Source: Dehalococcoidia bacterium
GTDB taxonomy: Bacteria > Chloroflexota > Dehalococcoidia > Dehalococcoidales > UBA1222
DNA length: 45,712 nt
Reading direction: 5' to 3'
Assembly: GCA_009779255.1 (NCBI GenBank)
Contig: WREQ01000008.1
Location: forward strand, 1-45,712
Each line of letters starts with the position of its first letter. Within the stretch, counting starts at the first letter, position 1. Below the pieces are notes generated by a model. That model made no database searches. It saw nothing but the letters and a program-made list of their open reading frames with translations, and was not told where the DNA came from. Of the stretch, positions 1 through 45,712 are shown one piece after another. The position numbers were made by a program, and so were the translations under genes.

Positions 1-290
1 CGCTGCACTCCCTCTAGGATGGACTTGGCCATAAATCCATGCTGGAGGAACGAGCCTGCGAGTGACGAAGCATCCGGTGGGGCGATGGGTGGTTGCTCCA
101 CCCCACCAGATCCTTCGGTCGCTACGCTCCCTCCAGGATGGACTTGGTCATAAATCCATGCTGGAGGAACGAGCCTGCGAGTGACGAAGCATCTGGTGGG
201 GTGGTGGATGGTTACTCCTCGCCACAAGATCCTTCGGTCGCTACGCTCCCTCCAGGATGGACTTGTGCGAAACTCATAACTGACCACTGA
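1..290. repeat. Tandem array of ~119-bp hairpin-forming repeat units (about 2.5 copies)
   Basis: The phrase ggatggacttgg(t/c)cataaatccatgctggaggaacgagcctgcgagtgacgaagcat recurs with ggatgg at 17, 136 and 255 (period 119). Same family as 30590-31090. Confidence 0.95.
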
Positions 291-431
291 AAACTGAAAG
301 CTGAAAACTGATTACCTTCGACCTTGTGTCACCAACCACCTGAACTAACACATAAACTGGCGGAATCGGGCGGCACATGCTAAACTGGTGTCCACCTAAC
401 CTGAATATATAGACGATAGCGGAGATGCGAT

Positions 432-713
432 ATGGGTGACAATACAACCACACTGATTACTTTCGGGTTCTTGGCGCTGATGTTCGTGGGTTTCTATTTC
501 CTGATTATACGCCCACAACGCAAACGCCAGCAGCAGCAACAACAACTGACCGCCGAGCTGAAGACAGGCGACCGCGTCATAACATGGAGCGGCATCTACG
601 GCGAAATCATCAGCCTTGAGGCGGAAAGCTTTGTCCTCAAGGTGGATTCCGGTGCTACCATGCGCATGGCGCGTCAGGCAGTAGCTCAAAAGCAGTACGA
701 TCCTGCCAAATAA
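432..713 (+). CDS. yajC: Preprotein translocase subunit YajC
   Basis: 93 aa; one N-terminal TM helix followed by FYFLIIRPQRKRQQQ, then GDRVITWSGIYGEI, typical YajC. Confidence 0.93.
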   Translation: MGDNTTTLITFGFLALMFVGFYFLIIRPQRKRQQQQQQLTAELKTGDRVITWSGIYGEIISLEAESFVLKVDSGATMRMARQAVAQKQYDPAK

Positions 714-728
714 TACCGGGGGCAGCCC

Positions 729-2267
729 ATCAGAAGCTACGATTACCTTATAGTCGGCAGCGGCATTGCCGGTCTCTATACGGCTCTGCTGGCGCGGCGG
801 CACGGCAGCGTGTTGCTGGTAACCAAGGGCAGTATTGACGACTGCAATACTCAGCACGCTCAGGGCGGCATTGCCGCCGCTATCGGCATCACGGACTCGC
901 CGGAACTGCACTTTGATGACACCTTCGCCGCCGGAGCCGGATTATGTAACGAGCAGGCGGTGCGCATACTGACTGCGGAAGCGGCAGACCGGATCGCCGA
1001 CTTGGTTAAATTCGGAGTGCCTTTCGACACCATCAACGGTGAAATCGCATTGACGCGCGAGGCCGCCCACAGCACGGCGCGCATACTGCACGCGGGGGGA
1101 GACGCCACCGGCGCCAGTATTGAAACCACACTGAGCCACCAGATACGCCTTACCGGCATCCCCGTCACCGAGCACTGCCTGGCAACTTCCATTCTGAGCA
1201 AGGAAGGACGTATCAACGGACTGGAAACCATCGATACCATCACCGGGCAAGTGCAGCAATTCGGCTGCCGCCATTTGATACTGGCTGCCGGCGGGGCGGG
1301 ACAGCTGTTCAGCTTTACCACCAACCCTGATGTGGCCACCGGCGACGGCGTGGCGCTGGCTTTCCGCGCCGGAGTTGAAATCACCGACATGGAATTCTTC
1401 CAGTTCCATCCCACGGCGCTGAGACTGCCCGGAGTGGATCCCTTTCTGATTTCAGAGGCGGTAAGAGGGGAAGGCGGCATACTGCGCAACAACAAGGGAG
1501 AGGCATTCATGAAAGGCTACTCCCCTCAAGTGGAACTGGCTCCGCGCGACGTAGTGGCGCGTGCCATTCACAGCGAAATGGCCAAAACATCCACCGACCA
1601 CGTATTTATCGATGCAACCCATCTGCCGGCAGCCATCACCGCCGCCCGCTTTCCACAGATTTATCGCCACTGCCTGGAGCACGGCCTCGACATGGCGAAA
1701 GACCTGATTCCGGTGGCTCCTGCGGCGCACTACATGATCGGCGGCATCCGCGTCAACACCTGGGGCGAAACCAGCCTGCCCGGCCTGTATGCCGCCGGTG
1801 AGGCTTCCTGCGCCGGTGTACACGGCGCCAACCGGCTGGCCTCCAACTCGCTACTTGAAGTGCTGGTTTTCGGCAAACGCATCATTGAGCGCTCCCTAAC
1901 CAGCGAAACAAGAGCAATCCCACGAGAGTGGGACGGTGACCTGCACCGCGTCATGCCCCACCGCAACCCCACCACAATCCATCCTCCATGTATAGCGGAC
2001 ATCCAGACGCTCATGTGGAACAATACCGGCATCGTGCGCAACAAAGAGGGGCTGGAGAAGGCCGCAGAGACGCTTGCCGGCTGGCAACAGGCGATGAAGC
2101 AGCCTTATGACCGCACCACATGGGAACTGCATAATATGGTTTCTATCGGACGGCTGATGACAGAAGCGGCGCTCATGCGCACCGAAAGCCGCGGGGCGCA
2201 CTACCGCACCGATTACCCGTCACCGCAAGAGAACTGGCACAGACATATCGTGCTGAAGGCAGAATAA
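729..2267 (+). CDS. nadB: L-aspartate oxidase (start codon uncertain, see findings)
   Basis: Translation from 714 in the same frame reads YRGQPIRSYDYLIVGSGIAGLYTALLARRHGSVLLVTKG, continuing into the 810 ORF (HAQGGIAAAIG, GGAGQLFSFTTNPDVATGDGVALAFRAG). Followed by nadC. Confidence 0.9.
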   Translation: MRSYDYLIVGSGIAGLYTALLARRHGSVLLVTKGSIDDCNTQHAQGGIAAAIGITDSPELHFDDTFAAGAGLCNEQAVRILTAEAADRIADLVKFGVPFDTINGEIALTREAAHSTARILHAGGDATGASIETTLSHQIRLTGIPVTEHCLATSILSKEGRINGLETIDTITGQVQQFGCRHLILAAGGAGQLFSFTTNPDVATGDGVALAFRAGVEITDMEFFQFHPTALRLPGVDPFLISEAVRGEGGILRNNKGEAFMKGYSPQVELAPRDVVARAIHSEMAKTSTDHVFIDATHLPAAITAARFPQIYRHCLEHGLDMAKDLIPVAPAAHYMIGGIRVNTWGETSLPGLYAAGEASCAGVHGANRLASNSLLEVLVFGKRIIERSLTSETRAIPREWDGDLHRVMPHRNPTTIHPPCIADIQTLMWNNTGIVRNKEGLEKAAETLAGWQQAMKQPYDRTTWELHNMVSIGRLMTEAALMRTESRGAHYRTDYPSPQENWHRHIVLKAE

Positions 2268-2268
2268 T

Positions 2269-3135
2269 ATGAACAACAACTCTTCACCTCTGTTGCAAAA
2301 CCGGGAAGTGCAGGACATCATCGCGCTCGCACTGGCTGAAGATACAGCGCAGAATGACATCTCCAGCAAGCTGACCATCCCAGAAAGTCTAGAGGCCGAA
2401 GCCACGCTTACAGCCAAGGCGGAGGGGATACTGGCGGGAGTCGATATCTTCAGTACGATTTTTGAGCGCATGGATAAAACGCTACAAGTCGATATTTTGA
2501 AGCGCGACGGAAGCTGGCTTTCCTGCGGCGACAAGGCGGCGACAATACACGGCAATGCCCGCTCCATACTGGCCGCCGAGCGCACCGCTATGAATTTTAT
2601 CTGCCATCTGAGCGGAATTGCGACAGCAACGGCGCTGTATGTAGAAGCGGTAAAAGGCACTGGGGTAGACATCGCGGATACCCGCAAGACCATGGCGGGG
2701 CAGCGCATGCTTGAAAAATACGCCATTATCTGCGGGGGCGGTAAGAATCACCGTTTTAATCTCTCCAGCGGCATCCTGATCAAAGATAACCACATCGCCG
2801 TGCTGCGGCGTTCCGGACTGACACTGGGGCAGATTGTGGCCAAGGCCGTGGCCAACAATAAACTCTACCTCAAAATTGAAGTCGAGGTGAACACCATCGA
2901 GCAGGCAATTGAAGCAGCAGAGGCAGGAGCGGATATACTGTTACTGGACAACATGAGCGTCATGGATATGAAAACCGTTACAGGGAAACTCCGGGGGAAA
3001 GTACGTTTAGAGGCTTCGGGCGGCATTACCATCGATAACGTCAGAGCGGTGGCTGAGACCGGAGTGGACATTATCTCAATCGGAGCGCTGACACATTCCG
3101 CCAGGGCGCTGGACATGAGCCTGGAGATAGAATAA
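2269..3135 (+). CDS. nadC: Nicotinate-nucleotide pyrophosphorylase (carboxylating)
   Basis: DTRKTMAGQRMLEKYAIICGGGKNHRFNLSSGILIKDNH and VRLEASGGITIDNV are QPRTase signatures; adjacent to nadB. Confidence 0.96.
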   Translation: MNNNSSPLLQNREVQDIIALALAEDTAQNDISSKLTIPESLEAEATLTAKAEGILAGVDIFSTIFERMDKTLQVDILKRDGSWLSCGDKAATIHGNARSILAAERTAMNFICHLSGIATATALYVEAVKGTGVDIADTRKTMAGQRMLEKYAIICGGGKNHRFNLSSGILIKDNHIAVLRRSGLTLGQIVAKAVANNKLYLKIEVEVNTIEQAIEAAEAGADILLLDNMSVMDMKTVTGKLRGKVRLEASGGITIDNVRAVAETGVDIISIGALTHSARALDMSLEIE

Positions 3136-3173
3136 GCCCACATATTAAAAGTCCCATTGAGGAGATTTATATT

Positions 3174-4622
3174 ATGACTTCATCCGTGCGAGTAAGATAC
3201 GCCCCTTCACCCACCGGATTCCCTCACGTGGGCAACATACGCACCGCCTTTTTCAACTGGCTATTCGCCCGTCACTGCGGGGGGAAATTCATCGTGCGCG
3301 TTGAGGACACCGACGTGGCGCGCACCGTTCAGGGGGCGCTGGAAGGCATTCTCGAAGGACTGCGCTGGCTGGGTATCGACTGGGACGAGGGACCGGAGGT
3401 TGGCGGCGATTTCGGGCCATACGTGCAGTCAAAACGCCTGGCCATTTACCACGGCATGGCGAATGATTTGGTGCAAAACGGCAACGCCTATTACTGCCAT
3501 TGCCCGTCCGAACGGCTGGAAGCGATACGCGCCGCGCAGACGGCCGCCAAACAGCCGCCGGGGTACGACCGTCACTGCCGCGACCTGGGGCTGGGGCCGG
3601 AGCCGGGGGCGGTAATCCGCTATAAAATGCCGCTGTCCGGCAGAACCGCCTTCAACGACCTGATACGCGGCGAGGTGAGTTTCGATAATGCCGTGCTGGA
3701 TGATTTTGTACTGCTCAAAAGCGACGGCTATCCGACATATCACCTGGCCAACGTCATAGACGATCACCTGATGCAAATATCACACGTTATGCGCGCCGAG
3801 GAGTGGCTATCGAGTACTCCCAAGCACTTGTTGCTTTATAACTCTTTCGGATACACCCCACCGACGTTTGCCCACCTGCCAATCATACTGGGACCAGACA
3901 GGGCGAAGTTATCCAAGCGCCACGGCGCGGTGTCCATACTGGAATACCGCGACAAGGGCTACCTGCCGGAGGCCATGGCCAATTTTCTGGCGCTACTCGG
4001 CTGGGCCTATGACGACAAGACCGAGATTTTTTCAATAAAGGAGCTGATTGAAAACTTCACCATTGAACGCGTCAGCCAAACTGCCGCCATTTTCAATGCC
4101 GATAAACTGGACTGGATGAATGGAGGATACATACGCAGGCTCACTTCCGATGACTTTCTTGCGCGCGCCCTGCCGTTTATGAAAAAAGGGCTGCCGGAGG
4201 AAGTCGCCCGCCCGCTGGATAATGATTATGTTAAGAAAGTGCTGCCACTGGTACATGAACGGGCCAAAACGCTGGCGGACGTGGCGAGCATGGAATCCAC
4301 CTGGTTCTTCTTCAACGACAATATTGAATACGACGCGGCGCTTCTGATAGACAAGAAAATGGATAGGCGACAGACACTGGACATGTTGGAAACGGCGTGC
4401 GCAAGGCTTGAAGTATTGGAAGCCTTCGACGCCGCTACTCTGGAAGCTTTGCTGCGCCCGCTGGCGGATGAGATCGGGGTAAAAGCAGGCCAGTTATTCG
4501 GAGCCATTCGCACCGCGGTCACCGGCCTCACCGCCACACCACCGCTGTTCCAGACCATGGAAGTGCTGGGAAAGACAACCTGCCTAGACAGGATTGGCAA
4601 AGCCATAGGTAAACTGCGGTAA
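3174..4622 (+). CDS. gltX: Glutamyl-tRNA synthetase
   Basis: RYAPSPTGFPHVGNIRTAFFNWLFAR and KLSKRHGAVS class I motifs; AGGAG upstream of ATG. Confidence 0.97.
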   Translation: MTSSVRVRYAPSPTGFPHVGNIRTAFFNWLFARHCGGKFIVRVEDTDVARTVQGALEGILEGLRWLGIDWDEGPEVGGDFGPYVQSKRLAIYHGMANDLVQNGNAYYCHCPSERLEAIRAAQTAAKQPPGYDRHCRDLGLGPEPGAVIRYKMPLSGRTAFNDLIRGEVSFDNAVLDDFVLLKSDGYPTYHLANVIDDHLMQISHVMRAEEWLSSTPKHLLLYNSFGYTPPTFAHLPIILGPDRAKLSKRHGAVSILEYRDKGYLPEAMANFLALLGWAYDDKTEIFSIKELIENFTIERVSQTAAIFNADKLDWMNGGYIRRLTSDDFLARALPFMKKGLPEEVARPLDNDYVKKVLPLVHERAKTLADVASMESTWFFFNDNIEYDAALLIDKKMDRRQTLDMLETACARLEVLEAFDAATLEALLRPLADEIGVKAGQLFGAIRTAVTGLTATPPLFQTMEVLGKTTCLDRIGKAIGKLR

Positions 4623-4741
4623 ACCCAGAAGCACGCAGGCCGAAACAGGCACCATTACCAAATATCAAAACTCAATCGGTTTTTGAGATGGCAACTGCTG
4701 GATATACAATGCTTTGATTATTCTACAAATGGAAATACTCT

Positions 4742-5701
4742 GTGAAAGTTACGATTGACGAACTGCGCTCACGCGCCGCGCGGCTCACCGCCCGGCTCTC
4801 CGCCTGCGACATCTGCCCCAGAAAATGCGGCAGCAACCGCCTGCAAGGTGAGTTTGGGTATTGCCGCTCCGGAGCGCTACCGGTGGTATCATCTTACTGC
4901 CTGCACTATGGCGAGGAACCGGTGCTTTCTGGGACACAAGGCTCCGGAACCATTTTCTTTGCCAACTGCAACCTGCGCTGCGTTTTCTGCCAGAACTACC
5001 AGATAAGCCAGAACCCGTACAGGCAAAAGGAGCATGTTGTCAGCATAAAACGGCTGGCGGATATAATGCTGGAACTGCAGTCGCAGGGCTGCCACAACAT
5101 TAATCTGGTATCACCAACACACTTCGCGCCGCAGATTTTGCAGGCGCTGGCAATCGCCGTACCGGAAGGGCTGAAAGTCCCGCTGGTCTACAACACTAAC
5201 GCATACGACAGCATTGATACGCTTATGGAGCTGGACGGAGTCGTTGACATCTACCTGCCGGACATCAAGTACGCCTCGAATGAGATGAGCAACAAATACT
5301 CGACGGTGCCGAACTACGTAAAAACGGCGCGTGAAGCGATAAAGGAGATGTTTCGCCAGGCCGGTGAGCTGAAGGCAGATGAAGACAACATCGCACAAAA
5401 GGGAGTGATTGTGCGTCACCTGATTCTGCCGAACGGCATCGCCGGTGGCCACGAAAGTTTACTATGGCTGGCGCATGATGTCTCGCCCGCCATCACAGTC
5501 AGCATCATGAGCCAGTATCATCCCATGCATAACGCCGCGCGCTTCCCGGAGATAAACAGGCGTATCACGCCCGCTGAATACAATACAGTGACAGAATCGC
5601 TTGAAGAGGCAGGGCTGGAAAACGGCTGGGTTCAAGGAATGGAGTCCGCAGACAACTACCTGCCTGACTTTGAAAAAGAAGGGCATCCGTTCAAAAAATA
5701 A
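4742..5701 (+). CDS. Radical SAM protein, PflA-like (COG1313-type)
   Basis: CDICPRKCGSNRL plus CNLRCVFCQN (CxxxCxxC) and NLVSPTHFAPQI; GTG start. Confidence 0.88.
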   Translation: MKVTIDELRSRAARLTARLSACDICPRKCGSNRLQGEFGYCRSGALPVVSSYCLHYGEEPVLSGTQGSGTIFFANCNLRCVFCQNYQISQNPYRQKEHVVSIKRLADIMLELQSQGCHNINLVSPTHFAPQILQALAIAVPEGLKVPLVYNTNAYDSIDTLMELDGVVDIYLPDIKYASNEMSNKYSTVPNYVKTAREAIKEMFRQAGELKADEDNIAQKGVIVRHLILPNGIAGGHESLLWLAHDVSPAITVSIMSQYHPMHNAARFPEINRRITPAEYNTVTESLEEAGLENGWVQGMESADNYLPDFEKEGHPFKK

Positions 5702-5730
5702 ATCACCTCTCCACGCGTGGAGAGGTGATT
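5701..5730 (-). terminator. 30-bp perfect palindrome between convergent genes
   Basis: AATCACCTCTCCACG/CGTGGAGAGGTGATT; followed on the minus strand by a T-rich run (TTATTTTTTGA). Confidence 0.75.
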
Positions 5731-5745
5731 GCGATGAACACGAGG

Positions 5746-5892
5746 CTAGCCGCCGGTATTCTTACGCTTGCGGCGCACAAAATGGAAATTGATGCGCAGG
5801 CCGTTGGCTTCAGTACCCTTTTTACTGACACTTTCGACAAAAGCAGAAGTTGTGGTATTCGGTTTCTCAGCCTTTTTAATCGTTTCAGGCAT
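5746..5892 (-). CDS. Small basic protein of unknown function (48 aa)
   Basis: MPETIKKAEKPNTTTSAFVESVSKKGTEANGLRINFHFVRRKRKNTGG; minus-strand SD CTGGAG 9-10 nt before ATG; followed by hairpin 5701-5730. Confidence 0.6.
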   Translation of the reverse strand: MPETIKKAEKPNTTTSAFVESVSKKGTEANGLRINFHFVRRKRKNTGG

Positions 5893-6175
5893 TTTTATAC
5901 TCCAGTTTTTATCAGATAACCTCTGATTATAGCATGAACGGTGCCATCCAGCCAAACCGAAGAATCCCAGCATCGACTAGCACACCATATCGGCACATAA
6001 AGACAATGGTACATATCATTATGAAAAAACAGAACCGGACACACAACATACGAATGCTTTTCCGTGCAATGCCCCGAAAAAGCGTTGATACCAGAAAAAC
6101 GCTTTTGTGCCGCATGTGAAGCAAATGCACTCTATATATTTCCCCATGAAGCAAGCGGAGATTTTTCAAACATGA

Positions 6176-6204
6176 TTGACTGAATTCGCTCAATGCGTTA
6201 TGGT
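6176..6204 (+). promoter_or_regulatory. Putative sigma70-type promoter of the nitroreductase gene
   Basis: TTGACT (6176-6181), 17-bp spacer, TATGGT (6199-6204); SD aggagg before ATG 6240. Confidence 0.55.
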
Positions 6205-6239
6205 TACTATAAGCAAAAAATTACAGGAGGAAAACCGCC

Positions 6240-6956
6240 ATGGATCTCTACTCCCCTATTTTCACCCGCAAGTCCACCCGTAACTTTGAAATGACGCCAT
6301 TGGGCAAGGAAACGATTCAGCAGATTGAGACATTCATAAAAGGTGTGGCGCCGCTGTTGCCCAAAGCAGAGTTCACACACAAAATTGTTGGCCCGGAAGG
6401 AGCCGCTGGCTTGGCTATTCCAAAAGCGCCCCACTATATGCTTATTTCAGGGAAAGACCAGCCCTTGCGCGGTGTTTGCGCCGGATTTCTCTTTCAGCAC
6501 GTGGAGTTGTATCTGTACTCAATGGGATTCGCCACACGCTGGCTGAGCAGCGTAAAAAGCAAGCCGAATGATCCGAATCATATTGTCGGTTTTGCCTTTG
6601 GAAAACCCGCCGAACTCGCAACAAGAAAATCCGCCGAATTTGACAGGAAATCCATATCGGAAATCGCCAAGGGGACGGACTCGCGGTTGGAAGCAGTTCG
6701 ATTAGCACCATCAGGGTTAAACAAGCAACCCTGGTATTTTATAGTGGAAGGTAAAACCGTGCATGTTTACTATCAACAGAGTTTGGGCGGTTTGATTGGT
6801 ATGATGTATAAACTCACCGCTGTGGACGCAGGGCTTGCGCTATGCCACATGGCAGTAGCCAGTGAACATGAAGGAAAGCCTTTCCGATTCAGTACAGACA
6901 AGAAAAACCCGCCATCCCCACCAGCAAAGTTCACCTACATAGGCACTGTGGAGTAG
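6240..6956 (+). CDS. Nitroreductase-family protein
   Basis: RKSTRNFE, LAPSGLNKQPWYFIVEGKTVHVY, DAGLALCHM. Confidence 0.8.
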   Translation: MDLYSPIFTRKSTRNFEMTPLGKETIQQIETFIKGVAPLLPKAEFTHKIVGPEGAAGLAIPKAPHYMLISGKDQPLRGVCAGFLFQHVELYLYSMGFATRWLSSVKSKPNDPNHIVGFAFGKPAELATRKSAEFDRKSISEIAKGTDSRLEAVRLAPSGLNKQPWYFIVEGKTVHVYYQQSLGGLIGMMYKLTAVDAGLALCHMAVASEHEGKPFRFSTDKKNPPSPPAKFTYIGTVE

Positions 6957-6977
6957 TGAATCATTTCAGCAAAACAT

Positions 6978-7008
6978 GGACACCGCCGCCAGGAATGCGG
7001 CGGTGTCC
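6978..7008. terminator. Hairpin downstream of the nitroreductase gene (no clear U-tract)
   Basis: GGACACCGCCGC caggaat GCGGCGGTGTCC, 12-bp perfect stem. Confidence 0.55.
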
Positions 7009-7069
7009 AGACAGTGCGACCGATAGTTATCGCAGCCACTAAATGGTTTTTGTTCAATTTAAAGAACGC

Positions 7070-7088
7070 TTTCGTAACGAAATATAAT
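7070..7088 (+). promoter_or_regulatory. Operator-like inverted repeat abutting a TATAAT -10 box
   Basis: TTTCGT-A-ACGAAA (7070-7082) directly followed by TATAAT (7083-7088), upstream of the TetR gene. Confidence 0.5.
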
Positions 7089-7155
7089 AGTGGAAAACCT
7101 GACAATTCCAGCGGTTTTCGGCTTTTTCAAAAACATGTTTAAGGGGAGTCAACTA

Positions 7156-7743
7156 ATGCCAAGAGTAACAAAGCCTGTTGAAGAACGTCGACAAGAAATC
7201 ATTGCCACAGCCCGCGAGATGTTTTCAGAATACGGATTTGACAAAACGCAAATGGCTGATATATCAAAGAAAATGAATGTCGCCGCAGGGACAATATACC
7301 ACTACTTCAAGTCAAAAACCGAATTGCTATATGCGGTCATTGATGAACTGACAAACAAAAACATGGAAAGAAAACAGCGGTTTTTAAGCGATACCGAAGG
7401 TTCCGCTTTCGACCGTTTGCAATTAATATTTACGATGTTTGAAAATGGTGAGTTACACGATGAATCGAACAGCCGTTTTTTAGCCGACCCCGCAATTATT
7501 CAATATTATTTTACAAAGATGAGCAATTCTTATTTGCCAATCCTCGTATCCTTAATCGAACATGGCAATACAGACGGCTCATGGAGCTGCAAATATCCAT
7601 CGGAAACAGCCGTGTTTATTTTACAAGGAATGGCGGGTGTGATGACCGCAGAGCATGAGCGAAACGATTCCCCTCAAGAAAAAAGGGACAGAATGAAGGC
7701 CTATACAAATGCCGTTTTTCGCGTATTAGATACTGCAAAATAG
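7156..7743 (+). CDS. TetR/AcrR-family transcriptional regulator
   Basis: RRQEIIATAREMFSEYGFDKTQMADISKKMNVAAGTIYHYFKSKTELLYAVI; SD AGGGGAG before ATG 7156 (ORF track start 7090 would begin at the promoter). Confidence 0.9.
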   Translation: MPRVTKPVEERRQEIIATAREMFSEYGFDKTQMADISKKMNVAAGTIYHYFKSKTELLYAVIDELTNKNMERKQRFLSDTEGSAFDRLQLIFTMFENGELHDESNSRFLADPAIIQYYFTKMSNSYLPILVSLIEHGNTDGSWSCKYPSETAVFILQGMAGVMTAEHERNDSPQEKRDRMKAYTNAVFRVLDTAK

Positions 7744-7882
7744 GCACGTGTTCCCATACCATCATCTAATAAGCGGCTACTTGCGAAGGTTATCGGCTAC
7801 TCATTTTGACCGCAGACTATCCCCCCGCGCTGGCAAAACGGTCTTCATGGCAGGAGTAAACCCACGCCCGGCCATAGCCCCG

Positions 7883-10609
7883 CTACAGCAACCCTCCGTA
7901 CCTTCGCACGAAAATAGTCTTAAAAACCGTGGCTAACGCCATATACAGCACGATCGTGCCGGCAAGCCACGCGAAATATACGGGCGGCAGTGCGGCAAGC
8001 CCAATCGCGTCACCAAACGGGGTAAACGGCATAACAGTCACGACGAGGATACCCGCAAACGTCAGCAGAATAACCGGTAGCGAAGCGCGGCTTTGTACAA
8101 ATGGTATCTTAGGCGTACGGATCATATGGATAACGAGGGACTGGCTCCACATCGATACCACGAACCATCCGGCCTGGAATACCGCGATGAATAGCACCGC
8201 CTGAGCTGACAGAACGTCCGCCCTGAAATCGAGAGCGCCTGCATTCACGCCGACAACCAGCGGACAGATAATAAAGAACATCAGCAGGTAGGTTGTTATA
8301 TCGAACACGGAGCTTGTCGGTCCGAACCATACCATGAATTTGCCGATACTGGAGGCGTCCCACTTGCGCGGCTTGGCAAGAAATTCCTTGTCTACGTTGT
8401 CCCACGGGATGGCGATACAGGATATGTCGTAGATAAGATTGAGCAGCAGCAGCTGTATCGGCAGCATCGGCAGGAACGGCAGAAACGCGCTGGCCACCAT
8501 GATGGAAAACATATTGCCGAAGTTAGAGCTGGCCGTTATCTTGATGTATTTGATGATATTGGCATAAATTTTGCGTCCCTCGATGACGCCGTTTTTCAAT
8601 ACCATCAAATCCTTTTCGATCAAAATCATGTTGGCCGATTCTTTGGCGATATCGACGGCGGTGTCAACAGAAATACCCACGTCGGCGGCACGCATGGCCG
8701 CCGCGTCGTTTATACCGTCTCCCATATAGCCCACTGTATGTCCGTTTTCGCGCAACGTAGTCACTATCAGCGTTTTTTGCTTCGGCGACAATTTGGCGAA
8801 CACATCCGTCTGCTCGACGGCTACCTTTAATTGCGCGAGGCTTAAACTTTCGATATCCGAGCCAAGCAGTATCTTGTCGGCAGACAAGCCGACCTGTTTA
8901 CATACGCTTTTTGTAACGGCATCGTTATCTCCGGTCAACACCTTTATGGCCACGCCATATTCGTGAAGCGATGCGATAGCATCCGTAGCGCTTTCTTTGG
9001 GCGGGTCAAGGAAGGCCAGGTATCCAATCAGCACCATCTCGCTCTCATCGGCTATAGAGAATGTCCGTTCGGGCAACTGGTGCGTCTTTTGCGCCACACC
9101 CAAAACGCGCAAACCGTCGGAATTATATTTGTTACATGTATCCATGATTTCCCGACGCAGCACATCCGTCATCGGTTCCACACGTCCCTGATATTCGGCA
9201 AAGGTGGAAATTGCCAGCATTTCCTCCATCGCGCCCTTTGTAATCATTTGTGTTTTGCTGTTCTTGTCAGATACGATTACACTCATGCGGCGGCGGTTGA
9301 AGTCAAACGGGATTTCGTCTATTTTTACATAAGCGTTTTCATTCTCAATAACCTTCTCCTCGCGCGCCCGCTGTATAATGGAAACATCCATCAGGTTTTT
9401 CAGGCCGGTCTGATAGTGACTGTTGAGAAACGCATGGCGAAGCACTCTGGTGTCACTGTTGCCATGTATATCAAGATGGTATTCCAGAATAATTTTATCC
9501 TGCGTCAGCGTACCGGTTTTATCCGTACAAAGAATATCCATCGCCCCGAAATTCTGAATAGCGTTGAGTTCCTTGACGATAACCTTCTTTTTGGACATGG
9601 TGGCCGCGCCTTTGGCGAGATTCGCGGATACGATCATCGGTAGCATTTCGGGCGTAAGCCCGACGGCGACTGAAAGCGCGAACATAAACGCCTGAAACCA
9701 ATCGCCTTTGGTAAAGCCGTTGACAAATAATACGACGGGCACCATTACGAGCATGAAACGTATGAGTAGCCACGAAACGGAATTTATGCCTTTTTCGAAG
9801 CTGGTCGGGGGCGTTTTGGCGCGCAACTGCCCCGCGATGCCGCCGAATACGGTGTCATCGCCGACGGCCAGCGCCAGCGCCTGTGCCGAACCGGAAATGA
9901 CGGTACTTCCCATAAAGGCCAGGTTGTTCAAAGCCAGCGGGTTTGTCGGTTTGCCCTTGAGAGCCGCGCCGAATTTCTCAACCGGTTCGCTTTCACCAGT
10001 AAGCGACGACTGGCTGATAAACAAGTCTTTTGCCTGCAAAATGCGTATGTCGGCAGGAATAATGTCCCCAGCAGCCAGATGGATAACATCGCCGACAACA
10101 ATTTCATCCAGGGGGATTTCCTTTTTCTCAGAAAACGGTTCACCAGAGGCGTCTGTTTCATAGCAGCGCGTGACGGCAACGGTCGTCTCCACCAGTTCGC
10201 CCAGTTTTTCCGCCGCATTTCCGCTGCGAAACTCCTGAACAAAGCGCAGCATGCCGCTGATAAACACCATCGTCAAAACAATGATAACAGCGGTTGGATC
10301 TTTTTCCCCCGGAGCGGCGGCGATAACATCAGTCGCAAACGACAATCCGGCCAGTACGAATAAAACAACCGTAAACGGGTTAATAAATGCATTCCAAAGC
10401 CGATGGAAAATAGAGATCTTTTTCTGTTTTGTTATGATGTTCGAACCGTATTGATCACGCATTTCATCGACCTTGTCGGCATCGTAGCCTTCAAGGCTGG
10501 TATCATATTGAATGAGGATTGTTTCTGACGACTTAACCGCGGCGTTCAGCAGGCGTTTTTTGGCCCTGTCCGCCCGCGTGGTGGAGATAATGTTGATATT
10601 CTTTTTCAT
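7883..10609 (-). CDS. mgtA: Magnesium-translocating P-type ATPase (MgtA family)
   Basis: [67 protein letters not shown]; 908 aa, typical MgtA/MgtB length. Confidence 0.95.
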
Positions 10610-10645
10610 GTCGCGGCCTCCTGTTTCAAGGTGAGGCGCAGATCG

Positions 10646-10738
10646 TCAAACAGGCAGGCCGGAGGCGGGAATAGGTGCCGTGCTGTTCGACAAGCTGTCA
10701 CCGTTGTCGAATCCGATACTACTACCATCGGGTTCCAT
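10646..10738 (-). CDS. Putative MgtL-like leader peptide (30 aa) of mgtA
   Basis: MEPDGSSIGFDNGDSLSNSTAPIPASGLPV*; SD AAAGGAGG before ATG; ends 37 nt before the mgtA ATG. Confidence 0.55.
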   Translation of the reverse strand: MEPDGSSIGFDNGDSLSNSTAPIPASGLPV

Positions 10739-11210
10739 ATCCTCGCCTCCTTTCAAAAATGAAAGCCTTGTTGTCGCGTGACAACAAAGCCAGGGCTTTT
10801 AAGGGACCACCCACACTACCCCACAACAGCAGCCTCCATCCCTATGGCAGCCACATCCGCCGATTAACGTTACATTATACTGCAAACATTGAGGAAATAT
10901 CCATTGCATGAATGGCGTGTTTTAAGCATGGCATCCAAATCATCAAAGGTCTCTGCGGTGTCTTTTCTCCAGACGCCGGACGCGGCTATACCGTATTGCG
11001 ATAGAAACCAGTGTTATGTCAACACTCCGGCCTCATACCAGGTTGCCAAACAGCCAGCCGCAGCAGAAGCATGTCCCGCATCCTCGGGACGAAACTCTCT
11101 GTATCCATTTCCCCGTGGACTGCCGTGTTCAATATATGTCGCTATGCGCCAGCGTCTGAAAACCGATACCGCAGACACTTGCAACAAGCGTCCCAAGTTA
11201 GTAAGACTTT

Positions 11211-11312
11211 CTAGCGGCTCCTCTCTTCATCTTTGCTTTTGAACGCGAACCGTACCGCTGCCAAGCCAACAATGAAGATGACGAAGTTAACAATCGTCCA
11301 CCAGTCCGCCAT
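11211..11312 (-). CDS. Small single-TM protein (33 aa), downstream of mutM
   Basis: MADWWTIVNFVIFIVGLAAVRFAFKSKDEERSR*; one TM helix then charged tail; starts just after the mutM stop. Confidence 0.5.
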   Translation of the reverse strand: MADWWTIVNFVIFIVGLAAVRFAFKSKDEERSR

Positions 11313-11336
11313 ACCGCACCCGTTGCTCCTGCCAAA

Positions 11337-12149
11337 CTAGCGCTGGCAGGCCGGACAAAAATAAGTGCCTCGCTGGCACACAACAATGCGCTCCACCGGT
11401 CCGCCGCAGCAGTAGCATGTCCCACCACGGCGATGAGCAACCTTGAAGCCTTCGTGGGCATGGCCGCGCGCGCCGTCCGGACGGAAATAATTCGATATAC
11501 TGGCGCCGCCGCTTGCGACAGCGCGCCTGAGCACCTCCCGGATGGCGCCGTGCAGACGGATTATTTCGATGGATGTCAGGCCATCGGCCAAGCGAGCCGG
11601 ACGTATGCCGGCCTCGTACAGCGCTTCGTCGGCGTACATGTTGCCAACGCCGGCAATCAAGTCCTGCCGAAGCAAAACCGCTTTGACCGGCGCCTTTTTG
11701 CCTTCCAGCAGCAGCGTGAGAACCTCCGCCGTAAACTCGTCCGACAGCGGCTCCACTCCCAGTTTTCCACACATCCACCCGTCATCAGAGACCAACTGAA
11801 ATTTGCCAAACTTGCGCGGGTCGATGAAATAGGCCTTCAGGCCGCCGTCAAAGTGAACTATGGCGCGGGTATGCGAGGGGTCAGGCGACGAGCCATCGCC
11901 GATGAAAAACGAGCCGGTCATGCGCAGATGAACAAGCAGCGAGTCCCCACTGTCCAGCCGCCAGACGAGATACTTGCCCCGCCTGTCTAGAGAAACAACC
12001 TTTCGCCCGTTTACCCGTCTCGCAAACTCCGAAATGTCCGGAGAGAGCAGCGTCTTCTCCCACAAAAACTCCACGGACACGATAGTGCGCCCGACTGCCA
12101 GCGGAGATAACTCATTTTTTATAGTTTCGACTTCAGGAAGTTCCGGCAT
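11337..12149 (-). CDS. mutM: Formamidopyrimidine-DNA glycosylase
   Basis: MPELPEVETIKNEL N-terminus; C-terminal zinc finger CYCCGGPVERIVVCQRGTYFCPACQR. Confidence 0.97.
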   Translation of the reverse strand: MPELPEVETIKNELSPLAVGRTIVSVEFLWEKTLLSPDISEFARRVNGRKVVSLDRRGKYLVWRLDSGDSLLVHLRMTGSFFIGDGSSPDPSHTRAIVHFDGGLKAYFIDPRKFGKFQLVSDDGWMCGKLGVEPLSDEFTAEVLTLLLEGKKAPVKAVLLRQDLIAGVGNMYADEALYEAGIRPARLADGLTSIEIIRLHGAIREVLRRAVASGGASISNYFRPDGARGHAHEGFKVAHRRGGTCYCCGGPVERIVVCQRGTYFCPACQR

Positions 12150-12151
12150 AA

Positions 12152-14893
12152 TTATTCCATCCGCCCCCAATCGGTAGCCATCTTGAAATCAACCCTTACC
12201 GGCACCGACATTTTCACCGCACCGCTCATCAGCCGCGGCGCCATCTCGCGCATAATTTCGAGTTCGGCCTCGGGCGTTTCGAAAATCAGTTCGTCGTGTA
12301 CCTGCAAAATCAGCCGCGATGTGAGTGAACGGCGCGCCAGCTCTTTTTCAATATCCAGCATGGCGACTTTTATAATATCGGCGGAGGTACCCTGAACCGG
12401 CATGTTTATGGCCATGCGCTCAGCAGCCTCGCGAATCATGCGGTTGTGCGAATTGATTTCGGCTTCCGGGAAATAACGGCGGCGCCCCAGCAGCGTCTGC
12501 ACGTAGCCTTCGCGGCGCGCCTGCATCACGGTTTCATCAAGATATTTGCGCACCCCGATGTATTTTTCGAAATAGGCACTGATGAACTTGTTGGCCTCCT
12601 CGCGGGAAAACTCAGTCGCCTGCTCCAGGCCGTATCCGCTCATGCCGTAAATCACACCGAAATTGACCACCTTGGCCAGACGGCGCATATCCGAAGTGAC
12701 GGCGGACGGCGCCACCCCAAAAAGCTGAGCGGCGGTAGCGGTATGTACATCCTCATCCCGTTCGAAAGTGGCCATCAGCAGGGGATCTTCTGACAGATGC
12801 GCCAGCACCCGCAGGTCTATCTGAGAATAGTCGCAGGAGAGCAACACGCAGCCAGGCGAGGCGATGAAGGCACGGCGGATTTCACGCCCCTGCTCGCCCC
12901 TCACCGGGATATTTTGCAGATTGGGATCCGAGGAGGAGAGCCGGCCAGTGGCGGTGCGCGTCTGGTTGAATCTGGTATGCACGCGGCCGGTGCGCGGGTT
13001 GACCAATCCGGGCAAGGCGTCCACATAGGTGCCCTTGAGTTTTGAAAGCTGCCGGTATTCAAGGACATGACCCGCGACGGGATACCCCTGACGCAGAGAT
13101 TCGAGAACGGACGCCTCCGTAGACCATGTCCCGCGTTTTTTATGCTCGCATGGAAGATTGAGTTTCCCGAAAAGCACCTCGCCGAGCTGCTTCGGGGAGT
13201 TGACATTGAACTTCATGCCGGCGATTTTGTAAATCTCGCTCTCGATAGCGGTCAGCTGCTCCCCCAAGCGGCGCGACATATCCGACAGCAGCGCCTTGTC
13301 CAGCAGCACGCCAGCGCGCTGCATACGCACCAGCACAGGAACCAGCGGCATCTCCAAATCGTGAAAAAGTGCCTTCAACTTCTCCTTTTCCAACGATGAT
13401 GTCAGAGCAGGCGTCAGCCGGATAACAGCATCAGCGGCAGCACAGGCATAATCGGCAACCTCCCGCACAGCAAGCATGGCAGCCGTTATTTGTTTCGCTC
13501 CGTGGCCGGTGGAGAGTACAGGAAGATCCAGCCCTAAATGTCCTAACGCTAGGCTTTTGAGTTCCAACGCCTGCTCCCCCAGCAGATGAGCGGCAATCAT
13601 GGTGTCGTAAAACAGCCCGCTCACGTCGAGGCCGTTCCCGGCCAGCATGGTAGCGGCGAAATTGGCGTTATGCGCCGACTTGGCGATTCCGCCATCCGCA
13701 AATACAGGAGAAAGGGCAGCCATCACCTCGTCCGGTGTGAGCTGCGGCCCCGCCTCCAGTCCGACATGCGCAAGCGGGATGTAATACGCCTCGCCTTCCG
13801 CCGGGCATAACGCCAACCCGACCAACTGCGCCGTCATGGGATCGGCATCTCCGACGATAACTTCAAAAACGAACTGTCCCGCCGCTTTAAGCCTCCTCGC
13901 AAGCGCGATAAGCTGCTCCGCGCTGGTAACGACGGAGTAGTTCTTCGGCGTCTCCTGGCGGGACGAGCCGGTAGCCCCCTCCGCAAAAAGCATCCCCTGC
14001 ACGCCCACCTTGGCGGGTGGTCCGGGCAGGCGCTCTATCAGCTTGAAAAATTCAAGCTCGCGGAACAGCGCCACTACCTTTGCACGATCAAAATTGTCCA
14101 CTTCGGCGGTTTTCAGGTCAAGCGACACCGGCGCGTTCACCGCGATGGTGGCCAGCGTTTTGGACCGGCGCGCGTCCGATTCGCCTTCACGCAGGATGGC
14201 CTGAATGCGCGGCGAAGAAATCTCCGCCAGATGGTTGTAGATGTCGTCAATTCCGCCGAACTGCCGGATGAGGCTGACGGCGGTTTTCTCGCCTATCCCC
14301 TTGACGCCGGTGATATTGTCCGATGTATCGCCTTTGAGCGCCTTGTAATCGGCTATCAGGTGCGACGGCACGCCGTATTTCTCCTCGACAGCGGTAGCGT
14401 CCATCAGCACTGCCTCGCCCATGGTACGCGGGTACAGCACCCTGACCATGCCATCCACCAACTGCATAGCGTCGGCGTCTCCAGTGAGAATCACCGTTTC
14501 AATGTTTTTTTCGGAGGCCTGACGCGCCAGCGCCCCCAAAACATCATCGGCCTCGTACTTGTCAAGCTCATAAATCGGGATATTGAAGTCCCTGACCAGT
14601 TCGCGTGTACGGGATATTTGCCCTACAAGGTCATCGGGAGTAGGAGGACGGGTGGCCTTGTAATCCACGCTCATATCGTGGCGGAATGTCGGCCCTTTTT
14701 TATCGAAGGCAACGGCGCAATGGGTGGGCTTGACGTCTGAGATGACCTTGAGCAGCATAGAGGTAAACCCGTAAACCGCGTTGACCATCTCGCCGGTGCG
14801 GCGCACGGAGAGGGGAGGGAGGGCATGGAAAGCGCGGTGAACCAGGTTGTTACCATCTATCAGAAGCAAAAGAGGCTTGCGGGCTTCAGGCAT
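12152..14893 (-). CDS. polA: DNA polymerase I
   Basis: LLLIDGNNLVHRAFHALPPL 5' nuclease N-terminus; DPNLQNIPVRGEQGREIRRAF, DYSQIDLRVLAHLS, QVHDELIFE polymerase motifs. Confidence 0.97.
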   Translation of the reverse strand: MPEARKPLLLLIDGNNLVHRAFHALPPLSVRRTGEMVNAVYGFTSMLLKVISDVKPTHCAVAFDKKGPTFRHDMSVDYKATRPPTPDDLVGQISRTRELVRDFNIPIYELDKYEADDVLGALARQASEKNIETVILTGDADAMQLVDGMVRVLYPRTMGEAVLMDATAVEEKYGVPSHLIADYKALKGDTSDNITGVKGIGEKTAVSLIRQFGGIDDIYNHLAEISSPRIQAILREGESDARRSKTLATIAVNAPVSLDLKTAEVDNFDRAKVVALFRELEFFKLIERLPGPPAKVGVQGMLFAEGATGSSRQETPKNYSVVTSAEQLIALARRLKAAGQFVFEVIVGDADPMTAQLVGLALCPAEGEAYYIPLAHVGLEAGPQLTPDEVMAALSPVFADGGIAKSAHNANFAATMLAGNGLDVSGLFYDTMIAAHLLGEQALELKSLALGHLGLDLPVLSTGHGAKQITAAMLAVREVADYACAAADAVIRLTPALTSSLEKEKLKALFHDLEMPLVPVLVRMQRAGVLLDKALLSDMSRRLGEQLTAIESEIYKIAGMKFNVNSPKQLGEVLFGKLNLPCEHKKRGTWSTEASVLESLRQGYPVAGHVLEYRQLSKLKGTYVDALPGLVNPRTGRVHTRFNQTRTATGRLSSSDPNLQNIPVRGEQGREIRRAFIASPGCVLLSCDYSQIDLRVLAHLSEDPLLMATFERDEDVHTATAAQLFGVAPSAVTSDMRRLAKVVNFGVIYGMSGYGLEQATEFSREEANKFISAYFEKYIGVRKYLDETVMQARREGYVQTLLGRRRYFPEAEINSHNRMIREAAERMAINMPVQGTSADIIKVAMLDIEKELARRSLTSRLILQVHDELIFETPEAELEIMREMAPRLMSGAVKMSVPVRVDFKMATDWGRME

Positions 14894-15133
14894 GTCTGAA
14901 TTATAGCACATGAGAACCGCTCTATTGATGTTAATTTGGCAGGGATTGAATCCTGTCTGGTAAGGCTTCCTTTTGGAATTACCCCAAAAAGTCGGAACAG
15001 CGACAAACGATTTGGTTATTACCAAACTCATGGGAGCAAGACGCCCTGTGTCACTAATCATCTGAAATCATACAAAATGTTTGACTCAGGCTTTTCATAA
15101 GGCAATCTATCTATAAGATGAACGAACCTTAGA

Positions 15134-15263
15134 GAATATTCCCAAGCGATGTATCGTAGTCAGGCTGGTTCATTTATGAACAAGAAGCAGGGATAGAAAA
15201 CCTTCAACAACCAGCATTGTCCGTGTTGCTCAAATGATGCAGGGGTCTTTAGTGGGTTGAAGG
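15134..15263 (+). other. Structured repeat element, copy A (putative RNA leader)
   Basis: Homologous to 35817-35939; stems retained through compensatory changes (see findings); TTGACT box at 15081. Confidence 0.6.
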
Positions 15264-15671
15264 CTGAATCCAACATACTACAAAGCAGTGTTAGCATTTC
15301 GCACAGGTGCCAATAAGTTTGTAAGCGCAGGCGGTGCTATATGGTCTTTTAACAGAGGTCAGGGTGGCACAATCTTATCTGCTCCTTTGACTTATTCAAT
15401 CGGTTATTACTATTGGGGTCAAGTAGCGGAGGTAATGATAGTATTTGAAAAGGGGCATACTGGCAATATCACTGGTTACTCCAACATAAATAACTTGGAT
15501 ATTCGCCTTAAAGACTCTTACGGCAATATCGTTGCTACCACAACTTCTACACGTGATAACGTGAAGTTTCTTAACCACTACATCACGGATGATGGGGATT
15601 ACTACATTGAAGTTTATCCTACACAACGGATCAGTCCTGTCACAAGCCTGAGGTTTTACCTGATGTGGTAG
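15264..15671 (+). pseudogene. C-terminal beta-domain fragment resembling a subtilase C-terminus
   Basis: LNPTYYKAVLAFRTG...VFEKGHTGNITGYSNINNLDIRLKDSYGNIVATTTSTRDNVKFLNHYITDDGDYYIEVYP; no signal peptide; stop codon at 15258 directly upstream in frame. Confidence 0.55.
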
Positions 15672-15748
15672 TCGTGGTAAGCTTGATTGTCGGCTAGTAA
15701 TGTTATTTTCTGGGAGTCGTGGCAACTCCCAGAAAATAAGTTAGGAGT

Positions 15749-16273
15749 GTGGACAAGTTGAAAAAGAATATTTCTATACTAATTGCTTCTGTTGTGCTCT
15801 TCCCTTTGTTGGCATCTTGCCAAAACATAGTTGGTGGCCATACGGATATCATAAATAACATTGAGCAGTCCAATACAATTGACAAGGCCGATTTGATTCA
15901 TATGCCTTCACCAATTGATGTTAAGCCTGTTCTTGACTCTGAAATTGAGCTGAAGCTGCGTGAATCATATAGGCTTAGTGGCGGAAACCCGGAAGATATT
16001 TGGGTTGTGTACTATTTTGGAAATTACAGTGGCTGCGAAGTGTTGTATGTAGGACTTGGAATGCTTTTCCCTGCCGATATGTATAGCCAAGAGGCCGCAG
16101 GATATGCTATTGTTCTTCCATCAGGCCAATCTTTGACGGTATATAAAGACTCTGAGTTCTATGGGCTGGGTAGAGCCTATGATCTGGGACTCATTACTAA
16201 AAATGATGTGTACAACATAGGCAAACTTGGCGGGGTTGGTTTTATTGAGCAGTATCCTGAGCCACTGCGGTAG
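15749..16273 (+). CDS. Putative lipoprotein of unknown function
   Basis: KKNISILIASVVLFPLLASC lipobox; GTG start with ttaggag upstream; shares a motif with the 35997 lipoprotein. Confidence 0.75.
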   Translation: MDKLKKNISILIASVVLFPLLASCQNIVGGHTDIINNIEQSNTIDKADLIHMPSPIDVKPVLDSEIELKLRESYRLSGGNPEDIWVVYYFGNYSGCEVLYVGLGMLFPADMYSQEAAGYAIVLPSGQSLTVYKDSEFYGLGRAYDLGLITKNDVYNIGKLGGVGFIEQYPEPLR

Positions 16274-16375
16274 TGACACATCAACTATGCAAATTCTAAT
16301 TATGCGGGTGGCCGGCGGGATACCTGACCGCCACGCAGATACTTAATGAAGCAAAGGCGAGGTCAAGCGTCACCA

Positions 16376-16427
16376 ATCGCCTGAATGCCACAAAAAGTTG
16401 ACACAAAGACACTTTTCAGGCGATAAT
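16376..16427 (+). promoter_or_regulatory. tRNA-Glu promoter within a 10-bp-arm inverted repeat
   Basis: TTGACA (16398-16403), 18-bp spacer, GATAAT (16422-16427); arms ATCGCCTGAA (16376-16385) and TTCAGGCGAT (16415-16424). Confidence 0.55.
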
Positions 16428-16439
16428 TGGAGTCTGCGT

Positions 16440-16516
16440 GGCGCATTCGTCTAGAGGCCTAGGACACATCCCTCTCAAGGATGAGATCAGGGGTTCGAAT
16501 CCCCTATGCGCTACCA
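16440..16516 (+). tRNA. tRNA-Glu (anticodon CTC), CCA encoded
   Basis: Acceptor GGCGCAT/ATGCGCT, anticodon stem CATCC-CTCTCAA-GGATG, T-arm AGGGGTTCGAATCCCCT, A + CCA. Confidence 0.95.
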
Positions 16517-16528
16517 CTCATATCGACC

Positions 16529-16555
16529 AAAAGCCCCCGTAAGCGGGGGCTTTTT
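16529..16555 (+). terminator. Rho-independent terminator after tRNA-Glu
   Basis: AAAGCCCCCG taag CGGGGGCTTTTT. Confidence 0.9.
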
Positions 16556-16635
16556 CGTTGACAATATCAAGAGAGGCTGAAGGACAAGCAGACAGAGGCC
16601 GTCATCTCAAGCAGGGCTAAGCGCAGGATGCCCCT

Positions 16636-17367
16636 CTACACTTCCAGGTCGACCCTGGCCTCGTCAATCAGCTTTATGTAATCCAGCTTGAAACCAAGGG
16701 ACTGCGCCGCCTCAATGTCGGTCCGATAGGGCTCGCCAATGAATATCTTGCCCACCGGCGCACGCTCGCCGTTGACCAAGTCGTTCTTGCCGACAAAGCG
16801 GTCGGTGGCTTCAATAATGCCAAGGTCAAAAGGAATGGTGTAATACAGGTCTGCCAGCACCTTGTCGATGCCAAGATCATACAGTTCCTCCCACCCACCT
16901 CTGGTGCCAGTGCCATAACGAAGCGACGGCATCAGTCCCAGCAGATTGGCGATGGAAAGCCGCCCCGCACCGCCGACAGCCTTGGCTGGAGTGACGCTGA
17001 TAAGATAATCGCTGGACAGAATCACGTTGGGCACCATAAAAGTGGCCATTGCCAGAGGCTTGAGTAGCGGGTTTTCCACCTCCACCAGTGTAATATCGCG
17101 CACGTCCAGCGTCAGCACACGTGGAAAGTCATAGCCCAGCGACCGATACACCGGCGCCATCGGCGCGCCGGAAGGCGTGCCGTCCATAATCAGGATATCA
17201 GCATCACTTATCTGGCGAATGCCACTGATGAGCGATTCCATCATTTCGCGGCTGGTAGTGACCGGATACGGGGACGATAACCCGGCGGTCGGCTTTATCA
17301 GCACACGGCGCGCCCGCGCGATAGAAGGCGGCGCCTTGAACACAAATTCCCCTGAATAATGAAACAC
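16636..17367 (-). CDS. DUF362-type protein (no ferredoxin domain seen)
   Basis: RRVLIKPTAGLSSPYPVTTSREMMESLI, DADILIMDGTPSG, DYLISVTPAKAVGGAGRLSIANLLGLMP. Confidence 0.6.
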   Translation of the reverse strand: MFHYSGEFVFKAPPSIARARRVLIKPTAGLSSPYPVTTSREMMESLISGIRQISDADILIMDGTPSGAPMAPVYRSLGYDFPRVLTLDVRDITLVEVENPLLKPLAMATFMVPNVILSSDYLISVTPAKAVGGAGRLSIANLLGLMPSLRYGTGTRGGWEELYDLGIDKVLADLYYTIPFDLGIIEATDRFVGKNDLVNGERAPVGKIFIGEPYRTDIEAAQSLGFKLDYIKLIDEARVDLEV

Positions 17368-17726
17368 CTATATCCTCCCCGAATCCCCTGATTCGAGTAC
17401 AACCAAACAACAACCGGGGGACGCGCCACACCGAGGCAAATCCCCCTTGTATACATTAATTGTAGCATTATCGTCAAATAATTGGAATAGGGAAAAGCCT
17501 TATCACCAGAAATATTCTTTGAAATCATGGCTTCACCGGATTCCAGAACGCGCTGACATTGGATTGCGGCCTGTTTCGTGATGTGACAGGACAACTCAAA
17601 GCAGTAATCACCGACATGGACGGAGATATCGTCCGTGGCCCGGACGAAAACCGCCGGTGGCATCCGTCCATTCAACAAAAACAAGATCATCACGTCCAAC
17701 CCCCTTCCCATGTTATAATCCAGACA

Positions 17727-18245
17727 ATGACTAATTTTGAAAACCCGGTTGCCACCCAGCCACCCGTCCGATTGGTCAGCCGCAGCCCCGAAGACACGCA
17801 GCGACTTGGACACATCATCGGAGCAGTGGCGCAGGCAGGCGACATCGTCTTGCTAAACGGGCCTCTGGGGGCGGGCAAGACCTGCCTGACACAGGGCATC
17901 GCGCTGGGGCTGGGTGTGAGCGAGGGAACTTCCAGCCCATCCTTCGTGCTGATGCGCGAGTTCGCCGGACGCCTGCCGCTGTACCATATGGACCTCTACC
18001 GGCTGGAAGGAGCGGAAATCAATGAACTGGGGCTGGACGATTACATATTCGGACAGGGGCTGTGCGTTATTGAGTGGGCGGAAAAAGGCTCCGTGCTGAT
18101 GCCAGAGGAACACCTGTCAATCAGCCTTGACTATGCCGGAAACGATCAGCGAATCATCGAGATTTCCGCATCCGGAAACCGGTACTCCACCATGATGACA
18201 AAAATCGCCTCCGGACGCGGCGCCGGGAACAGGGATAAAGACTAA
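17727..18245 (+). CDS. tsaE: tRNA threonylcarbamoyladenosine biosynthesis ATPase TsaE
   Basis: LLNGPLGAGKTCLTQGIALGLGV Walker A, SPSFVLMREFAGRLPLYHMDLYRLEG, VIEWAEK. Confidence 0.94.
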   Translation: MTNFENPVATQPPVRLVSRSPEDTQRLGHIIGAVAQAGDIVLLNGPLGAGKTCLTQGIALGLGVSEGTSSPSFVLMREFAGRLPLYHMDLYRLEGAEINELGLDDYIFGQGLCVIEWAEKGSVLMPEEHLSISLDYAGNDQRIIEISASGNRYSTMMTKIASGRGAGNRDKD

Positions 18246-19604
18246 ATGTATCTTGCTATAGACACCACCGGCGACTGTGCCGGCCTAGCACTTCATGAGA
18301 ACGGCAGCCTGCTGGCCGAGCAGTCATGGAAATGTGGCAAAAACCACACCGTTGAGCTTTTGCCGCGCCTCACCGAACTGCTTGTGCGAACGAACCGGGT
18401 CGTCACGGATATTAAAGGTGTGATTGCAGCGCGCGGGCCGGGCAGCTTCAACGGGCTGCGAGTTGGGCTTGGAACGGCCAAAGGGCTGGCCTTCGGCCTG
18501 AATGTACCCATCGTGGGAGTTTCCACACTCGAAGCGGCGGCATGGCAGCACGCCGCAGCGGGGCTTCCCGTCTGCGCCATCTTGGACGCCGGCAGAGGTG
18601 AAATCGCACATGCCGTCTACCAATTGCGGGAAACGGCGTGGCTTCGTCTCGTCCCAGAGAGCCTGACTACGGTGCAGGAATTATGTGTACGGACTGAAGA
18701 CCGCACCATCTTCTGCGGAGAGCCACTGCCGACCATGCTCGATGAAATTCGCGCAACACTGAGGGACATGGCCGTCATCCCATCTGCGAAGGAAATGTCG
18801 AGACGCCCGGCATTCCTTGCCGAACTCGGCGCGAAGCGGTTGGAAGCAGACGATACTGATGATGTGGCCGCACTCCAGCCAATTTATCTGCGCCGCCCCA
18901 ATATCAGCCAACCCAAATCAAAAGCTGCAGGCGAGGGACAACGCCGCCCGGATTTCTACATCATTTGGGATATGGACGGCACCATCGTGGACACCGCCGA
19001 CCAGCATTACGCCGCCTGGAAACAGATCTTTGCGAAACGTGGCATCGTTTTCACGCCGGAAGATTTCAAACGGGGCTTTGGCTTGCGAAACGATACCATA
19101 ATCCGCGACATTATGGGGGCGGAAACCTGTGGGGAAACAGTCGATGCCATCAGCAGCGAAAAAACACTGCTTTTCCGCGATGCCATAAAGCGTGACGGCG
19201 TCAAAGCCATGCCGGGGGCAGTTGAATTGCTTAAAGCGCTCCACGAGCAGGGTGCGCCCATGGCGGTAGCTTCATCCGCACCCCAGCGCAGCATCGAAAC
19301 CTTTCTTGACATGCTGGATATAAGCATGCTTTTTGGCGCTATCGTCAGCGGAGATGAGGTAAAAAATGGCAAACCCGACCCTGAGATTTTTCTCACCGCC
19401 GCACGTAAACTAGGCGCGACACAGAAAAACTGCGTGGTTATTGAAGACGCAGTGGGCGGCGTGGCGGCAGCCAAAGCTGCCGGCATGCGTGTCGTGGGAG
19501 TAGCCGCCAGCCACCCGCGAAAGAGTCTTGAATCGGCGGATATAGTGGTAAAATCGCTTTCCGAGCTGGTAGCCGGAGATATTGAAAAACTGGCACGAAG
19601 CTGA
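18246..19604 (+). CDS. tsaB: TsaB fused to a C-terminal HAD-superfamily hydrolase (beta-phosphoglucomutase-like)
   Basis: N-term MYLAIDTTGDCAGLAL...ARGPGSFNGLRVGLGTAKGLAFG is TsaB; from ~aa 238 FYIIWDMDGTIVDTADQHYAAWKQIF...GKPDPEIFLTAARKLG...VVIEDAVGGVAAAKAAGMRVVGV is HAD. One uninterrupted ORF. Confidence 0.92.
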   Translation: MYLAIDTTGDCAGLALHENGSLLAEQSWKCGKNHTVELLPRLTELLVRTNRVVTDIKGVIAARGPGSFNGLRVGLGTAKGLAFGLNVPIVGVSTLEAAAWQHAAAGLPVCAILDAGRGEIAHAVYQLRETAWLRLVPESLTTVQELCVRTEDRTIFCGEPLPTMLDEIRATLRDMAVIPSAKEMSRRPAFLAELGAKRLEADDTDDVAALQPIYLRRPNISQPKSKAAGEGQRRPDFYIIWDMDGTIVDTADQHYAAWKQIFAKRGIVFTPEDFKRGFGLRNDTIIRDIMGAETCGETVDAISSEKTLLFRDAIKRDGVKAMPGAVELLKALHEQGAPMAVASSAPQRSIETFLDMLDISMLFGAIVSGDEVKNGKPDPEIFLTAARKLGATQKNCVVIEDAVGGVAAAKAAGMRVVGVAASHPRKSLESADIVVKSLSELVAGDIEKLARS

Positions 19605-19661
19605 GATACTATCACGGCAAAACTATCCGGATATCCGGTATTTAATCACGGAGGAATCTGA

Positions 19662-20090
19662 ATGGAACGTTCACTAGTACTGGTAAAGCCCGACGCCGTG
19701 GAGCGAGGCTTCAGCGGCGCCATCATCGGCAGGATTGAAGAGGCCGGCATGAAGCTGATAGCGCTCAAGATGCTCAAGCTCAGCCGCGAAAATGCGGAGC
19801 AGCACTACTCCGTACACAGCGAAAAGCCGTTTTTCCCGGGGCTAATCAACTACATCACCTCCGGACCAATCATGGCCGCCGTCTTCGAGGGAGAAGACGC
19901 CATTAATACCATCCGCAAGGTAATGGGCGCCACCAATCCTGAAAAGGCCGACACCGGCACTATCAGGAAAGATTTCGGGACGGACATTGAGCGCAACGCC
20001 GTGCATGGCTCTGACGGTCCTGAGACTGCGGCTCAGGAAATCAAACTCTACTTCAGCGGTATTGAACTGCAAAACTACGCCCGCAAGTAG
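19662..20090 (+). CDS. ndk: Nucleoside diphosphate kinase
   Basis: MERSLVLVKPDAVERGFSGAIIGRIE, NAVHGSDGPETAAQEI. Confidence 0.98.
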   Translation: MERSLVLVKPDAVERGFSGAIIGRIEEAGMKLIALKMLKLSRENAEQHYSVHSEKPFFPGLINYITSGPIMAAVFEGEDAINTIRKVMGATNPEKADTGTIRKDFGTDIERNAVHGSDGPETAAQEIKLYFSGIELQNYARK

Positions 20091-20202
20091 GAACGATACA
20101 CGGGGGGAGGACACAGGGTACTCGGTCAGGATGCATCGGTTTCCGGTCATGGGTCAGGAGACCGCCGCGTGCTGATTATAACGGCAGTGCCGACGCAAAG
20201 GT

Positions 20203-20562
20203 TTAGGCTATCCTCATCACCTGCTTGGCGGCGCTCCACATCTGCTCCAGATTGTAGTATTCACGCTCACGCGGGGAGAAGACGTGTACGATAATGTCGC
20301 CGTAATCAATAAGCATCCAGCCAGAACCGGCTGAACCTTCGCGGCGCAGTGGCTGAACATCTGATTTTTTGAGATGTTGCACGATTTCATCTGCGATAGC
20401 GGTAAGCTGGCGCGGCGAATCGCCGCTGACGATGACGAAGTAATCGGCGAAATCGCATACGCCGCTGATGTCCAGCAGTGTAATGTCGCCGGCCAGCTTG
20501 TCGCTGGCGATTTCCGCAATGTCGCGGGCTGTATCCAGTGAGTTATTTGACAAATCTTCCAC
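20203..20562 (-). CDS. rsfS: Ribosomal silencing factor RsfS
   Basis: ASDKLAGDITLLDISGVCDFADYFVIVSGDSPRQLTAIADEI, GSAGSGWMLIDYGDIIVHVFSPREREYYNLEQMW; start taken as GTG (VEDLSNN). Confidence 0.93.
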   Translation of the reverse strand: MEDLSNNSLDTARDIAEIASDKLAGDITLLDISGVCDFADYFVIVSGDSPRQLTAIADEIVQHLKKSDVQPLRREGSAGSGWMLIDYGDIIVHVFSPREREYYNLEQMWSAAKQVMRIA

Positions 20563-20742
20563 TCCGTCCGCCTGAATTATACCACGGCACATTGTTGTTG
20601 TTACAGCCGCGGATAGCAACCAGATATTAGCTTCTGGCTTCCTCCCCTCTCCCCATGTCATTCCGGCGCCCCCCTCCCCCTCCCCACAAATTTCTACCAG
20701 ATTCCGAGTTGTAGGGCGTGAATATCGAGCACAGCCCCATAC

Positions 20743-20844
20743 AAATCCATACTGGAGGCTCGCCTCAGCGAGACTAAGGATCTGGGACGATTGTTACACC
20801 TCCCCACCACCTCCGGATGCTTTGCGACTATCCAACATGGATTT
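20743..20844. repeat. Diverged, internally inverted copy of the 119-bp repeat family
   Basis: AAATCCATactGGAggctcgcc ... ccggatgctttgcgactaTCCaacATGGATTT; the right half is the reverse complement of the array consensus. Confidence 0.75.
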
Positions 20845-20875
20845 ACGCCACTTCCACGACAGCGAGCATTCGGTT

Positions 20876-21046
20876 ATGCTGAATGAGTTTGTTGAAAAAA
20901 TCCATGCGCATGAGTGTGCCCGCAAGGGCAGTATTTAAACGACATAGCAGGTAGAAATCTTCTTTAATTTCGTTGATCGGTACGTTACCACGCATTTCGG
21001 TGAAGTGAACCTAACGCCCGAAGAATTGGAATCTATCTCCTCTTGA
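20876..21046 (+). pseudogene. Serine recombinase C-terminal remnant (DUF4368-like)
   Basis: MLNEFVEKIHAHECARKGSI*TT*QVEIFFNFVDRYVTTHFGEVNLTPEELESISS*; resembles recombinase C-termini (LNEFVEKI-VHE...VEIYFNF), two in-frame stops. Confidence 0.6.
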
Positions 21047-21133
21047 ATCTGTCTTCCCTCCACCCCCCATCACTCGTCTTGCAGCAGAGAGTCGTTTCCC
21101 TCTTTTGCCTCCCTACTGATATACTTCATATAA

Positions 21134-21958
21134 ATGACACTGCTTTTCGGCACCGCCGGCATACCCGATAGCACCTGGCCAAGAGATACTGGCGAAGGCA
21201 TCCGCCGTATAGCGGCTCTGGGGCTGGACTGCATGGAAATTGAGTTCGTGCAAGGGGTTTATCTCGACGAAGCCCACGCAAAAGCCGTATCAGGCATCTC
21301 TAAAAACAACCATGTCAGACTCTCGGTGCATGCGCCGTATTACATCAATTTCAATGCCCACCAGCGCCCCAAACTGCATGCCAGCAAGGGGATTCTGCAC
21401 AAAGCAGCGAAAACAGCTCATCTCTGTGGAGCCGGTAGTATCGTCTTCCACCCCGGATTCTATCTCGGCGACGACTCCGAAACAGCCTATCAGGCCATCC
21501 GGACTGCCCTCGGCGAGGTGCTGGAAAAGCTGGATGAGGATTTGAATCCCATCACGCTGCGCCCAGAAATCTCCGGCAAACCGACCCAGTTCGGCAACCT
21601 CGATGAGCTGTTGCGGCTATCGCAGGAACTGCCGCGGGTAGCTCCCTGCATCGACTTCGCCCACTGGCACGCCTATTCCGGCGGCAACAACTCCTACGCC
21701 GAATTCTGCGGACTTATCAGGGAAGTACGCAAGAAATTGGGAGACGCCGCCATTGCTGACATGCATATCCACATTTCCGGAATTGAATACGGCAAAGGCG
21801 GCGAGAAAAAACATCTCAGCTTGCGCGAGTCCGACTTGAAATACGAAGAGCTGCTCCAAGCGCTGAAGGACGAGAGCTGCGGCGGCATGGTCATCTGCGA
21901 AAGCCCCACCCAGCAGGAAGACGCCCTACTGCTCAAGGAAAGCTACCTGAAACTCTAA
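21134..21958 (+). CDS. Endonuclease IV / AP endonuclease-like TIM-barrel protein
   Basis: FGTAGIP, VRLSVHAPYYINFNA, VFHPGFYLG, LRPEISGKPTQFGNLDELL, PCIDFAHWHAYSGG. Confidence 0.85.
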   Translation: MTLLFGTAGIPDSTWPRDTGEGIRRIAALGLDCMEIEFVQGVYLDEAHAKAVSGISKNNHVRLSVHAPYYINFNAHQRPKLHASKGILHKAAKTAHLCGAGSIVFHPGFYLGDDSETAYQAIRTALGEVLEKLDEDLNPITLRPEISGKPTQFGNLDELLRLSQELPRVAPCIDFAHWHAYSGGNNSYAEFCGLIREVRKKLGDAAIADMHIHISGIEYGKGGEKKHLSLRESDLKYEELLQALKDESCGGMVICESPTQQEDALLLKESYLKL

Positions 21959-22839
21959 CCGATTATCCCCAGAACCAGCATGCGCGCCCCCGCCATGGCC
22001 AGCGCCAGCGCCAGCAACCTCATCAGCAGTGGACCTTTGACGCGGCGCGATAGCCATGCGCCCAGTTGCGCTCCGGGAATAACGCCCGCCGCTATCGGAA
22101 GCAATATCGTCCATACCTGCGCGTAAGCGCCGGAGACGGCGTGGGTCAGTGTACCGGTAAGGCCGGTGAATACCAGGATGAAGTGAGAGGTAGCGGTGGC
22201 GACATGAGCAGGGAAACCCAGCAGATATATCAGTGCCGGCATATGAATGATGCCACCGCCAATGCCCAGCAGCCCAGCGATGAAGCCGGTAGCGAAGCTG
22301 AGAGCAACCCCCAGCGGCCGGTTTACAGAATATGAGAAGATTTCGCCATGACGATCGGTGATCGCAACCGGCGCACCCCTGCCTGATGCAAACGATACCG
22401 TCCGCCGCGGTTTTGTCCAGATCAGCACAGAGAACATCAGTAGCGCGGCGCCGAAAATGGATTCAAAGGTCTTCTGCGGTATATGCCCAAGCACCCACAC
22501 CCCCAGCACCGTGCCCGGCACCGTCGCTATGGCAAACAGGAAGCCGCTACGGTAATCGATGCGACGTAGCCGCATGTAAGCCGCCGTTCCAGACAGAGCA
22601 TTGATAAAAACCACCGCCATGGTAATACTGGTAAGCACCCTCGGGTCAGCGCCGGGATAAATCAGCAGCAGGATGGGCGTCAGTACCACCGCCCCGCCAA
22701 TGCCAACCAGCGTGCCGTAGGCACCGGCAAAGAATCCCAGTCCCACCAGAAAAACAATTAAAACCGCGCCGTTCAAAAGCTCAGGGCTACCCATATAGTA
22801 ATAGAGTAATATTAAGGCGGCGAGAAAGCAAAACGGCAT
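21955..22839 (-). CDS. Sulfite exporter TauE/SafE-family membrane protein
   Basis: GAYGTLVGIGGAVVLTPILL and GLLGIGGGIIHMPALIYLLGFPAHVATATSHFILVFTGLTGTLTH repeats. Confidence 0.9.
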   Translation of the reverse strand: MPFCFLAALILLYYYMGSPELLNGAVLIVFLVGLGFFAGAYGTLVGIGGAVVLTPILLLIYPGADPRVLTSITMAVVFINALSGTAAYMRLRRIDYRSGFLFAIATVPGTVLGVWVLGHIPQKTFESIFGAALLMFSVLIWTKPRRTVSFASGRGAPVAITDRHGEIFSYSVNRPLGVALSFATGFIAGLLGIGGGIIHMPALIYLLGFPAHVATATSHFILVFTGLTGTLTHAVSGAYAQVWTILLPIAAGVIPGAQLGAWLSRRVKGPLLMRLLALALAMAGARMLVLGIIG

Positions 22840-23047
22840 GGTATCGGGACAAGCCGGTCGCTCAACTTGCGGCAGCGCCAGTTTCAACGTACTGGCCGTT
22901 TCGTCCAATTGTCTCCTTCTGCCATTCCAGCCTCTGCGGGAACAGATAACAAACAGCAGACAATGATGCAAGAGGAAACGAAGCTCTTCCGCCCTGCAAA
23001 GCGTAGCTTTATGTTATACTTAACAAGAGACTACTTAGGAGCTTTCC

Positions 23048-24991
23048 ATGAAAATTAACTGGAAACGCAGCATCCTCATCTACCTGATTATCGTTATGGC
23101 TGCGGTAACCTTTTTTACAGTGGTACTGCCCAGCACCGGTACAAAGCCAGAGAAAATCGCCATCTCGGAACTGGTGACTATGTCGCAGAACGGCACCATA
23201 ACCCGCATTGAAATCAAAGGCGACACCCTGACCATTACCGGCACGGACGGCAAAACATATGTCACCAGCAAGGAGAACGGCTCCACTATTTTCGACATCA
23301 GCGGACTCGCCCTTGATGGTGTCGAAGTGGAAGTAATCCCACCTTCCGGCATCGACTGGGGCAGTATTTTGCTTTACATTGTGCCTTTTACTCTGTTAGG
23401 AATCTTCTTCCTGTTCATCTTCAACCAAGCCCGCGGCACCAACAATCAGGCTATCAGCTTCGGCCGCTCGCGCGCGCGCCTGTTCAATGCGGACAAGCCC
23501 ACCGTCACTTTTGATGACGTGGCTGGCGTCGAGGAGTCAAAACAGGACATGCGCGAGGTTGTGGAATTCCTGAAATCGCGCGAGAAATTCCATGCACTTG
23601 GGGCACGTATTCCCAAAGGCGTGTTGCTGATTGGCCCGCCAGGTACCGGCAAGACGCTGCTGGCTAGGGCTGTGGCCGGCGAGGCCGGCGTGCCGTTCTT
23701 CTCCATTTCCGGCTCCGAATTCGTGGAAATGTTCGTGGGCGTGGGCGCCTCACGCGTACGCGACCTCTTCGACCAAGCCAAGCGCAACGCCCCATGCATC
23801 ATCTTCATTGACGAGATTGACGCCGTCGGACGTCAGCGCGGCGCTGGTCTGGGCGGCGGCCACGACGAACGCGAGCAGACGCTCAACCAGATACTGGTGG
23901 AAATGGACGGCTTCGACACCAACACCTCCGTAATCGTGATGGCCGCCACCAACCGCCCTGATATTCTCGACTCAGCGCTGCTGCGGCCCGGCCGCTTTGA
24001 CCGCCGCGTGCTGCTGGACCGCCCCGATATCCAAGGTCGCGTCGCCATTCTGAAAGTGCATACCCGCGGCAAGCCAATCGCACCAGAGGTTGATTTTGAA
24101 GTCATCGCTCGACTCACGGCGGGTTTTTCCGGTGCTGACCTCTCCAATTTGGTGAACGAGGCAGCCATTCTCTCAGCACGGCGCAACAAGAATACTATCG
24201 AAATGAACGAGCTTGAGGAAAGTATCGACCGCGTGCTGATGGGACCTGAACGCAAGAGCCGCCGCATGACCACCAAAGAGAAGGAGCTTACCGCTTACCA
24301 TGAGGCCGGACACGCACTGGTGGGGCATCTTTCGAAGAACCTGGAGCCTATCCGCAAGGTGACCATCATCCCGCGCGGCATGGCGGGCGGCTACACCAAG
24401 CCGCTGGCCGAAGACCGGCTGTACTACACCCGCTCCTATATTGAAGATACCCTGGCCATGGCGCTAGGAGGACGCGTAGCAGAGGAGCTGACTTTCGATG
24501 AGATGTCCACCGGCGCATCGCAGGACATCAAAGAAGCCACTGACATGGCGCGCCGCATGATCACCAACTACGGCATGAGCAAGACGCTGGGACCACGCAC
24601 CTTCGGACAAAAGGAGGAGATGGTATTCCTGGGGCGCGAAATTACCGAACAGCGAGACTATGGCGACAAGATGGCCGATGAAATTGACGCCGAGGTCAAC
24701 CGCATAATACAAACGGCGCACGACACCGCACTGAAACTGCTCACCGATAACCGCGCCAAGCTGGAGCAGCTGGCCAAAACGCTGCTGGAAAAAGAAACCT
24801 TGGAAGGACCGGATCTGGACGCAGTTTTCAACACACCGCCCGACGAGGCGCCTCAGTCTGCAACACCAGCCACCGCCAAGCCTCCTGCAGCCACTCCAGA
24901 AGAGGATAAGGGCAAGGCTAAACCACGGGCGCACAAAAACCCACTTGGTGAATATCTCGACAACCCCCGGCCTAATCAGTCGCCGGCATGA
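23048..24991 (+). CDS. ftsH: ATP-dependent zinc metalloprotease FtsH
   Basis: [56 protein letters not shown] zinc motif. Confidence 0.98.
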
Positions 24992-25131
24992 TGCGAAAAC
25001 GGCTCTTCGTTGTGCCAGTTGCCTGCCTGTAACGGCAACTGTGTGCTATCGTAACGTGATTGGAATAGCTTTTGTCAATGTGGCTCAGATTACAACCCGA
25101 ACTGTACGCATTGGTTATTTTTGCGTATTTA

Positions 25132-26025
25132 CTAAAAAGTCTTACCTAATTTTTCTGCAAGCTCTTTTCTGGAAACTTTTTCTCCAGGCAGTTCCTGTAA
25201 TTTTTCTACCACTTCCGTGTCAAGAATACCTATACCAAACAAATCCGCTTTTTCGTTGATTTCTTTGCACAAATATATATATCCCCAATAATACATCCTA
25301 CCTGGTTGCTCCCATAAAGGTGCAATAATAATGTATGTATCTTCGTAAAAAATTACATCATATACCACGTCTTTGCCTTCGTTGGAATTGCCCCAAGCAT
25401 TATCCCATGTGTCATCATCCCTACGATTGATATGGTTCTCATAAACCATATCAACGCCATCAATATTAATAACAGTCTTTTGTGGTTTTGTAATATCCCA
25501 TAGATTTCTGTCGCCATTATTCTGCAGCTTATAAATCCCCAACCCAAATGGCGTTAGGTCAGCATAGGTATCATAATTTAATATTTCCTCTTGTAACTGT
25601 AATATTTCTTGTTTTTTAGCGGTTTCTGCCGGCAGATTGGCTATTGCTATTACACCGATTAATGAGAACGGGAAAAACGCCATAAACCAAATCAAAACAG
25701 TGGCGATGGATTTGAGTATGAAATTGACAAATGGGTTGCTTAGTTTTGTATCTTTTATCAGTTTTTTAGTTAGCATAAAGCCAAAAATCATGAGTGGCCC
25801 ACACAATACGATATAGGCAGGAATACCTAAAAACCCAAAAGATATAACAAGGATAAAAATATTGATTGTTACACAAACCCCAAAGCCTACCGCATAACTG
25901 CGTAGTCTCAAACTGATTTTTTTATTTGCTTTTTGTAACACTATCAGCAGTAAAACAGATAAACCAACCCCTATAACTGCTAGCACAAGAATTTGGAATA
26001 AAAAGACATTATTGTCAAAAGCCAT
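25132..26025 (-). CDS. Membrane protein of unknown function (four or more predicted TM helices, C-terminal soluble domain)
   Basis: 297 aa ORF with hydrophobic segments and a soluble tail; AT-rich. Confidence 0.6.
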   Translation of the reverse strand: MAFDNNVFLFQILVLAVIGVGLSVLLLIVLQKANKKISLRLRSYAVGFGVCVTINIFILVISFGFLGIPAYIVLCGPLMIFGFMLTKKLIKDTKLSNPFVNFILKSIATVLIWFMAFFPFSLIGVIAIANLPAETAKKQEILQLQEEILNYDTYADLTPFGLGIYKLQNNGDRNLWDITKPQKTVINIDGVDMVYENHINRRDDDTWDNAWGNSNEGKDVVYDVIFYEDTYIIIAPLWEQPGRMYYWGYIYLCKEINEKADLFGIGILDTEVVEKLQELPGEKVSRKELAEKLGKTF

Positions 26026-26384
26026 GGCACTTTTCCCTTTGTAAAAAATGTAAGACTTCGCTTGGTTCGGTTGTCTGTTTGCTAGCGCGTAAAACCGCTA
26101 CGCATAGGGATTATACCATAATTCTATTCAAAATGCAGTAACTTACTTTCCAGGCCGTTTGATGCAATTTTCGTGTAGATAAACCAATATGGCAAATCAC
26201 GAGCACTAAGGAGGCTATCCACGCATGAGTAAAGTCGATATAAAACGCTATCAGGACGCACATGGTGACAGAAGCGAAACAGCACCCAGTAGTATATTGA
26301 TAGCCTAGTGCATCAAAATGGTGGCAATCCAAAACATGGACAATTTAACCCAAGCAGGTAAAGAGCCGTTTCCGACGTTATTTC

Positions 26385-27353
26385 CTACTTCCGGCGCTTG
26401 ATAACGTAATCCGCCAGCGCGATTAACGCCTCTTTCGCTGGCTTTTGCGGCAGTTGGTCGAGTTCGGAGCAGGCCAGCCGGCAGAAGTCGTCGGCCAGTT
26501 CATAACACTCATCAATAATGCCGGATGAGCGCACCATCTCAACGGTTTTAGCGATGTTTTCCGCCAGATTTTCCTTGCGCGCAATCGCCAGCAGGGGATT
26601 GTTGTCGGGATAGCGCTGCAAAAGCTTCTGCGCCGGCAGGGTTACAGTACCCTGCGCTAGATCTGCGCCGACTGGTTTGCCCACTTCACTGGCGGCGCCG
26701 ACAAAGTCCAGGATGTCATCCACAATCTGGAAAGCAATCCCCAGATTGTACCCGTAGCGATGCAGTATCTGCACTGCCTCTTCCGGAGCACGACTCAGAA
26801 TGGCGCCGCTGTCGGTAGCCAATGTAAAAAGAGCCGCCGTCTTGGCGGCCACGCGCTCGATGTACTGCTCGTAGGTCTGGTCCAACCTGAAAGAGGCCAG
26901 CGCCTGGCGCACCTCGCCGCGCGCAATGACGGCCAGCGTCTGAGTGAAAAGCATCACCACATGCAGAACGCCGGTGCGCGCCGCCATCTCACCGGCACGG
27001 GCGAACAGGAAATCGCCAGTCAGAATAGCCAGATCAAGCCCCCATGCAGAATTGATGGTAGCCCGACCGCGCCGGAGATCGGCTGAATCAATGGCGTCGT
27101 CATGCACCAGAGTGGCAATGTGCATCAGTTCGGTGGAAACAGCCATCGGCTGCAGAGCATTGAGGTCATAATCATAAAACGAGCCGGCCAGCAGTGTGAG
27201 TGTGGGACGCACCACTTTGCCGCCCACTAACACCTGCCGCAACATTTTCTGCATCTCGGGAAAACCATCCTGCCCATCAATGATTTCCTCGAAAGCTTTC
27301 TCGACACCAGTCAGACCCGGCTGTACAAGAGCATAAGCTTCAGCTAAATCCAA
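26385..27353 (-). CDS. Polyprenyl (heptaprenyl-like) diphosphate synthase
   Basis: LVHDDAIDSADLRRGRATINSAWG and FQIVDDILDFVG Asp-rich motifs. Confidence 0.93.
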   Translation of the reverse strand: MDLAEAYALVQPGLTGVEKAFEEIIDGQDGFPEMQKMLRQVLVGGKVVRPTLTLLAGSFYDYDLNALQPMAVSTELMHIATLVHDDAIDSADLRRGRATINSAWGLDLAILTGDFLFARAGEMAARTGVLHVVMLFTQTLAVIARGEVRQALASFRLDQTYEQYIERVAAKTAALFTLATDSGAILSRAPEEAVQILHRYGYNLGIAFQIVDDILDFVGAASEVGKPVGADLAQGTVTLPAQKLLQRYPDNNPLLAIARKENLAENIAKTVEMVRSSGIIDECYELADDFCRLACSELDQLPQKPAKEALIALADYVIKRRK

Positions 27354-27428
27354 TTTTTATCACCTCGAACAACGACTCAACAAGACGCGCTCTGAATCCC
27401 CATTGCCCTGATGGGACAGAGTCCACCC

Positions 27429-29096
27429 CTATTTTCCCAACCCCATACGGGCGGTTTCTTCTTCGATAACACTCTCGTCCAGCTTGGTGAACAGCACCTG
27501 CGGCTCCATCAGCCTGCGTCCGGCCTCTGGCAAATCAAGCCTCCAGCCGCCATCCTCGACTTTACCCGCCAGACCGAGATATTCATGCACTTTCTGAGAG
27601 CTGGAGGGCATGAAAGGGGACAGCACCGTCTTGAGTGCTGTAATCACGGCAATAGCCGCGTACAATGAGGTGGCAGCGGCGGCGCGATCGGTTTTGATAG
27701 CCTTCCACGGCGCCTTGTCATCGAGATATTTATTAGCCTCCTGCGCCAGCGCCATGGCGGACTTGATCGCGTCCCTGAAGCGGCAACGATACAGCAGCTT
27801 GTCCACCATGTCCAGAGTATCCCTCGCCTTATCCAGTAGCTCCACGCTCGCCTGATCCAACTCGCCGGAGGGCGGAACCGCACCGTCAAAGTTGCGCCAG
27901 GTAAACGTCAGCACCCGTTGGACGAGATTGCCGTAGGTGGCAACCAGTTCGTCATTATTGCGCCGCACGAACTCGCGCCACGAGAAATCCGTGTCTGACG
28001 TCTCCGGCATGTTGATTGAAAGCAGATAGCGCAACGGGTCGGCGGCATAGCGCGAAAGGTAATCGTGCGCCCACACCGCCAGATTGCGGCTCTTGGAAAA
28101 TTTCTGCGACTCGATGGTCAGAAACTCGTTTGCCGGCACGTCATAAGGCAGATTAAGGCCGCCATAGCCCATCAGCATCGCCGGCCAGATGATGGTGTGA
28201 AAAGGAATATTGTCCTTGCCGATGAAATAATAGCCTTTGGCCTCTCCATCCCAGAAGTGTTTCCACGCCTCTGGATTACCGGAGCACCGCGCCCATTCCA
28301 TGCTGGCGGAGAGATAGCCGATGACAGCCTCGAACCAGACGTAAATGCGCTTGCCAGAATATCCTTCCAGCGGTAGCGGAACGCCCCATTCAATGTCGCG
28401 GGTGATGGCGCGGTCGTGCAGTCCCTCCTCAAGATAGCGCGTAGTGAAGTTTTGCACATTGGTGCGCCACCAGGCCTTGTCCTTTATCCAATCCAGCAGC
28501 GGCTTTTCAAAGGCCTCTAGCTTCAGGAAAAAATGTTCGGAATCTTTATAAACCGGCGGAGTGCCGCAGGTGCGGCAGTGAGCGTCCGTCAATTCCGCCG
28601 GGTTCATCGGCTTGCCGCAGGCTTCACACTGGTCGCCGCGCGCCCCGGAGGATTTGCACAGCGGACACGTCCCCTCCACATAGCGATCCGGCAGGAAGCG
28701 CCGGCACTTCTCGCACCACGGCTGGGAAACGCTCTTTTTATAGATATAGCCCTTTTCAAGCAGTCGCACAAAAATGTCCTGAGACACCTGTTCATGGTTT
28801 TTGGTATGGGTGGTAGTGAACAGATCCCAAGCAATGCCAAGCTTTTCGAAGTCTTCAAGGAACAGCCGGTGATAATGATCAGCCACTTCCAATGGGGTTT
28901 TGCCCTCTGCTTCGGCTCGTATGGTGACCGGCGTGCCATGCATGTCCGAGCCGGAGACCATGATGACATGGTCTCCCTTAAGCCGGTGATAACGGGCAAA
29001 GATGTCAGCGGGAAGATATGCTCCGGCCACATGTCCCAAGTGTAGCCGACTATTGGCGTAAGGCCAGGCAACGGCAACTAAAATATTTTCACTCAT
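27429..29096 (-). CDS. metG: Methionyl-tRNA synthetase
   Basis: VAWPYANSRLHLGHVAGAYLPADIFARY, two CxxC zinc knuckles, SQKFSKSRNLAVW. Confidence 0.97.
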   Translation of the reverse strand: MSENILVAVAWPYANSRLHLGHVAGAYLPADIFARYHRLKGDHVIMVSGSDMHGTPVTIRAEAEGKTPLEVADHYHRLFLEDFEKLGIAWDLFTTTHTKNHEQVSQDIFVRLLEKGYIYKKSVSQPWCEKCRRFLPDRYVEGTCPLCKSSGARGDQCEACGKPMNPAELTDAHCRTCGTPPVYKDSEHFFLKLEAFEKPLLDWIKDKAWWRTNVQNFTTRYLEEGLHDRAITRDIEWGVPLPLEGYSGKRIYVWFEAVIGYLSASMEWARCSGNPEAWKHFWDGEAKGYYFIGKDNIPFHTIIWPAMLMGYGGLNLPYDVPANEFLTIESQKFSKSRNLAVWAHDYLSRYAADPLRYLLSINMPETSDTDFSWREFVRRNNDELVATYGNLVQRVLTFTWRNFDGAVPPSGELDQASVELLDKARDTLDMVDKLLYRCRFRDAIKSAMALAQEANKYLDDKAPWKAIKTDRAAAATSLYAAIAVITALKTVLSPFMPSSSQKVHEYLGLAGKVEDGGWRLDLPEAGRRLMEPQVLFTKLDESVIEEETARMGLGK

Positions 29097-29099
29097 AAA

Positions 29100-29117
29100 A
29101 TTCTCCGGTCGGAGAAT
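29100..29117 (-). promoter_or_regulatory. Hairpin enclosing the metG Shine-Dalgarno
   Basis: Minus strand ATTCTCCG-AC-CGGAGAAT-TTT-ATG. Confidence 0.5.
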
Positions 29118-29241
29118 AATTTTAGCATAATTGGTGAACAGTTATCAGTTGTCAGTTTTGCAACCACCACACCGGCCAATCAGAAAAAAAGGGCACCCCC
29201 TCAAACAGGGATGCCCGAAGGTCAAAGCAATCAGCGGAAAT

Positions 29242-29664
29242 CTATTTTTTGGCGGCGGCTTTAGCCGGAGCTTTTTGTTTTTCCGCGGCCTTGTCGGCCG
29301 TTTTTTCCACGGAGGCCTTCTCATCCTTGGCCGAAGCCTTCGCCGGTTTGGCTGGCTTCTCGGTCTTAGCGGATTTGGCAGAAGCGACTGCGGCGGCGGG
29401 AGGCGCGGTTTCAGTGGATGGAACAGGCTCGCTTTCACGCAGGAAGGTAAGCATCATCTCTCCCTTGATTTCCTTGTAACGGGCATAGCCTTTTTCCTTG
29501 GCACAATCAATGCAGTAGCGAACACTCCTGCCGCCCTGATTTACCTCTTCACCACTAGCGTCCTCATCCACCATCAGATAACGATCAGGATAGGGAATGG
29601 GACGCTTGCAGATGTCGCAAGCCACCGTGCCCACGGATAAACAACCTCTTCGCATATTTCCCAA
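29242..29664 (-). CDS. Zinc-ribbon-like protein with Lys/Ala/Pro-rich tail
   Basis: CDICKRPI...YCIDCAKEKG followed by ~60 residues of AKSAKTEKPAKPAKASAKDEKAS...KAPAKAAAKK. Confidence 0.75.
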   Translation of the reverse strand: MGNMRRGCLSVGTVACDICKRPIPYPDRYLMVDEDASGEEVNQGGRSVRYCIDCAKEKGYARYKEIKGEMMLTFLRESEPVPSTETAPPAAAVASAKSAKTEKPAKPAKASAKDEKASVEKTADKAAEKQKAPAKAAAKK

Positions 29665-29673
29665 CTCTCCTTG

Positions 29674-30486
29674 TTACTCAAGCTTGAGCCACGCGCTGTA
29701 CAACTGACGGCGCGAAAGACCCGTCTCAAACGACAACCTCTCGACGGCCTCTCTGGCCGTAACCCCGGCCTTTTTCAGTTCACCAAGCCGGACTTCAACA
29801 CCGGAGGCATCAACCGCCGCCGGCTCAGTCAGTCCCCCGATAATCATGGTAATCTCGCCGCGTGCCTCGGGGAACCGCGTGATTGCTTCCTCCACCGTGC
29901 CGCGAAAGATCTCCTCATGAAGCTTAGTCAGCTCACGGCAAACAGCTATTTGCCGATTGCCAAGCACCTCCATTATATCATGAAGAGTATTTTTCAGGCG
30001 ATGCGGCGCCTCGTAAACGGCCAGCGTCACACGCTCCGCCGCCACAGAACCCAGCAGGCGGCGCCTGTCGGACGCCTTGCGCGGCATATAACCAAGATAA
30101 TGGCAGGCATCCGTCGGCAGCCCCGATACGGCCAGGGCGGAAATAAAAGCCGAGGCGCCGGGGATGGGAGTGACGGTAAAGCCGCGCTCGTATGCCGCCA
30201 CCACCAGTTCATAACCAGGGTCAGAAATGGCAGGCATGCCTGCCTCCGACACCAACGCCACATCGCCATGCTCCAGCATGGAGAGCAAATAGTCCAGCTT
30301 GGTCCGCTTGTTATGCTCAAAATAAGAGGTAAGCGGCGTCTTTATGTCAAAATGAGTCAACAGGCGGCGGGTGGTGCGTGTATCCTCGGAGGCAATCAAC
30401 GCAACCTCTTTCAGTGTGCGCACGGCACGGAATGTCATATCCTCCAGGTTGCCGATTGGAGTCGCGACAATATAAAGCGTAGGCAT
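29674..30486 (-). CDS. rsmI: 16S rRNA (cytidine(1402)-2'-O)-methyltransferase
   Basis: MPTLYIVATPIGNLEDMTFRAVRTLKEVALIASEDTRTTRRLL, VSEAGMPAISDPGYELV. Confidence 0.97.
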   Translation of the reverse strand: MPTLYIVATPIGNLEDMTFRAVRTLKEVALIASEDTRTTRRLLTHFDIKTPLTSYFEHNKRTKLDYLLSMLEHGDVALVSEAGMPAISDPGYELVVAAYERGFTVTPIPGASAFISALAVSGLPTDACHYLGYMPRKASDRRRLLGSVAAERVTLAVYEAPHRLKNTLHDIMEVLGNRQIAVCRELTKLHEEIFRGTVEEAITRFPEARGEITMIIGGLTEPAAVDASGVEVRLGELKKAGVTAREAVERLSFETGLSRRQLYSAWLKLE

Positions 30487-30589
30487 TATGTCATATTATA
30501 GCACGACGCCACTGTTACGGATTACAACACGCGATATCTTAACCTCCTATCGGAGTACAACCAGCCACGGCGGGGCGGCAGATAATTAC

Positions 30590-31090
30590 TCCATCCCCAC
30601 CAAATCCTTCGGTCGCTACGCTCCCTCCAGGATGGACTTGGTCATAAATCCATGCTGGAGGAATGAGCCTGCGAGTGACGAAGCATCCAGTGAGGTGGTG
30701 GATGGTTACGACTCCCCGCCACCAGATCCTTCGGTCGCTTCACTCCCTCCAGGATGGACTTGGTCATAAATCCATGCTGGAGGAATGAGCCTGCGAATGA
30801 CGAAGCATCCGGTGGGGCGGTGGATTGTTACGACTCCCCGCCGCCAGATCCTTCGGTCGCTGCGCTCCCTCTAGGATGGACTTGGTCATAAATCCATGCT
30901 GGATGAATGAGCCTGCGAATGACGAAGCATCCGGAGGGGCGGTGGATGGTTGCACCCCGCCACCAGATCCTTCGGTCGCTACGCTCCCTCTAGGATGGAC
31001 TTGTGCGGGACTCATAACTGAAAACTGACCACTGACCACTGAAAACTGATTACCTTCGGTCGCTGCGCTCCCTCCAAGGTGGACTTGTGC
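30590..31090. repeat. Second tandem array of the 119-122 bp repeat (about 4 units plus a partial)
   Basis: ggatgg landmarks at 30630, 30752, 30874 and 30993 (periods 122, 122, 119), partial at ~31075. Confidence 0.95.
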
Positions 31091-31311
31091 GGGACTGAAC
31101 ACATTACTCAAAACCCATCCTTTGTCTTGTATTGCGTACGGGAGGAATGGGGCGCAGTATATGCGAAACACAGGTTAGCCAAGTTCAAGAGAGTTCCTGA
31201 TAACAAGTTGTCACCGCATCTTAAACATGGTCCTGTTTTAATCATCGTGGACTTGATATATACTTTTACTGAAAATGTGCGGGTAAAATCCTCTCATCTT
31301 GGGGATGTCTC

Positions 31312-32211
31312 TTGAAAATTAACCGGTTGCTTGAAATAGTAACCATACTTCTTAACCGCGAAACTGTCACCGCCAAAGAACTGGCTGAGCGTTTCGGGGT
31401 TTCTTCGCGTACTATTTACCGTGACATTGACGCGCTCTCCTCCGCCGGCGTCCCCGTTTATACCAATAGAGGCAACAACGGCGGCATCTCTCTTTTAGAG
31501 GACTACACGCTTAACAAAGCGGTGCTCTCCAAAAGCGAAAGCGAAGGGCTGCTACTCGCGCTTAAAACAATGGGGGCAACAAGCTACCCAGAAGCCGACG
31601 CGATTATTGATAAACTTGGTTCAATCTTCAAAAACAACCTGGCTCACGACTGGATTGAGGTTGATTTTGATGGTTGGAGCAGTAAAGTCAACGAAAAAAA
31701 CAGATTCAGCAAAATCAGGGATGCGATTATTAATAATCAGGTAATTCGCTTTGATTACGTTAATACTAACGGCGACAAAAGCAACCGTTCCGCTGAACCT
31801 GTTAAACTTATCTTTAACGCATACACATGGTACTTAATCGCGTACTGTTTGTTAAGAAATTCACACCGTATTTTCCGCCTTTCAAGGATTAAGAACGTGC
31901 AGGTAACTAATCAGCGTTTTACAAGGCGCGAGTTACAGGAAGACGAAAATCATGGGGCAAGCCTCCCGCTTGTAGAGTTAAAACTGCGCTGTGACGAAAA
32001 GGCTTTAAACCGTTTATATGACACTTTCGATGGTGATTGTATCAGCAAAAATGACGATGGCAGTTATGATTTAACAGCTACATTACCAGAAGAAGAATGG
32101 TTGTACGGCTATATTTTATCGTTTGGCGGTTATGCCGAGGTGCTTGAACCCGAGCATATTCGCGAGATAATCAAAACACGCGCGAAAGAAATTTGGGGGA
32201 AATATTTTTAA
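31312..32211 (+). CDS. HTH_11-WYL domain transcriptional regulator (YafY-like)
   Basis: NRLLEIVTILLNRETVTAKELAERFGVSSRTIYRDIDALSSAGVPVYTNRGNNGGISLLEDY then WYL region; TTG start. Confidence 0.9.
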   Translation: MKINRLLEIVTILLNRETVTAKELAERFGVSSRTIYRDIDALSSAGVPVYTNRGNNGGISLLEDYTLNKAVLSKSESEGLLLALKTMGATSYPEADAIIDKLGSIFKNNLAHDWIEVDFDGWSSKVNEKNRFSKIRDAIINNQVIRFDYVNTNGDKSNRSAEPVKLIFNAYTWYLIAYCLLRNSHRIFRLSRIKNVQVTNQRFTRRELQEDENHGASLPLVELKLRCDEKALNRLYDTFDGDCISKNDDGSYDLTATLPEEEWLYGYILSFGGYAEVLEPEHIREIIKTRAKEIWGKYF

Positions 32212-32239
32212 ACTTTCTTGAAGAAGGAGTCATTCCCAC

Positions 32240-33085
32240 ATGGAGTCTATTGTTTCAGTATCAAACTTACAAAAATCCTTCAAATCCCTTAAGGTGTTGA
32301 AAGATGTGAGTTTTGACATCCCCAAGGGCAGTATCTTCGCTCTGCTCGGTTCAAACGGAGCGGGCAAAACCACCGTTGTGCGTATCCTTTCCACCTTACT
32401 GAGTCCCGATGGCGGCACGGCCACTGTTTGCGGTTATGACGTGGAGCGCGAAGGGGACGCCGTGCGTGCCGCTATCAGCCTGACCGGGCAATTTGCGGCG
32501 GTGGATGAGGTCTTGACAGGGCGCGAAAATTTACAAATCATCGGGGAACTGGGTCGCATTCCCAATCTGAAAAATAAAATACATGAGTGGCTGGTGACTT
32601 TTGATTTGGAAGAAGCCGCCGACCGCCCTGTATCCACATATTCAGGCGGGATGCGCCGCAAGCTTGATATTGCCATGAGTCTGATGGGTAGCCCCGAAGT
32701 CATCTTTCTCGACGAGCCGACCTCTGGACTCGACCCGCAAAACCGCCTTGCTATGTGGGAACTGGTGAAGAATTTGGCGAGAGACGGTACAACAGTGTTT
32801 TTAACCACGCAATATCTGGAGGAAGCAGAGTCACTTGCCGATAATATCGCCATTTTGCATGAGGGGAGAATCATTGCCTATGGTACGCCCGGCAATCTAA
32901 AAGCCATTTTGCCACAACGCGGAGCACATCTTAATTTTGCGAGTGACGCCGACGCTGAAAAAGCTATGAAAATCCTGCGAGAGAACGGCATAACAGTGGC
33001 CGGACTCTCTCAGGAAATGCCGACCCTTGAGGAAGTATTCCTTACGCTCATCGGTGAAAAACAGGATGGTGAACCAAATGGCTAA
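32240..33085 (+). CDS. ABC transporter ATP-binding protein (DrrA/CcmA-like)
   Basis: LLGSNGAGKTTVVRIL, YSGGMRRKLDIAMSLMGSPEVIFLDEPTSGLDPQNR. Confidence 0.94.
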   Translation: MESIVSVSNLQKSFKSLKVLKDVSFDIPKGSIFALLGSNGAGKTTVVRILSTLLSPDGGTATVCGYDVEREGDAVRAAISLTGQFAAVDEVLTGRENLQIIGELGRIPNLKNKIHEWLVTFDLEEAADRPVSTYSGGMRRKLDIAMSLMGSPEVIFLDEPTSGLDPQNRLAMWELVKNLARDGTTVFLTTQYLEEAESLADNIAILHEGRIIAYGTPGNLKAILPQRGAHLNFASDADAEKAMKILRENGITVAGLSQEMPTLEEVFLTLIGEKQDGEPNG

Positions 33086-33845
33086 ACAAATATCAGACTT
33101 TTTTTATGACTCAAAAGTGATGTTCAAGCGCTGCATGAAAATCGCGCTTAGAAATCCGGAAGCGTTAGTGCAGGCTACCATTACGCCCATCTTTCTGATG
33201 CTCATGTTCGGAGCGGTGTTCGGCAATATCGCGGACGTCGGCGCGTATAACTATGTTGACTATATTCTTCCGGGAATCATCCTGCAGGCAGTCGCCCAAG
33301 CCACTCAGTATACCGCCATCAACGTCAACGCCGACATGACAAAGGGTATCATCGACCGTTTTCGTTCCATGCCGCTTGCTAAATCCGCGTTGCTGATCGG
33401 TCACGCCGGAGCTTCGGTTGTGCGAAATGTCATGACGACCGTTGTTATTATCGGCACCGCCTTTATCGTTGGATTCAGGCCGCAAGCCGGTTTTGTCGAT
33501 TGGCTGGTGATCATAGGCGTGCTTTTACTGTCGGTTACCGCCATCACCTGTTTCGCGGTATTTTGCGGATTAAGAGCAAAATCGCCGGAAGGCGCCAGCG
33601 GACTGATGTTTCCGCTGTTTATACTGCCGTTTATCAGCTCCGGATTCGCGCCGACCGAAACCATGCACACGGCTATCCGTTGGTTTGCCGAATATCAGCC
33701 GATGACGCCGATTATTAACGCCGTGCGTGCTCTCATGCTTGGGCATCCTCCAGGAAATGACCTATGGATTGCGCTCGCCTGGACATCGGCGACCGCGATT
33801 CTTGCGTTTGCATTTGCCGTGCGACGATTTAAAAGGAAGATGTAG
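33078..33845 (+). CDS. ABC-2 type transporter permease (DrrB-like)
   Basis: ATG overlaps the upstream stop (ATGGCTAA); PGIILQAVAQATQYTAINVNADMTKGIIDRFRSMP. Confidence 0.92.
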   Translation: MAKQISDFFYDSKVMFKRCMKIALRNPEALVQATITPIFLMLMFGAVFGNIADVGAYNYVDYILPGIILQAVAQATQYTAINVNADMTKGIIDRFRSMPLAKSALLIGHAGASVVRNVMTTVVIIGTAFIVGFRPQAGFVDWLVIIGVLLLSVTAITCFAVFCGLRAKSPEGASGLMFPLFILPFISSGFAPTETMHTAIRWFAEYQPMTPIINAVRALMLGHPPGNDLWIALAWTSATAILAFAFAVRRFKRKM

Positions 33846-33962
33846 CAAGCAAATAAAAAATCCTTTTCCAAATATGACATACTGTTGTCATTCAGCCTTG
33901 ATATAATCAATTCAAACGACCGAAACAACGTCGTATAATTCAAAATTATGTGGAGGCTAAAA

Positions 33963-34424
33963 ATGAACATCGCAGTAACAAATCTGAAACCCCAAATCGC
34001 AGTGGCAATGAAAAAAACAGCGGTAAGCATGGAACAAATTGCCGATGTGACAACCCAAGGGTATGCAAAGCTAATGGAGCATTTAGCAGAGCAGGGCAAG
34101 CAGATTGCGGGGGCGCCGTATCTCGCTTACATGAACGGCAACGAGGATTTTTCAAAGTTTGATATTGAGCTTGGCATCCCAGTCAGCGAGCCAGTACCCG
34201 TTCAAGGCGAGTTTTATATGAGCCAGACTTATGATGGCAAAGCGATCACGACAACATACAAAGGCGCTTATAAAGAAATCGAGGTCGCATATGTGGCGCT
34301 TATGGATTACGCAAAGGAAAACGCACTGGAAATGACAGGCGTTTATTATGATTACTACATCAGCAACCCTGCCGATACGCCTGAAAGCGAACTACTGACG
34401 CAGGTCGTGTTCCCAATAAAATAA
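33963..34424 (+). CDS. GyrI-like small-molecule-binding domain protein
   Basis: PQIAVAMKKTAVSMEQIADVTTQGYAKLMEHLAEQG...ELGIPVSEPVPVQGEFYMSQTYDGKAITTTYKGAYKEIEVAYVALMDYA. Confidence 0.75.
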   Translation: MNIAVTNLKPQIAVAMKKTAVSMEQIADVTTQGYAKLMEHLAEQGKQIAGAPYLAYMNGNEDFSKFDIELGIPVSEPVPVQGEFYMSQTYDGKAITTTYKGAYKEIEVAYVALMDYAKENALEMTGVYYDYYISNPADTPESELLTQVVFPIK

Positions 34425-34439
34425 GAAAGGAAAAAAGAA

Positions 34440-34868
34440 ATGAAAGCATCACCTTATTTAGTTTTCAACGGAAATTGTGTGGAAGCAATAGAACTCTACG
34501 AGAAAGCGTTCAAGACAAAGGCGGTAGGCGTTTGCCAATATAAGGACACAGCTTCGTTTACGGATGATTATCAACCCAATGCAGCCATTGACGAACTTGT
34601 TATGCACGGCATACTTCCCATCGGCAATGAAACCATCTATCTCGCGGACACAACCCCTGACCAGCCCGCCGCTTTCGGCAACGGCTCTTTCGCTTGCGTA
34701 GAACTTGACAGCGCCGAAGATGTTAAAGCAGCTTTTGAAGTCCTCAAAGAGGGCGGAAAGGTATTCTGTGCGGCACAGGAAACATTTTGGAACAAGTGCT
34801 ACGCGGAGTTTGAAGACCGGTTCGGGCTTAAATGGACTCTTATGATTGAGGAGAAGGAAAAACAATAA
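34440..34868 (+). CDS. VOC-family (PhnB/YjdN-like) protein
   Basis: SPYLVFNGNCVEAIELYEKAF...MHGILPIGNETIYLADTTP...FWNKCYAEFEDRFGLKWTLM. Confidence 0.88.
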   Translation: MKASPYLVFNGNCVEAIELYEKAFKTKAVGVCQYKDTASFTDDYQPNAAIDELVMHGILPIGNETIYLADTTPDQPAAFGNGSFACVELDSAEDVKAAFEVLKEGGKVFCAAQETFWNKCYAEFEDRFGLKWTLMIEEKEKQ

Positions 34869-35173
34869 TGTCTAATGTCGTTTCTTTCCATACCTACAAG
34901 CTGAAAGAAGGAGCATCTGTTCCTGACTTTTTACTTGCAGTAGAAAAATTAATCAAAGAGTATGTTTCTAATCAAAAAGGCTTCGTTTCATTTCAGCTAT
35001 TTGTTGAAGGCGATACGTGGGCAGACTCCGTAACATTTGCAACAATGGATGATCTCAATGCTTTTGTAGAATCGGAACAAAAAGATTGCCATGAATTAGC
35101 TGAAAAGTTTGGTTCATTCCTTGACTATGACACCTGTACAAGCAATGTGTACTCTGTTGTAAAAAGCTTTTGA
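34868..35173 (+). CDS. ABM-like ferredoxin-fold protein
   Basis: VVSFHTYKLKEGASVPDFLLAVEKLIKEYVSNQKGFVSFQLFVEGDTWADSVTFATMDD; ATG overlaps the preceding stop. Confidence 0.65.
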   Translation: MSNVVSFHTYKLKEGASVPDFLLAVEKLIKEYVSNQKGFVSFQLFVEGDTWADSVTFATMDDLNAFVESEQKDCHELAEKFGSFLDYDTCTSNVYSVVKSF

Positions 35174-35191
35174 ACCGGCAGAAGGGAGAGC

Positions 35192-35644
35192 TTGATTATG
35201 GACAAAAAGTTTGCCTGCTACTGCGGTCTTTATTGCGGTAATTGCGCAGTCAAGGTAAAAGTAGAACCGGCCGCGAAGGCTTTACACGACGAAATGAAAA
35301 AGGCCGGCTTTGAAGATGTCATTTCCTTTATCCCCGGCGGCGCGCCGTTCTGGTCATTTCTGAAAGGCATGACGGAGGACGGTGTGTGCATCTCGTGCCG
35401 CGACGGAGGCGGCAACCCCGGTTGCGCCGTCAGGATATGTGCGAAAGAGAAAGGCGTTGAAATGTGCGCCTTTTGCGAAGATTACCCCTGCGACAAATTC
35501 GCCGATTTTCTTAACGTGACTGCGGGGTACACCGTGCTGGAGCATGATAACGCTCTGCTGCGCGACAAAGGATGGGATACATGGATGGCGCTTCAAGAGG
35601 GACGCCGCGAGAATGGGTATACATATCAAGAGAACCAGGCTTAA
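35192..35644 (+). CDS. DUF3795-type cysteine-rich protein
   Basis: ACYCGLYCGNCAVK...CISCRDGGGNPGCAVRICAKEKGVEMCAFCEDYPCDKF. Confidence 0.8.
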   Translation: MIMDKKFACYCGLYCGNCAVKVKVEPAAKALHDEMKKAGFEDVISFIPGGAPFWSFLKGMTEDGVCISCRDGGGNPGCAVRICAKEKGVEMCAFCEDYPCDKFADFLNVTAGYTVLEHDNALLRDKGWDTWMALQEGRRENGYTYQENQA

Positions 35645-35816
35645 TCATTGCAATACGGTTTTGAGGTACGGCTGGCGCCGGTCAGTTGTGAGCTATAAGT
35701 TCCCAAAATCCATAACTCATTACTCATACAAAACACCTGTTGGACTTATACAGACCTGTTGACAAACCGTTTTTCGGCATGTTACTGTCTGTGCGTAGCG
35801 TGAAAAAGCATTAGCA

Positions 35817-35939
35817 GAATATTCACAGGCGAGGTATCGCAGGCGGGCTTTCTTATGATAAATAAGAAGCAGGAACGCAGAGAACCTTCAGCAACCAGTA
35901 TTGTCCGTGTTATTTCAATGGCGCGGGTGTCTGGTTGCT
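35817..35939 (+). other. Structured repeat element, copy B (putative RNA leader)
   Basis: Homologous to 15134-15263; hairpin AGCAACCAG/CTGGTTGCT; TTGACA at 35759 upstream, ATG 35997 downstream. Confidence 0.6.
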
Positions 35940-35996
35940 TTATTGTTTTTACGGGGAAAGCACTATGAAGCAAATCAGTGCAAAGGCGATGTTGAC

Positions 35997-36911
35997 ATGA
36001 AAAAGTTAAAACTGATTGCCTTACTCTCATTGGTTACACTAACTCCTGTTGTGATGGTGGCGTGTTGGGGCAAATCAAACGAAAAATCAAACGAGCTGGA
36101 AACAAGAATCCGAACTGATTATCTATCGCATTTGCACTCACAAGGGGAACCAGAATTAATTTTGGCGGATATTAAAATATTAAAGATTTACGGTGATTTT
36201 GACGGCGTTGTAGTAGTAAGGTTTGATAGACCTGCCTTTGAAGCGATTACAACCGTTCAAGTTGATGGAGTTGATTTTGTTTTTGATAACACTAATGTTG
36301 CAATCGTTTGGAAAGATGGCAGTTTTTTTGAATTGCAGGAAGCATACGATAACGAACTTTTGACAAAAGGCAATTTGAAATCTATTCAAACACATTACGG
36401 GCAACATTCTTACACAGATGAAGAAATTATAGAAAATGCCAAAGCAATGTCGCTCGAAGACGATTTTGCGGAAGGGATCGTAGATGTAATTATCAAGCAT
36501 GCAAATAGTGTGCATGACACCGAAGAAAGCGTATTATCGCAAATTCGCAATGCTTTGGGTGAAACATTTGAATCCATTAGTGGTTGGATTCCGATTGAAG
36601 AAATAGAGAGCAATCCATTATGGAATCGGGATGGTTTCCGCCAAATAGTGACTGTAACATTGAGGGCAGAAGCAAAAGAGGATGTTTTCAACGCAGTAAC
36701 GAAACTTAACAGATTAGATTTTGTTCTGCTTGCACAACCAAGATATAACTATGAAATTAAGGAAGAATGAACTCCAAATGATACCCTATTTAATTCTCAA
36801 TGGGAGTTGCGCAGAGCGCATGGAATACCAGTGGAATCTGCATGGAATATTGAAAAGGGCAACACCTCTGTCAGAGTTGGGATATTCGAGTCTGGAGCCC
36901 AAAAGAATTAG
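35997..36911 (+). pseudogene. Broken S8 (subtilisin-like) protease: lipoprotein signal, shared domain, propeptide-like segment, TGA, start of the catalytic domain
   Basis: ORF 35997-36770 ends ...VTKLNRLDFVLLAQPRYNYEIKEE*; the same frame continues TPNDTLFNSQWELRRAHGIPVESAWNIEKGNTSVRVGIFESGAQKN*. Confidence 0.65.
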
Positions 36912-37177
36912 GTTGTCAGGTCTATTGGCAGATGGAATACTACTCTAATGGATATTGGTATTCGTACTCACCTGCGCCATAACTGCCAAATCTTTTGACA
37001 TTCAAGCAAGGCGGGCGTTGTTAGTTTTGTATCAACGTGGGGTGTTGGCGTCTCTGCCCATTGTTACCTGCTGTGTTAATCCCATCCGGCAGACAGGTCG
37101 CCCCTCTCATGGGCGGCCTCGATATACCAGAGTATGACCCCCAAAAATCCAATATGTTATTGGACTGATACACGGCA

Positions 37178-37206
37178 TTGACTCACTCTCCTCCTTTTGG
37201 TATGCT
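37178..37206 (+). promoter_or_regulatory. Putative sigma70-type promoter of the IMPDH-family gene
   Basis: TTGACT (37178-37183), 17-bp spacer, TATGCT (37201-37206); SD AAGGAGG at 37215. Confidence 0.6.
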
Positions 37207-37233
37207 TATCGGTCAAGGAGGAATGTCCCTCAA

Positions 37234-38379
37234 ATGGCAGAACCCAATTATCGTGAACTGCGCCACACCTATGGTTTTGATGAAGTCGCAATAGTGCCGG
37301 GGGATGTTACCATCAACCCGGACCAGACAGACATCAGCTTCAGCATCGGCAAAAACACGTTCCAAATTCCCATCATCGCGTCCGCCATGGACGGCGTCAC
37401 CGACCCTGCTTTTGCCATCCATATGAGCAAGGCCGGCGGGCTTGCGGTGCTCAATCTTGAAGGCGTCCAAACACGCTACGACGACGCCGCCGCCATCCTG
37501 AAGCAAATTGCGGACGCGCCGCAAAACGAAGTTACCGCCCTGATGCAAAAGGCTTATGCGGAGCCAATCCGCGAAGATCTGATTACCAAACGCATCCGGG
37601 AAATAAAAGACGGCGGCGCGGTATGCGCCGTGTCCGTAGCTCCCATGAACACCAAGCGCTTCGCCGAAATCATTGTGGACGCCGGCGCGGACATTCTGGT
37701 CGTGGCAGCTACCGTTACATCGGCCAAGCACCTGTCCAAAAGCGCGCATGGCCTGGTATTTGAAGAGTTGGTCAAACAGTTGCCAATTCCCATTGTAGTC
37801 GGTAACTGCGTTTCATATTCCGCCTGCATTTCGCTGATGCGCACCGGTGTCGCCGGAGTACTGATTGGCGTCGGGCCCGGCGCCGCCTGCACCTCCCGCG
37901 AGGTGCTTGGTATCGGCGTACCACAGATTACCGCTACCATGGACTGCGCGCTGGCACGCGATGACTATTTCAAGGAATCCGGACGTTATGTCCCGATTAT
38001 CACCGACGGCGGCTTCCGCAAGGGAGGCGACGTTTGCAAGGCTATCGCCGCCGGCGCCGATGCCGTGATGCTGGGTTCGGTTTTTGCCCAAGCCGAAGGC
38101 TCTCCCGGTTACGGTTACCACTGGGGCATGGCCAATCCCCACGCCGCCCTGCCACGCGGCACCCGCATCAAAGTTGGCATCACAGGTACGTTGGAGCAGA
38201 TTCTATTCGGACCCACCTCGCTGACCCACGGCACCCAAAACTTCGTGGGGGCGCTGCAAAACTGCATGGGCGTGTGCGGCGCGGCGACTATCGCCGACTT
38301 CCATAAGACTGAAATAGTGGTTGCCCCATCCATTATCACAGAGGGCAAGTTCTACCAGATGTCCAAACCCACCTGCTAA
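37234..38379 (+). CDS. IMP dehydrogenase-family protein (GuaB3-like, no CBS pair)
   Basis: IIASAMDGVTDPAFAIHMSKAGGLAVLNLEG, GVGPGAACTSREVLGIGVPQ, ITDGGFRKGGDVCKAIAAGADAVMLGS. Confidence 0.9.
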   Translation: MAEPNYRELRHTYGFDEVAIVPGDVTINPDQTDISFSIGKNTFQIPIIASAMDGVTDPAFAIHMSKAGGLAVLNLEGVQTRYDDAAAILKQIADAPQNEVTALMQKAYAEPIREDLITKRIREIKDGGAVCAVSVAPMNTKRFAEIIVDAGADILVVAATVTSAKHLSKSAHGLVFEELVKQLPIPIVVGNCVSYSACISLMRTGVAGVLIGVGPGAACTSREVLGIGVPQITATMDCALARDDYFKESGRYVPIITDGGFRKGGDVCKAIAAGADAVMLGSVFAQAEGSPGYGYHWGMANPHAALPRGTRIKVGITGTLEQILFGPTSLTHGTQNFVGALQNCMGVCGAATIADFHKTEIVVAPSIITEGKFYQMSKPTC

Positions 38380-38393
38380 AAAATTCCGATTAG

Positions 38394-38435
38394 TCAAACA
38401 AAAATAGTCCGCCGCGGCGGACTATTTTTGTTTGA
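38394..38435. terminator. 42-bp perfect palindrome, bidirectional terminator
   Basis: TCAAACAAAAATAGTCCGCCG/CGGCGGACTATTTTTGTTTGA between convergent genes, with T-run on both strands. Confidence 0.9.
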
Positions 38436-38446
38436 AACCATGCCTT

Positions 38447-39226
38447 TTACTCGTCCCCGCCGTCTTCCTCATCGGGTTCAGACTCAATGTCATGGCCATG
38501 CTCCACCACCCCGACCACCGGTACGATGGCGCGCGGTTTGAGCCACTTGCGTTTGGTCTCGAGATCGAGAGAGGCCAACGTTTGCCTGAGCGCCTTGAAT
38601 GCCTCCTGCTCTCCAACGGCGAGATTGACGGCCAGCGCGTCGACGCCGGCATCCCACAACGCCTTTATCTCTTCAGCGCCGAGAGCAACAGGCACCACGG
38701 CAATCAGCGGTTTGCTTATCCAGTCGCCCAGACGGCGCAGCAACAACAGGTCATGAAATGTGAGAGCCGCACCGGCAACATTGATGATGAAGGCCTCCAC
38801 CGGCAGGTCGTTCAAAGAACGGATCAGACTGTCTGATAAATCGAGGGGTAGCTTCATCACGCGCCCCGGCTTGTTCTCGGAAACGACAGCAAGGGGCATT
38901 TTTTCCGGAGTGAAAACGACGAAATCCACGCCGTTTGAGTCGAGGATTTTGAGGTTGGAGTAATTATCCCACCACACCCCAAGCGGCAGATCCCCCACGG
39001 TTTTTACCGCGACCTTGAGCGCTTTGGCAGTGGGAGGCTTGGACGCGATAATGATGGCGGCATCAGCCCCGTCCAGCAATCCAGGTGTACTTTCGACGGC
39101 GTCAATCACCACCACCCCCACCAGTAGCAACTTCGGCTTTGAGGCGATCGGGATGGTGCGGAAAAAGCCCATGGAGGGCGGAGCAACCTGTAAAGCATTC
39201 TTGAGTTTATCGACAAAACGGCTCAT
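38447..39226 (-). CDS. Conserved-looking protein of unknown function with acidic C-terminus
   Basis: MSRFVDKLKNALQVAPPSMGFFRTIPIASKPKLLLVGVVVID...SEPDEEDGGDE; SD CTAGGAG. Confidence 0.75.
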   Translation of the reverse strand: MSRFVDKLKNALQVAPPSMGFFRTIPIASKPKLLLVGVVVIDAVESTPGLLDGADAAIIIASKPPTAKALKVAVKTVGDLPLGVWWDNYSNLKILDSNGVDFVVFTPEKMPLAVVSENKPGRVMKLPLDLSDSLIRSLNDLPVEAFIINVAGAALTFHDLLLLRRLGDWISKPLIAVVPVALGAEEIKALWDAGVDALAVNLAVGEQEAFKALRQTLASLDLETKRKWLKPRAIVPVVGVVEHGHDIESEPDEEDGGDE

Positions 39227-39336
39227 AAAAATTCTCCTAGGGGACAACAAGAAATGTCTGTTTTGATTATAACACAGAGGGCTTTGGATGGAGGCAAAAC
39301 TACGCTAAGGTTGAATTCAGCCAGTAGCGAGTAAAC

Positions 39337-39489
39337 ATGGATAAATAACTCGTATTTTTAGTGGAAAAAGTACCCGATGGCGGTTTTCAGATCGTAGCGT
39401 TGGGATTTCCCATTTTCATCAAGGCTGAAACCTTCGCCGAGCTGAAAACTATGGTGCAAGACGATCGCCTGCCATTTCGATTAGATGGA
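39337..39489 (+). pseudogene. HicB/DUF1902-like fragment with early in-frame stop
   Basis: ATG GAT AAA TAA CTC GTA TTT...: MDK*LVFLVEKVPDGGFQIVALGFPIFIKAETFAELKTMVQDD, running into the tRNA-Thr 3' end. Confidence 0.5.
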
Positions 39490-39561
39490 GCCAGCGTGGA
39501 GGCTCGAACTCCAGACCTGCTGTTTACGAAACAGCTGCTCTACCAACTGAGCTACGCTGGC
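39486..39561 (-). tRNA. tRNA-Thr (anticodon CGT), CCA encoded
   Basis: Minus strand GCCAGCGTAGCTCAGTTGGTAGAGCAGCTGTTTCGTAAACAGCAGGTCTGGAGTTCGAGCCTCCACGCTGGCTCCA. Confidence 0.95.
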
Positions 39562-39607
39562 GCAAGCCGGATTATAACACAGAAAGACGGCTTTCAGCTA
39601 TCGGCAA

Positions 39608-40042
39608 TTAACTTTTAGTCGCGCCGCGCAGGGCAAGCAGGCCGCGGACAATGTAGAAGAGAAAGAAGACGTGGAACAGGGCGGACAGCCAGTCTCCCAC
39701 CAGCATCCCCAAGGCTGCATCCAACAGGTAAATCGCGCCGCCAGCCAAAAACGCCCAAGCCCGGCCACGGCGCCCGAAATAACCGCACAACAGAAAGAAC
39801 CCGAGCAGCACCAAGCTGGCCAACCCCAGCACAATGCGCACCGACAGTTCCTGCCCATCGGCAACCGCGGCGATCAACTGCAGCAGCGTCAGTCCCACGG
39901 GAAACACCAAACCCAAGTTCAAAGCGCCAAAAACCAAGTTGACCACCGAGAACCCGGCAATCAGAAAAAACTGCACCGCGCCAGAAACCACGCGGAAATT
40001 CACCGCGCTCCGGCGCTGGTTCTGCGATTCTGTCATTTGCAT
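39608..40042 (-). CDS. Small membrane protein of unknown function
   Basis: Four hydrophobic segments; MQMTESQNQRRSAVNFRVVSGAVQFFLIAGFSVVNLVFG. Confidence 0.65.
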   Translation of the reverse strand: MQMTESQNQRRSAVNFRVVSGAVQFFLIAGFSVVNLVFGALNLGLVFPVGLTLLQLIAAVADGQELSVRIVLGLASLVLLGFFLLCGYFGRRGRAWAFLAGGAIYLLDAALGMLVGDWLSALFHVFFLFYIVRGLLALRGATKS

Positions 40043-40165
40043 ATTATATCTTATTCGCCACCCGAAGACTTTCAGCCAGCGGCCGACCGCCGCACTACGC
40101 GCCATTTCACAATCCACGGTTTTTATGCTAGATTATAGGCTCTACTACCTCAGGAGTTGCTTCAT

Positions 40166-41050
40166 ATGGCTGAAACAGGAACTTGGAAACTCAAAACCGG
40201 ACTGGCGCAGATGCTTAAAGGCGGCGTCATAATGGACGTGGTGAACGCCGAGCAGGCCAGGATTGCCGAGGATGCCGGCGCCTGTTCCGTGATGGCGCTG
40301 GAACGCGTGCCTTCCGATATTCGCGCCGCCGGCGGCGTAGCCCGCATGGCCGACCTGACCGTTATCGAAAACATTATGGAAGCCGTCACTATCCCGGTGA
40401 TGGCCAAGTGCCGCATCGGGCATTTTGTGGAAGCACGAGTGCTGGAAGCCATCGGCGTAGATTATATCGACGAGAGCGAAGTGCTAACCCCCGCCGACGA
40501 GAGCCACCACGTGTGGAAGCATGGTTTCAAAGTACCCTTCGTGTGCGGCTGCCGCAATCTGGGCGAGGCGCTGCGCCGCATCGGTGAAGGCGCGTCCATG
40601 ATCCGCACCAAGGGCGAAGCCGGCACCGGCAACGTGGTCGAGGCAGTGCGTCATATGCGCACCGTGATGGGCGATATTCGCAAATTGCAGTCGCTGACCC
40701 AGGACGAACTTCCCGCCTTCGCCAAGGAAATCCAGGCGCCGCTCGACCTCATAATTGAAGTTTACTCTACCGGCAAGCTACCGGTGGTCAATTTCGCCGC
40801 CGGCGGTATCGCCACTCCGGCCGACGCCGCGCTGATGATGCATCTGGGCGCCGAGGGCGTGTTCGTAGGCTCCGGAATTTTCAAATCGTCAGATCCGGCG
40901 GCACGCGCCAAGGCCATCGTCAAGGCCACCACGCATTACCAGGACCCGGCCGTGATTGCCGAGGTTTCAAAGAATCTGGGTGAAGCCATGCCGGGGCTGG
41001 AAATTGGCAAAATACCGCCACAGGATCTGCTGTCCGGGAGAGGCTGGTAA
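40166..41050 (+). CDS. pdxS: Pyridoxal 5'-phosphate synthase lyase subunit PdxS
   Basis: [53 protein letters not shown]. Confidence 0.98.
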
Positions 41051-41162
41051 GGACGCCGCCCGCATTTTAATCATCTCATAGAGAAAAAGAAGCTAATATC
41101 ATTGCGCGTTACACACGTTCCTCTTTCGCTTCGATCGTCCGCAATGACAAACGAGGTGTCCA

Positions 41163-44021
41163 TTGATTTACAGCATTGAGATTTGCCTCAAAGAAGGGCA
41201 ACCCGACCCGCGAGGGGAAGGTATCGCGCATGATATTTACGACCTTGGCATCCACAGTAGGGATGTCTCCGTTGCCGTTTCCGACATCTACTGGCTGGAA
41301 GGAGAGCTGTCGCCAGCGGAACTGGAGCGCATCGCCCGCGAACTACTGACCGACCCCGTCACACGGGAATACCACTGCCCGTCGTCCCCGTGCAGCGACT
41401 CCTCCGTCACACATTGCGTCATCGTAACCTACAACCCAGGGGTGATCGACCCGGTGGAAGATACCATCATGCAGGCGCTCAAAGACATGGGTATCAATAC
41501 CATCACTGCCGCCAAGACGGCGCTGTGCTACAGGATAAACGGCGCTCTGGATTCCGCCGAGCTTGACACCATCAAGTCCCGCCTGCTGGTAAATCCCATC
41601 ATCCAGCATGTCGTAGAGCATACCCCTGCTGCCTTCCCGAAAAGCCCCCCCCACGTCTTTGAGATCAAACACATCGACGTGCTGGGCGCGAACGAAACAG
41701 CGCTTGCCTTAATCGGGAGCGGCTACGGCCTGAATCCCACCGAGATGGCGGCGGTCAGAGAGTATTACGCGAAGCTTGGGCGCAATCCCAGCGACGCCGA
41801 ATTAGAAACACTGGGGCAGACTTGGAGCGAACACTGCGTCCACAAGACCTTCAAAGCGACTTATAATTTCGAAGGGGAAATCATCGACAATCTGCTCAAA
41901 AGCACCATCATGAACGCCACGAAAGAGCTTGCGATGCCATGGTGCCTTTCGGTCTTCAAGGACAACGCCGGCGTCATCGATTTCGACGGCGACTGGGCGG
42001 TATGTTTCAAGGTGGAAACGCACAATCACCCGTCAGCCATTGAACCATACGGCGGAGCGGCTACCGGCGTGGGCGGGGTGGTAAGAGACGTCATGGGCAC
42101 CGGCCTAGGCGCCAAACCCATAGCCAATACCGATGTTTTCTGCTTTGGTCCGCCAAATTTGGATTTCAAGCAGGTGCCACAGGGCGTGCTGCACCCACGG
42201 CGCATTTTCAAAGGCGTGCGCTCTGGCGTGGCCGATTACGGCAATCAGCTGGGCATCCCCACCATTAACGGCGCCATCCGCTTCGACGAGCGATATACGG
42301 CCAATCCACTGGTATTCTGCGGCACGGTGGGACTGATGCCGCGAGACGCCTCACATCAGGGCAAGCAAAATCCCGGTGACAAGGTGGTGCTGGTCGGCGG
42401 GCGCACCGGACGCGACGGCATCCGCGGGGTCACATTCGCCTCGGAGCAGCTTACACGCGATTCCACCAGTCTTTCATTTACTTCAGTGCAAATAGGCAAC
42501 CCCATCGTAGAAAAGAAGGTACTCGACGGACTGCTCAAGGCACGCGACAAAAAACTCTTCGTGCGCATCACGGACTGCGGCGGCGGCGGACTTTCCTCCG
42601 CGGTAGGAGAGATGGCAGAGGAAACCGGCGCGTGCGTTTATCTCGACCGTGTGCCTCTCAAATATTCGGGGCTGTCCTATTCCGAGATATGGATTTCGGA
42701 ATCGCAGGAACGCATGCTGCTGGCGGTGCCGCCATGGAACGTGGACGAGCTGATACAGACATTTGCTGAAGAAGGCGCCGAAGCCACCGTTATCGGCGAA
42801 TTCACCGACGACCGCATGTTGCGGCTGTTCTACAACGACACCTCGGTCTGCGAGATGGAGATGAGCTTCCTGCACGGCGGACGACCTCAAACCTTCCTCA
42901 ATGCTTCGTGGAAAAAACCGGAATACCTGGAGCCCAAACCTGCTCCGCCCGGGGAGTACAACGACGCCCTTTTAAAAATCCTCGGCTCATGGAATGTCTG
43001 CTCAAAGGAATGGGTTATCCGCCAGTACGACACCGAAGTGCAGGGCGCTTCGGTCATAAAACCGCTGACAGGCAACCAGGAAGACGGGCCGGGGGATGCC
43101 GCTGTACTCAAGCCGGTGGCGAATTCACGCAAGGGGCTGGTGGTTTCAAACGGAATCAACACCCGCTACGGAGACGTCGACCCCTACTGGATGGCGGCTT
43201 CGGCAGTGGATGAAGCATTGCGCAACATGATTGCCGTGGGCGGTTCGCTTGAGCAGGCGGCACTGCTGGACAATTTCTGCTGGGGTAACGTCAAAGACGA
43301 GCAAAGCTTGGGCGCGCTGGTGCGGGCGACACAGGCCTGTAGCGACATGTCGCTGGCCTATCACGCACCTTTTATTTCCGGCAAAGATTCTCTGAACAAC
43401 GAATTCGAGCACGAAGGCCGGCGAATTTCAATTCCACACACGCTGCTGATATCGGCCATGGCAGTAATAGAGGACGCTTCGAAAGCCATAACCATGGATT
43501 TCAAACGTGCCGGCAACCTGCTGTACCTTGCCGGCAATACATATGAAGAAATGGGCGCTTCGGAATATTACGCGCAAATGGGATATATCGGAAACAACGT
43601 TCCGCAGGTGCGCCCGGACACATCGGTCAGGCTCATGAATGCCGTCAGCCTGTCCATCTCGCGCGGTCTGGTGCGCGCCTGCCACGACCTTTCGGAAGGA
43701 GGGCTGGCGGTGGCGCTGGCCGAGATGGCCTTCGCCGGCGGCACAGGCGCTGAAATCAGTCTGGACAAGGTCCCCACCGGCGAGGAAATCAGCCGCGACA
43801 CCGTGCTGCTGTTTTCGGAATCCAACTCCCGTTTCCTGATTGAGGTGGAGCCGGGCAGCCAGGAGGAATTTGAAAAAACACTGCGAGGCAACGCCTGCGC
43901 CGCCATAGGCAGCGTAAAAAGGTCAGACACGGTTAAAATTACCGGACTTGACGGCAATCTTGTAATCAACCTCCCGATTCAGTCGCTCAAGGAAGCATGG
44001 CAGAGACCTCTGCGTTGGTAA
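41163..44021 (+). CDS. purL: Phosphoribosylformylglycinamidine synthase with N-terminal PurS-like domain(s) fused to PurL
   Basis: ETLGQTWSEHCVHKTFKATYNF, VCFKVETHNHPSAIEPYGGAATGVGGVVRDV; ~170-residue N-terminal extension; TTG start. Confidence 0.95.
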   Translation: MIYSIEICLKEGQPDPRGEGIAHDIYDLGIHSRDVSVAVSDIYWLEGELSPAELERIARELLTDPVTREYHCPSSPCSDSSVTHCVIVTYNPGVIDPVEDTIMQALKDMGINTITAAKTALCYRINGALDSAELDTIKSRLLVNPIIQHVVEHTPAAFPKSPPHVFEIKHIDVLGANETALALIGSGYGLNPTEMAAVREYYAKLGRNPSDAELETLGQTWSEHCVHKTFKATYNFEGEIIDNLLKSTIMNATKELAMPWCLSVFKDNAGVIDFDGDWAVCFKVETHNHPSAIEPYGGAATGVGGVVRDVMGTGLGAKPIANTDVFCFGPPNLDFKQVPQGVLHPRRIFKGVRSGVADYGNQLGIPTINGAIRFDERYTANPLVFCGTVGLMPRDASHQGKQNPGDKVVLVGGRTGRDGIRGVTFASEQLTRDSTSLSFTSVQIGNPIVEKKVLDGLLKARDKKLFVRITDCGGGGLSSAVGEMAEETGACVYLDRVPLKYSGLSYSEIWISESQERMLLAVPPWNVDELIQTFAEEGAEATVIGEFTDDRMLRLFYNDTSVCEMEMSFLHGGRPQTFLNASWKKPEYLEPKPAPPGEYNDALLKILGSWNVCSKEWVIRQYDTEVQGASVIKPLTGNQEDGPGDAAVLKPVANSRKGLVVSNGINTRYGDVDPYWMAASAVDEALRNMIAVGGSLEQAALLDNFCWGNVKDEQSLGALVRATQACSDMSLAYHAPFISGKDSLNNEFEHEGRRISIPHTLLISAMAVIEDASKAITMDFKRAGNLLYLAGNTYEEMGASEYYAQMGYIGNNVPQVRPDTSVRLMNAVSLSISRGLVRACHDLSEGGLAVALAEMAFAGGTGAEISLDKVPTGEEISRDTVLLFSESNSRFLIEVEPGSQEEFEKTLRGNACAAIGSVKRSDTVKITGLDGNLVINLPIQSLKEAWQRPLRW

Positions 44022-44026
44022 CGATT

Positions 44027-44794
44027 ATGAATAACGTAAATGTTTTGATACTGCGCGCCCCTGGCACCAACCGTGATGAAGAAACCGCAGCCGCCTTCGC
44101 CCAGTTCGGGGCGACCGTAACACCGGCTACGGTTAACCAGGTGGCACGCGCTGCCTTCCGCCTGTCCAATTACCAGTGCCTGGTAATTCCAGGAGGTTTT
44201 GCCTACGGTGATGATCTCGGGGCGGGGAAAGTATTGGCCAGCGAACTCAATTTGAAGCTTAGACATGAAATTGAGCCGTTTATCGAGCGCGGCGGGCTGG
44301 TAATGGGAATTTGCAACGGCTTCCAGACACTGGTAAAAGCGGGTATCCTGCCGGGACCAATGTCAAAAGGTCAGCAGGTAACACTTACCAACAACGACTC
44401 CGGACGCTTCGAGTGCCGCTGGGTATACCTCACCGCCAACCCGCAAAGCAAGTGCGTTTTCACCCGCGGCATCGGGACGATTTACGTTCCGGTGGCTCAC
44501 GGCGAAGGCAAACTGGTGGCGCCCCCGGAGGTGGCAGGGACACTGGACGCAGCGCTGTATTATACCGATTCCGACGGCAACCGCGGCGCCGGCTACCCAG
44601 CCAACCCCAACGGCTCAATTGAAGACATCGCCGGCATAACCGATTCGACAGGGCTGGTATTCGGCCTGATGCCCCACCCAGAGAACCACATACGCACCAC
44701 CCAACACCCCCGCTGGACACGCAGGGACGCCACCGAAACGAGCCTCGGCTCCGCCATCTACCGCAACGCAGTGGAGTGGATTAAAAGGCTTTAG
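44027..44794 (+). CDS. purQ: Phosphoribosylformylglycinamidine synthase glutaminase subunit
   Basis: VLILRAPGTNRDEETAAAF, IPGGFAYGDDLGAGK, MGICNGFQTLVKAGILPG, GLMPHPENH. Confidence 0.96.
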   Translation: MNNVNVLILRAPGTNRDEETAAAFAQFGATVTPATVNQVARAAFRLSNYQCLVIPGGFAYGDDLGAGKVLASELNLKLRHEIEPFIERGGLVMGICNGFQTLVKAGILPGPMSKGQQVTLTNNDSGRFECRWVYLTANPQSKCVFTRGIGTIYVPVAHGEGKLVAPPEVAGTLDAALYYTDSDGNRGAGYPANPNGSIEDIAGITDSTGLVFGLMPHPENHIRTTQHPRWTRRDATETSLGSAIYRNAVEWIKRL

Positions 44795-44831
44795 GAATCA
44801 AAGTCTGTACTTTGCCATAAAGGAGTCCAAT

Positions 44832-45344
44832 ATGAGGGTTTCAGTTTTTTTAGATGGGGCAAATTTTTTCTATATGCAAAAAGATGCCTTGAAACAGTTT
44901 ATAGACCCCAAAAAGCTACTGGATTACATATCATCAAACTTTGGCGAGATACAAGATGCCTTTTACTATATGGGACAAGATGCTACCCCAGATAACCGCC
45001 AGCAAGGATACCTGGATGCATTGCCATATATGGGCTTTTCGGTAATCACCAAACAAATTAAAACTGTACTCAATCAAGAATCAGGGCAACTAAGGCAAAA
45101 AGCGAACTTGGACATTGAAATCGTCCTCGATATGTTCAATACCATTGATAATTATGATATGGCAGTACTTATTAGCGGAGATGGCGATTTCGACAGGGCG
45201 TTACAATTACTTAGGGCGAGGGGAAAGAAATTCAAAGTTTTTTCTACAGAGCGTTGTATTGCTCGTGAATTGATACAAACAGCAGGAATGCACTACCTTG
45301 ATTTTTCTAAAATTATTGACCAAATAAAGAAGGAGAGTATTTGA
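44832..45344 (+). CDS. NYN-domain (LabA/DUF88-like) protein
   Basis: VSVFLDGANFFYMQKDA..., DIEIVLDMFNTIDNYDMAVLISGDGDFDRALQLLRARGKKFKVFST. Confidence 0.88.
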   Translation: MRVSVFLDGANFFYMQKDALKQFIDPKKLLDYISSNFGEIQDAFYYMGQDATPDNRQQGYLDALPYMGFSVITKQIKTVLNQESGQLRQKANLDIEIVLDMFNTIDNYDMAVLISGDGDFDRALQLLRARGKKFKVFSTERCIARELIQTAGMHYLDFSKIIDQIKKESI

Positions 45345-45397
45345 TAGCCTGCACGACACTTGCTAAATTTTAACAAGAGGAAAACAAAGGCAAAAAC

Positions 45398-45712
45398 AAG
45401 CGCACAGGCAAGAGAACATCAAAAAGAGACCCCTTCAACAATCTATTTACGCCTTTCGAGGTCATTCATATTCAAAACTGATAACGGAAGTGAGTTCCAC
45501 AGGTATTTCCAGGAGGCTGTCAGCGAAGCACAGGTGAAACAGTTCTGGAACTATCCGAAAACTCCAAAAGCCAACGGAAAGATAGAACACTACAACCGCA
45601 CCATCCAGGAAGATTTCGCAGAGTGGCATATAGATATGCTGCTGGAAGACATCGATGAGTTCAATCACAGCCTTACGGAATGGCTATTGTTTTACAACAC
45701 TGTACGCCCTCA
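45398..45712 (+). pseudogene. Transposase DDE/integrase-core remnant (frameshifted, runs off the window)
   Basis: RDPFNNLFTPFEVIHIQ (frame 1) then +1 shift to TDNGSEFHRYFQEAVSEAQVKQFWNYPKTPKANGKIEHYNRTIQEDFAEW...LTEWLLFYNTVRP. Confidence 0.8.

Follow-up and report, generated by a model that had tools for sequence, protein, structure and literature searches.

A conserved short reading frame before mgtA and mgtE as a candidate leader-peptide sensor of low Mg2+

The mgtA locus and its upstream reading frame

The window, that is, the whole stretch of 45,712 nucleotides under analysis, carries on its minus strand the gene mgtA (10609..7883), whose 908-aa product was identified as a Mg2+-importing P-type ATPase by an equivalog match to TIGR01524 (1167 bits; cutoff, 611) and a match to PRK15122 (1203 bits). 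Directly upstream on the same strand, we read an open reading frame (ORF) of 30 codons (10738..10646; ATG GAA CCC GAT GGT AGT AGT ... TGA), which is translated as MEPDGSSIGFDNGDSLSNSTAPIPASGLPV and is hereafter called the leader. A preliminary description of this DNA had placed a short ORF directly 5' of mgtA, and both the frame and the identity of the gene were confirmed. The leader is preceded by a strong Shine-Dalgarno (SD) site of the GAGG type, AAAGGAGG (10753..10746, minus strand), located 7 nt from its ATG, and 36 nt separate its stop codon from mgtA. The first four residues, MEPD, are those of E. coli MgtL, as had been claimed and as comparison with the fetched MgtL sequence established; the further characterization of the peptide as Asp/Pro-rich holds loosely, with 3 Asp, 1 Glu and 4 Pro among the 30 residues. 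A putative sigma-70-like promoter, TGGATA-18-TATAAT (10874..10903, minus strand), was picked up by a consensus scan only, with 10/12 positions matching.

The genome containing the window measures 1.14 Mb and is 77% complete. Its host lineage is provisional because MAG names were inconsistent in the sampled set. In two members of the window's family mgtA was the same as in termite-gut MAGs deposited as Dehalococcoidia. Close MgtA copies within the sampled order were confined to the window's family, and the next-nearest ones came from Bacillota and from assorted termite-gut MAGs.

Upstream of the leader, alignment with the related locus L007, whose MgtA is 88% identical to that of the window, pointed to the remnant of an M-box riboswitch (10814..10885, minus strand). 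This remnant shares 69% identity with the 5' end of the L007 M-box region, after which a gap follows, about 100 nt of the aptamer having been lost. The M-box of L007 itself scored 95.5 bits against RF00380; an Rfam scan of the window's leader region, run in strict and permissive mode, returned nothing relevant and no M-box at gathering score. A terminator-like hairpin with a T-run (10764..10791, minus strand) lies 5' of the leader, and its L007 equivalent follows the M-box. Among 20 mgtA loci checked, ten had an M-box riboswitch upstream, and the leader was present in all ten. As judged from the sequence of the locus, Mg2+ control in the window may rest on the leader alone. The reverse arrangement was seen in L123, where an M-box and a terminator stand directly 5' of mgtA with no leader, providing a natural leaderless control among the close relatives.

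Coding signature and association with Mg2+ importers

To quantify the enrichment of such leaders, we set 107 distinct mgtA upstream regions against 98 starts of other genes at those loci. An ORF with an SD of at least 5 and D/E at residue 2 was present in 46 of the 107 mgtA upstream regions, whereas the same ORF criterion selected 5 of the 98 other starts and, in dinucleotide shuffles, a mean of 2.95 and a maximum of 5. Because D/E at residue 2 was part of the selection rule, the conservation of this residue is partly by construction; a few members (L184, L057, L109 and L076) carry Asn at this position. The window leader combines the three features that define the family, namely a GAGG-type SD (conserved across the family), an M[DE]-small-[GD]-(G)S(S) start and a Mg2+ importer downstream, and it scored 28.8 bits against the family model R2 as the sole match in its genome, the window itself being in the training set. 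Leaders of the window type start with MEPDGSS (window), MDPDGSS (L007 and L034), MEPDGSN (L033), MESDGSI (L047), MDADGSS (L006) or MDPDASS (L077). Other leaders in the mgtA set include MDAGSSNGIKPKGR, METGSKNGENPGGR and MEPGSSHSPDPDGR, and the majority motif is M[D/E]xGSS, without a second acidic residue or a proline. A possible divergent leader, starting with MDDSH, MDDGH or MDDAG, was noted upstream of mgtA in Lactobacillales and Pectinatus (L083, L089, L096 and L072). At about 2848-2890 of L035, the leader-like sequence GGAACCTGACAGT follows ACG and not ATG, which could reflect a non-standard start or a decayed leader.

The leaders carry the signature of a translated frame. Over codons 2-7 of the window-type leaders, entropy was 0.19, 0.29 and 1.03 at codon positions 1, 2 and 3, respectively, and 24 nearest-neighbor leader pairs showed 54, 63 and 106 differences at these positions. 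Single-base codon differences were synonymous in 44 of 97 cases (0.45) in frame vs. 19 of 95 (0.20) and 26 of 105 (0.25) in the two other frames, an in-frame excess with a Fisher p of 8e-5 (given also as p about 1e-4 or lower). Both expectations of the preliminary description, namely that the ORF would be kept in close relatives (as in MDPDGSS, MEPDGSN and MDADGSS) and that synonymous and nonsynonymous changes would not be equally tolerated, were thus borne out. The C-terminal half of the leaders is not conserved and varies in length and sequence, which makes a C-terminal arrest peptide unlikely.

We built a sequence-only search profile from 30 mgtA leaders, with no mgtE leader in the training set, and found a match in 60 of 391 Clostridia genomes. 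The best 30 loci in Clostridia all precede Mg2+ importers, 25 of them mgtE and 5 mgtA, and MgtE is a channel non-homologous to MgtA. The identity of mgtE was established by TIGR00400 and PF01769 for five proteins, by BLAST for the remaining fetched ones, and by inspection for L184. No Rfam match and no M-box were found at the mgtE leader loci. Among 350 Bacilli genomes there was one weak match, with no clear leader at that site, and in 25 chosen genomes, several of them training members, every positive one had a single match, located at the leader site. The Negativicutes matches precede MgtE-like genes in two cases (by inspection) and mgtA in the others, with one that appears spurious. Two Negativicutes leaders upstream of MgtE-like genes, in L200 and L201, read MEAGGSSSPNPLGR and MEASGSSSPSPVGR. 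A literature search returned no report of the family, subscription papers being outside its reach and absence therefore no proof; a conserved leader-peptide family before mgtA and mgtE, in many gut bacteria, has apparently gone unreported.

Predicted helices between leader and importer start

In the window, four RNA segments of the minus strand could form a switch. Segment 1, UUCGACAA (10704..10711, leader codons 10-12), is predicted to form a hairpin with segment 2, UUGUCGAACAG (10683..10693, codons 16-19), which in turn can form 11 contiguous pairs with segment 3, GGCCUGCCUGUUUGACGA (10643..10660). The latter covers the last leader codons and the stop codon and would act as an anti-SD, since it can pair alternatively with segment 4, AAACAGGAGGCC (10615..10626), which holds the mgtA SD site, as recognized from direct reading and pairing. 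The two partners of segment 3 are mutually exclusive, with predicted energies of -12.7 kcal/mol for segment 2 and -17.6 kcal/mol for segment 4. The predicted helix 1:2, joining codons 10-12 to codons 16-18, retains all 8 pairs in L007, and 10 of the 11 pairs of helix 2:3, between codons 16-19 and the leader end, are also kept there, with one double change. For the predicted helix 3:4, between the leader end and the mgtA SD, L007 uses a different 3:4, and the comparison involves two close sequences only. An 11-bp helix such as that of the window, taken alone, was matched in 6 of 300 shuffles. In folds with a ribosome held at the leader start, helix 3:4 formed and the mgtA SD was hidden, while with a ribosome at the leader stop the SD was freed. 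A second candidate anti-SD, GCGCCUC (10633..10639, minus strand), is predicted to pair with the mgtA SD in both the window and L007, and it is possible that the leader SD, by pairing with CGCCUC, serves as an anti-anti-SD.

In most families another arrangement was seen: the anti-SD belonging to the downstream gene pairs with codons 4-10 of the leader, and compensatory changes are present. Pair types vary per position in this helix, for example AU/CG at +24 and CG/UA at +25. Duplexes between leader and anti-SD were more stable with native than with swapped partners (mean of -16.9 vs. -14.0 kcal/mol; permutation p 5e-5, 0 of 20000 permutations being as good). The anti-SD also pairs with the importer SD, and these SD hairpins were stronger than those of shuffles (Fisher p 6e-9). 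In three loci (L006, L038 and L165) the leader is followed by an intrinsic terminator instead of the SD hairpin; by eye, leader codons 10-14 of L038 (CTCAAACGATGG) are complementary to the 5' arm of its terminator (CCACCGTTTGAG) except for one base. Given the pairing of codons with the anti-SD and with the L038 terminator arm, the translated part of the leader would therefore be the competing strand on two platforms. Judged from these pairings, the sequence conservation of codons 4-10 is partly due to RNA pairing and not to the peptide. Within the window group the codon 4-10 helix was not significant (ranks of 0.44 for L001, 0.75 for L007, 0.22 for L033 and 0.97 for L034), so it was dropped as a candidate for the window's switch, where codons 16-19 are predicted to pair instead. 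A second in-frame CGA AGT (Arg-Ser) was observed at leader codons of about 13-17 in L037, L047, L049, L145, L178 and L192; this recurring motif may also compete for the ACTTC anti-SD.

Proposed ribosome-based Mg2+ sensing and competing explanations

The sequence evidence supports an ORF that is conserved as coding sequence, its link to Mg2+ importers, and predicted helices that are mutually exclusive. We consider it probable that a cis-acting leader peptide controls mgtA as a ribosome-based sensor of low Mg2+ and that it belongs to a widespread family preceding mgtA and mgtE. Ribosomes would translate the leader, whose acidic start (E-P-D in the window) would render early elongation sensitive to low Mg2+ and cause pausing or drop-off. 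The position of the ribosome on the leader would then select the downstream RNA helix: pairing of a leader segment with the anti-SD would leave the importer SD free or prevent a terminator, whereas pairing of the anti-SD with the SD would hide it. The outcome at low Mg2+ would be more importer synthesis. That the leader is translated, that it responds to Mg2+ and that ribosomes drop off are inferred, as is the direction of regulation in the window itself, where in the folding model simple drop-off could yield the wrong sign. Against a sensor speaks that the typical family member carries a single early acidic residue and lacks Pro, by published criteria a weak destabilizing motif, and that a few carry Asn at residue 2.

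The main rival of the ribosome-based sensor holds that the ORF is translated just to move ribosomes over the switch, the peptide having no role and its residues being kept by pairing. Such a reading would account for the position of codons 4-10 inside a covarying long-range helix, for Ser codons 5-6 being nearly always AGT, and for the unconserved C-terminal half. Yet codons 2-3 lie outside this helix, and the acidic codon 2 varies between GAC, GAA, GAT and GAG (residue 2 being partly selected), codon 3 is NCN in most cases, any of the four bases occurring at its third position, and window-type leaders retain D4, encoded by GAT or GAC. We therefore regard this explanation as unlikely. Ordinary translational coupling, in which translation to the leader stop would open the mgtA SD while the leader senses no Mg2+, agrees with the 36 nt between the window's leader stop and mgtA and with the fold in which the SD becomes accessible once a ribosome sits at the stop. 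It is distinctly improbable, however, as leader stop and importer start lie anywhere from about 20 to more than 300 nt apart across the wider family, L038 and L006 have a terminator after the leader, and the restriction to Mg2+ importers is left unexplained. A direct Mg2+-binding riboswitch with an incidental ORF would fit the conserved helices, the downstream Mg2+ importers and the M-box aptamers that often adjoin, but it is very unlikely in view of the frame-specific codon signature, the conserved SD and start codon, the missing Rfam match at the mgtE loci, and a model whose conserved core is the SD and first codons. Finally, short ORFs are common and a four-residue match could be an accident, but that the ORF arose by chance and begins with MEPD by coincidence is effectively ruled out by the enrichment at mgtA (46/107 vs. 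5/98), the conservation in relatives, the codon signature and the importer link in the blind search.

To our knowledge, leader-peptide, ribosome-based Mg2+ sensing is known from enterobacteria only. Experiments on MgtL have shown that E2 and D4 are required and that EttA takes part when Pro3 occupies the P site; the acidic-Pro-acidic motif of the peptide destabilizes ribosomes, drop-off at low Mg2+ switches mgtA on, and the control works through Rho-dependent termination (PMC11282234). The leaders resemble MgtL of E. coli and Salmonella in their position before mgtA, in the MEPD and acidic-Pro-acidic start of the window, and presumably in that leader translation sets downstream expression. They differ in that residue 5 is Pro in MgtL (MEPDP) but Gly in the window and in relatives (MDPDG, MESDG, MDADG), that the window leader is longer and lacks the PRRR(L)K tail, that many family members lack D4 and Pro3, and that SD sequestration or an intrinsic terminator is predicted in place of Rho-dependent termination. 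When run on L219, which holds the mgtL region of E. coli, model R2 gave no match even with E allowed up to 10. The MgtL-like reading of the preliminary description thus stands as to the conserved coding ORF, the Mg2+-importer link and the acidic-Pro-acidic start; homology to mgtL was not recovered by the model, and the family is wider than proposed, including mgtE. The Salmonella mgtC-mgtB intergenic uORF mgtQ is likewise short, with D2 and E5 shown by experiment to be required, and its stems 1:2 and 3:4 alternate with 2:3, the transporter SD lying inside 3:4 (PMC8092293). The same stem layout is predicted in the window, although mgtQ has 8 codons, sits inside an operon and differs in sequence and lineage.

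Among RNA elements, the M-box (ykoK leader, RF00380) is also a Mg2+-sensing RNA before mgtA and often shares the leader's transcript, but it is a ligand-binding aptamer and a separate module, as L123 (M-box without leader) and the mgtE leaders (without M-box) illustrate. In mycobacteria, the M-box-associated uORF2/Rv1805A is likewise small and conserved and lies 3' of an M-box, but it is Mycobacteria-specific, has an invariant Pro7, precedes pe20 and not mgtA, and is regarded as a product and not a sensor (PMC12810186). The Thioalkalivibrio mgtE motif is an RNA element that precedes mgtE and covers the SD, but it is a riboswitch candidate in one genus only, with no uORF reported (PMC11109978).

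We give even odds to the broader proposal that acid-start leaders mediate low-Mg2+ sensing by ribosomes across Clostridia, Negativicutes and some termite-gut lineages, control both MgtA and MgtE, arose independently of MgtL, are often stacked on an M-box and outlived a decayed M-box in the window genome. If true, nascent-peptide Mg2+ sensing would be a general bacterial strategy serving two unrelated importers, one ion would be sensed twice in series on a single transcript, by a peptide and by a riboswitch, and natural variation would reveal rules of early ribosome destabilization. Named isolates with the leader include Phascolarctobacterium faecium, Christensenella intestinihominis, Lacrimispora celerecrescens and Peptostreptococcus russellii, and Phascolarctobacterium, Christensenella and Lacrimispora are examples of carriers among culturable gut bacteria.

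Follow-up and report, generated by a model that had tools for sequence, protein, structure and literature searches.

A multicopy uORF-containing leader family, a candidate translation-dependent transcription attenuator, upstream of mostly exported-protein genes in a Dehalococcoidia bacterium

The question raised by the window analyzed here, a 45,712-nucleotide stretch of a Dehalococcoidia bacterium contig (WREQ01000008.1), is whether two similar blocks in it, copy A (15134-15263) and copy B (35817-35939), represent an undescribed class of structured RNA, as the original prediction proposed from apparently compensatory stems. The two blocks are homologous: a genome search with copy A as the query gave 77% identity over 120 nt (E = 8.7e-17), and both belong to a nine-copy family. 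The TTGAC box that had been placed upstream of each is found 53 nt (TTGACT, 15081-15086) and 58 nt (TTGACA, 35759-35764) ahead, and lipoprotein-type genes adjoin both loci as described. The prediction had recognized no known riboswitch consensus; in agreement, Rfam gave no match at gathering score for the window or the leader loci, and a permissive search returned chance matches only. The interpretation as an RNA class is partly supported. A recurring, cis-placed leader absent from Rfam does exist; however, the findings fit a transcription attenuator with a uORF better than an aptamer-type structured RNA class. The window also carries a GuaB3-type gene.

The source genome is a 1.14-Mb MAG, 77% complete, and contains nine close copies of the leader (type 1), two of them at C8 (A and B) and one each at C6, C7, C13, C17, C22, C29, and C38. 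The stretch common to these copies runs from the TTGAC box to near the start codon of the downstream gene, and the sequence further upstream is unrelated. A covariance model built from the nine copies (R1) found one member outside the source genome, in G007, which belongs to another genus of the same family. Searching 41 relatives with a model that combined the R1 copies and the G007 member (R2) returned members in G005, G006, and G008, together with a source-genome copy at C9; another copy, at C26, was reached via a subtilase search. A second subtype (type 2) comprises the leaders at C9, C26, and G008:C45, and a model of type-2 leaders (R3) led to three source-genome loci, C46, C16, and C40 (the last by its 5' part only), and to further loci in G006, G007, and G008. 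The total is at least 23 loci in five genomes of two genera: 14 in the source genome and 9 in four genomes of the sister genus g4. No members outside the family were found in the order (156 genomes) or the class (393 genomes) under strict filters that missed known weak members too, so that absence elsewhere in the order and class is not proved. This is apparently a multicopy leader family that is absent from Rfam and new to description.

A typical unit consists of a sigma-70-type promoter, a Shine-Dalgarno (SD) sequence and start codon, a uORF of 16 to 56 codons, an intrinsic terminator, and then a gene, usually for an exported product. Promoter, uORF, and terminator recur in two genera, and their order is the same over the 23 loci in the five genomes. 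At 12 of the 23 loci, the TTGACA/TATAAT-type promoter was equalled by at most 2 of 100 shuffles; it was weak or not found at C46, G006:C17, A, C6, C13, and C7, and promoters are weaker in most type-1 copies.

Poly-G tracts lie between the -35 and -10 boxes in several type-2 leaders or 3' of a lone TTGACA. They comprise G9 at G000:C9:30731-30739 (L043), G7 at C26:14747-14753 (L046), GGGGGGAGG at C40 (L057), and G20 at C46:92-111 (L055) and C27:14636-14655 (L090); the G20 runs, both located at the ends of contigs, could be artefacts of sequencing. The associated promoter spacers measure 17 versus 19 nt, and such promoters are possibly phase variable, as judged from these tracts.

Copy B is an intact member of the family (all features of copies B and A described here are on the + strand). 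Its -35 box, TTGACA at 35759-35764, was identified from the sequence, a column common to the copies, and the promoter scan. The probable -10 box, TACTGT at 35783-35788 after an 18-nt spacer, was placed by eye, and the promoter scan favoured a box shifted by 2 nt; in copies C17 and C29 the -10 box is TACAAT, with a 17-nt spacer. From an approximate start site, the predicted leader RNA extends to the end of the T-run (35795-35950). It includes hairpin P2 (35847-35870), with the uORF start codon in or beside the loop. The 37-codon uORF (MINKKQERREPSATSIVRVISMARVSGCFIVFTGKAL; 35855-35968) passes through the intrinsic terminator (35890-35950; arms 35890-35898 and 35931-35939, T-rich tail 35940-35950; z = -6.0). 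Its stop overlaps the next ATG (ATGA), that of an 11-residue linker ORF (MKQISAKAMLT; 35965-36000) with an ATGA overlap at either end, so that uORF, linker, and lipoprotein gene form a chain. The lipoprotein gene (35997-36770) encodes 257 amino acids with a signal sequence and a lipobox-like VMVAC and falls in no Pfam family. The linker ORF is also found in C6 and C13 and is absent from C38, C7, and C22. Folding against shuffled sequence gave z values of -3.3 for B, -3.1 for C7, and -2.3 for C17.

Copy A is a decayed member. Downstream of its -35 box, TTGACT at 15081-15086, the -10 spacing has been lost through a 3-nt deletion, and the promoter scan found no TTGACA/TATAAT-type promoter there. 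Copy A also lacks 2 nt that the other copies have, which shuts its uORF after six codons (MNKKQG-stop, 15176-15196). Within 15134-15263, homology to the other copies holds until about 15246, the terminator is absent together with its T-run, and the fold is no better than shuffles (z = +0.11). An ORF 3' of it (15288-15671) possibly encodes a secreted-protease C-terminal fragment, the match to a PPC domain being weak and below the cut-off (E = 0.0085, 17.4 bits versus 25.9). The copy A lipoprotein gene (15749-16273) has family members behind B, C6, and C7 and at C17.

The argument from covariation between A and B fails. The outer stem that had been taken as compensatory is drawn in A (CCTTCAAC/GTTGAAGG) and in B (AGCAACCAG/CTGGTTGCT) from non-homologous columns: the CCTTCAAC arm of A aligns with ACCTTC just upstream of AGCAACCAG in B, and the GTTGAAGG arm falls in a part where the copies can no longer be aligned. 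Because these arms are not homologous, their differences are not compensatory change. Pairing in the GCGA/TCGC hairpin had likewise been described as kept, but its changes are one-sided only, with no compensatory pair. Small hairpins can indeed be drawn in both copies, but A and B pair in different registers. A comparison of two copies can make a uORF-terminator leader resemble a new structured RNA.

The covariance-model search of related genomes that had been suggested as a check did supply more homologs, but with firm covariation in the terminator alone. The intrinsic terminator is the sole structure with firm covariation over lineages: across leaders, its outer pairs 4 to 8 are made by several of the standard base pairs, and 13 of 14 terminator hairpins have z values of -3.0 to -6.9. 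P1 hardly varies and hence is uninformative. In P2, three pairs are changed on both sides, all of them in one sequence (G007) and in a model-fitted alignment. Two further candidates were rejected: a long-range GAGGU/ACCUU pairing, of which four of five pairs are invariant and so uninformative, and an SD-sequestering hairpin over all leaders, as hairpins in the uORF start region did not outscore shuffles consistently. At G000:C17:19502-19539 (L018, L044), 38 nt copied from the 3' half of the leader terminator lie within the end of a truncated subtilase ORF and ahead of a second lipoprotein gene; we read this stretch as a recombination scar.

These structures bear on whether the leader is riboswitch-like or protein binding, with the pre-terminator segment (GAGGTGTYGCAG, P2, ACCTTC) sensing a signal and switching between terminator and antiterminator and the uORF incidental. 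Attenuating riboswitches have the same order of promoter, leader, terminator, and gene; GAGGTGTCGCAG is identical between the source genome and G007, of the other genus; P2 has its three both-sided changes; and the long-range pairing can be drawn. However, the conserved segment is lost in type-2 leaders, where an SD sequence and start codon stand at that place. The P2 case comes from the single G007 sequence as fitted to the model, P1 is near-invariant, the GCGA/TCGC variation is one-sided, and the target genes have no common pathway. We therefore consider a sensing leader of this kind unlikely.

The uORF was examined for openness, position, and coding constraint. Exactly one SD-preceded ORF of at least 20 codons was found in each of six leaders (G005, G006:C17, G007:C46, C9, C26, and G008:C45); these six start at an equivalent place, and each crosses the terminator. 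In leaders shuffled with the terminator kept, an SD-bearing ORF of that kind appeared in 6 to 20% of cases, and without the SD requirement ORFs arose in 32 to 71% of shuffles. In type 1, copy B among them, the SD sequence is weak, and these copies failed this combined SD and ORF test; their uORF is open in eight of nine copies. Scoring of 14 leaders, from which the decayed copy A was left out, placed the uORF stop at the terminator 5' arm or past it in all 14 (10 beyond the whole hairpin, 4 ending inside it), a count that overstates independence because the scored leaders are related to each other. One of the 14, G006:C57, has ACG at the start-codon position, and the frame of the uORF relative to the terminator varies between lineages.

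Differences among the eight type-1 uORFs are mostly amino acid changing. In type 2, first, second, and third codon positions differ about equally often, and peptide similarity gave a null result in a column-shuffle test. A conserved leader peptide was rejected on these results, and an amino-acid-sensing leader peptide of the trp or his kind was rejected for want of a conserved peptide or a run of regulatory codons. An N-terminal likeness seen by eye in type-2 leaders (M-x-x-G-x-F-x-I) is no more than nucleotide homology yields. Since the peptide shows no coding constraint, we infer the uORF from its openness and position alone. The sequences give no sign that the peptide itself is the point; instead, the frame is kept open and in overlap with the terminator, as gating by a ribosome would require. 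Separately, the leader at G008:C108:2106-2257 (L056) has lost the terminator, and the end of its uORF (VTLGNIGISNNAIMEVSA) shares an ATGA with the first codon of a gene for an exported protein; this leader seems to have escaped the control proposed for the others.

Most products encoded downstream of the leaders have a signal peptide or lipobox (lipoproteins, a truncated subtilase at C17, and an RCC1-repeat protein) in a tally that excludes the G008:C82 gene; those with no obvious signal are the subtilases at C26 and G008:C45 and the G005 protein. The gene often starts 25 to 60 nt past the T-run. A Pfam search of the downstream lipoproteins gave no family. Among them is a small-lipoprotein family (15749-16273, 35997-36770; L010, L014, L016) with the core YYGxFxG...LxEAYDxGLLT. 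In genus g4, several proteins behind leaders have a common long N-terminal signal region (..KIFTVTLLAVFLFSTSSLTAVLTQQKA..; L020, L050, L051, L054, L056) and mature parts that differ, e.g., RCC1 repeats.

Alternatively, there may be no special regulation: as a gene family was duplicated, its 5' ends, with promoter, leader, and signal sequence, would have been carried along and then homogenised through recombination, the hairpin insulating the gene or terminating weakly. Five copies are homologous into the signal sequence, the lipoproteins behind B, C6, and C7 are paralogues, and the C13 and C38 proteins are nearly identical. Nevertheless, near-identical leaders precede unrelated proteins (C22, C17), and a terminator with a T-run and covariation is kept between promoter and gene in two genera, which makes this account distinctly unlikely. 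For the C22 lipoprotein, G006 encodes an apparent orthologue, likewise preceded by a leader. Yet the leader at C22 resembles that of copy B (about 90% identity) and is far from the G006 leader, which suggests that leaders have been homogenised within the source genome.

Promoter and terminator might also bound stand-alone genes for small RNAs or small proteins, the downstream gene having its own promoter. Such genes would fit a multicopy element of about 150 nt bracketed in this way, but they are very improbable given a placement fixed just 5' of the gene start over two genera, a uORF stop that overlaps the next start in several copies, and a peptide that is not conserved. Least probable of all is a transposon end, MITE, or other mobile repeat, as multiple copies, unrelated upstream flanks, and the 38-nt tail copy at C17:19502 are set against an orientation always towards the gene start, a homologue preceding an orthologous lipoprotein in another genus, and no match to the leader in phage and plasmid records.

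Given the sequences and their comparison, we think it probable that the leader family is a translation-dependent transcription attenuator placed before mostly exported-protein genes. The parts are seen; from them we infer termination and ribosome-driven read-through. RNA polymerase would initiate at the TTGACA/TATAAT-type promoter, and a ribosome would load on the uORF, which starts about 30 to 70 nt downstream of the -10 box. The terminator lies within the uORF or in reach of a ribosome at its stop. A closely following ribosome would block pairing of the terminator 5' arm and let transcription reach the gene; without a close ribosome, the terminator would form and the transcript would end there. 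In type 1, translation may be coupled as well, because the next start codon overlaps the uORF stop or directly adjoins it.

This arrangement resembles the pil1 and pil3 loci of Streptococcus gallolyticus, where a promoter, SD sequence, leader peptide ORF, and premature intrinsic terminator precede surface-protein genes (PMC3894217). Experiments support that longer pil1 leader peptides reaching the terminator raise pilus gene transcription; at both loci, ORFs ending at, in, or past the hairpin give high expression, and the peptide sequence itself is not the signal (PMC3894217). Unlike the leaders described here, these two operons have an ORF length switched by GCAGA repeats (PMC3894217), whereas our family has no repeat within the uORF, at least 14 loci, and poly-G repeats in the promoter spacer of some. 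In E. coli pyrBI, the terminator likewise sits in the leader peptide gene and is suppressed by a close ribosome, and a terminator just downstream of a translated gene was almost completely repressed (PMC4824070). It differs in that UTP is sensed via polymerase pausing and that it is one pyrimidine-synthesis operon (PMC4824070 and its reference 18). Structured-RNA surveys have also met conserved intergenic blocks that proved on inspection to be regulatory uORFs with a terminator stem (PMC6429828). In the examples given in that work, peptide codons link the candidate to a pathway, e.g., F and Y for shikimate genes (PMC6429828), but the peptide here has no such signal and the targets are mostly exported proteins.

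The leaders likely use a mechanism of a known kind in a new setting. It is conceivable, as a tentative extension, that the homogenised leader module and the type-2 poly-G spacers make up a genome-wide switch of the exported-protein repertoire, with stochastic switching and uORF-gated read-through. The translation-gated attenuators known to us mostly serve individual biosynthetic operons, together with one pilus system. If one small genome does reuse such a family at 14 loci, these would constitute a regulon under transcription-translation coupling.
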